NCBI GenBank assembly: GCA_003021175.1
Contig: PXQV01000013.1
Coordinates: forward strand, 1 to 44,585
DNA from: Halobacteriales archaeon QH_7_66_36
GTDB taxonomy: Archaea; Halobacteriota; Halobacteria; Halobacteriales; Haloarculaceae
Direction: 5' to 3'
DNA length: 44,585 nucleotides
The position numbers were made by a program, and so were the translations under genes. Below the pieces are notes generated by a model, which was given only the letters and a program-made list of their open reading frames with translations, was not told the DNA's origin and did not search any database. Within the stretch, counting starts at the first letter, position 1; every line of letters begins with the position of its first letter. This document shows, piece by piece, positions 1-44,585 of this stretch.

Positions 1-776
<776 letters not shown>

Positions 777-965
777 GTCCTCGGCACATGGCCGAGGGGT
801 TAGGCGGGAACACATCTCGAAGAGATGTGCATATCGCTATCGTGTTGGGATCGCTCGGTGACACCGTACCGGGTGTCACCGAACCATCAGGGCTGACATC
901 AGATTCGATCGTGTACGGCGGACCGCAGGGGTCGAATCCTCATTTCCTTCGGACCTAAACGTACC
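777..965 (-). other. 16S precursor leader with processing hairpins
   Basis: The region between the proximal rRNA promoter and the mature 16S 5' end contains three perfect hairpins: 779-797 (CCTCGGC/GCCGAGG), 811-829 (CACATCTC/GAGATGTG) and 856-881 (CGGTGACACC/GGTGTCACCG). In archaea the 16S flanks pair into a processing stem cut at a bulge-helix-bulge. The 3' partner lies outside the window, so only the local hairpins are visible. No protein is expected here. Confidence 0.75.
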
Positions 966-969
966 GCCC

Positions 970-992
970 GATGAGTCATAAACCCATCGGAC
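970..992 (-). promoter_or_regulatory. Proximal rRNA promoter
   Basis: On the minus strand TTTATGA (976-982) is a strong archaeal TATA box about 200 nt upstream of the mature 16S. It sits in a GATGGG/CTCATC context that gives a short imperfect dyad. It reads toward the rRNA gene. Promoter assignment is inferred from sequence and position. Confidence 0.7.
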
Positions 993-1054
993 CGCGCTCG
1001 GTCCGAGACGAGTCGGCCGTCGAAGGCCGAACTCGGTCACGCTGTGTGCGTTCC

Positions 1055-1092
1055 ATCCGAACGCCCTCGTACGCTTAAGGGCGTCGAATCGG
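1055..1092 (-). promoter_or_regulatory. Tandem rRNA promoter, middle copy
   Basis: The minus strand reads TTCGACGCCCTTAAGCGTAC followed by GAGGGCGTTCGGATGG, the typical haloarchaeal rRNA promoter block with TATA-like CTTAAG at about 1075-1081. A second, very similar block lies about 80 nt further upstream (1139-1172). The repetition of the whole block, not just the TATA box, supports it being a promoter. Confidence 0.8.
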
Positions 1093-1135
1093 CAGTCACG
1101 TTACCCGGCAGAACCGGGCAGCGTGCGTGTTCAAG

Positions 1136-1173
1136 TCCGAACGCCCGTTCGCGTATAAGGGCGTCGGATTCGC
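1136..1173 (-). promoter_or_regulatory. Tandem rRNA promoter, distal copy
   Basis: The minus strand reads TCCGACGCCCTTATACGCGA followed by ACGGGCGTTCGGACTTG, with the TATA box CCCTTATACGCG at 1150-1161. It matches the block at 1055-1092 across the CGACGCCCTTA and GGGCGTTCGGA arms, so the two are duplicated rRNA promoters. Confidence 0.8.
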
Positions 1174-1274
1174 GGTGTGCTTCGCGACCCGACGGAGTCG
1201 AGTCGCGGGGCGGCGCGTGCGCGCCCAGCGAGCGGGCGACCCGGCGTGGGCCACCTCACCTCGTCACATCACGT

Positions 1275-1312
1275 CTGAGACGGGTGATACACTTAACCCC
1301 GTCGTCTCGTCG
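1275..1312 (-). promoter_or_regulatory. Possible most distal rRNA promoter
   Basis: The minus strand contains GGGGTTAAGTGTATCACCCG (about 1281-1300), a good TATA element reading toward the rRNA. It lacks the full CGACGCCC/GGGCGTTCGG arms of the two clear copies. The remainder of 1313-1504 shows no gene that I can support. Confidence 0.45.
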
Positions 1313-1504
1313 GTGCCACGTCATGCGGTTTCATGCCGCTCTCGTGTGTACAATCGGGGAGAATACGGAGTGTCGCGCGGCCGGAGGCCGGGCCGTCGTC
1401 CCACGCTCGCACGTACGGTCGGGCCGGATGAGTGCCGCGCACGCGAGGCTACGGCTGGCGGCGCTATATGGCGTGTGGTCGCCGGTGAAAATGGATAGCC
1501 GGGA

Positions 1505-1810
1505 TCAGATCTCTTCGAGGTGCTCGATGCCCTTCTTCGAGACGTTCGCTTCCGTTATCTCGTTGGGCATCCAGTCGGGCTTGTCGTCGGGAGCGTTCTC
1601 CTCCCACGCCCAGCCGTCGTAGATGTGGACTTTCTTCGTCCCTTTCTCTCGGAGCCGCAGCTCCGTCTTGTCGGCGGCACTCTCGGAGCCAGCCGGGTCG
1701 AGCCGTCGGGCCGCCTTCAGCGCCGCCTGCCGTGGCGTCCGCCCGGAGAAGACGCTCGATTCGTCGCCGGTCCCGTCACGTAACGCGAAGTTCCGTTTGT
1801 CGTCGGCCAT
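1505..1810 (-). CDS. MC1-family non-histone chromosomal protein
   Basis: This 101-residue protein matches archaeal MC1, a monomeric DNA-bending chromatin protein. Visible family signatures are NFALRDGTGDES near the N terminus, PRQAALKAARRL, LRLREKGTKKVHIYDGW and PDWMPNEI near the C terminus. Length and motif order fit the family. The ATG at 1808-1810 is preceded by GGAGGCGAC at Shine-Dalgarno distance, and a TATA box lies further up, so the start is secure. It stands alone between the rRNA promoters and an AbrB-like gene. Expected role: compaction and bending of chromosomal DNA in the cytoplasm. Confidence 0.95.
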   Translation of the reverse strand: MADDKRNFALRDGTGDESSVFSGRTPRQAALKAARRLDPAGSESAADKTELRLREKGTKKVHIYDGWAWEENAPDDKPDWMPNEITEANVSKKGIEHLEEI

Positions 1811-1840
1811 TGTATGTCGCCTCCGTGTGCCACGTGAACA

Positions 1841-1854
1841 GGATTTAACTTAAA
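1841..1854 (-). promoter_or_regulatory. Promoter of the MC1 gene
   Basis: TTTAAGTTAAATCC on the minus strand is an AT-rich TATA element about 38 nt upstream of the MC1 start. It leaves a short leader that contains GGAGG. Confidence 0.65.
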
Positions 1855-1977
1855 CGTATCCCCCAAACCGACCGACAGCGCCCGATCATTTATAAGCGAC
1901 GGGCAAGATCACCGCGAACGGACCCCGAGAGCGCCGCGACGCCGGGCGTGCATTCGTCCGGGCGCGGGCGCGCCACG

Positions 1978-1990
1978 GTACACTTATGTA
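1978..1990 (+). promoter_or_regulatory. TATA box of the AbrB-like gene
   Basis: The sequence acacttatgta lies about 38 nt upstream of the ATG at 2023 and predicts a short leader. This favours the start at 2023 over an in-frame ATG at 1948, which lies upstream of this promoter. Confidence 0.55.
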
Positions 1991-2022
1991 GTCAGTGCGG
2001 CCAAAAGGTTGCAAACAGCCAG

Positions 2023-2220
2023 ATGGTTCGCAAGAAGACGCTCAGCCCCAGTGGCGCGAAGGACGAGAACGGCGAGTACCACAACGTCCACGTCAATCTT
2101 CACGAGGACGAACTCGACGTCGCCGGCCTCGACATCGGCGACGAGGTGTTCATCAGGGTGCGCGACGGCAAGATCATCATCCAGAAGGCGGACCCCGACG
2201 AGGTCGAACACGAGTTTTGA
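2023..2220 (+). CDS. AbrB/SpoVT-like small DNA-binding protein
   Basis: This 65-residue acidic protein begins MVRKKTLSPSGAKDENGEYH. It contains the swapped-hairpin pattern of AbrB-type domains: a DELDVAGLDIGDEVFIRV segment followed by DGKIIIQKAD. The family is usually a dimeric DNA-binding regulator or antitoxin-like protein; the target here is unknown. The longer in-frame start at 1948 would add 25 residues with a CSQCG motif but would lie upstream of the apparent TATA box, so I prefer 2023. It is followed 29 nt later by pyrD in the same direction and may be co-transcribed. Confidence 0.75.
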   Translation: MVRKKTLSPSGAKDENGEYHNVHVNLHEDELDVAGLDIGDEVFIRVRDGKIIIQKADPDEVEHEF

Positions 2221-2249
2221 GCCCCTCCGTCTCGTTTCCGGCCTCCGGC

Positions 2250-3308
2250 TTGGCCCGACTGTACGACGCGCTCAAGCCGGCACTGTTTACGCTTCCACCC
2301 GAGACCGCCCACGGCCTCGGCCACGCCGCGCTCCGGGTAGCACAGGACACACCGGTCGCTGAGGTGATGACCGACCGACTCACCGTGGACGACCCTCGAC
2401 TCGAAACGACGGCGTTCGGCCAGTCGTTCCCGAATCCGGTCGGCGTCGCCGCGGGCTTCGACAAGAACGCCGAGATACCTGCCGCGCTCGCGGCGCTCGG
2501 CTTCGGCCACGTCGAGGTCGGCGGCGTCACCGCCGAGCGGCAAGCCGGTAACCCACGCCCGCGGATGTTTCGTCTCCGCGAGGACGACGCGCTCGTCAAC
2601 CGCATGGGGTTCAACAACGGCGGCGCGGACGCCGTCGGCCCGCGTCTCGCCGACGCCGACGTGTCCGTCCCCGTCGGCGTCAACATCGGCAAGTCCAAAT
2701 CGACGCCGCTGGACGAGGCCGAGGACGATTACCTGTACACCTTCGAGCGCACGCGCGCGGGCGGCGACTACTTCGTCGTCAACGTCTCCTCGCCCAACAC
2801 ACCGGGGCTCCGCGAACTCCAAGACCGCGAGCCGCTCGAACGCATCCTCACCACGCTACAGGACGCCGGGGCCGCCCCGCTCCTGTTGAAGCTCTCTCCC
2901 GACCTCGGGGAACCGGCCGTCGAGGCGGCCGTCGATGTCGTGAACGACCTCGGTCTTGACGGTATCATCGCCACGAACACGAGCGTCCGTCGCCCGGACT
3001 CACTCGACTCTCCTCACCGCGTCGAAGGCGGCGGCCTCTCCGGCGCGCCTATCGAGTCAGAGGCAACCCAGATGGTCCGGTTCGTCGCCGAGCGGACGGA
3101 CGTACCCATCGTCGGTGTCGGCGGTGTGTCGGACGCCGCGGGCGCGTACGCGAAGATCCGTACCGGCGCGAGCGTCGTCCAGCTGTACACCGCGCTCGTC
3201 TACGAGGGCCCCACCGTCGCCCGTGATATCAACGAGGGGCTGTTGGACCTGCTCGAACGCGACGGCTTCGAGAGCGTCGAGGAGGCCGTCGGCGTGGACG
3301 TGGCGTGA
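2250..3308 (+). CDS. pyrD: Dihydroorotate dehydrogenase (class 2 type)
   Basis: The product oxidises dihydroorotate to orotate in pyrimidine synthesis. FMN and substrate motifs run in family order: NPVGVAAGFDKNAE, GFGHVEVGGVT, NRMGFNNGG, VNIGKSK, YFVVNVSSPNTPGLRELQ (with the serine base of class 2 enzymes), LLLKLSPDL, GIIATNTS, GGGLSGAPI and PIVGVGGV. I chose the TTG at 2250, which gives ARLYDALKPALF, the usual family N terminus; the frame is open further upstream only because it overlaps the AbrB gene. Length is 352 residues, normal for class 2. Membrane or quinone association is inferred from the class. Confidence 0.93.
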   Translation: MARLYDALKPALFTLPPETAHGLGHAALRVAQDTPVAEVMTDRLTVDDPRLETTAFGQSFPNPVGVAAGFDKNAEIPAALAALGFGHVEVGGVTAERQAGNPRPRMFRLREDDALVNRMGFNNGGADAVGPRLADADVSVPVGVNIGKSKSTPLDEAEDDYLYTFERTRAGGDYFVVNVSSPNTPGLRELQDREPLERILTTLQDAGAAPLLLKLSPDLGEPAVEAAVDVVNDLGLDGIIATNTSVRRPDSLDSPHRVEGGGLSGAPIESEATQMVRFVAERTDVPIVGVGGVSDAAGAYAKIRTGASVVQLYTALVYEGPTVARDINEGLLDLLERDGFESVEEAVGVDVA

Positions 3309-3334
3309 CGACGAGGACGCGGACGCAACGCGTG

Positions 3335-5050
3335 TTACGCCAGCGCCGCGAGGTCGAACTCGAAGGCCGCGACGGGGAGTTCGAGGTCGTGTTCGACGAG
3401 CACCGCCGGATGTAGCTCACCGATGATCCCCGCCGGTTCGCCGTCGAGTCGAATCTCGGCTGCGCGGCCGTCGATGAACGACGGGTGCTCGGTCGGCGGT
3501 GTCGAGAGGTCGGCACCGAACGCGCTCGCGAGCCGCTGGAGACGGGCCTTCGCGTCTTCGTAGGAGGCGTCGGTCCGGGCGAGCGCGGCCGCGACGGTCC
3601 GCCGCTCTGCCACGCCCGAAGCCGCGTCCGGGTCGCGCTCGGCCGCGAAGCCGACCTCCGCGATGTCCTGCGGATAACGGCGGTGCGTGTTGTTCTCCAA
3701 GACCATCGTGAGCGACGGGAGCGCCCACGTTCGCAGCATGGTGTACGCCTCGCTGTACGGCCCCTCGACGGCGACGGACGCACCGCCCCCGAGAACGTCC
3801 GTGTCCTGTGTCACGCACATCCGCTCGTAGTTCTCTTCCTCCGAGATCATGTGGAAGTTCAGCAGGTCCTCGAAGCCGAGGCCGACGAGCGCGTTCCGCA
3901 CCGACCGTTCCAGTTTCGAGCGGTCGTGGCGACTGCCGACCGTCGACACGTCCGGGTAGCGCGGCTCTAACTCGTTGAAGCCGTACGCACGACCCACGTC
4001 GTCCACGAGGTCCATCGGGTGGAGCACGTCCACGCGGTACGGCGGGATGGTCACCTCGTAGGCCGTCTCACCGTCGCGGTCCGTCTCGCTCGCGTCTAGC
4101 CCCGACCGCTCGAACAGGTCGACGACATCCTCGCCGGACACGTCGATGCCGAGCGTCGTCTCGATGCGGTCGTGGGTGACGGTCTTCGTCCGCGTGTCCA
4201 GCGCAGGCCGGACGAGTTCGCGGTCCGGATAGTCGACGGTCACCTCCTCGATGCGTCCCCCGCGCGCGTCCAGCGCGTAGCAGACGATGGTGAGCATCTT
4301 GTCGACCGTCCACTGGTCGGTGCCCGTCATCTCGATCAGCAGGTCGCGAGAGCCCTCGTCCACCTCGGTTCGCTTCCCGTTGATCACCGGCGGGAACGAG
4401 AACAGCCCGATCTCGTCGTAGATGGCCGGGTACGAGTCGTAGTCGGCGACGAGGTCGGCGTACGTGTCGCCGGTGGGGTGGTCAGTCAGCACCTCGGCGG
4501 GCGTCATGTCGGCGTCCGCGTCGAGGGGAACGAACCGGTCGCCGTCCGGGTCGATACCGGTGTAGGAGATGACTTTCGAGCCGTCTTTTTCTTCGTCGGC
4601 CGACCGCCCCTTCAGCATCGCCAGATCGTGGACGCCGATGGCACCTTTCGCCCGCTTGCGCCCCATCGTGGCGTGGAGCTTCTCCTGCAGTTGGATCAGC
4701 GATTCGAGTTTCCCCTCGGTCATGTCGACGCCGCGGACGACGGCGGCGGTGACGTACGGGCGCTCGTCGGGCACGTCTCGCACCTCGACGGTCCACTCGG
4801 CGTCGTTCGTCGACGGGACGTAGACGCCACGGGCGTCGCCGTACTGGTAGCGCAGCGACCGCGCGATCCCCTCGACGGAGAGCCGGTCGAGTCGGTCGGG
4901 GGCGAACTCGAACTGGAACGCCCCGTCGTCCGTCTCGCCCTCGAACTCCAAGCCGAGCGCGAACAGGTCCTCGCGCAGTTCTGCGTCGCTCTTCGCCTCG
5001 TAGCCCGCGAGTTCGCGCAGTTCGTCGGGATCGACATCGACGACCGGCAT
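3335..5050 (-). CDS. pheT: Phenylalanyl-tRNA synthetase beta subunit
   Basis: This 571-residue protein has the archaeal/eukaryotic-type PheT layout: an N-terminal B1-like region (MPVVDVDPDELRELAGYE), the B3/B4 tRNA-editing region with RLSVEGIARSLRYQYG, the B5 DNA-binding-like fold (around VDYPDRELVRPALDTRTKTV), and a C-terminal catalytic-like module (GLGFEDLLNFHMISEEENYER, here split over residues of the core). It pairs with PheS to charge tRNA-Phe and to edit mischarged Tyr-tRNA. The ATG overlaps the pheS stop (TGATG), so translation is probably coupled. It is convergent with pyrD. Confidence 0.96.
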   Translation of the reverse strand: MPVVDVDPDELRELAGYEAKSDAELREDLFALGLEFEGETDDGAFQFEFAPDRLDRLSVEGIARSLRYQYGDARGVYVPSTNDAEWTVEVRDVPDERPYVTAAVVRGVDMTEGKLESLIQLQEKLHATMGRKRAKGAIGVHDLAMLKGRSADEEKDGSKVISYTGIDPDGDRFVPLDADADMTPAEVLTDHPTGDTYADLVADYDSYPAIYDEIGLFSFPPVINGKRTEVDEGSRDLLIEMTGTDQWTVDKMLTIVCYALDARGGRIEEVTVDYPDRELVRPALDTRTKTVTHDRIETTLGIDVSGEDVVDLFERSGLDASETDRDGETAYEVTIPPYRVDVLHPMDLVDDVGRAYGFNELEPRYPDVSTVGSRHDRSKLERSVRNALVGLGFEDLLNFHMISEEENYERMCVTQDTDVLGGGASVAVEGPYSEAYTMLRTWALPSLTMVLENNTHRRYPQDIAEVGFAAERDPDAASGVAERRTVAAALARTDASYEDAKARLQRLASAFGADLSTPPTEHPSFIDGRAAEIRLDGEPAGIIGELHPAVLVEHDLELPVAAFEFDLAALA

Positions 5051-6555
5051 CAGGCGAGCACCTCCACGTTCCGCAACAGGTCGAGATCACACAGGGTGCC
5101 GTGTACGTCGCGGATGTCCTCGAACCCGTACATCAGCATGAGCAGGCGTTCGAGCGCGAGTCCCCACGCCATCACGTCACACCCGACGCCGAGCGGGCGG
5201 AGCACCTCCTCGCGGAAGATGCCGCTGTTGCCGATCTCGACTATCTCTCCCGTCTCCGGGTGCGTGCCGAACAGCTCGAAGCTCGGCTCCGTGTACGGGT
5301 TGTAGTGGGGCTTGAACTCGATGTCGGTGATGCCAAACTGGCTGTAGAACTCCTCGAAGGTGCCCATCAGGTCGCGCACGGACAGGTCCTCCGCCATCAC
5401 CCACCCCTCGATTTGGAAGAACTCCAGCAGGTGGGTCGGGTCGAGCGTGTCGTTGCGGTACACCTTCTCGACGGAGAACCACCGCTGGGGTGGCTCCAGT
5501 TCCCCGACGGCCTCCCCGGAGAGATACCGCATCGACAGCGAGGTGGTGTGACCGCGCAGGGCCACCTCGCGGGCGAACTCCTCGCTCCACGGGGAGTGAT
5601 ACCCCTCGCCGTTCTCGCCGACGCCGTTCCGGTGGGCGTCCTCGACCCGGTCGACCAGTTCGGTGGGCAGGTCGTCCATCGGCTCGGTGTCGAGCGTGAA
5701 CCGGTCCCAGTGGGTCCGCGCCGGGTGGTCCTGTGGCATGAACAGCGCGTCGTTGATCCAGAAGTCGGCGTCTGCGTGCGGTCCCTCCATCTCCGAGAAG
5801 CCCATCCCGACGAGGGTGTCCTTCACCGACTCCGCGGTCTGTCGGAGGATGTGCGTCCGCCCGCCGGAGGCGGGGTCGGCGTCGGCCTCGACGTTGTACT
5901 CGGCGAATTCCACGTCCTTCCACTCGCCGGAGGTGAGCAGGTCGGGGGTGAGTTGCCCGACCGTCTCGGCCGGCTCGACGCCCTCCATCAGCGCGGTGAC
6001 GCCGTCGTCGGTCAGCGTGACCGCCCGCTCGACGCGTTCGGACCGGTCGACGAGCCCGCGCTCAGCGAGTCGGTCGACGACCGCGTCGTCGCTCACCTCC
6101 TCGCCGTCGGCGATTGCCGCCAGCGCTGCGGCGTGCGCGTCGGATTCGGGGTCGACATCCGGATCGGCGGACAGCGCGCCGTCCTCGATGTCGCCGAGTC
6201 CCTTCTGCGCGAAGTTCGTCAGCGCGATGTCGACCGTCGGTCCCTCCAAGTCGGCGTCGCCGATGACACGGCCCATGTTCACGGGGTCGTCGGTCGCGCC
6301 GGCCGCGACTGCGGCGCAATAGAGTCGAACTTCCGGCAGGCCCGCCTCACGGTAGCGGCTCCCCTCGTCGGTGAGCGCGAGTCGTTCCTCCGTGCGCTCT
6401 TCGACGGCGACGAGACCACGCTCTTCGAGGTCGAACGCGGCCCCGGCGAGCGCCTCCGGATTCTCGCCGGTGTCGTCCGCTAGCTGTGCGACTGTCTTCG
6501 AGTCGGTCGCGCTCGCGGCCTCCAAGAGCGCGACCTGCGTGTCGGGTAGCTTCAT
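5050..6555 (-). CDS. pheS: Phenylalanyl-tRNA synthetase alpha subunit
   Basis: This 501-residue protein has an N-terminal winged-helix/DNA-binding-like region (LPDTQVALLEAASATDSKTV, then repeated HTH-like segments). A class II catalytic core follows from about residue 240: GFSEMEGPHADADFWINDAL, then HPART, LRGHTTSLSMRYL, EPPQRWFSVEKVYRNDTLDPTH, FFQIEGWV, and motif 3 GCDVMAWGLALERLLMLMYG. It forms the heterotetramer with PheT. The ATG at 6553-6555 lies about 98 nt after the stop of a short Phe-rich upstream ORF (6654-6734), which is described separately as a candidate attenuator. Confidence 0.97.
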   Translation of the reverse strand: MKLPDTQVALLEAASATDSKTVAQLADDTGENPEALAGAAFDLEERGLVAVEERTEERLALTDEGSRYREAGLPEVRLYCAAVAAGATDDPVNMGRVIGDADLEGPTVDIALTNFAQKGLGDIEDGALSADPDVDPESDAHAAALAAIADGEEVSDDAVVDRLAERGLVDRSERVERAVTLTDDGVTALMEGVEPAETVGQLTPDLLTSGEWKDVEFAEYNVEADADPASGGRTHILRQTAESVKDTLVGMGFSEMEGPHADADFWINDALFMPQDHPARTHWDRFTLDTEPMDDLPTELVDRVEDAHRNGVGENGEGYHSPWSEEFAREVALRGHTTSLSMRYLSGEAVGELEPPQRWFSVEKVYRNDTLDPTHLLEFFQIEGWVMAEDLSVRDLMGTFEEFYSQFGITDIEFKPHYNPYTEPSFELFGTHPETGEIVEIGNSGIFREEVLRPLGVGCDVMAWGLALERLLMLMYGFEDIRDVHGTLCDLDLLRNVEVLA

Positions 6556-6653
6556 TTGTCCTTGCGTGTGCGTGTCGCTCAGTTAGCGGTTCCGACCGAG
6601 AACGGCGGTTTCGACGCGGCGCGTCGGCGTGACACCCCCCGTCTCCACCCCGC
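6556..6653 (-). promoter_or_regulatory. pheST leader, possible attenuator structures
   Basis: This untranslated stretch lies between the leader-peptide stop and the pheS ATG. It is rich in self-complementary GC blocks. At its upstream end the leader's Arg-Pro-stop codons lie in the hairpin CCGCC-CGTA-GGCGG. A further stem CGACGC/GCGTCG lies around 6613-6627. The arrangement of a cognate-codon run immediately before overlapping hairpins resembles bacterial amino-acid attenuators. No U-rich intrinsic terminator is obvious, so a different readout (translation coupling or archaeal termination) would be needed. Confidence 0.45.
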
Positions 6654-6734
6654 CTACGGGCGGAAGAAGAAGCCGAACCCCGTGCTGTCGGTCGGTGGGC
6701 GCGCTGCGCGTCCGGCACGGGATTCGGGTGCCAT
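6654..6734 (-). CDS. Candidate Phe-rich leader peptide of pheST
   Basis: A 26-codon ORF starts at ATG 6732-6734 and ends GFGFFFRP then TAG at 6654-6656. Four Phe codons (TTC GGC TTC TTC TTC) cluster directly before the stop. A TATA-like TTTTGTT (6757-6763) is centred about 26 nt upstream of this ATG, so a leaderless transcript would begin at or next to the leader ATG. It sits about 98 nt upstream of pheS on the same strand. Seen: the ORF, the codon cluster, the TATA spacing. Known: E. coli pheST is controlled by the Phe-rich pheM leader. Inferred: an equivalent control here. Confidence 0.6.
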   Translation of the reverse strand: MAPESRAGRAARPPTDSTGFGFFFRP

Positions 6735-6754
6735 GCGCGAGGATGTGGGTGAGC

Positions 6755-6766
6755 GGAACAAAAGGG
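6755..6766 (-). promoter_or_regulatory. TATA-like promoter of pheST leader
   Basis: CCCTTTTGTTCC on the minus strand is the only AT-rich promoter-like element I see between the repeat at 6790 and pheS. Its spacing to the ATG at 6734 fits a leaderless mRNA. Confidence 0.5.
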
Positions 6767-6789
6767 TTGTGCGTGTGTCGTGCCAGTAG

Positions 6790-6953
6790 TGTTCAGATAC
6801 GCGGGTCGTCGCTCGACCGAGTAACTGCGTGGGGTGGGACTGAAAGGGGCCGGGCGGTCGACGAAGCACGCCGACGTAAGGACCGCACCGCGAGCGAAGC
6901 GAGCGGGAGGACCGCAGCGAGGCGCGCGAGTCGAGCGACCGGGGGCTTTCTAC
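6790..6953 (+). repeat. Dispersed intergenic repeat, copy A
   Basis: The copy starts TGTTCAGATAC, then GGGTCGTCGCTCGAC, then GTGGGACTGAAAGGGGCCG, and ends CGACCGGGGGCTTTCTAC. The same ordered blocks occur at 24863-25186, and a partly matching inverted copy lies at 7058-7185. The interior contains CGACGAAGCACGCCGACGTAAGGACCGC. It lies in a 680-bp gene-free interval between pheS and the FAD oxidoreductase. Reading frames through it have biased, arginine-rich composition and are unlikely to be genes. Function unknown. Confidence 0.75.
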
Positions 6954-7057
6954 GCCCTGTTGCTGGCTCATCCAACTGAATTGCTGTTATTTGATCACTA
7001 CCGTCGTGGCGGTGCTGTTCAGTGAAGCCTTGGGGTTGCCGTGACAGGAGCGGCGAC

Positions 7058-7185
7058 GATTTTGGAAGCCCCTGCACGCTCGACTCGATGGGCTCGCTGC
7101 GGTCCTCGTCGGTCGCGTCGCTCCCGCCTGCGGTCCTTGCGTCGCCCGTCTTCGTCGAGCGCACAGCCCCTTCCAGTCCCACCCC
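7058..7185 (-). repeat. Dispersed intergenic repeat, copy C (inverted, diverged)
   Basis: The minus strand reads GGGTGGGACTGGAAGGGGCT, CTCGACGAAGACGGGCGACG, CAAGGACCGCA, GAGGACCGCAGCGAG and finally CAGGGGCTTCC. These blocks correspond in order to copy A, with substitutions. The TGTTCAGATAC end is not recognisable; the upstream flank instead has an AT-rich TTTTTAAGTG. The two copies face each other in one intergenic region. The 6954-7057 spacer between them shows no gene. Confidence 0.65.
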
Positions 7186-7239
7186 GACTGGTTCTTTAGC
7201 CAGTACTCACTTAAAAACACGACCGTGTAGCGACCGCGC

Positions 7240-8406
7240 TCAGGCCACGTGTCGCTCCGCGTGCGTCTCCTCGCGGTCGAACCGCTCGCGGTCGAGACCG
7301 GACACGTCCACGAGCGACGCCCGCCCGTCGAGACACAGTTCGGCGACGATCCGACCGGTCGCGGGCGCGTGCTGGAACCCGTGGCCCGAGAAGCCGGCAG
7401 CCGTGGCGACGCCGGGACGCGATATCTCGATGACGGGGTGGTCGTCCGGCGTGACGGCGTAACAGCCCGCCCAGCCGCGTCGGATTCGACTTTCGGGTCC
7501 GAAGTAGCCGGCCGTCTCGCCGGCCCGCTCCACGGCCGTCGCCGCCCAGTCGAAATCCACGTTCGTCTCGACCGCGTCGGGGTCGACCGCCGGGTCCGCC
7601 GCCGAGAAGTGACCGCCGACGAGCGCGTTGCCGTCTCGCTCCGGCCGGAAGTACGACCCCGAGTCGAGGTCGATTGTCAGCGGAACCGACTCCGGCACCG
7701 ACGTCGTCGGCTCGACGACCGCTATCTGTCGGCGCTTCGGCACGACCGGCAGCTCGACGCTCGCGAGTCGACCCACGCGGCGCGCCCACGCGCCCGCCGC
7801 GTTGACGACGAAATCCGCTGCCAGCGAGTCGTCTGCCGTCTCCACGCGAACGTCGGCCGCTCCCGTTCCCTCGTCGTCGCCGTCAATCCGGATATCCGTC
7901 ACGGGCGTGTGCGTCCGAATCTCCGCGCCGGCCTCGCGCGCAGCCCTCGCGTACCCCTGAAGAGCGAGGTGCGGGTCCGCGAACCCGTTGGTCGCGGCGT
8001 AGGAGGCGACTTCGTACCGCTCGGCGTCGAGTTCGGGACAGTGTTCGCGCGCCGCGCTCGGCGCGAGCAGTTCGCTCGCCGCGCCGGCGTCCCGTTGCAC
8101 GTCGACTGCCGCTTCGATGCCGGCCGCAGTGTCCGGATTGCGCGCGAGGAACAGATACCCCGGCTGGCGGTGGGCGATGTCGACGCCGAACCGCTCCTCG
8201 AAGGACTCCCACACGTCGAGCGACGCCAGCGATAGCTCCACGTTGACGCGCGTGGAGAACTGCGTGCGGATGCCGCCGGCGGATCGTTCCGTGTTGCCCG
8301 CCCCGAGCCTGCCGGCCTCGCAGACGACGACCGACGCGTCCCGCTCCGCGAGCGCGTGGGCGGCCGCCAGCCCGACGATGCCACCCCCACAGACGACGAC
8401 GCGCAT
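7240..8406 (-). CDS. FAD-dependent amino-acid/sarcosine-type oxidoreductase
   Basis: This 388-residue DAO-superfamily flavoprotein begins MRVVVCGGGIVGLAAAHALA, a clean Rossmann dinucleotide motif. It is followed by RSAGGIRTQFS (FAD-contact region) and RQPGYLFLARN. The C-terminal signature is GWAGCYAVTPDDHPVI with AAGFSGHGFQHAPATGRIVAEL. The family oxidatively deaminates or demethylates glycine, sarcosine, D-amino acids or related amines; the substrate cannot be read from sequence. The protein is cytoplasmic with no signal peptide. The ATG at 8406 directly precedes the nucleotide-binding strand, so the start is firm. It lies downstream of trpS on the same strand with a 54-nt gap. Confidence 0.88.
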   Translation of the reverse strand: MRVVVCGGGIVGLAAAHALAERDASVVVCEAGRLGAGNTERSAGGIRTQFSTRVNVELSLASLDVWESFEERFGVDIAHRQPGYLFLARNPDTAAGIEAAVDVQRDAGAASELLAPSAAREHCPELDAERYEVASYAATNGFADPHLALQGYARAAREAGAEIRTHTPVTDIRIDGDDEGTGAADVRVETADDSLAADFVVNAAGAWARRVGRLASVELPVVPKRRQIAVVEPTTSVPESVPLTIDLDSGSYFRPERDGNALVGGHFSAADPAVDPDAVETNVDFDWAATAVERAGETAGYFGPESRIRRGWAGCYAVTPDDHPVIEISRPGVATAAGFSGHGFQHAPATGRIVAELCLDGRASLVDVSGLDRERFDREETHAERHVA

Positions 8407-8460
8407 GCTCGGAAACGGAGCGTGCGCGGCAAAGAGGGTTGGGTAGGTGTCGCGGCGCGG

Positions 8461-10044
8461 TCAGTCGCGCCGACGCGGGCTCTCGACTTCGATATCTAAC
8501 TCTTCCAACATCGGGCGAACCTCCTCGCGTTTCTCTTGATGCTCCGCGAGGAATTCGCGCATGAGTTCGGCGGCCTGCTCCTTGCAGTCGCCGCAGAGCC
8601 GCTCGCCGCCGACGCACTCCTCGTACACCTCGGTCGCGAACTCGTCGTCCTCGTCCGCGAGCAGGTACGTGTACAGCTCGTAGACGGGACACTCGTCGGC
8701 CTCGCCGCCGAGTTCGCGCTGTTTCTCGGCTGTCTCGCGCCCGCCCGTCGTCGCCGCCTTCACCTTCTCGTACCCCTCCTCGGGGTCGTCGAGCAGGGAG
8801 ATGTGGCTCGCCGGCACCGACGAGGACATCTTCCCGCCCGTGAGTCCGGTCATGAACCGGTGGTAGATGGAGGATGGGGCGACGAAGCCGTAGCCGCCGT
8901 GGTCGACCTCCACCTCGCGGGCGAGTGCCTCGGCCGCCGCGCGGTCGAGGTCGAAGGCGTCGACGTGGCCCTCGAACACGCGCTTTTCCCCCTCGACGGC
9001 GTCGATGAGCGCCTCGAAGGCCGCGTCGGTCGCATTGCGGTCGAGGAAGCGAACGCGCGGGCGAATCGGCTCCATGCCCGCGTTGTCGAGCTTGTCGACG
9101 ACGCTCGCGCCCGCCTCGTCGGCGTGGTGCTCGCGGAGGTAGTCGGCGGCGTCGCTACACCGGACGTCCGCGTCGTCGCCTTCCGCGTCGGCCTGCTCGC
9201 GCAGCGTCTCGTACGCCTCGCGGACGAGCACGCGCTCCTCGGGGTCGGTCTCGAAGCTGGCGTACGCCTCCGTCACGCCGAAGAAGCGGGTCCGCGCGGC
9301 CAAGTCGCGAGCGAACCGCATGTGGGGGTCCTGATCTGGCCCGACCGGGATCACCGTCGGCTTCGGTTCGTCGAGTTGCGGATAGAGGATGTCCGCCATC
9401 TGGGTGACGACGCTCTGCATGTGCGAGACGTTCGTCTCGCCGTCGAAGCCGTACAGCGCCTGCATCTCGGAGAAGTTCGCCGCCGCGCCGAGTTCGAAGG
9501 CGAGGTCCTGTAGCCGGCGGTTGCCCGACTGCCGGTAGAGTTCCCCGTCCTCGGGGTCGAAGCCGAGCGCGAGCAAGGAGAGCAGATACTCGCGGGTGTG
9601 CTCGTCGATCTCCGCCCACGTGAGGCCGCGGGCGGCGTTGGCTTCGAGGTCGGCCACGAGCGCGTGGGCGTCGCCACCCTGCTCCTGATGGTAGACGATC
9701 TCGTCGATCATCAGCTTGTGGCCGATGTGCGGGTCGCCGGTCGGCATCCATCCGGAGAGGACGGCGAACGGTTCGTCCTCGCGCATCGCGCGAGCAATCG
9801 GCTCGTAGTCGCGGTGGCCGAAGATGACTCCCCGCCGCATCAGGTAGTGCGGGTTCGGCGTCTCGGGCAACACCGTGTCGAACGCCTCGATGCCGAACTG
9901 CTCGAACAGCTTCCGGTAGTCGGAGACGGTCGCGGACCCCCACGGGTCGAGGGTGACATCGTCGGCCCCTGCTGTGCTCCCGCCGTCAGAGCGGATCTCT
10001 GACTGGGAGGCGTCACCCCCGTCGCGGTGGTCGTCGTCGGTCAT
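8461..10044 (-). CDS. trpS: Tryptophanyl-tRNA synthetase
   Basis: This 527-residue class I synthetase has LSGWMPTGDPHIGHK (HIGH-type motif, about residue 100) and TGGKMSSSVPASH (KMSKS-type loop, about residue 405). It also has archaeal TrpS segments such as NPHYLMRRGVIFGHRDYEP and PVGPDQDPHMRFARD. The N terminus carries an acidic extension of about 35 residues. I chose the ATG at 10042-10044; an in-frame TTG ten codons upstream is less likely. The ATG overlaps by 4 nt (ATGA) the stop of a 19-codon upstream ORF. The neighbouring endA gene encodes the enzyme that splices intron-containing tRNAs, including haloarchaeal pre-tRNA-Trp. Confidence 0.95.
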   Translation of the reverse strand: MTDDDHRDGGDASQSEIRSDGGSTAGADDVTLDPWGSATVSDYRKLFEQFGIEAFDTVLPETPNPHYLMRRGVIFGHRDYEPIARAMREDEPFAVLSGWMPTGDPHIGHKLMIDEIVYHQEQGGDAHALVADLEANAARGLTWAEIDEHTREYLLSLLALGFDPEDGELYRQSGNRRLQDLAFELGAAANFSEMQALYGFDGETNVSHMQSVVTQMADILYPQLDEPKPTVIPVGPDQDPHMRFARDLAARTRFFGVTEAYASFETDPEERVLVREAYETLREQADAEGDDADVRCSDAADYLREHHADEAGASVVDKLDNAGMEPIRPRVRFLDRNATDAAFEALIDAVEGEKRVFEGHVDAFDLDRAAAEALAREVEVDHGGYGFVAPSSIYHRFMTGLTGGKMSSSVPASHISLLDDPEEGYEKVKAATTGGRETAEKQRELGGEADECPVYELYTYLLADEDDEFATEVYEECVGGERLCGDCKEQAAELMREFLAEHQEKREEVRPMLEELDIEVESPRRRD

Positions 10045-10100
10045 GTCGTTCCGGTGTCGGGCGGGTTCGCGCAAAAAGGGTTCGCTCCCCAGCCACGCAT
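10041..10100 (-). CDS. Candidate upstream ORF of trpS with one Trp codon
   Basis: The ORF has 19 codons, starts MRGWGANPFCANPP, and its TGA overlaps the trpS ATG as ATGA. A TATA box (TATTTAA, 10120-10126) is centred about 23 nt upstream of its ATG, so a leaderless mRNA could start here. A TGG codon is the fourth codon. It may couple TrpS synthesis to tRNA-Trp charging. Against this, only one Trp codon is present, and a second weak TATA-like run (CCCTTTTTGCG near 10077) could give a transcript starting at the trpS ATG itself. Confidence 0.4.
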   Translation of the reverse strand: MRGWGANPFCANPPDTGTT

Positions 10101-10275
10101 CCCCAGCCCGGCAAAAGGATTAAATACGGCGCGAGCAAAATAGTAAGCAGAGAGTAAAGTAAATACAGACAATACTTTCTTTTCCTTGCAGCCGTTAGGC
10201 CGACAAGCCGCCGGAGAGCCACGGTGGTGTCGGTCCGGGAGCAGTGAGCAGCAGACGACGAGCCACAGCTACGAC
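10101..10275. promoter_or_regulatory. Divergent promoter region trpS / Nudix-like gene
   Basis: This AT-rich island contains several TATA-like elements: ggattaaatacgg (10117-10129), caaaatagtaag and gtaaagtaaatac (about 10136-10165). It separates trpS (minus) from the Nudix-like gene (plus). The leader of the plus-strand gene spans roughly 10190-10275. Confidence 0.55.
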
Positions 10276-10821
10276 ATGACAGAAGACATATCTGAACGGA
10301 CGGAAGCGGCGGACGACTGCTCGGTAGCGGACCCGACGGCCTACGCGGCGCGGCACAGCATCGAGGTTGGGGCAGCGACCCTCGACCACGAGAGCGCAGA
10401 TTACTGCGAGCGCGACGCGGCCGGACTCGCGGTCGTCGGCGTGACGGACGCCGACGGGCGCGCGCTCGCCGCAATCGAACCCGACGAGGGCCACGCGATG
10501 CCGTTGAACGGGCCGGTCGCGGACGACGAGGACTGGACGACGGTCGCGCGCCAACAGGTCCGGGGCGTGACCGGGGCCGAGCCGTCACTGATCGGCGTGG
10601 AGCGGGTGCGGGAGGTCACCCACCGCGTCGACGGCGAGCCGGTCGGGACGACCCACCACGTCGTCTTCGGCGCGCGACTCGTGGCGGACGCGGTCCCCGA
10701 CGGGTTCTGCGACACGAACCCGTGGGAGCTACGCTGGCTCGATTCGGTGCCGGCGTGGCAGGACGCCGGGACCGCGGCCGACGACATCGCGCTGTTTATC
10801 GAGGGAACTCCGGAGCCGTAA
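10276..10821 (+). CDS. Nudix-fold-like protein lacking the catalytic box
   Basis: This 181-residue acidic cytoplasmic protein has a Nudix-like order of segments: a beta-rich stretch GLAVVGVTDADGRALAAIE, then AMPLNGPVADDEDWTTVARQQVRGVTG, where the Nudix box should be, then a HHVVFGARLVADAV strand. The signature Gx5Ex7REUxEExGU is not conserved: the catalytic REXXEE is replaced by RQQVRGVTG. If the fold assignment is right it is not an active hydrolase and may bind a ligand or partner. It converges with endA, with stops 5 nt apart. The ATG at 10276 follows a long AT-rich promoter region. Confidence 0.5.
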   Translation: MTEDISERTEAADDCSVADPTAYAARHSIEVGAATLDHESADYCERDAAGLAVVGVTDADGRALAAIEPDEGHAMPLNGPVADDEDWTTVARQQVRGVTGAEPSLIGVERVREVTHRVDGEPVGTTHHVVFGARLVADAVPDGFCDTNPWELRWLDSVPAWQDAGTAADDIALFIEGTPEP

Positions 10822-10826
10822 GCAGG

Positions 10827-11876
10827 TCAGGGCGTGAGCCGGCGGACGGCGAGCCACGCCACGTCCCCGCTCGGCGCGCCGGCACTCCCCTCGGTGACGG
10901 CGAACACCATCTCCTTGCGGACGCCGTGGGCCAGTCGCACGTCGAGCGAGAGGTCGCGCGGGCGGAAGACGTGCCCGGGCGACAGCACGCGCACTAACCG
11001 CTCGGAGTGGCCCAAGTCGTCGACCGGGGAGACCTCCGCGTACGTCCGGAAGTCGGCCCCGAACTTGAACCCGGTCTTGGGGACGACGCCGCGCTCGCGG
11101 AGAGCGGCGTACACCGCGAGTCGGCGGTCGAACCGGTCGCCCTCCGCCCCACGACCGCGTTTGAGGATGGCGTCGCGACCACCGGGAACGGAGAGGACGC
11201 CCCGATCGGCGAGATAGGCACCTTCGAGGAGCGACAGCTGGAGGACTTCGCGGTCGTCGCCGAGCCACCGGCCGTAGAACCCCGCCGTGTGGAGGCGTTC
11301 GGGCGGGTTCCACGCCAGCAGTCGGTCGTTCAACAGGACGGCCTCGGCGGTGGTGTCTGTCGGATCCGGCGCGGTGCCCGACACGTCCGGGCGGGTCGTC
11401 TCCAGATACGTCAGTTCCGACTCCTCGTCGACGACCGCGAGGACGACATCCCCCAGCGCGTCGACGGGGACGGACTCTCGCTCGGCGACGACGCGCACGC
11501 GATACGCGACGGCGTCGTCCCACGGTCCCTTGCCGCGCGGGTAGACGACGAAGTCGACATCGTCGGACGGCGGCGCGTCTGCTCCAGCACGGTCGTCGAC
11601 CCAGCCGTCGCGCGCCGGCGTGAGATAGAAGCCGCGGTCACGGAGGTCCTTGTAGACGAGGAAGCGAGAGGCGAGGTCGTTCTCGCGTTCGAGGAACGCC
11701 CGGAACCCCATCCCGTCGACGCCGTCGAGGTCACCCCGATAGAGGAGGTGGGCCGTCTCGACCGGCGAGAGATGTAACTCGCCGTCGACGGGGTGGCCGT
11801 AGCCCCGAGAGTCGTAGAATCGCTCGCGACCGCGCTCGTCGAGCCTGACGCGGTCCCCGTCGACGCGTGCCTGCAT
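10827..11876 (-). CDS. endA: tRNA-intron (splicing) endonuclease
   Basis: This 349-residue haloarchaeal-type double-unit enzyme has an N-terminal pseudo-repeat (RFYDSRGYGHPVDGELHLSP, then VYKDLRDRGFYLTP). The catalytic C-terminal unit follows: KTGFKFGADFRTYAE (Tyr), LGHSERLVRVL (His) and LAHGVRKEMVFAV (Lys), the Tyr-His-Lys triad of EndA. It cleaves bulge-helix-bulge pre-tRNA introns and pre-rRNA. I chose the ATG at 11874-11876 (MQARVDGDRVRLDE). The frame remains open far upstream, but that part is a low-complexity shadow of the next gene. It converges with the Nudix-like gene and lies downstream of a zinc-ribbon gene. Confidence 0.94.
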   Translation of the reverse strand: MQARVDGDRVRLDERGRERFYDSRGYGHPVDGELHLSPVETAHLLYRGDLDGVDGMGFRAFLERENDLASRFLVYKDLRDRGFYLTPARDGWVDDRAGADAPPSDDVDFVVYPRGKGPWDDAVAYRVRVVAERESVPVDALGDVVLAVVDEESELTYLETTRPDVSGTAPDPTDTTAEAVLLNDRLLAWNPPERLHTAGFYGRWLGDDREVLQLSLLEGAYLADRGVLSVPGGRDAILKRGRGAEGDRFDRRLAVYAALRERGVVPKTGFKFGADFRTYAEVSPVDDLGHSERLVRVLSPGHVFRPRDLSLDVRLAHGVRKEMVFAVTEGSAGAPSGDVAWLAVRRLTP

Positions 11877-11907
11877 ATCCGAGGCAGGGGTGTCGACGGG
11901 CAAAAAC

Positions 11908-12615
11908 CTACGGAGACGAGCACGTCGGGGCGGGACATCGACCCCCGAACGTGGGGAGACCGCAGTCGCAGTGCCCGTCGTGTTCGGCGTCGGGCAGCGA
12001 CACCGACACGTCACAGTCGGGATAGCCGTCACAGCCGAGCAGGAGGCCGCCGGCCCGGACAACCCGCAGGTCACGACCGCAGTCGGGGCAGTCGAACGCG
12101 CGGTCGAACCGCTCGCGGACGGCGGCGTCCAGCGGCTCGCACGACCGGTCGGCACACACCTCGAAGCGGTCGCCGCGCGTCACGGCGATTCTCGGGAGGC
12201 CGCACTCGCAGGTCGAATCGAGCACGGTCGCACCCGCCGGGAGGCCGTGGCGACGGTCGCAGTCGGTGCACGCGAGCGCCCCGGACCGGCGGACGAGCGC
12301 GCCGGGACCGTCCGGACACGGACCGACCGGCACGCCGGCGGCCGACACCGGAATCCGAGCGTCGACGCTCGTCTCGTGGAACAGGACGCGCAGGCGGTCG
12401 TCGCCGTCGCGCGCCTCGACGGTCGGCGGGTCGCCGGTCACCATCGCGGCGTCGGGGCGGGTGAGCCACGCGACGGGCTGGTAGCCGTCGGCGTCGTGGA
12501 CGAGCACGGTGTCGTCGGGCTTGCGGAGGCAAGCCACCCGGCCGCGCTTCTCGTACGAGCGGGCGCCGTCGAACGTCGTCGTGCAGTCGCCGGCGAGGAG
12601 TCGGGCGTGCGGCAT
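11908..12615 (-). CDS. Zinc-ribbon protein, NucS-like N-terminal region
   Basis: This protein has 235 residues from the ATG at 12615. The N-terminal half (DCTTTFDGARSYEKRGRVAC, LVHDADGYQPVAWLTRPDAA) resembles the DNA-binding domain seen in archaeal NucS/DUF91 proteins. The C-terminal half has repeated cysteine pairs: LACTDCDRRHG, STCECGLPR, FDCPDCGRDL with GCDGYPDCDVS (a topoisomerase-type C4 ribbon), and CDCGLPTFGGRCPAPTC. A role on DNA ends or single strands is likely but not proven; no nuclease motif is visible. An in-frame TTG at 12645 would add ten residues. A TATA-like tract near 12640 suggests a leaderless mRNA from 12615. The GIY-YIG gene lies just upstream. Confidence 0.65.
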   Translation of the reverse strand: MPHARLLAGDCTTTFDGARSYEKRGRVACLRKPDDTVLVHDADGYQPVAWLTRPDAAMVTGDPPTVEARDGDDRLRVLFHETSVDARIPVSAAGVPVGPCPDGPGALVRRSGALACTDCDRRHGLPAGATVLDSTCECGLPRIAVTRGDRFEVCADRSCEPLDAAVRERFDRAFDCPDCGRDLRVVRAGGLLLGCDGYPDCDVSVSLPDAEHDGHCDCGLPTFGGRCPAPTCSSP

Positions 12616-12641
12616 GGGGCGGGTGGTCGCCCCCTCGTATT

Positions 12642-12887
12642 TCAATCCTCGCCGACGAGTCGCTCCTTCTGGACCCGCGAGAGCGACTTGATCTCGTGCT
12701 CGCGAGAGAGGGCGTCACCGCGCGAGTCGAACGCCTCGACGTGGACGAGTTCGACGGGCGTGCGGCCGCGGGTGTACTTGGCTCCCTCGCCGGCGTCGTG
12801 TTCGGCGACGCGCCGCTCCGGGTCGGTCGTGTAGCCCGTGTAGTAGGTGTCGTCGGCACAGACGAGAACGTAGACGTAGTGACTCAT
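12642..12887 (-). CDS. GIY-YIG domain protein (UPF0213-like)
   Basis: This 81-residue protein is a single GIY-YIG domain: [19 protein letters not shown] gives the GIY...YIG equivalent (YVYVL...YYTGYT). It is followed by [20 protein letters not shown] with the conserved Arg, and [18 protein letters not shown] with the catalytic Glu. Small single-domain members are often annotated as putative endonucleases with unknown substrates. It is upstream of the zinc-ribbon gene on the same strand with a 26-nt gap, so a DNA-processing pair is possible. Confidence 0.88.
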
Positions 12888-12935
12888 CCGTCGGTCGAGA
12901 GGGCACCCCCGTGGTTAAGGGGCAGTGCTCCGCGG

Positions 12936-13091
12936 TCAGAGCCGTGACTCGTGCGCACGCTCCCGTGACACCTCGGCGATGCCGGCGTTCGCCGAGCAGT
13001 TGGGACAGGCTCGGAGTTCGCCGTGCTCGTCCATGAAGACGCGAGCGAACCGGTCCGATACGTGCGCGTCACAGTGGTCACACGTGGGCAT
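12936..13091 (-). CDS. Small two-CxxC zinc-finger protein
   Basis: This 51-residue protein starts MPTCDHCDAHVSDRFARVF. A second knuckle ACPNCSAN follows a DEHGELR linker, so the two CxxC pairs can hold one zinc. It belongs to a widespread type of haloarchaeal one-finger micro-protein whose members are mostly uncharacterised. The ATG is at 13089-13091 and the stop at 12936-12938. A TATA box (GGTATATGTGGG, around 13146-13157) lies about 60 nt upstream. It is a stand-alone gene; function unknown, possibly nucleic-acid or protein binding. Confidence 0.8.
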   Translation of the reverse strand: MPTCDHCDAHVSDRFARVFMDEHGELRACPNCSANAGIAEVSRERAHESRL

Positions 13092-13145
13092 AGCTGGCCG
13101 ACACGGTCACGTTCCGCATCGGTACGTGTACGTTGGGTCTCCGAC

Positions 13146-13157
13146 CCACATATACCC
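13146..13157 (-). promoter_or_regulatory. TATA box of the small zinc-finger gene
   Basis: GGTATATGTGGG on the minus strand is the clear AT-rich element between the zinc-finger gene and the larB stop. It predicts a leader of about 30 nt. Confidence 0.5.
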
Positions 13158-13179
13158 CTAGCCATCAGGTAACACACGC

Positions 13180-13953
13180 CTACTTTCCGTCGGTTCGGGC
13201 CGCACCGACCGCCCGCGCGACGAGGCCGGCCTGTGCGCCGGCGACGAAGCCGGCGTCGATGTTGACGACCGACAGCGGCGTACACGACTGCAACATGCCT
13301 GCGAGCGCGGCCTCGCCGTCACCCGCGTGACCGTAGCCGTTCGACACGGGGAGACCGATGACGGGTGCATCGACCAGCCCCGCCACGACCGTCGGGAGCG
13401 CACCCTCGCGGCCCGCGGCCACGATCAACACGTCGGGTTCGCGAAGGCCCCCCAGCGCGTCGAACAGTCGGTGGATGCCCGCGACGCCCACGTCGTCCAC
13501 CCGCTCGACCGTCGCCCCCATCTCTCGGGCGACGACGGCCGCCTCGCCCGCCGGCGTCGCGTCGGAGGTGCCGGCGGTGACGACGCCGACCGACGCGCCG
13601 AGGTCGGGCCGCTCGAACGTCGGCCCGTGGACGACGACCGTCCCCACGCGGGCGTCGTGATCGACTGTCGTGCCCTCAAACTCCGCCGCGGTAGCCTCCT
13701 CGACGGCTGCGGCCACCTCACCGTCTGCTCGGGTGACGAGCGCTCGCCCGGTGGTCTCCACCGCGTCAAGCGCCAGCGCCGCGACCTCGGCGGCCGTCTT
13801 GCCGTCCGCGATGACCCCCTCCGGGATGCCCGTGCGATCCTCGCGGGCGGCGTCGAACCGGCCGGCCTCGCCGGTCGCGTAGCCGCGGAGTTCCGCCTCT
13901 GCGGCCGCCGGGGAGAGCTCTCCGTCCGCGACTCGCCGTAGAAGTTCGCGCAT
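13180..13953 (-). CDS. larB: LarB-like nickel-pincer cofactor biosynthesis protein
   Basis: This 257-residue protein has a PurE-like domain. Features include an N-terminal helix (MRELLRRVADGELSPAAAEA), DREDRTGIPEGV-like ARFDAAREDRTGIPEGVIAD, and the AIR-carboxylase-type core VGVVTAGTSDATPAGEAAVV, VDDVGVAGIHRL and VLIVAAGREGALPTVVAGL. The C-terminal GLPVSNGYG, AALAGMLQSCTPLSVVNIDA is typical of LarB, which carboxylates nicotinate adenine dinucleotide for the nickel pincer cofactor of lactate racemase. LarC and LarE are not in the window. I chose the ATG at 13951-13953; the upstream in-frame extension is not conserved-looking. PurE itself is shorter and lacks this N-terminal region. Confidence 0.85.
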   Translation of the reverse strand: MRELLRRVADGELSPAAAEAELRGYATGEAGRFDAAREDRTGIPEGVIADGKTAAEVAALALDAVETTGRALVTRADGEVAAAVEEATAAEFEGTTVDHDARVGTVVVHGPTFERPDLGASVGVVTAGTSDATPAGEAAVVAREMGATVERVDDVGVAGIHRLFDALGGLREPDVLIVAAGREGALPTVVAGLVDAPVIGLPVSNGYGHAGDGEAALAGMLQSCTPLSVVNIDAGFVAGAQAGLVARAVGAARTDGK

Positions 13954-14085
13954 ACGCCCGAATCGGCCGCGCGCCAATAGGGTCTGTCGGGATACGACGA
14001 GACGCCTCGGAAAACATCGCGGCAATCATTCCCGGTATCTGTGTCGAAAACAAGGGTGTGAGCCGCCCTACCGCCGGCGAATTGG

Positions 14086-14098
14086 GAAAGTATATAAG
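14086..14098 (+). promoter_or_regulatory. TATA box of the DUF1931 gene
   Basis: The sequence aagtatataagtc is a near-perfect archaeal TATA box about 30 nt upstream of the ATG at 14123. It predicts a leaderless or nearly leaderless mRNA. Confidence 0.75.
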
Positions 14099-14122
14099 TC
14101 ACCTCTGACTACGCCGGTCCGT

Positions 14123-14290
14123 ATGGCAGACCTAATCGTCAAGGCCGCTGTGAAGGAAGCGCTCGATGACATGAACGTCGCCTCGGACTTCTACGACGCG
14201 CTGGACGAAGAGGTCGACGAGATCCTCGCCGACGCCGCGCGCCGCGCCGACGCGAACGACCGGAAGACGGTCCAGCCGCGCGACCTGTAA
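14123..14290 (+). CDS. DUF1931-type histone-fold-like small protein
   Basis: This 55-residue protein starts MADLIVKAAVKEALDDMNVA, continues SDFYDALDEEVDEILADAAR and ends RADANDRKTVQPRDL. The pattern (LIVKAAVKE, then an acidic helix, then RRAxANxRKTVxPxDL) is that of archaeal DUF1931 proteins, which resemble half of a histone fold. It may dimerise and act in chromatin or transcription, but no direct function is established from sequence. The strong TATA box suggests high expression. It stands between larB and rpiA. Confidence 0.85.
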   Translation: MADLIVKAAVKEALDDMNVASDFYDALDEEVDEILADAARRADANDRKTVQPRDL

Positions 14291-14348
14291 CTCCGGCGTC
14301 GAGCCACGAACTCCCCGCCTTCTTTCGACGGTTCCCCGACAGCGACCG

Positions 14349-15050
14349 CTACCCGCCCGACTCCCGCACCTCGACGCCCTCCTCGCGCCCGACGACCACG
14401 GCGTCCGCCAGCCCGACGAACAGCCCGTGTTCGACGACGCCCGGAATCGCCGACAGGTCGGCCGCGAGGCCGGCCGGGTCGTCGATGCCCTCGAACGCAC
14501 AGTCGAGCACGAGGTTGCCGTTGTCGGTGACGACCGGTCCGTCCTTCCGCTCGGCGGCGCGCAGCGTCGGCTCGCCGCCCAGCGCACCGACGGCGTCGGC
14601 GACCACCGGACGGGCGTCGGGTAACACCTCGACCGGCACCGGCCCGGCGAGCGTCGCCGCGAGCTTCGTCGGGTCCGCGACGACCAGCAGCTCGTCGGCC
14701 GCGCTGTCGACGTACTTCTCGCGGGCGTGGGCCGCGCCGCCGCCCTTCACGAGGTCGAAGCCCGCATCCGACGCGGCGATCTCGTCGGCCCCGTCGATGG
14801 CGACGTCCGGGCGAGCGTCGGCAAGCGTCGTCAGCGGCACACCGGCCTCGCGGGCCAGTTCTCGCGACGCGACGGAGGTGGGAATCCCGCGAACGTCGAG
14901 TCCGGCGTCGACGGCCCGTCCCAGTGCCCGGACCGCGTGGGCGGCCGTGCTCCCCGTGCCGAGGCCGACGACCTGTCCGTCGGTCACGCGGTCGGCGGCC
15001 GCCTCGCCGGCCCGTCGCTTCGCCTCGTCGGAACCGCCGCTCCGTTTCAT
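14349..15050 (-). CDS. rpiA: Ribose-5-phosphate isomerase A
   Basis: This 233-residue protein carries the RpiA signatures VGLGTGSTAAHAVRAL (phosphate-binding), IPTSVASRELA, DVAIDGADEI (catalytic Asp region), LVKGGGAAHAREKYVD (catalytic Lys/Glu region) and TDNGNLVLDC. It interconverts ribose-5-phosphate and ribulose-5-phosphate, supplying nucleotide precursors. The start ATG at 15048-15050 gives MKRSGGSDEAKRRAGEAAAD, which fits the family. It is convergent with the DUF1931 gene. Confidence 0.96.
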   Translation of the reverse strand: MKRSGGSDEAKRRAGEAAADRVTDGQVVGLGTGSTAAHAVRALGRAVDAGLDVRGIPTSVASRELAREAGVPLTTLADARPDVAIDGADEIAASDAGFDLVKGGGAAHAREKYVDSAADELLVVADPTKLAATLAGPVPVEVLPDARPVVADAVGALGGEPTLRAAERKDGPVVTDNGNLVLDCAFEGIDDPAGLAADLSAIPGVVEHGLFVGLADAVVVGREEGVEVRESGG

Positions 15051-15127
15051 ACTCCCGCGTGCGTGCGGCTGGATGGAAAACCCTCGGCTCCGCGGGTCCG
15101 GCGTGCTGGGCCCGACCGCGAGAAATC

Positions 15128-15328
15128 TCAGCGGCGGTCGAGGAAGACGCCGACGCCGCTCATCAGCAGGATGAACCCGAAGACGACGCCGATCAGTTCG
15201 ACGGCTCCCGTCGACGAGAGCCCGGACCCGCCGTTGGAGCTACCGACGATGAGCAGGGCGACGATGAACGTAGCGACGGCGCCGACGGAGACGGCGAGCT
15301 CGACGAGCGTCTCCCGCTCGATATCCAT
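15128..15328 (-). CDS. Small two-helix membrane protein
   Basis: This 66-residue protein starts MDIERETLVELAVSVGAVA. Two hydrophobic segments are visible, at about residues 10-30 (VSVGAVATFIVALLIVG) and 44-62 (VELIGVVFGFILLMSGVGVF), separated by a Gly/Ser-rich loop. It resembles a common haloarchaeal orphan family. I prefer the internal ATG at 15328 to an upstream in-frame start, whose residues look non-native. It is upstream of rpiA with a 77-nt gap. Function unknown. Confidence 0.7.
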   Translation of the reverse strand: MDIERETLVELAVSVGAVATFIVALLIVGSSNGGSGLSSTGAVELIGVVFGFILLMSGVGVFLDRR

Positions 15329-15491
15329 ACGTCGCGGTCGACCGGTTATCCAAAAAGCCCTTCGAAGCAGTGCGAGCGAACAGATCGCCGCGTTAGCCGA
15401 CGCAAACGGCACGAACCGAATGAACGGTCGAGGGCTTTACCGGGCTCAGGAGCCTACGGACAGTCGAGACGGACATCGCCCGTCGCTCGCC

Positions 15492-16127
15492 ATGACGCAC
15501 CTCGAACACACACCCGCGTCAGCATCGAAACGCCGCCTCGCGCCCGACACCTCGCGGCTCGACCCCCGGTCGGCCCGCGCGTGGACGGAGCCGATGGCCG
15601 TCGAGCCCATCGGTGGCGGCTGTTACGCCGTCGCGTCCGCCTCGGGCAACGAATACCACGTTGATCTCTCCGCCGGCCGCTGCACCTGCCCGGACAACGG
15701 CTACCGCGGCGCGCGCTGTAAGCACCTGCGCCGCGTCGCCGTCGAGGTCACCCGCGGTGACCTCGCGCCGCCCGGCCGCCTCCCCGGCGACTGTGCCGCC
15801 TGTGGCCACGAGCGGTTCCTCCCAGAGGACGGCCCGGACCTCTGTGACGCCTGCCGCTTCGAGCGAGGCGACGCCGTCCGCGACCGCGAGACCGGCGACG
15901 TGGTGGTCGTCGCGCGCGCCACCGACACCCCCGCCGACGAGTGGACCGTCGAGGAGCGCACCGTCGCGGCCTACGAGTCGAACGACGGCTACCCCGCCGA
16001 CGACCCGGTCGTCGAGGTCGTGTATCCGTTCTCGGAGCCGCGAACCGTCGACCTCGACGCGCTCGACCGGTACGCGTTTCCCCACTCGCGGCTGGAGGCG
16101 ACCGAGGCGCAACTGCTTGGAGTGTAA
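15492..16127 (+). CDS. SWIM zinc-finger protein
   Basis: This 211-residue protein contains a SWIM motif CTCPDNGYRGARCKHLRRV (CxCx(n)CxH) after a HVDLSAGR strand. A second cysteine cluster, CAACGHERF...LCDAC, could bind another zinc. An acidic C-terminal region contains EVVYPFSEPRTVDLDALDRYAFPHSRLE. SWIM domains bind DNA or proteins, for example in recombination mediators, but this family is uncharacterised. The ATG at 15492 is chosen because the long upstream open frame overlaps rpiA antisense and is a shadow. Confidence 0.82.
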   Translation: MTHLEHTPASASKRRLAPDTSRLDPRSARAWTEPMAVEPIGGGCYAVASASGNEYHVDLSAGRCTCPDNGYRGARCKHLRRVAVEVTRGDLAPPGRLPGDCAACGHERFLPEDGPDLCDACRFERGDAVRDRETGDVVVVARATDTPADEWTVEERTVAAYESNDGYPADDPVVEVVYPFSEPRTVDLDALDRYAFPHSRLEATEAQLLGV

Positions 16128-16147
16128 TCGGAATTAGCTCGGAACCG

Positions 16148-16258
16148 CTCAGTAGATTGACCGGCGTGCTGCACACGGAGGATGAGTCCAGCGCTCTGAT
16201 TTCATTCGTTCCCGGCGGCATGGTGGATCGCCGGTCTGTAACTGTGCGTATCTACTGA
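16148..16258. repeat. Short element with 9-bp terminal inverted repeats
   Basis: TCAGTAGAT near 16149-16157 and ATCTACTGA near 16249-16257 are exact inverted repeats bounding about 110 bp. That segment is AT-richer than the adjacent SWIM gene. The right end, read on the minus strand, is GTTCAGTAGATACGCACAG, which resembles the TGTTCAGATACGC start of the dispersed repeats at 6790 and 24863. It contains GCGTGCTGCACAC (16164-16176), whose near-inverse GTATGCAGCACGC is at 16658-16670, on the other side of the next gene. It could be a miniature element or remnant; no gene is seen inside. Confidence 0.4.
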
Positions 16259-16283
16259 ACGGGGGCTAACTCGATGGAACCAG

Positions 16284-16300
16284 GAAGGCATTTATTAGGA
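16284..16300 (+). promoter_or_regulatory. TATA box of the 88-residue membrane protein gene
   Basis: The sequence ggcatttattaggagtt lies about 28 nt upstream of the ATG at 16321, consistent with a leaderless mRNA. Confidence 0.6.
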
Positions 16301-16320
16301 GTTTAGCGTTTCTTTCGGGT

Positions 16321-16587
16321 ATGGCTGGAGTTTTTGATGTGCTGGTCTATGCGGGTTTCTTAGTCACGCCTCTCGTCGGATTCGTCGTTCTTCAACTGCT
16401 TCTTTGGAGTGGCTTGTTTACAGCGGGCACAGAAGAGCGAACAGTCCCTTTCTTTTCGACGACAGCAGGCTACTTCACGTTCAAATCACGACTCCACAGA
16501 TGGGTCGTCATGGCAGGATTTTTCGCCGGTTGGATTGCCGCGCTCGGGGTCTATATTTATCTCTCTGACCGATTCTATTTCGGTTGA
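16321..16587 (+). CDS. Small membrane protein, AT-richer than its neighbours
   Basis: This 88-residue protein has two predicted membrane segments: FDVLVYAGFLVTPLVGFVVL (about 5-25, extended by LQLLLW) and WVVMAGFFAGWIAALGVYIY (about 61-80). A short polar loop containing TEERTVPFFSTTAGYFTFKS lies between them. Base composition is visibly less GC-rich than the flanking genes. Short repeats flank it (16148-16258 and 16658-16670), suggesting an acquired cassette. I do not recognise the family. Confidence 0.6.
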   Translation: MAGVFDVLVYAGFLVTPLVGFVVLQLLLWSGLFTAGTEERTVPFFSTTAGYFTFKSRLHRWVVMAGFFAGWIAALGVYIYLSDRFYFG

Positions 16588-16657
16588 GTCTATCCCCTGT
16601 ACTGACCGATTGCCGTTCTCCCGAGGCGGGGTCCAGACCGTGCCGTGTCGGCGTTTT

Positions 16658-16670
16658 GTATGCAGCACGC
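16658..16670 (-). repeat. Inverted counterpart of the 13-mer at 16164
   Basis: GTATGCAGCACGC is the inverse of GCGTGCTGCACAC (16164-16176) with one mismatch. The pair brackets the 88-residue gene. Its significance is uncertain. Confidence 0.35.
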
Positions 16671-16724
16671 TCGATGGAACGCATCACCACCTGCGCGTTT
16701 CAACAGGAGCCAGCAGTTGGAAAC

Positions 16725-17237
16725 TCACAGCATCTCCGCGCCCTCTTCGACGGAGAGATCGCCGCTCTCGACCGCCCGGAGCACGTCGAGCGTCTCCTCG
16801 TCCGGCCCGCCGACGGCGATCTCGTCGAGCGTCACCTTCTCCGACTCGCCGGCCAACTCCGCGAGGTCCGTGCCGTCGGACAGCGCTGTCTCCTGCTTGA
16901 CGCGGTAGTTGCCGCCGTCCGTCGTGTACAGGTCGCCGGGGTGGAAGAAGTACCAGTCCATCTGGTCGAAGCGGGCGGCGATCCGCGGCTTCGCGCCGAA
17001 GTTCCGCGAGAAGTACACCAGCGCCTCCACCTCCTCGCCACTGAGATAGATCGGGTCGCCTGCGGAGGATTTCGCCTCGATGGCGTAGAAGCGGTCGCCG
17101 TCGCCCGCGAGCACGTCCGGCAGTTCGCGGGCGGTCGCGGAGCCGGAAGCGGGCGCGCGCATCACCGCGAAGCCGCGCTCGTCGAGCAGATTGACGAGTT
17201 CGCGCTCGCGACGGTCCCCTTTCCGGTTGCTCGACAT
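16725..17237 (-). CDS. hjc: Holliday junction resolvase Hjc
   Basis: This 170-residue protein begins [20 protein letters not shown], with the conserved basic/Glu helix of archaeal Hjc. The nuclease core [20 protein letters not shown] and [11 protein letters not shown] gives the PD-(D/E)xK motif (Asp in LPDV, ExK in EAKSS). The C-terminal 50 residues are an acidic extension. Hjc cuts four-way junctions in recombination and fork restart. The ATG at 17235-17237 is chosen because the upstream in-frame part is an arginine-rich shadow. 17238-17458 upstream holds no gene that I can support. Confidence 0.94.
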
Positions 17238-17458
17238 GCAACCGGGTTGGCAGGGTGGGACAAAAAGCGATAGGGGACCACGTCGAAAGTGATCCGACGC
17301 CCGTCCCCGCGAACCTGTGACTGCGCGGCAGGGACGGGCGAGGGACCCGGCCGACAATCGGGCGCGACGCCGATCCGCTCGAATCCCGCGGCGTCGTCGC
17401 CGCCGCGACGCCGGTCGTCGTCGGTACGGTCCTGCTCACGCCGGGGCGGGATCCCGTA

Positions 17459-18238
17459 TCAGCCGTCGGTCCGGACCGCGACGAACCGGAGCCGCCGGTA
17501 GCCAGCGGTCCAGGTCTCCGTCTCGGGGTCGTACATCTCTTCCCGGAGCCAGTCCTCGACGGCGCCGAGCACGTCGTCGCGCTCGTCCTCCGGAACGTCG
17601 GCGAGAAGGCTGTCCCCGAACATCCCGAGCCAGTTGCGCAATCCGTCGGGTCCGCCCTCCAGTTCAGTCGGCCGGTCGAACAGCCGGGCCAGCGTGACCT
17701 CGAAGCCGTGGGACTCGATTCGGGAGGTGTACTCCCCGACAGCGGGGAAATACCAGGGGTTCTCGATGGCGTATCCCCGCGCCGCCAGTTCCGCGACGGT
17801 TGCGTCGACGAGGGCCGCGACGTTGCCCCGCCCGCCCATCTCGGCGACGAACCGCCCGCCAGGAACCAGCGCCTCCCGGACGGTCGAGAGCACGGCGTCG
17901 TGGTCGGCTTCCGGGATCCAGTGGAGTGCGGCGTTCGAGAAGGCGGCGTCGAAAGCTCCCTCTGCGGGGAGCGACCGGGCGTCGGCCCGGGCGAACGGGA
18001 TGTCGGGGTAGGCCGCGCGGGCCTCCCGGACCATCGACGGCGACCGATCGACGCCCAGTACCGCCGCGCCCGCGTCCGCGATCTCCGCGGTGAGGTGGCC
18101 GGTGCCACAGCCGAGATCGAGGATCCGCTCGCCGGGTTCGGGGGCCAGCAGGCCGAGCAGGTCGGCGCCGTACTCGTAGACGAAGGCGTGCTCCCCGTCG
18201 TAGTGGCCCGCGTCCCAGCGGTTGGATCCGTCCGACAT
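17459..18238 (-). CDS. Class I SAM-dependent methyltransferase
   Basis: This 259-residue protein contains motif I (RILDLGCGTGHLTAEIADAG), an acidic motif II strand end (VLGVDRSPSMV), and the post-I motifs FARADARSLP, FDAAFSNAALHWIPEADH and LVPGGRFVAEMGG. The pattern SNAALHWI is like trans-aconitate 2-methyltransferase and related small-molecule methyltransferases; the substrate is not determinable. Its ATG overlaps the ahcY stop as TAATG, so the two are translationally coupled. AhcY removes the S-adenosylhomocysteine this enzyme makes. Confidence 0.88.
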   Translation of the reverse strand: MSDGSNRWDAGHYDGEHAFVYEYGADLLGLLAPEPGERILDLGCGTGHLTAEIADAGAAVLGVDRSPSMVREARAAYPDIPFARADARSLPAEGAFDAAFSNAALHWIPEADHDAVLSTVREALVPGGRFVAEMGGRGNVAALVDATVAELAARGYAIENPWYFPAVGEYTSRIESHGFEVTLARLFDRPTELEGGPDGLRNWLGMFGDSLLADVPEDERDDVLGAVEDWLREEMYDPETETWTAGYRRLRFVAVRTDG

Positions 18239-19536
18239 TACGTCCCGTGGTCCCACGAGCCCATGTACTCGCGCTGCTCGTCGGACAGGTCGTCGATAGC
18301 GATCCCCTCCGCGTCGAGTTTCGTCTCGGCGACCTCGCGGTCGAGGCGGTCGGGCACCTCGTGGACGCCCGGCTCGTAGGCGTCGCCGTTCTCGACGAGT
18401 TCGCGGACGCAGACGGCCTGCACGGCGAAGCTCTGGTCCATCACCTCGGCGGGATGGCCCAGCGCGACCGGGCTGGCGAGGTTGACGAGCCGTCCCTCGG
18501 CGAGCACGTTGAGCCGGCGGCCGTCTGGGAGTTCGTAGGCGCGAACGCCCTCGCGGGCCGAGCGGGTCTCGACGGCGAGCCCCGAGAGTTGGTCGAGGTT
18601 CACCTCCACGTCGAAGTGGCCGGCGTTCGCGAGCAGGACGCCGTCCTGCATCCGTGTGAAGTGTTCCTCCGTGATCACGTCGCGGTTGCCGGTCGTGGTG
18701 ACGAACACGTCGCCCTTCGGGGCGGCCTCGTCCATGCTCGTCACCTCGTACCCCTCCATGTGCGCCTCCAGCGCGCACCGGGGGTCGACCTCCGTGACGA
18801 TGACGTGCGCGTTCTGCCCGCTGGCCTTCTTGGCGACGCCGCGGCCGCAGTCGCCGTAGCCGGCGACGACCACTGTCTTGCCCGCGAAGGAGAGGTTCGT
18901 CGTCATGGCGATGTTCGCCAGCGCCGACTCGCCGGTGCCGTGGACGTTGTCGAACAGCCGCTTCATCGGCGTGTCGTTCACCGCGAACACGGGGTAGTCG
19001 AGTTCGCCGTCGTCGTCCATCGCGCGCAGTCGGTGGACGCCGGTCGTCGTCTCCTCGCAGCCGCCGACGATGGAGTCGATCAGCTCCGGTCGGTCCTGGT
19101 GGATGGCCGCGATCATGTCCATCCCGTCGTCGACGGTGATCGTCGGCTCGTGGTCGAGGACGGCCTCGATGGCGGCGTAGTAGGCGTCGTCGTCGACGCC
19201 CCGCCGTGCGTAGGAGGTGATGTGGTCGTGGGCGTCGAGTGCCGCGCTGACATCGTCGTGCGTCGACAGCGGATTACAGCCGGTGATCGCCACCTCTGCG
19301 CCGCCGGTCGCGAGCAGCTCCGTCAGCGCCGCCGTCTTCGCCTCGACGTGCATCGCCATGCCGACCGTCTCGCCGGCCAGCGGCCGCTCGCGCTCGAACT
19401 CGTCGCGCAGTTCCGCGAGTATCGGCATGTGTTGACGCGCCCACTCGATCTTCCGGTGGCCCTCGGTCGCGGCCGTCTCGGGGTCGTCGAGACGGGCGCT
19501 GATGGTGTCGGCCCCGGCGTCGGTCGCTTCGCTCAT
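18238..19536 (-). CDS. ahcY: Adenosylhomocysteinase (SAH hydrolase)
   Basis: This 432-residue protein hydrolyses S-adenosylhomocysteine to adenosine and homocysteine using NAD. Seen: GMAMHVEAKTAALTELLATG, AITGCNPLSTHDDVSAAL, DDGMDMIAAIH, GGCEETTTGVHRL, NDTPMKRLFDN, the NAD Rossmann motif VVAGYGDCGRGVAKKA (about residue 225), NAGHFDVEVN and a C-terminal region. Archaeal forms are of this length. A TATA-like CGTTTAGGCC lies about 25-30 nt above the ATG at 19536. The stop overlaps the start of a methyltransferase; the upstream neighbour is a secreted repeat protein. Confidence 0.97.
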   Translation of the reverse strand: MSEATDAGADTISARLDDPETAATEGHRKIEWARQHMPILAELRDEFERERPLAGETVGMAMHVEAKTAALTELLATGGAEVAITGCNPLSTHDDVSAALDAHDHITSYARRGVDDDAYYAAIEAVLDHEPTITVDDGMDMIAAIHQDRPELIDSIVGGCEETTTGVHRLRAMDDDGELDYPVFAVNDTPMKRLFDNVHGTGESALANIAMTTNLSFAGKTVVVAGYGDCGRGVAKKASGQNAHVIVTEVDPRCALEAHMEGYEVTSMDEAAPKGDVFVTTTGNRDVITEEHFTRMQDGVLLANAGHFDVEVNLDQLSGLAVETRSAREGVRAYELPDGRRLNVLAEGRLVNLASPVALGHPAEVMDQSFAVQAVCVRELVENGDAYEPGVHEVPDRLDREVAETKLDAEGIAIDDLSDEQREYMGSWDHGT

Positions 19537-19632
19537 ACACGAACGTCGGACGCGCCGGCCTAAACGCTACCGAAGCCAGCGTCGCCGCTCGCCGGCGAGA
19601 AAGCGGAAAACGCTGCGCCGCGAGTCTCGGGC

Positions 19633-20397
19633 TTATCCGTCTTCTTCGGTCTCCGCGCCGTCGTCATCGTCGTCCGGCGGTCCGTTACCGTTGCCGCTGC
19701 CCTTGTCGTCCGGGGGGCCGCCGCCGTCGTTACCCTTGTCGTCCGGCGGACCCTGTCCGGTATCAGTCTCGTTCTCCGGCGGTCCTTGATCATCGTCGGT
19801 CTCATTTTCCGGCGGCCCCTGATCGTTGTCAGTCTCGTTCTCCGGCGGTCCTTGATCGTCGTCGGTCTCGTTCTCCGGCGGGCCGGCGTGGTCCGGGCGG
19901 TTGTCCGCGCCGGGGTTGTTCGCCGTCACGAACTCGGAGACGGCCGGTCCGATGCCGGTGTCGGTCGTGTTCTCCGACTGGAGCACGGCGACGAAGCTGG
20001 CCACCTGCCGGCCGAACGCGTCCGTCTCGTTTTCGGTCGCGAGCGAGGCGTTCGTGAGTTGGGCCGTCGTCGTGGCCGTCTCGTTGCCGGCGGTCGCGGT
20101 CACCTCGACGGTGGCGTTCTCCTCGGGGGCGTCCAGCTCGACCTCGCCGTCATCGTCGGTCGTATATGAGCCCTCGTAGGTCGCGTTCCCCTCGGTGACG
20201 TTCACCGCGACGGTGGCGTTCGCGACGCCGGTGTCGTTCTCGGTCACCGAGACGGTCACGTCCTCGCCGCTCTGGGTCACGCCGACCGAGAGCGCTTCGT
20301 TAGCCGCCGTGGACCCCGCCGACACCGCCGGGGCGGCGACGCTCAACAACAACAGTGTCGCGCCGAACAGCGCGAACAGTCTCGTGGGTTTGCTCAT
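19633..20397 (-). CDS. Secreted acidic protein with GPPENET repeats
   Basis: This 254-residue protein has a Sec-type signal peptide (TRLFALFGATLLLLSVAAPA, cleavage after AVSA). An Ig-like/CARDB-like beta domain follows (about 35-110: VGVTQSGEDVTVSVTENDTG, ATVEVTATAGNETATT). The C-terminal third is a disordered acidic tail with four near-identical 11-residue units GPPENETDDDQ and two GPPDDKG units. Each of the four units contains an N-E-T glycosylation sequon. There is no PGF-CTERM motif or C-terminal membrane helix, so it is likely released or surface-bound. A TATA element GGCTTATGTG lies about 31 nt above the ATG at 20397. Function unknown. Confidence 0.8.
   Translation of the reverse strand: MSKPTRLFALFGATLLLLSVAAPAVSAGSTAANEALSVGVTQSGEDVTVSVTENDTGVANATVAVNVTEGNATYEGSYTTDDDGEVELDAPEENATVEVTATAGNETATTTAQLTNASLATENETDAFGRQVASFVAVLQSENTTDTGIGPAVSEFVTANNPGADNRPDHAGPPENETDDDQGPPENETDNDQGPPENETDDDQGPPENETDTGQGPPDDKGNDGGGPPDDKGSGNGNGPPDDDDDGAETEEDG
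19751..19884. repeat. 33-bp tandem repeat, four units, in the secreted protein gene
   Basis: The block GTCTCGTTCTCCGGCGG recurs at 19766, 19799, 19832 and 19865, an exact 33-bp period encoding 11-residue GPPENETDDDQ units. Copies differ by a few synonymous changes, so copy number could vary by slippage. Confidence 0.85.
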
Positions 20398-20522
20398 ACG
20401 TACATTCCACCCCCCGAGACACACATAAGCCAAGAACGTGGTTCACCTAGTTCACTCCGACGCGCACCACCGAATCGAGCCTCAGAAATGCTGTTAGAGC
20501 GTTTATATCTTTCTTTCGTTGT

Positions 20523-21821
20523 TTAATCGTCGCCCGCAGACGCGCGCTCCACGAGCGCCCGGGCGCGCTCCTCGGCCTCGCGTCGCACCGCTCGCTCGTC
20601 GAGCGTCAGCAGTTCGCGGTCGCGCATCAACACCTGTCCGTCACAGACGGTGTGGCGCACGTCGCTCCCGTTGGCCGCGTAGACGAGATGGCTCACGAGG
20701 TCGTGTTCCGGCGTGAGATGTACGCTCGACAGGTCGACGACCGCGAGATCCGCCGGCGCGCCGGCCTCGATACGACCGCCGGGGAGGCCGATGGCCTCGG
20801 CGCTACCCGCTGTCGCCATCTCGACGGCCGCCTCCGCAGGCACCGCGCTCGCGTCGTCGGCCGCGATCTTGCCGGCCATCGCGGCGTCGCGCATCTCCTC
20901 GAACATGTCGAGGCTGTTGTTTGAGGCGGCACCGTCCGTGCCGAGACCGACCGTGACGCCGGCCCCCCGGAGTCGTTCGACCGGCGCGATGCCGGACGCG
21001 AGTTTCATGTTCGCCGCCGGACAGTGGGCGACGGCGACGTCACGCTCGGCCAGCAGGTCGATCTCCGCGTCGGAGAGGTGAACCGCGTGTGCGACCCACG
21101 CGTCGTCGAGCAGGCCGAATTCGTCGGCGTACGCGCCCGGCCGCTCGCCGGTCTCCGCCTGCACCTCCTCGATGTACGCCGGCGTCTCGTTGAAGTGGAA
21201 GTGGACCGGCACGTCGGCGTCGCGAATCCGTGGCGCGAACTCGGCGAGATACGCCGTGTCGACGGTGTGGGGGGCGTGTGGCATCACGGCCGTCCGGACC
21301 CGCCCGTCGGCGGCCCCGTCCAACCGCTCGGCGACGGCCAGTCCCGTCTCGAACTCCTCGCGGGCGGCCGACTCGTCTTTCCCGACCGTCACGATGCCGT
21401 AGCCGACGCGTGCCCGGAGACCGGCGGCGGCGACGCTCTCCACGAGCGCGTCGACCTCGAAGTACATGTCGGCAAAGCCGGTCGTCCCAGAGCGGATCAT
21501 CTCCGCACAGGCGAGGCGCGCGCCGGCAGCGATGTCCTCGGGTTCGAGTTCGGCCTCGACGGGCCAGATGTCCTCTTGGAGCCACGCGTCCAGCGGCTTG
21601 TCGTCGGCGTAGCCGCGCAGCAGCGTCATCGCGGCGTGGCCGTGGGCGTTGACCAGCCCGGGGGTGACGAGCGCGTCCGTCGCGTCGAGCGTCTGTTCGT
21701 CCTCCCGCGGGTCGAGGTCGCCGACCGCGTCGATCCGACCGTCGTCGGCCACCCGCACGTCGGCGCGCTCGACCGACAGGTCCGGGCGGAGCACGCGGCC
21801 ACCCTCGATACGGAGCGTCAT
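20523..21821 (-). CDS. mtaD: 5-methylthioadenosine/S-adenosylhomocysteine deaminase type amidohydrolase
   Basis: This 432-residue amidohydrolase has metal-binding NAHGHAAMTLLRG (about residue 60), MPHAPHTVD, VHFHFNET (about 206), HAVHLSD, HCPAANMKLASG and GLGTDGAASNNSLDM (about 295). It deaminates methylthioadenosine, SAH or deoxyadenosine in archaea. The position one gene away from ahcY and a methyltransferase supports a SAM-cycle or purine-salvage role. The start ATG at 21819-21821 has GAGGAGCAGGT just upstream. The true substrate (MTA, SAH or 5'-deoxyadenosine) cannot be decided from sequence. Confidence 0.9.
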   Translation of the reverse strand: MTLRIEGGRVLRPDLSVERADVRVADDGRIDAVGDLDPREDEQTLDATDALVTPGLVNAHGHAAMTLLRGYADDKPLDAWLQEDIWPVEAELEPEDIAAGARLACAEMIRSGTTGFADMYFEVDALVESVAAAGLRARVGYGIVTVGKDESAAREEFETGLAVAERLDGAADGRVRTAVMPHAPHTVDTAYLAEFAPRIRDADVPVHFHFNETPAYIEEVQAETGERPGAYADEFGLLDDAWVAHAVHLSDAEIDLLAERDVAVAHCPAANMKLASGIAPVERLRGAGVTVGLGTDGAASNNSLDMFEEMRDAAMAGKIAADDASAVPAEAAVEMATAGSAEAIGLPGGRIEAGAPADLAVVDLSSVHLTPEHDLVSHLVYAANGSDVRHTVCDGQVLMRDRELLTLDERAVRREAEERARALVERASAGDD

Positions 21822-21930
21822 ACCTGCTCCTCGGTGCGGCGGGGGGTGAATCCCTCGGTTCCGTCACGGCGCAGGGGCACGGTCTCGCGGGCGCACCAGC
21901 GTTTTGCCTGTCGCGTGGGTTCCGGGTCGT

Positions 21931-23907
21931 ATGAGACTCCGTGCGGCCCTCCGCGACTACCGGCGACACGAGGGTCACGAGACGCGCTTCCCCGGCGAGC
22001 GCCGAACGACGACCGGCCTGTTCACGGGCGACGCGAGCCGACTCGTCCACGTGTCTCCCGACGGAAGCCTCCGCGACTTCGGCTACCCGCTCTCGCAGGT
22101 GTCGGGGCTGTCGCGGTGTCGGCTCGGCGTCGAACGCGACGGCGAGGTGACGTGGTTCGTGGGCGGCGAGCAGTCGTACCACGAAGACACGACGCTCGTC
22201 GTCACCGACCGCGAGGTGGACAGCTAACGGATCCGCCAGTACGACCGGACGGTCGACGGCGTCCATCTCACGCACGTCGGGTGGGCGGACGCTCCCGCAG
22301 ACGCCCGACTGGTCGCGGTCGCCGCGTTCGAACCCGACGGTCGTGAGGGACGGGTCGGACAGCTCCGCCACGGCGACGCCGTCGAACTGTATCACGCCAG
22401 AGAACACGACTTCCTCGCGAGCGCGACCGGGTTCGACGCGGTGGAGGGCCGTCCAAACTGGCTTGGCGACGTGCTTGCGGGTCGTGAGCCTGCCGAGACA
22501 GCGGCAGGCCGCTACGAGGAGAGCCGTCTCACGGGGCTGGTGGAGGTGTCAGTCCCGTTCGAGGACGGCACGGCGACGCTCGGGACGCACCTAACGACAT
22601 CGGCCGACCGGGACGCTGCCCTTGAACGCATCCGGGCGGCGGTCGGCAGGGCCAGCACCGCGAGGTTCCGTGACGCGCCCGCAGTGCCGGCTGCCGAGCG
22701 CGAGGACGTGGCCGACGTGGTCGAGGCGTGCGTCACCGCCGACCTCCGGGTGCTCTCGCTGCTGTCGGCTCCGACCGGGCTTCGCATGGCCGGCCCGGAG
22801 TTCGACCCCTTCTACGCGCACTCCGGCGGGTACGGCTACGCGTGGTTCCGCGACGACAGCGAAATCGCTCGCTTCCTGCTCCACGCGGGCCGCCGCCTCG
22901 ACGTGGGACGCGGCGCGTGGCACGCTCAGAGTGCGCGCCGCTACGTCGAGACGCAACGGGACGACGGGACGTGGCCCCACCGGGTTTGGCCCGCCGACGG
23001 CTCGCTCGCACCGGGATGGGCCAACGCGCGACTGGAGGCGGGGGACGACGTGGCGTATCAGGCAGACCAGACCGGGAGCGTCGCCGCGTTCCTCGCGGAC
23101 TACCTACCGGACGCGCCCGCCGACCTGCGCGAACCCCTCGTCGAGACGCTCACCGCGGCGGTCGACGGGCTGGACGACTCGCTGGCCGCCGACGGTCGCC
23201 CGGTCGTCTGCCAGAACGCGTGGGAGAACATGGACGGCCGGTTCACCCACACCGCGGCGGCGTTTCTCCACGGCTACAGCGCGGCCGTAACCGCCACGGC
23301 ACTCCCCGACGCGGTCCGAGACCACGCCCGAGCGCAGGCGGCCCGCGTGTACGACGCTCTCGACGACCTCTGGGTGGGCGACCACTACGCGCTTCGCGAA
23401 CGGCCCGACGACTCCGTCGACGACCGGGTCGACTCCGCGACGTTCGCACTCGCGGGGGCACACCGCTCGTACCACGCGGCCGTCGGCGTGGACGACCGGC
23501 GACTGAACAGGCTGATCGAGCACGTCGACACTGCGGTCGACGCGCTGCGCCGCGGGACCGACGCCGTCACGGGATTGATTCGGTTCGAGGGCGACGACTG
23601 GCGGTGTCGCGAACAAGCCGGCGAGAAGGTGTGGACGGTCTCGACCGGGGGGGCCGCGAGCGCCTGTGTCGAACTCGCCGAACTGCTGGAGACGGTCGAG
23701 GATTCACGCGCCGAGGCGTTGACCGTGCGGGCGCGGGCGCTGCTCGACCCGATGCTCCCCGGTGGGCCGCTGTCGACGGCGGGCGGCTATCTCCCGGAGC
23801 AGCTCTTCGACGACGGGACGCCGGACAGCGCAAGGCCGCTCGGGTGGTCCCACGCCATCCGGCTGGCGACCGTCGCGGCGCTGGTCGATAGGGACGCGCT
23901 GGGGTAG
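21931..23907 (+). pseudogene. GH15 glucoamylase-like gene broken by an in-frame TAA
   Basis: One frame runs from ATG 21931 to the stop ending at 23907, interrupted only by TAA at 22225-22227 (codon 99). Before it: FPGERRTTTGLFTG...LRDFGYPLSQVSG...EDTTLVVTDREVDS. After it: RIRQYDRTVDGVHLTHVGW and the catalytic barrel GYGYAWFRDDSEIARFLL, YQADQTGSVA, CQNAWENMDGRFTH and GGYLPEQLFDDGTP with WSHAIRLA. These are the usual GH15 (alpha/alpha)6 signatures. Reinitiation of the C-terminal part from an internal GTG (22441) is possible but would lack the N-terminal beta domain. A single-base change from a Tyr or Gln/Glu/Lys codon, or a sequencing error, would explain it. Confidence 0.85.
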
Positions 23908-23952
23908 CGACGCGAGGGAAAGACCCTTCGCCCGGCCACCGATACGTGGCGT

Positions 23953-24816
23953 ATGCGCATCGCCGTGCCCAACAAGGGCCGTCTCCACGACCCTGCAGTC
24001 GAGGTGCTGGAACGCGCCGGCCTCCACCTCGAAGGCGGGGCCGACCGCAAACTGTACGCCGACACCGTCGACCCGGACGTGTCGGTGCTGTTCGCGCGCG
24101 CGGCCGACATCCCGGAGTACGTCGCCGACGGCGCGGCCGCACTCGGCATCACCGGCCTCGACCAGGTTCACGAATCGGGAGTCGACCTCGCGGACCTGCT
24201 GGATCTGGAGTTCGGTCGGTGTCGCCTCGTCCTCGCGGCCCCCGAGGAGGACGGCATCGAACGCGTCGACGCGCTCGCGGACGGCACCGTCGCCACCGAG
24301 TTTCCGAACGTCACCGCCGACTACTTCGCCGACAAGCCGGTTTCACCCGAAATCGTCGAGGTGTCGGGCGCGACGGAGCTGACACCACACGTCGAAATCG
24401 CCGACGCTATCGTCGACATCACCTCGACCGGGACCACGCTCCGGATGAACCGGCTGGCCGTCGTCGACGAGGTGCTCTCTTCGTCCGTCCACCTGTTCGC
24501 CAATCCGGGCGTCGCGTCGGACCCGAAGGTGGAGCAGGTCGCCACCGCCCTCGAATCCGTGCTCGCCGCCGACGGGAAGCGGTATCTCATGATGAACGTC
24601 CCGGCCGACAGCCTCGCCGACGTGGAAGACGTGATCCCGGGGATGGGCGGGCCGACGGTGATGGACATCGACGACGAGCGCGGGACGACCGACGAGGAAC
24701 TGGTCGCCGTCCACGTCGTCGTCGACGAGCGCGAGGTGTTCGAGACGATCACCCGGCTGAAGACCGCCGGGGCGTCGGACATCCTCGTCACCGAAATCGA
24801 GCGGCTGGTGGAGTGA
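23953..24816 (+). CDS. hisG: ATP phosphoribosyltransferase, long form
   Basis: This 287-residue protein starts [20 protein letters not shown]. It contains [39 protein letters not shown], the PRPP loop [11 protein letters not shown], and a C-terminal ACT-like regulatory domain ([34 protein letters not shown]). The long form is feedback inhibited by histidine and does not need HisZ. It catalyses the first step of histidine synthesis. The start follows a 46-nt gap after the GH15 frame. No His-codon-rich upstream ORF is seen. Confidence 0.96.
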
Positions 24817-24862
24817 GAGAGGTGGGCGCGGTGTCGGCGGGACGGCGCGCCTACAGCGGCGG

Positions 24863-25186
24863 TGTTCAGATACATGGGTCGTCGCTCGACTGTGTAACCG
24901 CGGTGGGCGGGACCGAAAGGGGCCGTTGACGGCGGCTTCGCCGCCGTCTGCTCGGGAGAGCTCTGCTCTCCCGGTGGTCGGTACGGGAAGCACGGCGACG
25001 TAAGCAGCGAGGCGACGCCGTCGCCTCGGGCCGCTCGCGCGGGGCAACCGCGCGAGGACACCGCGGCCCGACCGACGGGCGGGCGAGGCGCGTGGTCCGA
25101 GAGAGCGACGCTCGCTCGTCATCTCGGAAATCTCCGATTTCCGGCGACAGCGAGCCGCGCGACCGTACCGACCGGGGGCTTTCTAC
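24863..25186 (+). repeat. Dispersed intergenic repeat, copy B, loaded with palindromes
   Basis: The ends match copy A: TGTTCAGATAC, GGGTCGTCGCTCGAC, GGGACCGAAAGGGGCCG at the left and CGACCGGGGGCTTTCTAC at the right. The interior is about twice as long. It holds six perfect palindromes: 24931-24945, 24953-24973, 25009-25027, 25034-25056, 25103-25117 and 25125-25143. Each has a stem of 6-9 bp and a loop of 3-5 nt. It fills the hisG-25236 intergenic region, which contains no supported gene. RNA or DNA structural role is unknown. Confidence 0.75.
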
Positions 25187-25236
25187 ACCTCGTCGTCTTC
25201 CTACTCTCCGAACTCACCCTTACTTGAACACTACCC

Positions 25237-25626
25237 CTACAGCAGTCCCAAGACGTTACCGAGCGCGATACCGAGCACGGCGGCGAAGGCGAAGTGCAGG
25301 AGGACGAGCGGCGCGGCCGACCGGAGTTTCAGCCGGTAGGCGAAGCTCACCGCGAGCAGGTCGGCGACGAGCGTGACGAGGACGGCGACGCCGACGAGCA
25401 GCGAGGCGTCGAAGCCGATGGGCGCGCCGCCGCGACCGTACTGCTGGAGGAGGATCGAGACGGCGGCCGGAATCGGGGCGGCGTAGGCGGCGCGCTGTGA
25501 GGGAACGTCGCCGACGAAGAACGTCGCCGCGAGATGGAGCGTGACGGCGTAAAACAGCGTCGTCACCACGAAGGTGACGACGAGCGCGAGCAGCCCCCCG
25601 CCGGTCGCGCTCTGCAGCGGAAACAT
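25237..25626 (-). CDS. Four-helix membrane protein, haloarchaeal orphan
   Basis: This 129-residue protein has four hydrophobic segments: LLALVVTFVVTTLFYAVTLH, APIPAAVSILL, LLVGVAVLVTLVADLLAVSF and VLLHFAFAAVLGIALGNVLG. The charged loops SQRAAYA and YRLKLRS fit an integral membrane protein. I do not recognise a functional family; similar orphans occur next to tbp in other haloarchaea. The ATG at 25626 follows the tbp stop by 39 nt on the same strand, so co-transcription with tbp is possible. Confidence 0.7.
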   Translation of the reverse strand: MFPLQSATGGGLLALVVTFVVTTLFYAVTLHLAATFFVGDVPSQRAAYAAPIPAAVSILLQQYGRGGAPIGFDASLLVGVAVLVTLVADLLAVSFAYRLKLRSAAPLVLLHFAFAAVLGIALGNVLGLL

Positions 25627-25665
25627 GCTCCCGGATAGCCGGGGACGGCGCTTGTACGTGGCGGT

Positions 25666-26229
25666 TTAGTTGCCCAGCAGGCCCAGTTCTTCGAGCCGGG
25701 AGACGATCTTGTCGACCGCGTGTTCGGCGTCTTCCGGCTGTTTGCCGCCCGTGATGACGAGCTTCCCCGAGCCGAACAGGAGGGCGACGACGTCCGGGTC
25801 GTCGAGCCGGTAGACGAGCCCCGGGAACTGCTCGGGCTCGTACTCGATGTTCTCTAGGCCGAGCCCGATGGCGATGGCGTTGAGGTTGAGGTTGACGCCC
25901 AGATCCGCGGAGGTGACGATGTTCTGGACGACGATCTCCGGCTCGTCTTCCACCTTGATGTTGAGATCGCGGAGCTTGCCGAAGACGATGCGCAGCGACT
26001 GGTGGACGTCGTCGGTCGACTTGGCTCCAGTACAGACGATCTTCCCGGAGCGGAAGATGAGCGCGGCCGACTTCGGCTCCTGTGTCCGGTAGACGAGCCC
26101 CGGGAACTGCTCGGGGTCGTAGTCGGCCCCCTCCAGATCCATCGCCACCGACTGCAGATCCAGCTCCTGTCCGATGCCCGTCGACGCGACCACGTTCTCG
26201 ATGTTGATAGTCTCCTTCGGATCGTCCAT
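25666..26229 (-). CDS. tbp: TATA-box-binding protein
   Basis: This 187-residue protein shows two direct TBP repeats: INIENVVASTGIGQELDLQS with YDPEQFPGLVYRTQEPKSAA and IFRSGKIVCTGAKS, then VQNIVTSADLGVNLNLNAIA with YEPEQFPGLVYRLDDPD and LFGSGKLVITGGKQ. It is the general transcription factor that binds TATA boxes with TFB. The acidic composition is typical of halophiles. A very AT-rich promoter lies directly upstream. Haloarchaea often have several tbp paralogues; which type this is cannot be told here. Confidence 0.97.
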   Translation of the reverse strand: MDDPKETINIENVVASTGIGQELDLQSVAMDLEGADYDPEQFPGLVYRTQEPKSAALIFRSGKIVCTGAKSTDDVHQSLRIVFGKLRDLNIKVEDEPEIVVQNIVTSADLGVNLNLNAIAIGLGLENIEYEPEQFPGLVYRLDDPDVVALLFGSGKLVITGGKQPEDAEHAVDKIVSRLEELGLLGN

Positions 26230-26231
26230 GT

Positions 26232-26268
26232 TCGACTTAAGACACGTATTTAAGGCTTATAAAGGTAC
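26232..26268 (-). promoter_or_regulatory. tbp promoter
   Basis: The minus strand contains CCTTTATAAGCC and CCTTAAATACG within 40 nt of the tbp ATG. These two overlapping TATA-like elements predict a short or absent leader. Confidence 0.65.
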
Positions 26269-26394
26269 GTAATGAGGCGTGACATGTCCTTAGCTGGACA
26301 CTGTTGGGGCGGGCGCGGCGGCAGCGAGCAGACACGCGGCGAGACGGGGCCGTCGCATCGCCGGCTTCTTCTCTCCGGGTGGCCGAGACGGAAC

Positions 26395-27399
26395 GTGTAC
26401 CTGCTGGAGTTGGGCGGCGAGGACGACGCCTTCGCCGCTCGCGAGGCCGCGAGCGCCTGCTCGGACGTGGAGCGGGTCGCTCGCGGGCTGGCGACCGCCC
26501 GCGGCGCGACGGCCCGCGTGCGCGGTCTCGCTTACACCCACGCGGCGAGTGCCCTCGTCGGGACGGCGACCGGTGGCGTCGACGCGGCCGCCACACTCCT
26601 CGACGCCGCGACACTCGACCGAACTGGCAGCGTCGCCGTCCGGGCGCGTGACGTGCGGTCGGCCGCCGGCGTCTCCACCCAGCGCGCCGAGCGCGAACTC
26701 GGCGGCGTGCTCGTCGACCGCGGCTTCACCGTCGACTTGGACGATCCCGACCACGAGCTGCGGGCGCTGTTCTCGACCGACGGAGGCGACGCCGTCGCGG
26801 CGCTCGGCTGGCTCGAAGCCGAATCCGTCCGCGACTTCGGCGAGCGCCGCCCGACGGACAAGCCGTTCTTCCAACCCGGGAGCATGGACCCGCTGCTGGC
26901 GCGAGCGATTGCCAACATCGCCGGCGCGCGCCCGGGGCGGACGGTCCTCGACCCGATGTGTGGCACCGGCGGCGTGCTGATCGAGGCTGGGCTCGTCGGG
27001 GCGGACGTGCTCGGCAACGACGCGCAGTGGAAGATGGCCCGGGGCGCTCACGAGAATCTCGCGCGGTATCTCGCGGACGGCACACCCGGCCTGCCGGCTC
27101 CGGGCGCGTTCACCGTCGTTCGCGGCGACGCGACGCGGCTTCCTTTTACTGACGACGCGGCCGACTGCGTCGTCTTCGACGCTCCCTACGGCCGACAGTC
27201 GAAGATCGCGAACCGGTCGCTCGATGCCCTCGTCGCCGACGCGCTCGCGGAGTCGCGCCGGGTTGCGACCCGCGGGGTCGTCGTCGGCGACCGGTCGTGG
27301 GCCGACGCCGCTCGGCAGGCGGGCTGGACGGTGACGGAACAGTTCGTCCGGCCCGTCCACGGGACGCTCGACCGGCACGTCGTGGTGCTCTCCGGGTGA
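26395..27399 (+). CDS. THUMP-domain tRNA (guanine-10 N2) methyltransferase type
   Basis: This 334-residue protein from a GTG start begins VYLLELGGEDDAFAAREA, the usual family start. The N-terminal half is a THUMP region. The catalytic half has PFFQPGSMDPLLARAIANI, motif I DPMCGTGGVLIEAGL (about residue 185), VRGDATRLPF, and the DPPY-equivalent VFDAPYGRQSK (about 261). This is the Trm-G10/Trm11 family, which dimethylates G10 of archaeal tRNA. An in-frame ATG at 26272 would add 41 residues of poor conservation-like content and would sit in the tbp promoter, so I reject it. It is divergent from tbp. Confidence 0.87.
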   Translation: MYLLELGGEDDAFAAREAASACSDVERVARGLATARGATARVRGLAYTHAASALVGTATGGVDAAATLLDAATLDRTGSVAVRARDVRSAAGVSTQRAERELGGVLVDRGFTVDLDDPDHELRALFSTDGGDAVAALGWLEAESVRDFGERRPTDKPFFQPGSMDPLLARAIANIAGARPGRTVLDPMCGTGGVLIEAGLVGADVLGNDAQWKMARGAHENLARYLADGTPGLPAPGAFTVVRGDATRLPFTDDAADCVVFDAPYGRQSKIANRSLDALVADALAESRRVATRGVVVGDRSWADAARQAGWTVTEQFVRPVHGTLDRHVVVLSG

Positions 27400-27451
27400 A
27401 CCGGGCTGAGAGGTCTGCTCGGCTTGACGCGACGGCGAGCTCGGACACCGG

Positions 27452-27964
27452 TCACTCCTGACACCGGCACTCGTGGGAGAGCCGTGCAAAATTCGTGATG
27501 TACCCGTGGACGGTCACCGCGAGGTCGAACATCGCCTCGGCCTGCTGGGCGGCCGCAATCGTCTCTCGGTAGTACGCCGCCGCCCGGTTGTCGCGGTACA
27601 GTTGCTTCAAGCGTCGTGCGGTCTCCTCGGTCACGACGTTGAGTTCGGAACCGCGGTCGTAGGCACGGTCGTGACCTGCTCGGAAATCGTCGACCGTGTC
27701 GTTCGAGGCGGTGAGCGCGTAGAACTCGAGGGTGCGCTCGATGGCGGCGAACGACATCTCGATGACGCTGGTGTGGTAACCGTCTTGATCGCGGAGCAGC
27801 CGGCACGCATCCAGCAGGCGGCACGCTTTCCGCAGCTGGATCACGTCGGCGTCGTGGTCGCCGGGATCGAGCCACTCCTCGTAGTCCGGCTGGCCCAGCC
27901 GGCCGCCGAACACGTCCTCGGCGTGCGCGACGGCCTCGCCGAGGTCGTCTGGTTCGTCAGGCAT
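27452..27964 (-). CDS. HEPN-type helical protein of a MNT/HEPN pair
   Basis: This 170-residue, mostly alpha-helical protein begins MPDEPDDLGEAVAHAEDVFG. A central helix pair, YHTSVIEMSFAAIERTLEFY, resembles the HEPN core. The C-terminal end is RLSHECRCQE. No clear Rx4-6H catalytic motif is seen; the only R...H near the end is RLSH. Its start overlaps the 3' end of the nucleotidyltransferase gene by 8 nt, the usual arrangement of MNT/HEPN toxin-antitoxin pairs. Whether it is an RNase is open. Confidence 0.65.
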   Translation of the reverse strand: MPDEPDDLGEAVAHAEDVFGGRLGQPDYEEWLDPGDHDADVIQLRKACRLLDACRLLRDQDGYHTSVIEMSFAAIERTLEFYALTASNDTVDDFRAGHDRAYDRGSELNVVTEETARRLKQLYRDNRAAAYYRETIAAAQQAEAMFDLAVTVHGYITNFARLSHECRCQE

Positions 27965-28637
27965 TGTTCAACACCTCGGTCTTGATATTCCGGAGCGTGT
28001 CGCTGTCAACGAGCGTAATCGCGTCGGTGAACACTTCTTCGAGGCGGCCAACGTGGCCGCGGGCCGACTCGGGCGTTTCGACGAGGATTTGGAACTCGTA
28101 GCGGTCGCCGCCGAACCGCTCGTTTTCCAGTTCTTTCGCGAGTTCGTTGGCGTGGTGCTGGTCGGCGCGCTCAGCGGCGAGCACCCAGAGGTCGATGTCG
28201 CTCTGGCGGTCGGCCCGGCCGCGGGCGACGCTGCCGAACACGAGGACGCCCTCGACGGCACTGAGGTCGTCGCGGATGCGGTCGAGTGCCGCACGGAGGG
28301 GCGGGTGGAACTCCGGTTGCGGGATGCGCAGGACGGGGTCCTCGGGCTTCGTGACTCGAGTTCGATTGATACCCACCAGTCGGCGGTTCCCTTGGGTATC
28401 GACGGCGACCAGCCCGTTGGCTTCGAGAGCGTCGACGGCGCGCTTCACCGACTGGGCGGCGTTATCGGTGAGCCGCCCGAGTTCACGGATCGTAAACTGC
28501 TCGTAGGGGTTGTCGAGCAACAGCCGGAGGAGGTCGTTGGTGGCCGAGTGGCGGAACAGGTCTGGATTTGGTGCCGGTACTGGGAGCCCGACCGTCGGCT
28601 GCACTGCGTCGTCCGCCGGAGTGTCTTGTTCTACCAT
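27957..28637 (-). CDS. HTH plus minimal nucleotidyltransferase (MNT)
   Basis: This 226-residue protein has an N-terminal winged-helix region (LLDNPYEQFTIRELGRLTDN, SVKRAVDALEANGLVAVD). A nucleotidyltransferase domain follows with VLVFGSVARGRADRQSDIDL (GS...DxD metal site, about residue 135). In known pairs the MNT partner adenylylates or otherwise neutralises the HEPN toxin; the HTH could autoregulate. A TATA element AAAATTATTGTC lies about 30 nt above the ATG at 28637. It is followed by the HEPN gene with an 8-nt overlap. It is divergent from rlmE. Confidence 0.82.
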   Translation of the reverse strand: MVEQDTPADDAVQPTVGLPVPAPNPDLFRHSATNDLLRLLLDNPYEQFTIRELGRLTDNAAQSVKRAVDALEANGLVAVDTQGNRRLVGINRTRVTKPEDPVLRIPQPEFHPPLRAALDRIRDDLSAVEGVLVFGSVARGRADRQSDIDLWVLAAERADQHHANELAKELENERFGGDRYEFQILVETPESARGHVGRLEEVFTDAITLVDSDTLRNIKTEVLNNA

Positions 28638-28661
28638 AGGTTACGCGTCACGTCTGACGAG

Positions 28662-28676
28662 ACAATAATTTTCCGG
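28662..28676 (-). promoter_or_regulatory. TATA box of the MNT/HEPN operon
   Basis: GAAAATTATTGTCTC on the minus strand lies about 30 nt upstream of the MNT start codon. Confidence 0.5.
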
Positions 28677-28808
28677 GCCGGTGTGACCGCGTTCGGACCC
28701 GGTTCTATCCGATGTCCCTTTCCGCTTCGATGGCTTCCATCCCTGCATGAACGCGAATTCGCCGGCAGTTCCCGTATGGAATACGTCGAGGATTCAGGTG
28801 GGAAACCA

Positions 28809-29567
28809 ATGACCGGCAAGGATCAGTACTACAACCGAGCGAAACAGGAGGGCTACCGCTCCCGTTCGGCGTACAAACTCCAGCAACTCGACGAGACGAG
28901 CGGGCTGTTCGAGCCGGGCGACACGGTCGTCGATCTGGGCGCGGCACCGGGCGGCTGGCTGCAGGTCGCGAGCGAGCGCGTCGGCGAGGACGGCTCGGTG
29001 CTCGGGGTCGATCTTCAGCGCATCGAGGATATCGAGGGCGTCGAGACGCTCCGTGGCGACGTGACGGAGGCGTCGACCCGCGAGGCGATACGCGACGAGG
29101 TGGGAGAGGCGGACGTGGTGGTGTCGGACATGGCACCAAACATGACCGGCGAGTACAATCTCGATCACGCCCGTTCGGTCCACCTCGCGCGGACCGCCTT
29201 CGAGACCGCACTCGACCTGCTGGGACCGGAGGGCGACCTCGCGGTGAAGGTGTTCGAAGGCCCGGATCTGGCGGACCTCCGCGAGGAGATGGAGTCGGAG
29301 TTCGAGTACGTCCGGGCCGTCCACCCCGAGGCGTCGCGTGACGCCTCCTCGGAGCTGTATCTCGTCGCGAAGGGGCGACTCACCGCGCCCGTCCGCGAGG
29401 GCGACGAGTTGGACGTGGAGGTACAGGACGTCGGCAGCGACGGCGACGGCGTCGCGAAGGTGGACGGCTTCACGGTGTTCGTCCCCGACACCGATACCGG
29501 CGAGACGGTCACGGTGCGCGTCGAGGACGTGAAGCCGCGGTACGCGTTCGCCGAGCGCGTCGAGTAG
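28809..29567 (+). CDS. rlmE: 23S rRNA 2'-O-methyltransferase RlmE (FtsJ) with TRAM domain
   Basis: The 252-residue product starts MTGKDQYYNRAKQEGYRSRS, with the conserved Lys of the KDxYYxxAK motif. SAM motif VVDLGAAPGGWLQVASE is followed by DVVVSDMAPNMTGEYNLDH (catalytic Asp) and DLAVKVFEGPDL (catalytic Lys and Glu, the K-D-K-E set). The C-terminal 60 residues form a TRAM domain (LDVEVQDVGSDGDGVAKVDG, FVPDTDTGETVTVRV), a fusion seen in haloarchaea. I prefer the ATG at 28809; an in-frame ATG at 28776 would add 11 residues that are not typical. It converges directly with the transporter gene. Confidence 0.94.
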   Translation: MTGKDQYYNRAKQEGYRSRSAYKLQQLDETSGLFEPGDTVVDLGAAPGGWLQVASERVGEDGSVLGVDLQRIEDIEGVETLRGDVTEASTREAIRDEVGEADVVVSDMAPNMTGEYNLDHARSVHLARTAFETALDLLGPEGDLAVKVFEGPDLADLREEMESEFEYVRAVHPEASRDASSELYLVAKGRLTAPVREGDELDVEVQDVGSDGDGVAKVDGFTVFVPDTDTGETVTVRVEDVKPRYAFAERVE

Positions 29568-30290
29568 TCAGCCCATGATGTGGTCGGCGCGGCCCGACTC
29601 CGCCGACCGGACGGCGTTCGTCACCAGATACACGAACGGCGTGTCGACGACGGCGATGAGGAGCTTGAGCGCGTACTGGCCGACGAGGAGGCCGAGCACG
29701 ACCGTGGTCGGGAGCTGTGGGCCGATGCCGGCGACCTGCGGGAGGATGTAGAAGGCGATGCCGACGAAGACCACGGTATCGAGCGCCTGCGAGGTAGCCG
29801 TCGACGCGAGGTTGCGGAGCCACAGCTTCCCGCGACCGGTCCGCTGGCGGATCGCGTGGAAGACGAACACGTCCCAGTTTTGCGAGAGGAGATACGCGAC
29901 GAGCGAGCCGGCGACGATGTTGGTCGAGGCTCCGAGCACCGCGGCGAACTGGCCGGGGTCGATGCTCGACTGTGCCGCCGGCGCCGCGATGGTCGAGTAG
30001 ACCAGACCGAGCATGACGAAGTTCATCAGGAACGCGACGTTGACCAGCCGTCGGGCGGCGCGTTTCCCGTACAGTTCCGTGTAGCAGTCGGAGGCGAAGA
30101 AGGTGAGCGCGTACGCCAGCGCCGCGCCGGGCAACACCAGCGAACTACCGGAGTACGGCAGCGAGAACGGCACGTCGAACGCCAGCACCTTCGCCGCGGT
30201 GAGCTGGGCGGTGACCAGCGCGGTGACGAACAGCGCGGCGAGCACCGTCGCGCCGAGCGGGAGCCCCCGGCCCGGATCAGTCGTCATCAT
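29568..30290 (-). CDS. Queuosine/preQ0 precursor transporter (YhhQ/VUT family)
   Basis: This 240-residue protein has six hydrophobic segments. YhhQ signatures are AAKVLAFDVPFSLPYSGSSL, ALTFFASDCYTELYGKRAAR, LLSQNWDVFVFHAIR, LWLRNLASTATSQALDTVVF and PFVYLVTNAV. In archaea the family probably imports 7-deazaguanine precursors used for archaeosine in tRNA. The start could be either of two adjacent ATGs. Its 5' end overlaps the RHH gene by 14 nt, so translation is coupled and the pair form one transcript. Confidence 0.88.
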   Translation of the reverse strand: MMTTDPGRGLPLGATVLAALFVTALVTAQLTAAKVLAFDVPFSLPYSGSSLVLPGAALAYALTFFASDCYTELYGKRAARRLVNVAFLMNFVMLGLVYSTIAAPAAQSSIDPGQFAAVLGASTNIVAGSLVAYLLSQNWDVFVFHAIRQRTGRGKLWLRNLASTATSQALDTVVFVGIAFYILPQVAGIGPQLPTTVVLGLLVGQYALKLLIAVVDTPFVYLVTNAVRSAESGRADHIMG

Positions 30291-30459
30291 CGGCCTCCAG
30301 CCGCCCGTGGCGGGCGTCGATCTCGTCGAGGATGTCCAGATTCTTCCGGATCGACGCGCGGATGGCGTCGCTCCGGTTCACGTACTTGCCGTCCGGGCCG
30401 ACGTGGTCGTCGAGGTCGGCGAGCAGTTCGCCGGGTATCTCGACGCTTATCTTGGGCAT
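30277..30459 (-). CDS. Ribbon-helix-helix (CopG-type) DNA-binding protein, target of integration
   Basis: This 60-residue protein starts MPKISVEIPGELLADLDDHV, the beta-strand/helix start of RHH regulators. The second helix is SDAIRASIRKNLDILDEIDA and the tail is acidic. Its first four codons lie in the 12-bp repeat that forms the element junction. Its upstream DNA now belongs to the element: AAGGTGA stands 7 nt before the ATG as a good Shine-Dalgarno, unlike the leaderless promoter found at the other end (39775-39781). The reading frame itself is intact. It may regulate the overlapping transporter gene. Confidence 0.85.
   Translation of the reverse strand: MPKISVEIPGELLADLDDHVGPDGKYVNRSDAIRASIRKNLDILDEIDARHGRLEADDDD
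30448..30459. repeat. attL, left copy of a 12-bp direct repeat
   Basis: TATCTTGGGCAT at this position recurs exactly at 39742-39753. On the minus strand it is ATGCCCAAGATA, the first four codons of the RHH gene. The two copies bound the AT-rich island and its integrase, so they are read as attachment sites. Confidence 0.8.
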
Positions 30460-30690
30460 TAGTTGCTCACCTTCTAGAGACTCTATTATCTACTACCTGT
30501 ACAACGACGGTCCGTGCTGGCTGTCTGAATGCTCGCATAGTATTCTCGTAGGAATATCCAAGGTAGCCGATTAAAAACTCACCGCTCGTCAGCGGGACCA
30601 TTCAGTAACTAACTGATCGCTCGCAGAACAGGTTGGTTAGTATCTGCTCTATTGGACAGGGGTGATTAGGTAGGTTGGTGCCGTTCTCTC
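30460..30690. promoter_or_regulatory. Left-end non-coding DNA of the element with new RHH 5' region
   Basis: This AT-rich stretch holds no gene. On the minus strand it contains a TATA-like GAGTTTTTAATCGG (about 30568-30581) and, just before the RHH ATG, TAGAAGGTGAGCAACTA with Shine-Dalgarno AGGTGA. The element therefore supplies a replacement promoter and ribosome-binding site to the RHH-transporter pair. Both are inferred. Confidence 0.5.
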
Positions 30691-32625
30691 TTACTCAAGA
30701 TGAGGCGGGAACTTATTATAGATCGTTATCTGGAGGATATCCATTTGGTCCCAGATTGACTTTTCTCGGGGTTGACGACTAAGTTCAACAAAACTTTCTG
30801 CTTCGTCTCGGGATTCGGCAAAGGGCAGATCAGTAACTGCGTCGATACCATCTTCACAGAGACGCTGATATGCGTCGTCTGGATCCAATTGAATTTGTCC
30901 GAGGCTTAGATTCACAACCTCCGTTTCTGGGTCCAATTCATAGCGATCATCGCTACCAGAAACAATCAAGAATTTTGCGTCCCCAACTTCGTCATCCCAT
31001 TCCCTTATGAGACCGCCCTCAAAGACATCTAAGTCAGTCTGTTGAATCGACTCGTAACCGTGTTCAGTCGGTTGAGAGGGGTCAAGGATAGCAACAATAG
31101 GGCGAGTGACAACAACTTCTTCTGTTGCTTTCTTCACTTCTTCCAAGCACTCTTCCGCCGTCTCTCTCGTTAGGTCCATATCCATATGATTCTGGATTGT
31201 CTCCAACGCCTCTTCATTCACCGTTATGGGGACATACAAGTCTGTGTCAGTAGCCAGACCGACTCGATGCATAAACTCAAGCTCGTCAAGAATCGCCGGT
31301 TCTGGGACATCCGGTGTCTCAATCGGCTCAGTAAGATGCTGTGTAACCGATTCTCCTTGATCCACGATCTCGATTTTCACGGTATCGAACGAACCGTTCT
31401 CTTTCAAATCCAATAATTCGAGGAGTTGCCATATTGGGAGCTGCCATAATTTGAATTGGTAGGTGTGTTGGCTTAATCCTCCAATTAAGGCATCTGGATT
31501 GTTTGTGAATGTCCCTCCCATCGAGATAGGATAGTCATAAGATGTGGAAGAATCGCCCTCAGTTTTGACAACTAAATCATTTCCGTGTTTTTCGAAGGCC
31601 ACCGCTATCTGTCCGGTAATTGGACCTGATCTTCTCTCAAATGTTTCCGGGAATTTCTCTTCAGGAATCCAAACGGTGGCATCTGAATTCCTAATGTCTT
31701 TCATTTGGTATGAGGTGTCCTCTTCATGATTCGGAGTGATACCATAGAAGCGGGCACTGAGAGTGACTGAACTATCGTTGCTCTCTGATTCCTTGAGTGC
31801 TTGGTCAATATCATAAATATGGGTGTAGAGGTCATGGACAACGCCCGCAGTTGCGACTGATTGCTCTCTCAGAATCTCAACCGGAGCTATGAAAGTGAAA
31901 GGCTCACCACTGCTTTGTTCTCCGCTCTCCTTTGCCAGAAACGTAACAAACGGCTCATCTATGTCGATCTCAGCTTCGTCATTACCGGTTTCAAGCTTGG
32001 CATGAAAACCAGACATAGGAGTAACCCGAGTACCATGCTTCACAGCATTATATGCTTCATCGAATTGTAGGAAAAATCGAGATATGTCACCTAGCTTTCT
32101 TTTTACAGAGGATAGAGACACATTAACCGCTTCGTCTACTGAATCTACGGTGAGTTCGGTATCCTCGTCAAGAAGTTGTTCAAGTGTTATTTTATCCTGA
32201 TTTATGGTGTTGTAACCAAGTTGTCCCTTCAGCCACTCGTCCGCAGATTCATCCGCGTATTCTTGAGTTACCTCTTCGAATCCATCGTCTCGGATCGTCG
32301 TAAAGATCTCCTTGACGTTATCTGGTCTAGTTCCCGTGAATGCTTCTATAAAGTCCACACCTGAATCTAACCGGCTGTAAAGGTAGATTCCAAATTCTTC
32401 AGCATATTGCATCGTTTCCCTGAACACAGCAACATTCGCGTAAATTTTCGCATTGTCACGTTGCTCATCTGTGTCGAACTCATCCAACCCTGCGTCGAGG
32501 CTCGCAATTGATTTTTGAATGTGTGTCCAACCAAGCGTTGGATCGTGTCGTGATTCGAAATGCTGATCAGCACTAGCCGATGACCCACCGGTATTGAATT
32601 CCGACTCTTCGAAGGTATCTGTCAT
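30691..32625 (-). CDS. Large HEPN-like protein of unknown function
   Basis: This 644-residue protein starts at ATG 32625 (MTDTFEESEFN). An early helical region (TLGWTHIQKSIASLDAGLDE) and a central FFLQFDEAYNAVKHGTRVTP segment, with its NxVKHG motif, resemble HEPN/Cthe_2314-type helical domains. The remainder is beta-rich and acidic without a recognised domain. A TATA-like TTTTTGATATAC lies about 25 nt above this ATG, which supports a leaderless start. The longer frame from 32802 would overlap the lipoprotein gene and adds unlike residues. It follows the lipoprotein gene on the same strand. No function is assigned. Confidence 0.6.
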   Translation of the reverse strand: MTDTFEESEFNTGGSSASADQHFESRHDPTLGWTHIQKSIASLDAGLDEFDTDEQRDNAKIYANVAVFRETMQYAEEFGIYLYSRLDSGVDFIEAFTGTRPDNVKEIFTTIRDDGFEEVTQEYADESADEWLKGQLGYNTINQDKITLEQLLDEDTELTVDSVDEAVNVSLSSVKRKLGDISRFFLQFDEAYNAVKHGTRVTPMSGFHAKLETGNDEAEIDIDEPFVTFLAKESGEQSSGEPFTFIAPVEILREQSVATAGVVHDLYTHIYDIDQALKESESNDSSVTLSARFYGITPNHEEDTSYQMKDIRNSDATVWIPEEKFPETFERRSGPITGQIAVAFEKHGNDLVVKTEGDSSTSYDYPISMGGTFTNNPDALIGGLSQHTYQFKLWQLPIWQLLELLDLKENGSFDTVKIEIVDQGESVTQHLTEPIETPDVPEPAILDELEFMHRVGLATDTDLYVPITVNEEALETIQNHMDMDLTRETAEECLEEVKKATEEVVVTRPIVAILDPSQPTEHGYESIQQTDLDVFEGGLIREWDDEVGDAKFLIVSGSDDRYELDPETEVVNLSLGQIQLDPDDAYQRLCEDGIDAVTDLPFAESRDEAESFVELSRQPREKSIWDQMDILQITIYNKFPPHLE

Positions 32626-32788
32626 AGAAGAATGTTCAAGCGTGTATATCAAAAATGCTCTTATGATCTGAGTTGTCCTCCAACCTTGCGTATCTCTCAC
32701 CGGACTCACTAGTTCTTTTGTCTCTAATAGAGAATTAGTAAATTGGCTACTCTGACGTGAGTAGCACTTGTCTACAGCAGAGTTCACA

Positions 32789-33976
32789 CTATGTGTTGCC
32801 ATACCCGAATATCTCGTGTTCGCTGACTCGATCTATTCGATCTCGGGCATCCCACTGAATCTCGAATTGCCAAGCGTCTTCTGCTGGAATACTGGTCTCC
32901 TGATCGTGACCCCCTGCGAGAACGACGCCATCTCCATCGTAGATCTTACTATACACTGAAGCAGAGAGCAGTTCTTGTCCGCTGGTGTTTACAAGCTGCC
33001 CGGTTATTGTGATGGTCGTTCCGTTGATCTGTAACTCGCTATTTTGGACCTCAACGTTTTCATCGGAGGGGATGGGGTAGCCTTCGGCGTCGATTTCGAT
33101 CTCGGCGTCTCTAATTGAAGCTTGTTCTTTGCTCGCGTACACTCGCGCCTCCCACGTCTCCTCCACAGCAAGCGAGACAAGTTCTGCTTGGCCGCCACCC
33201 TCATAGAGGAAATTGCCATCGTCATCGTACCAGCGCACGACAAGTTCTGCTGGACCTGATGGCCCATCCCCACGGTTCACGATAGTAGTACCCACGTAAG
33301 GTGCTGGTTCATCACCACTGTCATCGACCGAAAACCCACTATTCACGATCTGAAGATCAGATGTAGGTGCCTCCTCTGGGGGTTCTGTCTCTGTTGGTGT
33401 CTCCATCGGCGACCCTTCATCGAGAGGAGTATAGGACTCCGTTTGTCTGCCCAATATCTGATTCAACAGTTGCTCAGGAGGGAGCGGGGATTCGGTCCTT
33501 TTCGCTTCATTATGTCGTTGGGTGAATCGGCCCCTCGATGGACCGCCTAAGTCTCTATACATACTGAGAGCTTCAAGATGTGCCTCAATCCAATCGACGG
33601 CACGTATAGACGGCTCATTGAATTCTGGAGATTCGCTCAGTTGCCGAGATTCTTCGAACAGATCGGCTGCTTCTTGGAAATCTTCAGACGCACTGACCAT
33701 CGTATCGGATAGTGTCTGCCAGTCGGACGGGTAGTTCTCAAGATTAGACTCTCCCTCAGGTAGATTCTCAAAGAACAACTGCCGGCCAGTACTATACTCA
33801 GCAAGTGCGTCTTCGGAGAGGTTGTATGCTTCTTCGTATTTCTGTAGTCCCTGCTCGTCGTGTTCGGAGAGATCCGAGCGTCCACGACTTTCAGTCGTGT
33901 CTAATGACCCAGTACAGCCTGCGATGGTGACGATTCCGACCGGGATAACTGACCGTATCGCTGTTCTACGATTCAT
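32789..33976 (-). CDS. Tat-type lipoprotein with beta-sandwich repeats
   Basis: This 395-residue protein has the signal MNRRTAIRSVIPVGIVTIAG followed by CTG: twin arginine, short hydrophobic run and lipobox Cys at about 21. A helical region (about 35-165) is followed by an acidic linker with PTETEPPEEAPTSD. Two related beta domains follow (about 195-275 with LVVRWYDDDGNFLYEGGGQA, and 300-395 with ITITGQLVNTSGQELLSASV), resembling FxLYD/CARDB-like surface domains. It is exported folded and anchored to the outside of the membrane. Upstream is a strong TATA (AAAAATATAAATTTC). Confidence 0.8.
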   Translation of the reverse strand: MNRRTAIRSVIPVGIVTIAGCTGSLDTTESRGRSDLSEHDEQGLQKYEEAYNLSEDALAEYSTGRQLFFENLPEGESNLENYPSDWQTLSDTMVSASEDFQEAADLFEESRQLSESPEFNEPSIRAVDWIEAHLEALSMYRDLGGPSRGRFTQRHNEAKRTESPLPPEQLLNQILGRQTESYTPLDEGSPMETPTETEPPEEAPTSDLQIVNSGFSVDDSGDEPAPYVGTTIVNRGDGPSGPAELVVRWYDDDGNFLYEGGGQAELVSLAVEETWEARVYASKEQASIRDAEIEIDAEGYPIPSDENVEVQNSELQINGTTITITGQLVNTSGQELLSASVYSKIYDGDGVVLAGGHDQETSIPAEDAWQFEIQWDARDRIDRVSEHEIFGYGNT

Positions 33977-34327
33977 ATTTGGGTATTGAAATTTATATTT
34001 TTATTATACATTTTTCTTGCGTTCACTAACGTTGATAGAAACGAGGAGATCATCGTCATTAGAAGGTACAAGAATACAGAATTACTTATAATTGTCCACA
34101 AGATACTGTGTCTGCAGATTAAGATACAAGGAATAGACTACTGTGTTCTCTTAGTAACCAGTGCTTCGTTGGTTTGGTTATTGTATTCCTTTTAATGAGA
34201 TTCTTGTCAAGACAACGGGCCAACCTTCGGGGTCTCATAATCTGATGTTCGAGAACTAAAGCAGCGGCAAAAGAGCAGCTATACGGTCAGTCTGTGATGA
34301 CTGAACACAGCAAAGCGGAAATGCTCG
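33977..34327. other. Intergenic, AT-rich, no gene supported
   Basis: It contains the lipoprotein promoter at its left edge (33985-34012) and, near 34291, GTCAGTC/GACTGAA giving a short stem. Plus-strand reading frames here are hydrophobic but without start context or family. I see nothing else. Confidence 0.6.
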
Positions 34328-34603
34328 TCAGTTCTCGTGGTCAATCTTGAGATCGTCGGCGTCAAGTTCTCCCTTGAGATATCGCTCTCCCTTCTCTGTG
34401 ATCCGATAATTCGTAGCGTCGGCTCGTTGGACGAGTCCTGCGTCGGCCAGCTTTCGACATCGCCGAGAGATGTATTCGCCGGTATAGTCGATGTTTGCGC
34501 CGATGACGCTGGGTGACGCGATTATCTCCTTCTCGTGGAGAAACTCTAAGACACGTTCATCGGCCTGAGTCATCCAGTCTACGCGAGCCCGCATCCAAGC
34601 CAT
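34328..34603 (-). CDS. Winged-helix repressor (PhiH1/MarR-like)
   Basis: This 91-residue protein resembles haloarchaeal phiH1-type repressors: MTQADERVLEFLHEKEIIAS, then VIGANIDYTGEYISRRCRKL (recognition helix) and wing LVQRADATNYRITEKGERYL. It is divergent from the DNA glycosylase gene. A perfect 12-bp inverted repeat covers the shared control region. I use the ATG at 34603; MRARVDW or MTQADE starts a few codons in are also possible. It probably represses its own promoter and perhaps the glycosylase. Confidence 0.85.
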   Translation of the reverse strand: MAWMRARVDWMTQADERVLEFLHEKEIIASPSVIGANIDYTGEYISRRCRKLADAGLVQRADATNYRITEKGERYLKGELDADDLKIDHEN

Positions 34604-34638
34604 ATCTATGCTGGAACCGGCCTAAGAGGGAGCGAGGA

Positions 34639-34675
34639 TGTGTCTATAGAAGCCTAAAATTAATCTATAGACACA
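34639..34675. promoter_or_regulatory. Operator: perfect 12-bp inverted repeat with 13-nt spacer
   Basis: TGTGTCTATAGA (34639-34650) and TCTATAGACACA (34664-34675) are exact inverse copies. Their inner 8 bp TCTATAGA is itself palindromic. The spacer and right arm carry AT-rich promoter-like DNA for both divergent genes (TTAATTTTAGG for the repressor, TAAAATTAATC for the glycosylase). A dimeric wHTH repressor is the likely ligand. Confidence 0.75.
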
Positions 34676-34740
34676 AGATTTTGTGGACAGCTTCAAGTGA
34701 GGTGAGGGAGTACGCGAATCCAATTACCTTCCCGACATCA

Positions 34741-35625
34741 ATGAGTACCCCTGCTAACAATCCAGAAGAGGCGCTTTTGAGTATTGCAGACGACTACGAG
34801 CAGTCACAGGCTCTCTTTGAGAAGAAAGACCCAGAGGAGGATGTCGATCTCCCGCTCAAAGAGGCCCTACATGAACTGAATACAGCGGGTGAATTTGCCG
34901 ATGACCGAGAACAGTGCCTCTATTTGACCTTTACTCTGACGCTCAACTTCAGTAGGCCTGCGGATCGCCTCAGCCAACGACTCCGGAGTCTCTGGGTCGC
35001 TGAACCGTGGGTTTTCGATCCTCAGGCGCTAATAGCAGAGCAGAGGTACTACGATCTATTGGACCTGTTCAAAGGGCGCAACGACTTCCAAGACCACCCC
35101 GTGATGAATGAGTACGGGCTAATGGAGTACGGGAAACAGGACGCCGCGTTCTGGTACACAGTCGCATACACCCTCGATCACGAGTTCGACTCTAACCCTC
35201 TGTCGATTATTGATCACCACGACGGTGACGCTCACGCTGTATATCAGTATGTGAGCAACGAGCGATTAGATGACCCTGCTCACGAGGAAATCCGGACGAC
35301 GAAGAAGTTCCCTGGTCTCGGTGGCGAGAAGATCGCTCCGCTATGGCTTCGTGCGATTGATGACTATATCCGTCCGCTCGATAACATCGCTCTGCTCCCG
35401 ATTCCGGTGGACGTCCAAGTTGCTCGTGTTACGAACAGTCTATTCGGGACTGAGTACACAGCGGACAGTGACAAAGATCGAGAGGCGATCCGAGACCTAT
35501 ATCGACAGTTCTGCGAGGAGTACAATCGGACATCGACACGACTTGATAAGGCGATCTGGCTAATCGGCGAAAACTGGAACACTGGGGGACAAGACTATTT
35601 GACCGAGAAGATAGATCGGTACTGA
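34741..35625 (+). CDS. Divergent HhH-GPD DNA glycosylase/lyase
   Basis: This 294-residue protein starts at the ATG at 34741. Residues 189-203 KFPGLGGEKIAPLWL form a helix-hairpin-helix (LGxxKxA) with Lys197 at the lyase-Lys position of OGG1/EndoIII-type enzymes. Residues 220-231 PIPVDVQVARV place Asp224 as the catalytic Asp of the GPD loop. The C terminus (LDKAIWLIGENWN) is the usual end helix. The N-terminal 170 residues are not a standard OGG1 or EndoIII domain and no Fe-S cysteine cluster is seen. It would remove a modified base and possibly nick DNA. Its place in an integrated element beside a repressor suggests defence, counter-defence or self-marking rather than housekeeping repair. Confidence 0.7.
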   Translation: MSTPANNPEEALLSIADDYEQSQALFEKKDPEEDVDLPLKEALHELNTAGEFADDREQCLYLTFTLTLNFSRPADRLSQRLRSLWVAEPWVFDPQALIAEQRYYDLLDLFKGRNDFQDHPVMNEYGLMEYGKQDAAFWYTVAYTLDHEFDSNPLSIIDHHDGDAHAVYQYVSNERLDDPAHEEIRTTKKFPGLGGEKIAPLWLRAIDDYIRPLDNIALLPIPVDVQVARVTNSLFGTEYTADSDKDREAIRDLYRQFCEEYNRTSTRLDKAIWLIGENWNTGGQDYLTEKIDRY

Positions 35626-36169
35626 CCCCGTCTGGTTGGTTTTGCTAAACACCGCTCGACTGTCCGAAAAACGGCTCTTATTCAGGGAGCCATCCGGACA
35701 GGCATTTATATTTTTTATTTCCCAAATCTACGGTTTTCTTGAATTGATGAGGTCGTCTCAATCGTGGCCGAACGGTGTTTTGTGGATCAAGTATTGGCAG
35801 AGAACCCCTACCCTATGAGGGGTCACCTTGTTTCTGTTACTCGGTAGTCCTTCCGTTGTTATCTGCTGTAGAGTGTTAGTAGCTCAGTCTACGAGTGTGT
35901 TAGCTCGATTCCAATAGGTAGCCATATGTCATAGACCGTGTTTCAGACGGGGCCATCGTAGTTCAGTCTACGACTGAGCTAATGGGCCTCTATTGAGTCT
36001 CCGTATAGTCGGCCTGTAGCCACACCTATTAGATATTCTAAATTAGTAAGATCCTCAGTCACTCGCGTGTTGACGGCCGCGGTGACTAAACAGAACTCGT
36101 TGACCCGATACCAAAGAAAGGGAGCGTGTGTAGCTGAGGATTCTACTAAGTTAAGCTATCTAACACATC
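35626..36169. other. 544-bp non-coding region between convergent genes, with repeats
   Basis: The glycosylase and ATPase genes converge, yet this gap is large. A 17-nt near-repeat, GTAGCTCAGTCTACGAG at 35879-35895 and GTAGTTCAGTCTACGAC at 35958-35974, is spaced 79 bp. The second copy forms a 10-bp hairpin (35959-35968 with 35972-35981, one G:T). A TATA-like catttatattttt is at about 35703. Candidate roles are a replication origin for the element (next to the AAA+ ATPase) or a small RNA. It is not a tRNA gene. Confidence 0.5.
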
Positions 36170-37372
36170 CTATCCGAAAGTCGGGAAGTCGAGGAAGTCC
36201 GGCCACACAAATTCATCTTTGAGGGCGAACTGCTCTGTGTTTCTGCCATTGTCCTTCGTCACGACTTCGCCTAATCCGAGGGTCTCCAGTAGCTTCATTT
36301 GTTCGCGCAGCGTCTTGCGCGTTGAATCTGTCGCCGGGTGAGTCTTGAGGTCCTTGGACGTGATGGGGTTCGGAGTCTTCGGATCAACCACAGCTCGAAC
36401 GATTCCCCGCCGTTCTTTATGCATCGTACTCAACGCGAGACGACTGGATACTTGGACGTCGTCTAGCTGGAGTTCTTCGCGGCCGCACAACAGAGCGTGT
36501 CCGCGGGCAATGTTCCGCAGACTGCTCATGATTCGATGTTCTCCTTCCCGTGTGCTTGTCTCAGTCGGTGCTCGGCAGTACGCGACAAGATGGGCCAGAT
36601 AGACGATCCCATCTCGAACCTCACCGTTGGCAGCCGAGTCCCATGTCATACTACTGTAGCCGCCATAGTGTTCCCAGACGTTACGTAGGAAAGCGATCAC
36701 CTCCGTTTGGCATTCAGTAACTTGCTCTCCATATTCACGTCCCTCAAATACATCGACAGCGACCTCGTGGGGGCTCGCTTTTCGTGGTAGGTAATGGAAG
36801 ACCAATCGGTTTCCGACGTGGCCCATCGCTCCCCAAGCCCGGCTGTCAAGCGGTGTCGTCGCTCCGATAAGGGCGAATCGATAGTCGCCGTCGTAGCCAC
36901 GCGAGCCGTGTGAGCCAGTATCTCGATGATAGCCTGAACCGTCCATCACTCGGGCGATTGTCGCCATCGTCGACCGAATCTGCTCAAAACTGCCGCTAAA
37001 CCAGCCTGCCATATCCGGATTGACGAGCGACTTGCGACGTATCTTCGGTAGCAGATCGTAGTCTGCTAACTCCTCCTCATTCTTGGACGGTTCGTGACTT
37101 ACGAACGCGGCAGGGGTGAGGTCGTCGCTCCAGTAGACTAGTTCCTCGTCATTGAACTCGGCCCCCTTGAGGAAGTCGAGGGCCGTAGTCTTCCCTGCGC
37201 CACTAGGACCAACCACAGCGATCCCCTCGCAGCTATCGATACCGTCCAACAGGAGCGTTGCCTTCGTTGAGAGGACAGCCTCAGTGACGAGCGCAATCCG
37301 CTTATCGAACACGTCCTCGACAGCCTGAAGGACGGCATCAAGCTCAGAAGCTGTACTATCGAGGTTAGTCAT
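36170..37372 (-). CDS. AAA+ ATPase with C-terminal winged helix
   Basis: This 400-residue protein has a Walker A GPSGAGKTTALDFL (about 55-68), Walker B-like ELVYWSDDLTPAAFV, and a sensor-1-like region FALIGATTPLDSRAWG with VGNRLVFHYLPRKAS. A C-terminal winged-helix-like part includes KTLREQMKLLETLGLGEVV. This layout occurs in archaeal initiators (Orc1/Cdc6-like) and in plasmid or viral replication ATPases; it is too diverged for me to name. The ATG overlaps the preceding small gene by 8 nt. A replication-initiation role for the element is an inference supported by the nearby non-coding repeat region. Confidence 0.65.
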   Translation of the reverse strand: MTNLDSTASELDAVLQAVEDVFDKRIALVTEAVLSTKATLLLDGIDSCEGIAVVGPSGAGKTTALDFLKGAEFNDEELVYWSDDLTPAAFVSHEPSKNEEELADYDLLPKIRRKSLVNPDMAGWFSGSFEQIRSTMATIARVMDGSGYHRDTGSHGSRGYDGDYRFALIGATTPLDSRAWGAMGHVGNRLVFHYLPRKASPHEVAVDVFEGREYGEQVTECQTEVIAFLRNVWEHYGGYSSMTWDSAANGEVRDGIVYLAHLVAYCRAPTETSTREGEHRIMSSLRNIARGHALLCGREELQLDDVQVSSRLALSTMHKERRGIVRAVVDPKTPNPITSKDLKTHPATDSTRKTLREQMKLLETLGLGEVVTKDNGRNTEQFALKDEFVWPDFLDFPTFG

Positions 37373-37688
37373 CAGAGACCTCCGGCTTCGAGAAGACTCT
37401 GCTCCAATGGTTGGTCTTACGGGGCTCAGATTTGACTGAGACTAAGCTCCGCGGAATGGTTGCGTGAGCGGCTACTATGTACCCGTCAATGACGCGAATC
37501 CGCTCTACCTCACTCTGAGGATGAGCGATGATCCATCTAATCGCGGGAGATACTTCGGTGGAGATCGTCATTCGGTCTGTTTCCTTGGAGCCATATAGAC
37601 GGACCTCCTTCTCGCAAGGGAGCATCTCGGGATCTTCCCGAACTTCTCTGTTGTGGAGCAGCTCAGGATCGGGGTTGTCGATCTTCAA
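37365..37688 (-). CDS. Small protein upstream of the ATPase, TTG start
   Basis: This 107-residue protein starts MKIDNPDPELLHNREVREDP from a TTG at 37688. GGAGGGG stands 8 nt upstream as a strong Shine-Dalgarno, which decides the start. A later in-frame Met (residue 22) is weaker. The protein is mixed charged, with IRWIIAHPQSEVERIRVIDG near the middle. No domain is recognised. It overlaps the ATPase start by 8 nt, so the two are translationally coupled and probably functionally linked. Confidence 0.6.
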   Translation of the reverse strand: MKIDNPDPELLHNREVREDPEMLPCEKEVRLYGSKETDRMTISTEVSPAIRWIIAHPQSEVERIRVIDGYIVAAHATIPRSLVSVKSEPRKTNHWSRVFSKPEVSDD

Positions 37689-37984
37689 AATCGAACCCCT
37701 CCGTTTTTGCTGCTATAGTCGATACCCGATACTGTCGGCTTCGTTGACCGCTCACGACGGTCAATCTGTTTTCGGCTCATATGTTCTCAAGGGAGTTAAC
37801 TGAGGTTCCCCTGAGACCCCATGACCGCCTGACTACCGTGTCGGCATCACCGCCCTCGACTCTCCGAGGACGCGGTCATTCTTAGATCCTGATAGAGTTT
37901 CCATATTGGGAGGTATAATCCACATACACTTAGATATTTCGGCTAAATTTGGATGGCCGTACAAAAATTTAGATTTCAATAGAT
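37689..37984. other. Intergenic region between integrase and ATPase operons
   Basis: About 296 bp contain a promoter-like TATA tract for the minus-strand ATPase operon and AT-rich DNA at the integrase 3' end (aaaaatttagatttcaatag). Short palindromes occur (GACCGCTCACGACGGTC, 37747-37763). I support no gene here. Confidence 0.5.
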
Positions 37985-38944
37985 TTATACGGATTCTGTA
38001 TCGCCGAACTGCTGGTAGGCATCTTTGACATCGTCATCGAGGATTCTGAGATAGCGTTCAGTCGTATCGAGGTTCTTGTGGCCGAGATGCTTCTGGAGCG
38101 TCCGGATGTCGACACCGGACTTCAGAGCGTGGATAGCGTGGCCGTGACGTAAGCTATGCGTCGTGATTCGCCATTTCGGCTTTCCGCCGGCGTCTGTATA
38201 CATTTGCTCTTGACAACCTGCGTTCTTGGCTGCCTGAACCACTAGCTTCCCGATTGTCTGTCTCGATATCTGTTCTGACCGCTGGCTCGGAAAGAGGTAC
38301 GGTGACGTGGTCGATGGCCCATACGCATCACGATACCCGCTATCGATCCACTGGTCGAGCAAGAAATCAAGAGATGGCTGGTAGTAGACTGTCCGCCAGT
38401 CGTCCGTTTTACTGGAATAGACCCGAATGCTCCGCTCCTCTCGGTCGATATTCTCTAGCTCCATGCCGGCGAGTTCGTGGCCTCTGACTCCGGTCTGCCA
38501 CAGCAGTCGGATGATCAGTCGGTTTCGGAGCTGTGGCGACGGAGCATGTTCGACCATCGCCTCCTTCTCGTCTTCAGTGACGTAGACAACATCAGCCTCG
38601 TTGTGCTTCTTCGTCCCGTTCGTGAGCGACCGTAGGTTACTCTGGTCGATCTCGTCGGCCGGGTTCTCCTCGATGACGTCCTTACGGTCGAGGAATTTGT
38701 AGAACAGGCGAACGCCGGACAGGGAGCTGTCGATTGAATTTGGTGCGTACCCCTTGTTAGCCAAGTGAGCGAGGAAGTCCTCGATTTCGAGCGGTCCGAT
38801 CTCAGTCGGTTCGTATTCCGTCTCCTCTAACCATTCGTTGAATCGCCGGAGCGCGTTCTTCCGTGCTTCGTGCGTTCCCGCTGACTTCATCCCCTTGACC
38901 CGCTTGAGAAAGCGGTTCATATGGTCGTTCTCGAACTCGGACAT
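37985..38944 (-). CDS. Tyrosine recombinase/integrase
   Basis: This 319-residue protein has an N-terminal SAM-like core-binding domain (about 1-110). The catalytic set follows: Arg154 in TGVRGHELAG, Lys179 in SSKTDDW, His263/Arg266 in THSLRHGHAIH, His289 in LGHKNLD and Tyr298 in TERYLRIL, all present. It is the XerC/D-like haloarchaeal integrase type. It is last in a three-gene operon next to attR and is expected to recombine the 12-bp core sites. Strand and position are usual for integrases near an element end. Confidence 0.95.
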   Translation of the reverse strand: MSEFENDHMNRFLKRVKGMKSAGTHEARKNALRRFNEWLEETEYEPTEIGPLEIEDFLAHLANKGYAPNSIDSSLSGVRLFYKFLDRKDVIEENPADEIDQSNLRSLTNGTKKHNEADVVYVTEDEKEAMVEHAPSPQLRNRLIIRLLWQTGVRGHELAGMELENIDREERSIRVYSSKTDDWRTVYYQPSLDFLLDQWIDSGYRDAYGPSTTSPYLFPSQRSEQISRQTIGKLVVQAAKNAGCQEQMYTDAGGKPKWRITTHSLRHGHAIHALKSGVDIRTLQKHLGHKNLDTTERYLRILDDDVKDAYQQFGDTESV

Positions 38945-38947
38945 CGA

Positions 38948-39496
38948 TCACACCTCCTTGTAGTAGCGGCCGTCGTCGGTCTGGCTGACTGCGTAGGTCG
39001 TCTCTTGCAGGTGGTCGAGAGCGGCCTGTATCTGATACCGGGGGACATCAAGCCGCTCTGACAGCCATTCAATCGACCCTTGTTCCGGGGCAGGGACCCC
39101 GTCCGCCGTTTCGGAAATGACCGGCTCCGTATGGGCCTCCTTCTTCGAGGGAAGCATCTCGAAAATGTCGTCCGCAAGGGCCACCGTTTCGGGTCCAACC
39201 GCCTCGCCGGTGACGGCTTCCCGAACGTCCGTGAGTTGCCCTTTGATCCCGTCGAGATGCTGTGCGAGTTGCTCTTGTTGGGTGTTCAGTTCCGTTAGCT
39301 GTTCGTGGATCTCCTGTGAGACCTCTCCGCTGGAGCCGTTAGCTCGGTCGTGGAGGTATCGATTGACGGCTACGCGAACGAGTTGCGAGAGCGAATCGGC
39401 GTCGGGATCGTCCTGTGCCGCCGACTCCCACTGGTCTTTGGTGTCCGGGTATACGGCGAGGGTGACGATCTCGTTTCGACGATCCTCGTCGCTCAT
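38948..39496 (-). CDS. RHH plus coiled-coil plus wHTH regulator of the integrase operon
   Basis: The 182-residue product begins MSDEDRRNEIVTLAVYPDTK, an RHH-like strand and helix (WESAAQDDPDADSLSQLVRV). A coiled-coil follows (about 60-100: EIHEQLTELNTQQEQLAQHL). The C-terminal winged-helix-like segment is IEWLSERLDVPRYQIQAALD and TTYAVSQTDDGRYYKEV. It stops 3 nt before the integrase start. It is likely a DNA-binding accessory or excision/partition protein. Its start overlaps the preceding small gene as ATGA, so all three are coupled. Confidence 0.75.
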   Translation of the reverse strand: MSDEDRRNEIVTLAVYPDTKDQWESAAQDDPDADSLSQLVRVAVNRYLHDRANGSSGEVSQEIHEQLTELNTQQEQLAQHLDGIKGQLTDVREAVTGEAVGPETVALADDIFEMLPSKKEAHTEPVISETADGVPAPEQGSIEWLSERLDVPRYQIQAALDHLQETTYAVSQTDDGRYYKEV

Positions 39497-39684
39497 TCTG
39501 ACCGCCCCACGCTGTAGTCTTGCTCGGGATCGAAGCAATCGAAGCACGGAAGATCGTCGCCGTTTGGCCCGTCGCACCATTCCTCACCGTTCGGACAGGT
39601 ATCGTCTTCCTCGTCAATACTAGGTTTAGCGAATTGGTCGATAGTCGCGACAGCGCGGCCGCTGTAAGGCGTTTCTGAAGCCAT
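39493..39684 (-). CDS. Cys-rich acidic micro-protein, first gene of the integrase operon
   Basis: The 63-residue product MASETPYSGRAVATIDQFAK ends with a cysteine-rich tail (CPNGEEWCDGPNGDDLPCFDC, split here by spacing). The four Cys could bind one zinc. It overlaps the next gene by 4 nt (ATGA). TATA-like AT-rich DNA lies between it and attR (39690-39740). Function unknown; micro-proteins with this pattern occur beside haloarchaeal integrases. Confidence 0.65.
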   Translation of the reverse strand: MASETPYSGRAVATIDQFAKPSIDEEDDTCPNGEEWCDGPNGDDLPCFDCFDPEQDYSVGRSE

Positions 39685-39741
39685 CTCTACATAGCATACT
39701 AAGACTGACAGGATATTAATTGTATTGGATAGTTGACACTA

Positions 39742-39753
39742 TATCTTGGGCAT
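39742..39753. repeat. attR, right copy of the 12-bp direct repeat
   Basis: TATCTTGGGCAT matches 30448-30459 exactly. On the minus strand it reads ATGCCCAAGATA followed by TAG, so the old RHH start codon is now a 4-codon orphan (MPKI-stop). Confidence 0.8.
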
Positions 39754-39774
39754 ACCACAGGATTATCGGGCGAT

Positions 39775-39781
39775 CACTTAA
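39775..39781 (-). promoter_or_regulatory. Stranded native promoter of the RHH gene
   Basis: TTAAGTG on the minus strand is centred about 25 nt upstream of the ATG copy at attR, the usual distance for a leaderless haloarchaeal mRNA. Before integration it would have driven the RHH gene at 30277-30459; now it drives only the orphan 4-codon frame. Confidence 0.6.
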
Positions 39782-39821
39782 CTCCGCCAGTTCGGCGTCG
39801 AACGGTCGAGAGCCACAACGT

Positions 39822-42092
39822 TCAGTCGGCCGGTTCCGGTCGGCCGCCCCGTCCGCGCCGGCCGCCGAGGGTGATGAGGTGCAACACCGCGAGGCCGAGG
39901 CCGTACATCCCGACGACGGGAATCCCGAGCAGGAACATCATGAACACGCCGCGGGGCGAGACGAAGGCGACGATGGCGAGGATGGCGAGCGTGACGACCC
40001 GCCACCGGTCGCGCATCTGCCGGTAGTCGACGATGCCGCCCGCGTAGAACAGCCCCATCGACACCGGGATGCACGCCATCAGGCCGACGCCGACGGTGGT
40101 GAAGAACACCAGCCAGCCGAAGTTGTTGATCCGGTAGGCGATGACCATGTTCGACGCGAGCGCGTCGTTCGCGAGCCACGAGATGATACCCGGCGCGACG
40201 TAGAGGAAGCCGGCGAGACTCCCGGCCGCGAGCGTGACGAAGATGCTCCCGCCCCACACGAGCAGGACGCGGCGGTCGCCGCGGGCGAAGCCGCGGTCCT
40301 TCAGCGCCGGCCACGCGTAGTAGAGCAGGAGCGGTATCGTCGCCACCGCGCCGGCGACGGTCGCGACCTTGATCCCGAACACCAGCGCCTCGACGGGATG
40401 GAGCGTGACGAGCCGCACCTGTTCGGCGGTGACCTGATCTGGGAGTTGGGTGAGGAACTGCCGCTTCAGCCAGCCGATGCCGCCGGTGTAGAGGACGTAG
40501 AACGTCACCGCGAGCACGCTCATGAACGCCCCGACGATGAGGAACGCCTTCGAGCGGAGCGACGAGGCGATAAAGGCCAGATCGTAGTAGTAGCCGCCGA
40601 TGTCGTCCTCGTCCACCTCGTCTTCGGTGAACGCCGACATCATCCCCGCGCCCGTCTCCGCGAGGACGCTTCCCGACTCGTCGTCCTCGCTGGCGCTGGT
40701 CGGTGCATCCGCCGCGACCGGGGCATTGGCGTCAGCGCCGGTCGACTCGCCGTCTGCGTCGCCGTCGCTCGGTTCCGTCGCCGCCTCCGCCTCGTCGAAG
40801 CGGTCGAGGATCGCCTGCGCCTTCTCCTCGTCGTCAGCGTTCAGCGCGTCGTTCGCGAGCGCCAGCGCCTCGTCTTCGCCCATCTCGAGGAACGGTTCCA
40901 GCGGCGCGGCGCGGACGCCGCCCGCGTCGAGGTCACCGATGTCGATGTCGTCCGGGTCGCCCGCGCTCGCCGGCGCGTGGCTCCCCGGCACGGCGTCGGG
41001 GTCGGCGAGTTGGTCGAGCGTCCGGAACATCAGGACGACGACGGCCGCGCCCCCCGCAAGGAGAGCGACGAGGGCTGCCACGGCCCCGAACACGAGTGCC
41101 GGGTCGACGCCGGCTATCGACTGGACGGCGAGCGAGTCCGGGAACGTCGCGTCGAGATAGCCGCCGGCAAGCGGCACGGCGGCGAGGTCGCGCAACGTCG
41201 GGTCGAACGCGCCGGCGGCCGCGGCCCGGCCGACGAAGAAGACGGCCGCGCCGGCGACGAGGCCGACGCCGGCGACGGTGTTCCACCGCTCGCGGAGCAC
41301 CTGTCGCGTACCGACCCGGTCGCCGGCCGCGCGAGCGGTGACGAGAAAGCGCGTCAGGCCGAGCGAGAAGCCGTACAGCAGGACGAGCGGCGTCGCCCAC
41401 AGCAGCTGGGTGAGCGGATCCGGCGGCGTGAACAGCGCGCCCCCCGCGTAGAGCGCGAGGATGGCGTGTTTCCAGTAGTCACGGAACGTCTCGTAGGGGA
41501 CGACGCCCGACATCGCGAGCCCGGACATCACGAGCGGGAGCTGGGCGGCGAGGCCGAACGAGACCGACAGCAGGAAGACGAACTGCGCCCACTTCACGAT
41601 GGAGTAGGTGGGGTCGAGGTTCGCGGCGGTGGCGTTGCTGGCGAGGAAGTCGAAGGCGAGCGGGAAGAAGAGCAGATAGCCGTAGGCGGCCCCGCCGAGG
41701 AACAGCAGGACGGCGGTGACGACGGCGAGCGCGAGCTGCCACCGCGGGACGCCCGTCGGCCAGTAGCCGCGCTCCTTCAGCGCGTCACGCGCGTAGTAGA
41801 GCAGGAACGGCACCGCGAGGAGGACGCCGACGACCAACCCGATCTTCACCTGCAGGAGGATGACGTCGAACGGGGTGACGGCGACGACGACCACCTCCGG
41901 GGCCTGCGAGAGGAGGTCCGCCTTCAGCCGATCCCAGCCGAAGGCACGGAGAAAGTAGATCGAGCCGATGAGGCCGACGACGAAGACGATGAACACCTTC
42001 TGGAGATGCTTCTGTGCGGCGCGCAGCATTGAGCCCAGCGTCTCCCGACCGCCCTGAACCGTCCGAGCGACGTCCTCGTCGACAGCGGACAC
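39822..42092 (-). CDS. tatCt: Tat translocase TatC, double-domain form (TatCt)
   Basis: This 756-residue haloarchaeal protein has two fused TatC domains: the first at about residues 25-290 (GYWPTGVPRWQLALAVVTAV, VVPYETFRDYWKHAILALYA) and the second at about 520-745 (SKAFLIVGAFMSVLAVTFYV, IVDYRQMRDRWRVVTLAILA). They are separated by an acidic linker. Each contributes about six membrane helices. TatC recruits twin-arginine substrates, the dominant export route in haloarchaea and the route of the lipoprotein at 32789. It starts with GTG at 42090-42092. A TATA-like element about 26 nt upstream fits a leaderless transcript. Confidence 0.95.
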   Translation of the reverse strand: MSAVDEDVARTVQGGRETLGSMLRAAQKHLQKVFIVFVVGLIGSIYFLRAFGWDRLKADLLSQAPEVVVVAVTPFDVILLQVKIGLVVGVLLAVPFLLYYARDALKERGYWPTGVPRWQLALAVVTAVLLFLGGAAYGYLLFFPLAFDFLASNATAANLDPTYSIVKWAQFVFLLSVSFGLAAQLPLVMSGLAMSGVVPYETFRDYWKHAILALYAGGALFTPPDPLTQLLWATPLVLLYGFSLGLTRFLVTARAAGDRVGTRQVLRERWNTVAGVGLVAGAAVFFVGRAAAAGAFDPTLRDLAAVPLAGGYLDATFPDSLAVQSIAGVDPALVFGAVAALVALLAGGAAVVVLMFRTLDQLADPDAVPGSHAPASAGDPDDIDIGDLDAGGVRAAPLEPFLEMGEDEALALANDALNADDEEKAQAILDRFDEAEAATEPSDGDADGESTGADANAPVAADAPTSASEDDESGSVLAETGAGMMSAFTEDEVDEDDIGGYYYDLAFIASSLRSKAFLIVGAFMSVLAVTFYVLYTGGIGWLKRQFLTQLPDQVTAEQVRLVTLHPVEALVFGIKVATVAGAVATIPLLLYYAWPALKDRGFARGDRRVLLVWGGSIFVTLAAGSLAGFLYVAPGIISWLANDALASNMVIAYRINNFGWLVFFTTVGVGLMACIPVSMGLFYAGGIVDYRQMRDRWRVVTLAILAIVAFVSPRGVFMMFLLGIPVVGMYGLGLAVLHLITLGGRRGRGGRPEPAD

Positions 42093-42189
42093 ACGCGCCG
42101 TTGGGTGTCCCCCGTTATCAACCTTTCAGAGCGACGCCGGTCGCGCCGGAGAAGAAGGCTTACAACCGGGCGACGCCGAACCCACGGCA
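42093..42189. promoter_or_regulatory. Divergent promoters of tatCt and tatCo
   Basis: The 97-bp spacer has TTGATAACG (minus, about 42114-42122) for tatCt and ggcttacaacc (plus, about 42157-42167) for tatCo. Each stands about 26-30 nt from its start codon. Confidence 0.6.
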
Positions 42190-43389
42190 ATGGCCGAGGA
42201 GTCGGACGGGGACCGACAGGATCCCCCGGCGGACGACGCTCCCCCCGAGCCGGCGGTCCGTCCCGTCGACGACACCGACGGGTCCGACGACACGGTAGAG
42301 CCGGAGCCTGCGATCCAGCCGGTCGACAACGGCGATAGCGAGGACTCCGACGACGAGGCGGCTGCCGGAAGTGACGGAGCCGACGACTCCACCGACACCG
42401 GCGACGCACCAGCGGACGAGCCGGTCATCGAGAGCGACGACGACTTCGATTCGCTGTACGCCGAGGAGAACAGCCCGCTCGAAGCCAACGACACCGATCC
42501 GCCGGCGGACGCGGAGTCGGACGGCGGCTACACCCACGAGGAGGCGATGGGCGGGATATACGAGGACACGGCCGTCGAGCCGGAACCCGTCGACATCGAC
42601 GACGGGGGAATCGAGGGCGCGCCCGACGACGAGGAGATGCCGCTCGCCGACCACATCGAGGAGATGGTCAAGCGACTCGGCGTCGTCGTCGTCGTGATGG
42701 CCGGCCTCTCGGGCGTCGTGTTCCCGTTCGGCACGGACCTCATCAACTTCCTCTGGTTTCACTATCTCCCGGGCACCATCGCCCAGTGTCCCGGCGACGC
42801 CGCGACCGTCCAGACGATCAGCGAGGGCGGGGCCGCCTGTGCTCGGGTGTATCACCCGCTCGCGGTCGTCCTCGCGCGGCTGAAGGTGGCGACGCTGGCC
42901 GGCTTTATCGTCGCCCTCCCCGTGTTCGTCTACGAGACGTATCTGTTCATGCGGCCGGGGCTGTACCCCCACGAGCGCCGCTACTATATCGCCAGCGTCC
43001 CGACCAGCCTCGTCCTCGCGGCCATCGGAATGCTGTTCGCACACTTCCTCGTCATCCCGCTGCTGTTCGACTACTTCGTCTACTACTCGCAGAACGCGAC
43101 CGTCATCGCGTTCGGGCTGGCGGAGACGTTCGACCTCATCGTCCTCCTGTTGGGCGCGTTCGCGCTCGTCTTCCAGATTCCGCTGTTCATCATGCTCGCG
43201 CTGATGATGGGGCTGGTGACCCGCGAGTGGCTGGAGACCCGCCGGCTCATCTTCTGGGGCGTGTTCGCCGGCCTCGCGTTCCTGTTCACCGCCGACCCGA
43301 CCGGGATGGGTCCAATCGTCGTCGCGGCCACGATGATCGTCCTCTTCGAGGGGACGCTGCTGCTGGCGCGGTGGACCGGCAAAGAATAG
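42190..43389 (+). CDS. tatCo: Tat translocase TatC, single-domain form (TatCo)
   Basis: This 399-residue protein has an acidic, disordered N-terminal extension of about 145 residues (Asp/Glu/Pro rich). A standard six-helix TatC domain follows: LADHIEEMVKRLGVVVVVMA, then LFMRPGLYPHERRYYIASVP, FGLAETFDLIVLLLGAFALV and GLVTREWLETRRLIFWGVFA. The long acidic extension is a known haloarchaeal feature. It partners TatA in the membrane and is divergent from tatCt. The ATG at 42190 is firm. Confidence 0.94.
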   Translation: MAEESDGDRQDPPADDAPPEPAVRPVDDTDGSDDTVEPEPAIQPVDNGDSEDSDDEAAAGSDGADDSTDTGDAPADEPVIESDDDFDSLYAEENSPLEANDTDPPADAESDGGYTHEEAMGGIYEDTAVEPEPVDIDDGGIEGAPDDEEMPLADHIEEMVKRLGVVVVVMAGLSGVVFPFGTDLINFLWFHYLPGTIAQCPGDAATVQTISEGGAACARVYHPLAVVLARLKVATLAGFIVALPVFVYETYLFMRPGLYPHERRYYIASVPTSLVLAAIGMLFAHFLVIPLLFDYFVYYSQNATVIAFGLAETFDLIVLLLGAFALVFQIPLFIMLALMMGLVTREWLETRRLIFWGVFAGLAFLFTADPTGMGPIVVAATMIVLFEGTLLLARWTGKE

Positions 43390-43446
43390 TCGCGCTCCGT
43401 CGAACAGCGATACCCATTAGTTCGCGACGGACGGACGACTCGCGTA

Positions 43447-44031
43447 GTGCCGCGTTTCGAGTACCCCTGTCCCGACTGCCGCACCCGCACGAACCTCCAC
43501 GAGGCGGGCTGTGACTTCGACGGCGTGCGGTGGATCGACATTGAGGCCGCCTACGTCGACATCCTCACGCATCTCTCACAGGCGTCGCTGTCGGAAGGAC
43601 GGCTCCGCGAGACGGTCGACGACTGGGACCAACTCCACGCGCGGACGCTCTCGCGGCTCCAGCGCGACCAGCGCATCGAGGAGACGGACGACGGCCTCAC
43701 CCTGCTCACCGCCGAGGCGTACAAGGAGCGCGTCACCCACCCGACGATGGAGCCGCTCCAGACCATCTACGAGGAGGGGAGCGTTCACGGCGCACACGAC
43801 AACGCCGTGTTCGCGCTCGTCGCCTTCTACGAGATGGTCGGTCTCTCGTGGGCGGAGACGCGCGAGCAGATGCTGACGTGGCTGGAGGAGTCCGGAACGT
43901 GGGCGCGGGGCGGCTTCGAGGAGGCGAGCCCCGAGGAGTTGGTCGACTCGAAACGCCACGTGTACGAGCGAGGCTACGGCTGGAAGCAGGCCGGCAGGGA
44001 GGCGAAGGCAGTCATCGACCGGCGGTTGTGA
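43447..44031 (+). CDS. Zinc-knuckle protein, haloarchaeal orphan
   Basis: This 194-residue protein from a GTG start begins PRFEYPCPDCRTRTNLHEAG, then CDFDG, a small zinc-binding CPxC...H...C pattern. The remainder is helical and acidic, with winged-helix-like SRLQRDQRIEETDDGLTLLT. It ends with HVYERGYGWKQAGREAKAVI. No enzyme motif is visible. Similar conserved haloarchaeal proteins are uncharacterised. It lies 57 nt after tatCo and could be co-transcribed. Confidence 0.65.
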   Translation: MPRFEYPCPDCRTRTNLHEAGCDFDGVRWIDIEAAYVDILTHLSQASLSEGRLRETVDDWDQLHARTLSRLQRDQRIEETDDGLTLLTAEAYKERVTHPTMEPLQTIYEEGSVHGAHDNAVFALVAFYEMVGLSWAETREQMLTWLEESGTWARGGFEEASPEELVDSKRHVYERGYGWKQAGREAKAVIDRRL

Positions 44032-44034
44032 ACG

Positions 44035-44457
44035 TCAGCCGGCGTTGTGTGTCGTGTACTCCTCGTAAGCGCGTCGTTTGAGGTCGCGATACCGTTCCCG
44101 CGAGTCAAGCACCCACTTGTACTCGAATCCGGGTGGCGGGTCGCCCATCCAGTCGACAAGCGCTTCGGTGTCGTCGCAGGTGAACCGAATCTCGTTCCGG
44201 ATGTAGAGGGGGTCGAACCCGTGTTCGCGGAACAGGTCGAGCAGGAACTCCGTACGGTCGTTCTCGTTTCGCGCCTTTATTTCGAGTCGGGGACGGCCCC
44301 ACCGTCCGATGTCAAGGTAGCCGTCCGAGGCGTACCAGAGCTTGGCGAGCGTCGGGGTGAGCGAGAGGTCGTCGGGGAACCGCTTCTGGCCGGACGCGTA
44401 CCACTTCTGCCGGAGCCGGTCGAAGAACGGGTGTGTCCGCGACCAGACGGCGTACAT
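44035..44457 (-). CDS. LAGLIDADG-like homing-endonuclease fragment, 5' truncated
   Basis: The visible 140 residues contain LTPTLAKLWYASDGYLDIGR, a diverged LAGLIDADG-like segment, followed by LEIKARNENDRTEFLLDLFR and LYIRNEIRFTCDDTEALVDW. This is the order seen in homing-endonuclease domains. The frame stays open 12 codons upstream of the ATG at 44457 until the IS end, with no start codon there. The 5' part has therefore probably been cut off by the insertion. Function is doubtful. Confidence in the family is moderate. Confidence 0.5.
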   Translation of the reverse strand: MYAVWSRTHPFFDRLRQKWYASGQKRFPDDLSLTPTLAKLWYASDGYLDIGRWGRPRLEIKARNENDRTEFLLDLFREHGFDPLYIRNEIRFTCDDTEALVDWMGDPPPGFEYKWVLDSRERYRDLKRRAYEEYTTHNAG

Positions 44458-44491
44458 GTCGTGGTAGTCTTCAGCCTGAGCGTTCGGAGTA

Positions 44492-44583
44492 AACTACCCC
44501 GTCCTACTCGCTCCCTCGGGCCTTGCGGCGGTCGGTCACTCCTTGAGGGCGGGGCTTTCCTGCAACGACATTGTGCCCCGCGA
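44492..44583 (-). ncRNA. Putative omega-RNA 3' part of the IS605-type element
   Basis: By analogy with characterised TnpB systems, the tnpB 3' end and right end are transcribed as the guide RNA scaffold. Here the right end contains GC-rich inverted blocks. No direct evidence of transcription is available, so this is an inference. Confidence 0.35.
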
Positions 44584-44585
44584 CC
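44536..44585 (-). CDS. tnpB: tnpB, last codons (cut by window edge)
   Basis: Only 15 codons and the TGA are visible. The C-terminal sequence SRGTMSLQESPALKE-stop is typical of haloarchaeal TnpB proteins, RNA-guided nucleases of IS200/IS605 elements. Nothing can be said of the catalytic domain. The call rests on this short tail and on the downstream right-end sequence. Confidence 0.6.
   Translation of the reverse strand, partial: SRGTMSLQESPALKE

Follow-up and report, generated by a model that had tools for sequence, protein, structure and literature searches.

A conserved phenylalanine-codon leader upstream of haloarchaeal pheST as a candidate ribosome-read regulator

The pheST locus and its leader open reading frame

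A stretch of 44,585 nucleotides from contig PXQV01000013.1 of Halobacteriales archaeon QH_7_66_36, here called the window, was analyzed for the region preceding the phenylalanyl-tRNA synthetase genes. On the minus strand, pheS and the overlapping pheT are preceded by a short open reading frame (ORF) of 26 codons (6734-6654, -), whose peptide MAPESRAGRAARPPTDSTGFGFFFRP ends with GFGFFFRP directly before the stop codon; 98 nt separate this stop from the pheS ATG (6555, -). An earlier note on this DNA had pointed out such an ORF about 98 nt ahead of pheS on the same strand, and the sequence bears this out. The following features were assigned:

3335..5050, minus strand: pheT, beta subunit, overlapping the pheS stop; assigned from position and sequence
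5050..6555, minus strand: pheS, phenylalanyl-tRNA synthetase alpha subunit
6582..6598, minus strand: P2, conserved promoter-like element CGGAACCGCTAACTGA near pheS; pattern GAA[AC]..TA at median -41, in loci with and without leader
6601..6654, minus strand: H2, conserved hairpin after the leader stop with internal loop YGGAC/CGAAA; covariation, RNAalifold, match of covariance model R1, minimum free energy (MFE) fold of the window
6654..6734, minus strand: leader ORF, MAPESRAGRAARPPTDSTGFGFFFRP plus stop; homologous leaders in 78 distinct loci, profile match at 6657-6734 (E=6e-9)
6663..6677, minus strand: Phe codon cluster TTC GGC TTC TTC TTC, codons 20-24; purifying selection is strongest across the last 9 codons
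6673..6685, minus strand: 3′ strand (B) of helix S1, GCACGGGGTTCGG, codons 17-21 including the first Phe codon; covariation, MFE fold of the window
6715..6727, minus strand: 5′ strand (A) of helix S1, CCGAATCCCGTGC, codons 3-7; covariation, MFE fold of the window
6759..6771, minus strand: P1, BRE/TATA-like element of the leader, CAACCCTTTTG; T-run at -29 to -26 from the leader ATG, position fixed in relatives

For the analysis of conservation, 110 haloarchaeal pheS loci were gathered and duplicates were then removed. An ATG-initiated ORF ending in a Phe cluster was found in 78 distinct pheS upstream regions, with a median length of 26 codons, the consensus MAxEP...GFGFFFA before the stop, and the last Phe codon 2 to 4 codons ahead of the stop in 75 of the 78 loci. 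Comparison of close leader pairs gave dN/dS values of about 0.32 in the last nine codons versus about 0.75 elsewhere, which are indications only as the pairs are non-independent; the middle of the peptide is nearly free of constraint.

To estimate the chance expectation, 3144 ATG ORFs of 20-32 amino acids from 2.4 Mb of a same-genus genome were inspected, and only 21 carried at least three Phe within the last 12 residues, corresponding to about 0.001 Phe-ended ORFs per given 300-nt upstream window. A scan of the same 2.4 Mb combining promoter and amino-acid cluster, with the promoter model built from pheS leaders, returned the pheS leader as sole strong match (score 21.0; next 6.0) and no leader for another amino acid of matching strength. 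Furthermore, a profile of 36 leader peptides was searched, blind to pheS, in six frames of 195 genomes of the host's order. Among the 100 genomes for which the leading match and pheS were both listed, 98 had the match on the pheS strand, 38-196 nt ahead of the gene. Judged by its sequence context, the Phe-ended ORF before pheS is thus no chance feature. Across a broader set of 148 genomes from the phylum, all ten profile matches at E<=0.001 came from the host's order; since this threshold also loses some true haloarchaeal leaders, the absence elsewhere is only indicative.

The leader is dispensable, because it is missing from about a quarter of the distinct pheS upstream regions (26/103), including those of three of the six genomes of the host's genus. 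In the leader-less relatives L100, L102 and L050, trpS lies directly upstream of pheS; at L100 a hairpin has been retained, with GACGAAACCG behind it and no leader ORF. At another locus, L013 from a metagenome assembly, the leader DNA is full-length with the Phe run one base out of frame, due to either decay or a sequencing error.

Conserved helices S1 and H2

The earlier note had suggested that an alignment of haloarchaeal upstream regions would reveal a conserved Phe-codon ORF with covarying hairpins, and besides the leader ORF in 78 loci two covarying helices were found. The first, S1, surfaced on joint folding of the leader with the hairpin H2. Here, codons 3-6 (CCGAAYCCC), encoding the conserved SEP or SES, pair with the Gly-Phe-Gly codons (GGGRUUCGG) near the end of the same ORF. 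In the window, S1 comprises 13 bp, CCGAATCCCGTGC with GCACGGGGTTCGG, and is present in the MFE fold. At least 8 bp are formed in 73 of the 78 leaders, and the median of 9 bp compares with 6 bp in codon-permuted and synonymously redrawn controls. In an alignment of 58 ungapped rows, which excludes atypical leaders such as those of L088, Halorubrum and Haloglomus types, 96.9% of the cells are paired and 38 are compensatory; none of 500 shuffles reached this, and slid controls gave 15-61%. Where the Gly codon is GGA, the partner position in the Ser codon is T in 14 cases and C in one.

The atypical leaders pair as well. At L088, Asp and Val replace Glu and Phe (SDS/GVG), and the exchange GAC/GTC keeps a 9-bp pairing. 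Halorubrum leaders carry CGAACGC/GCGTTCG with the peptide LER/AFG, both amino acids being altered with the pairing retained, and Haloglomus leaders pair GTCGGACGC with GCGTCCGAC. As compensatory changes alter both amino acids, RNA pairing explains the conserved N-terminus of the peptide. This bears on the idea that the ORF encodes a functional small protein standing upstream of pheS by accident: conserved residues at both termini would fit it, but the conservation of SEP/SES follows from pairing with the Phe codons, the middle of the peptide is nearly free, and the profile match is tied to pheS, so that we regard such a protein as extremely improbable. The Phe codons form one strand of S1 and would, as we infer, double as the sensor.

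The second helix, H2, starts right after the leader stop, with 2-13 nt to its GYGGA, and consists of an outer helix, the internal loop YGGAC/CGAAA whose GGA and GAA hardly vary, if at all, an inner helix and a variable tip. When 55 loci were aligned by sequence alone, 85.8% of the cells paired and 167 were compensatory (0/500 shuffles; slid controls 31-53%). The structure was first read off the same sequences, and RNAalifold arrived at the same ten core pairs without guidance. A covariance model of H2 (R1) matches the window at 6597-6658 with E=8e-5 and has its best site at the pheS leader in many of the haloarchaeal genomes searched. Thermodynamic support is moderate: single-sequence folding yields a mean outer-helix probability of about 0.5, and the leader region of the window folds only 1.3 sd below shuffles.

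The hairpin that the earlier note had placed at the leader stop is a different one. Its local CCGCC-CGTA-GGCGG pairing is present in the window, is not conserved across loci and was discarded as a functional element; the GGCGG strand belongs to H2. A scan of 5900-7400 of the window against Rfam up to E=5 returned a single chance-level match (E=3.1, microRNA family), and neither a T-box nor any other described Rfam family, including the bacterial Phe leader, gave a covariance-model match.

Matches of the H2 model outside pheS are mostly chance-like, with the exception of those before metG. A hairpin sharing the loop motif, GGUGGA/GAAAC, precedes metG in many haloarchaea (e.g. G000:C8:195182-195255, loci L180/L191, and loci L201, L206, L208, L210, L213, L215-L217) and stands after a mini-ORF starting ATGCG and encoding MR, MRP or MRMRTSF. 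About eight loci have an apical loop of the CUCAUAC type in a stem, which resembles the tRNA-Met anticodon arm (CUCAUAA in the host's genus). Based on these motifs, the metG hairpin is possibly a MetRS operator or a Met sensor.

The pheS leader RNA could be a protein operator bound at the H2 internal loop, for example by PheRS or a shared factor, with the Phe codons being secondary. The invariant or almost invariant GGA and GAA of this loop and the recurrence of the loop motif before metG, there together with the anticodon-like apical loop, would agree with binding by a protein. At pheS, however, the apical loops of H2 are unconserved and contain no Phe anticodon, and an operator accounts neither for the selection at the peptide's Phe-rich end nor for the Trp leaders at trpS2 described below. 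Therefore, we consider an operator of this kind very unlikely.

Promoter-like elements, published transcript data and Trp leaders

The motif could be anchored in 61 leaders, and in 58 of them the AA of the BRE starts precisely 34 nt ahead of the leader ATG; in the window, the T-run at -29 to -26 lies at the distance anticipated for a leaderless start in haloarchaea. Given this fixed distance of P1, the ribosome is expected to translate the leader ORF from a leaderless mRNA. An element of the P2 type, GGAACCGCTAACTGA, is conserved at about -41 to -27 relative to pheS. It is the only promoter-like element that loci without a leader retain, there as GGAAC..CTAAC with a median position of -41, and leader-bearing loci share this position. 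The element is also kept in L005, L006, L084-L086, L089 and L091, where both leader and hairpin are absent. The earlier note had described the leader ATG as lying about 26 nt below the only good TATA-like element; the spacing holds, and P2 makes "only" untenable.

Since P2 is kept at the same median position in leader-less loci, a second, unregulated pheS promoter is possible, and to judge from its sequence P2 may supply pheS mRNA that bypasses the leader. Taken further, the leader could be untranslated or vestigial with pheS expressed mainly from P2, as the persistence of P2 in leader-less loci would allow. Against this, the helices covary, leader and promoter are widely retained, and H. volcanii has no TSS at pheS itself according to the published mapping (PMC4983044, Babski et al. 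2016, Table 2); an untranslated or vestigial leader is thus very unlikely.

For H. volcanii, differential RNAseq had located, among 16 uORFs in 5′UTRs of 150-250 nt, a 26-aa uORF ahead of pheS (HVO_2948) and a 23-aa uORF ahead of the tryptophan-tRNA ligase gene HVO_A0127, neither gene having a further TSS at the main ORF in the table given there (PMC4983044). Several Haloferax leaders of our collection are 26 codons long, in agreement with the published pheS uORF, and the 26-aa leaders of Haloferax relatives have masses of 2792-2850 Da compared to the published 2772 Da, a comparison made via the relatives' sequences. The earlier note had named TSS mapping as a check; for one relative, the published data fit a transcript with the uORF inside the pheS 5′UTR and no second TSS. 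In this relative, the transcription start was hence already known, and the text consulted does not remark on a regulatory meaning.

A divergent trpS (trpS2, HVO_A0127 type) occurs in 66 of the 195 sampled genomes of the host's order, i.e. a third. Its own, unannotated leader ORF encodes a conserved WRW that is placed within a pairing stem (L221-L223, L225-L227, L230, L353-L355); examples are MVSTSHANCWRWHAFREVDSIAV from H. mediterranei and, outside this species, MSAPTGRWRWQSRGADSVAAVAGRA. The stems around the Trp codons, such as GTCCACTTCCC/GGGAAGTGGAC, TCTACTTCCC/GGGAAGTAGA and TGTCCGCTCCC/GGGAGCGGACA, were read by eye rather than by a formal count. A profile built from Trp leaders places 17 of its 21 top matches (E<=5e-4) immediately ahead of a trpS2 gene and another one ahead of a trpS2 remnant. 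Matches away from trpS2 and trpA are located at G213:C5:226357, G117:C1:477515 and G189:C169:518. Upstream of trpS1, the trpS type of the window itself, no Trp leader was found in 30 loci scanned, a weak negative since about half of them were not read in trpS orientation. The presence of cognate codons at two synthetase genes, Phe at pheS and Trp at trpS2, is hard to explain save by codon sensing.

Proposed mechanism and comparison with known systems

From the ORF with its Phe cluster, the position of the promoter, and the order, spacing and wide conservation of both helices, we infer translation, stalling, an "on" fold and a readout. The leader would quite probably act in cis as a ribosome-read sensor of pheST for charged tRNA-Phe at Phe codons. 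Transcription from P1 would begin at or beside the leader ATG, so that a ribosome could load on the leaderless ORF as the RNA emerges. With ample Phe-tRNA, this ribosome would pass the Phe codons and reach the leader stop, where it would cover the 5′ strand of H2 while S1 re-forms behind it. With scarce Phe-tRNA, it would stall on the Phe codons and thereby on the 3′ strand of S1, so that S1 would be blocked and H2 would stay folded, a state taken here as giving more pheST. The position of the ribosome could thus choose between folds, because a stall occupies the S1 3′ strand short of H2, and arrival at the stop codon places the ribosome over the beginning of H2 with the S1 strands free again. 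Together with the Trp leaders, the pheS leader would probably belong to a haloarchaeal family of leader-peptide sensors for at least two amino acids, Phe at pheST and Trp at the divergent trpS, which would share leaderless mRNAs, a helix tying the ORF start to the sensing codons (pheS) or surrounding them (trpS2), and the lack of a U-run terminator.

No conserved alternative pairing between the strands of S1 and H2 was found; both helices are adjacent and compatible, and for this reason a classical two-state switch is not indicated. As such a switch, base-pairing between the Phe strand and the 3′ strand of H2 was inspected and rejected: where the Phe strand differs, in Halorubrum and L088, no compensating change is seen. 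Between the leader stop and pheS, a T-run of at least 4 is absent in 78/78 loci, the longest having 3, which excludes a terminator based on a T-stretch and leaves termination without a U-tract, translation or decay as readout.

In a translational readout, the leaderless uORF would capture ribosomes, and pheS, located on the same RNA and lacking a Shine-Dalgarno sequence, would be reached by re-initiation or internal initiation as set by the stopping place of the first ribosome, with H2 acting on its release. The missing U-tract terminator, the position of H2 directly 3′ of the leader stop, and the fact that by eye most of the loci listed have no evident Shine-Dalgarno before pheS are all in line with this. 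The distance of 85 to 245 nt from stop to pheS is, however, long and loose for re-initiation, and we know of no haloarchaeal precedent for re-initiation of this kind, which makes a translational readout unlikely.

The likeliest readout would be the share of P1 transcripts that continues into pheS, i.e. premature termination without a U-tract, which we hold tentatively at somewhat under an even chance. It is preferred over translational or stability readouts because in H. volcanii, where T-stretches are the best terminators, one tested hairpin without a T-motif terminated 59% of transcripts in vivo (PMC7237163), and because a published hypothesis, put forward as no more than that, would have the archaeal factor FttA police transcription-translation coupling in a Rho-like manner (PMC11616081). 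The reading of the earlier note is kept for a leaderless Phe-codon leader serving pheST, given the conserved Phe cluster and the covarying helices, and abandoned for its named hairpin; attenuation of the bacterial type, with its U-run terminator, is not supported.

If this is true, it would be the first case in archaea of an amino-acid attenuator read by the ribosome, and an amino-acid switch needing no U-run terminator would be implied. To our knowledge, ribosome-read attenuation has so far been a bacterial story, and a literature search leaving out most subscription journals found no report of archaeal leader-peptide attenuation. The leader addresses the question whether transcription and translation in archaea are coupled tightly enough for attenuation, and as a conserved Phe leader with covarying helices occurs in the genetically tractable Haloferax, coupling becomes directly testable. 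Moreover, a function is suggested for two uORFs mapped earlier by their TSSs without explanation (pheS, HVO_A0127). These have the same lengths as the Haloferax leaders studied here, 26 aa for pheS and 23 aa for HVO_A0127, while the publication, in the text consulted, gives no Phe or Trp content, conservation, RNA structure or regulatory reading for them (PMC4983044).

Compared to operators of the E. coli thrS type, which are tRNA-like, the metG leader of haloarchaea is alike in its anticodon-like CUCAUAC loop, combined with the H2 internal loop; H2 at pheS differs in having no conserved anticodon-like loop and, its apical region being unconserved, was dismissed as an anticodon mimic. With attenuation of the trpL type, the trpS2 leaders share cognate codons as putative sensor, here as WRW inside a pairing stem, and differ in preceding a synthetase gene.

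In the enteric attenuators of pheM-pheST and pheA (pheL), a Phe-rich short ORF lies directly upstream of the regulated genes; its Phe codons come late, and RNA hairpins surround it. The haloarchaeal leader resembles them in its Phe-rich upstream ORF, the late Phe codons and the flanking hairpins. Thus, it has the upstream short ORF rich in late cognate codons that marks bacterial leader-peptide attenuators, whereas their intrinsic terminator of hairpin and U-run is absent from 78/78 loci. It further differs in its putatively leaderless ORF, without a Shine-Dalgarno sequence, and in S1, which pairs the ORF start with the Phe codons; a mutually exclusive terminator and antiterminator were not found. 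The pheST leader would thereby represent a new variant of leader-peptide regulation, in archaea.
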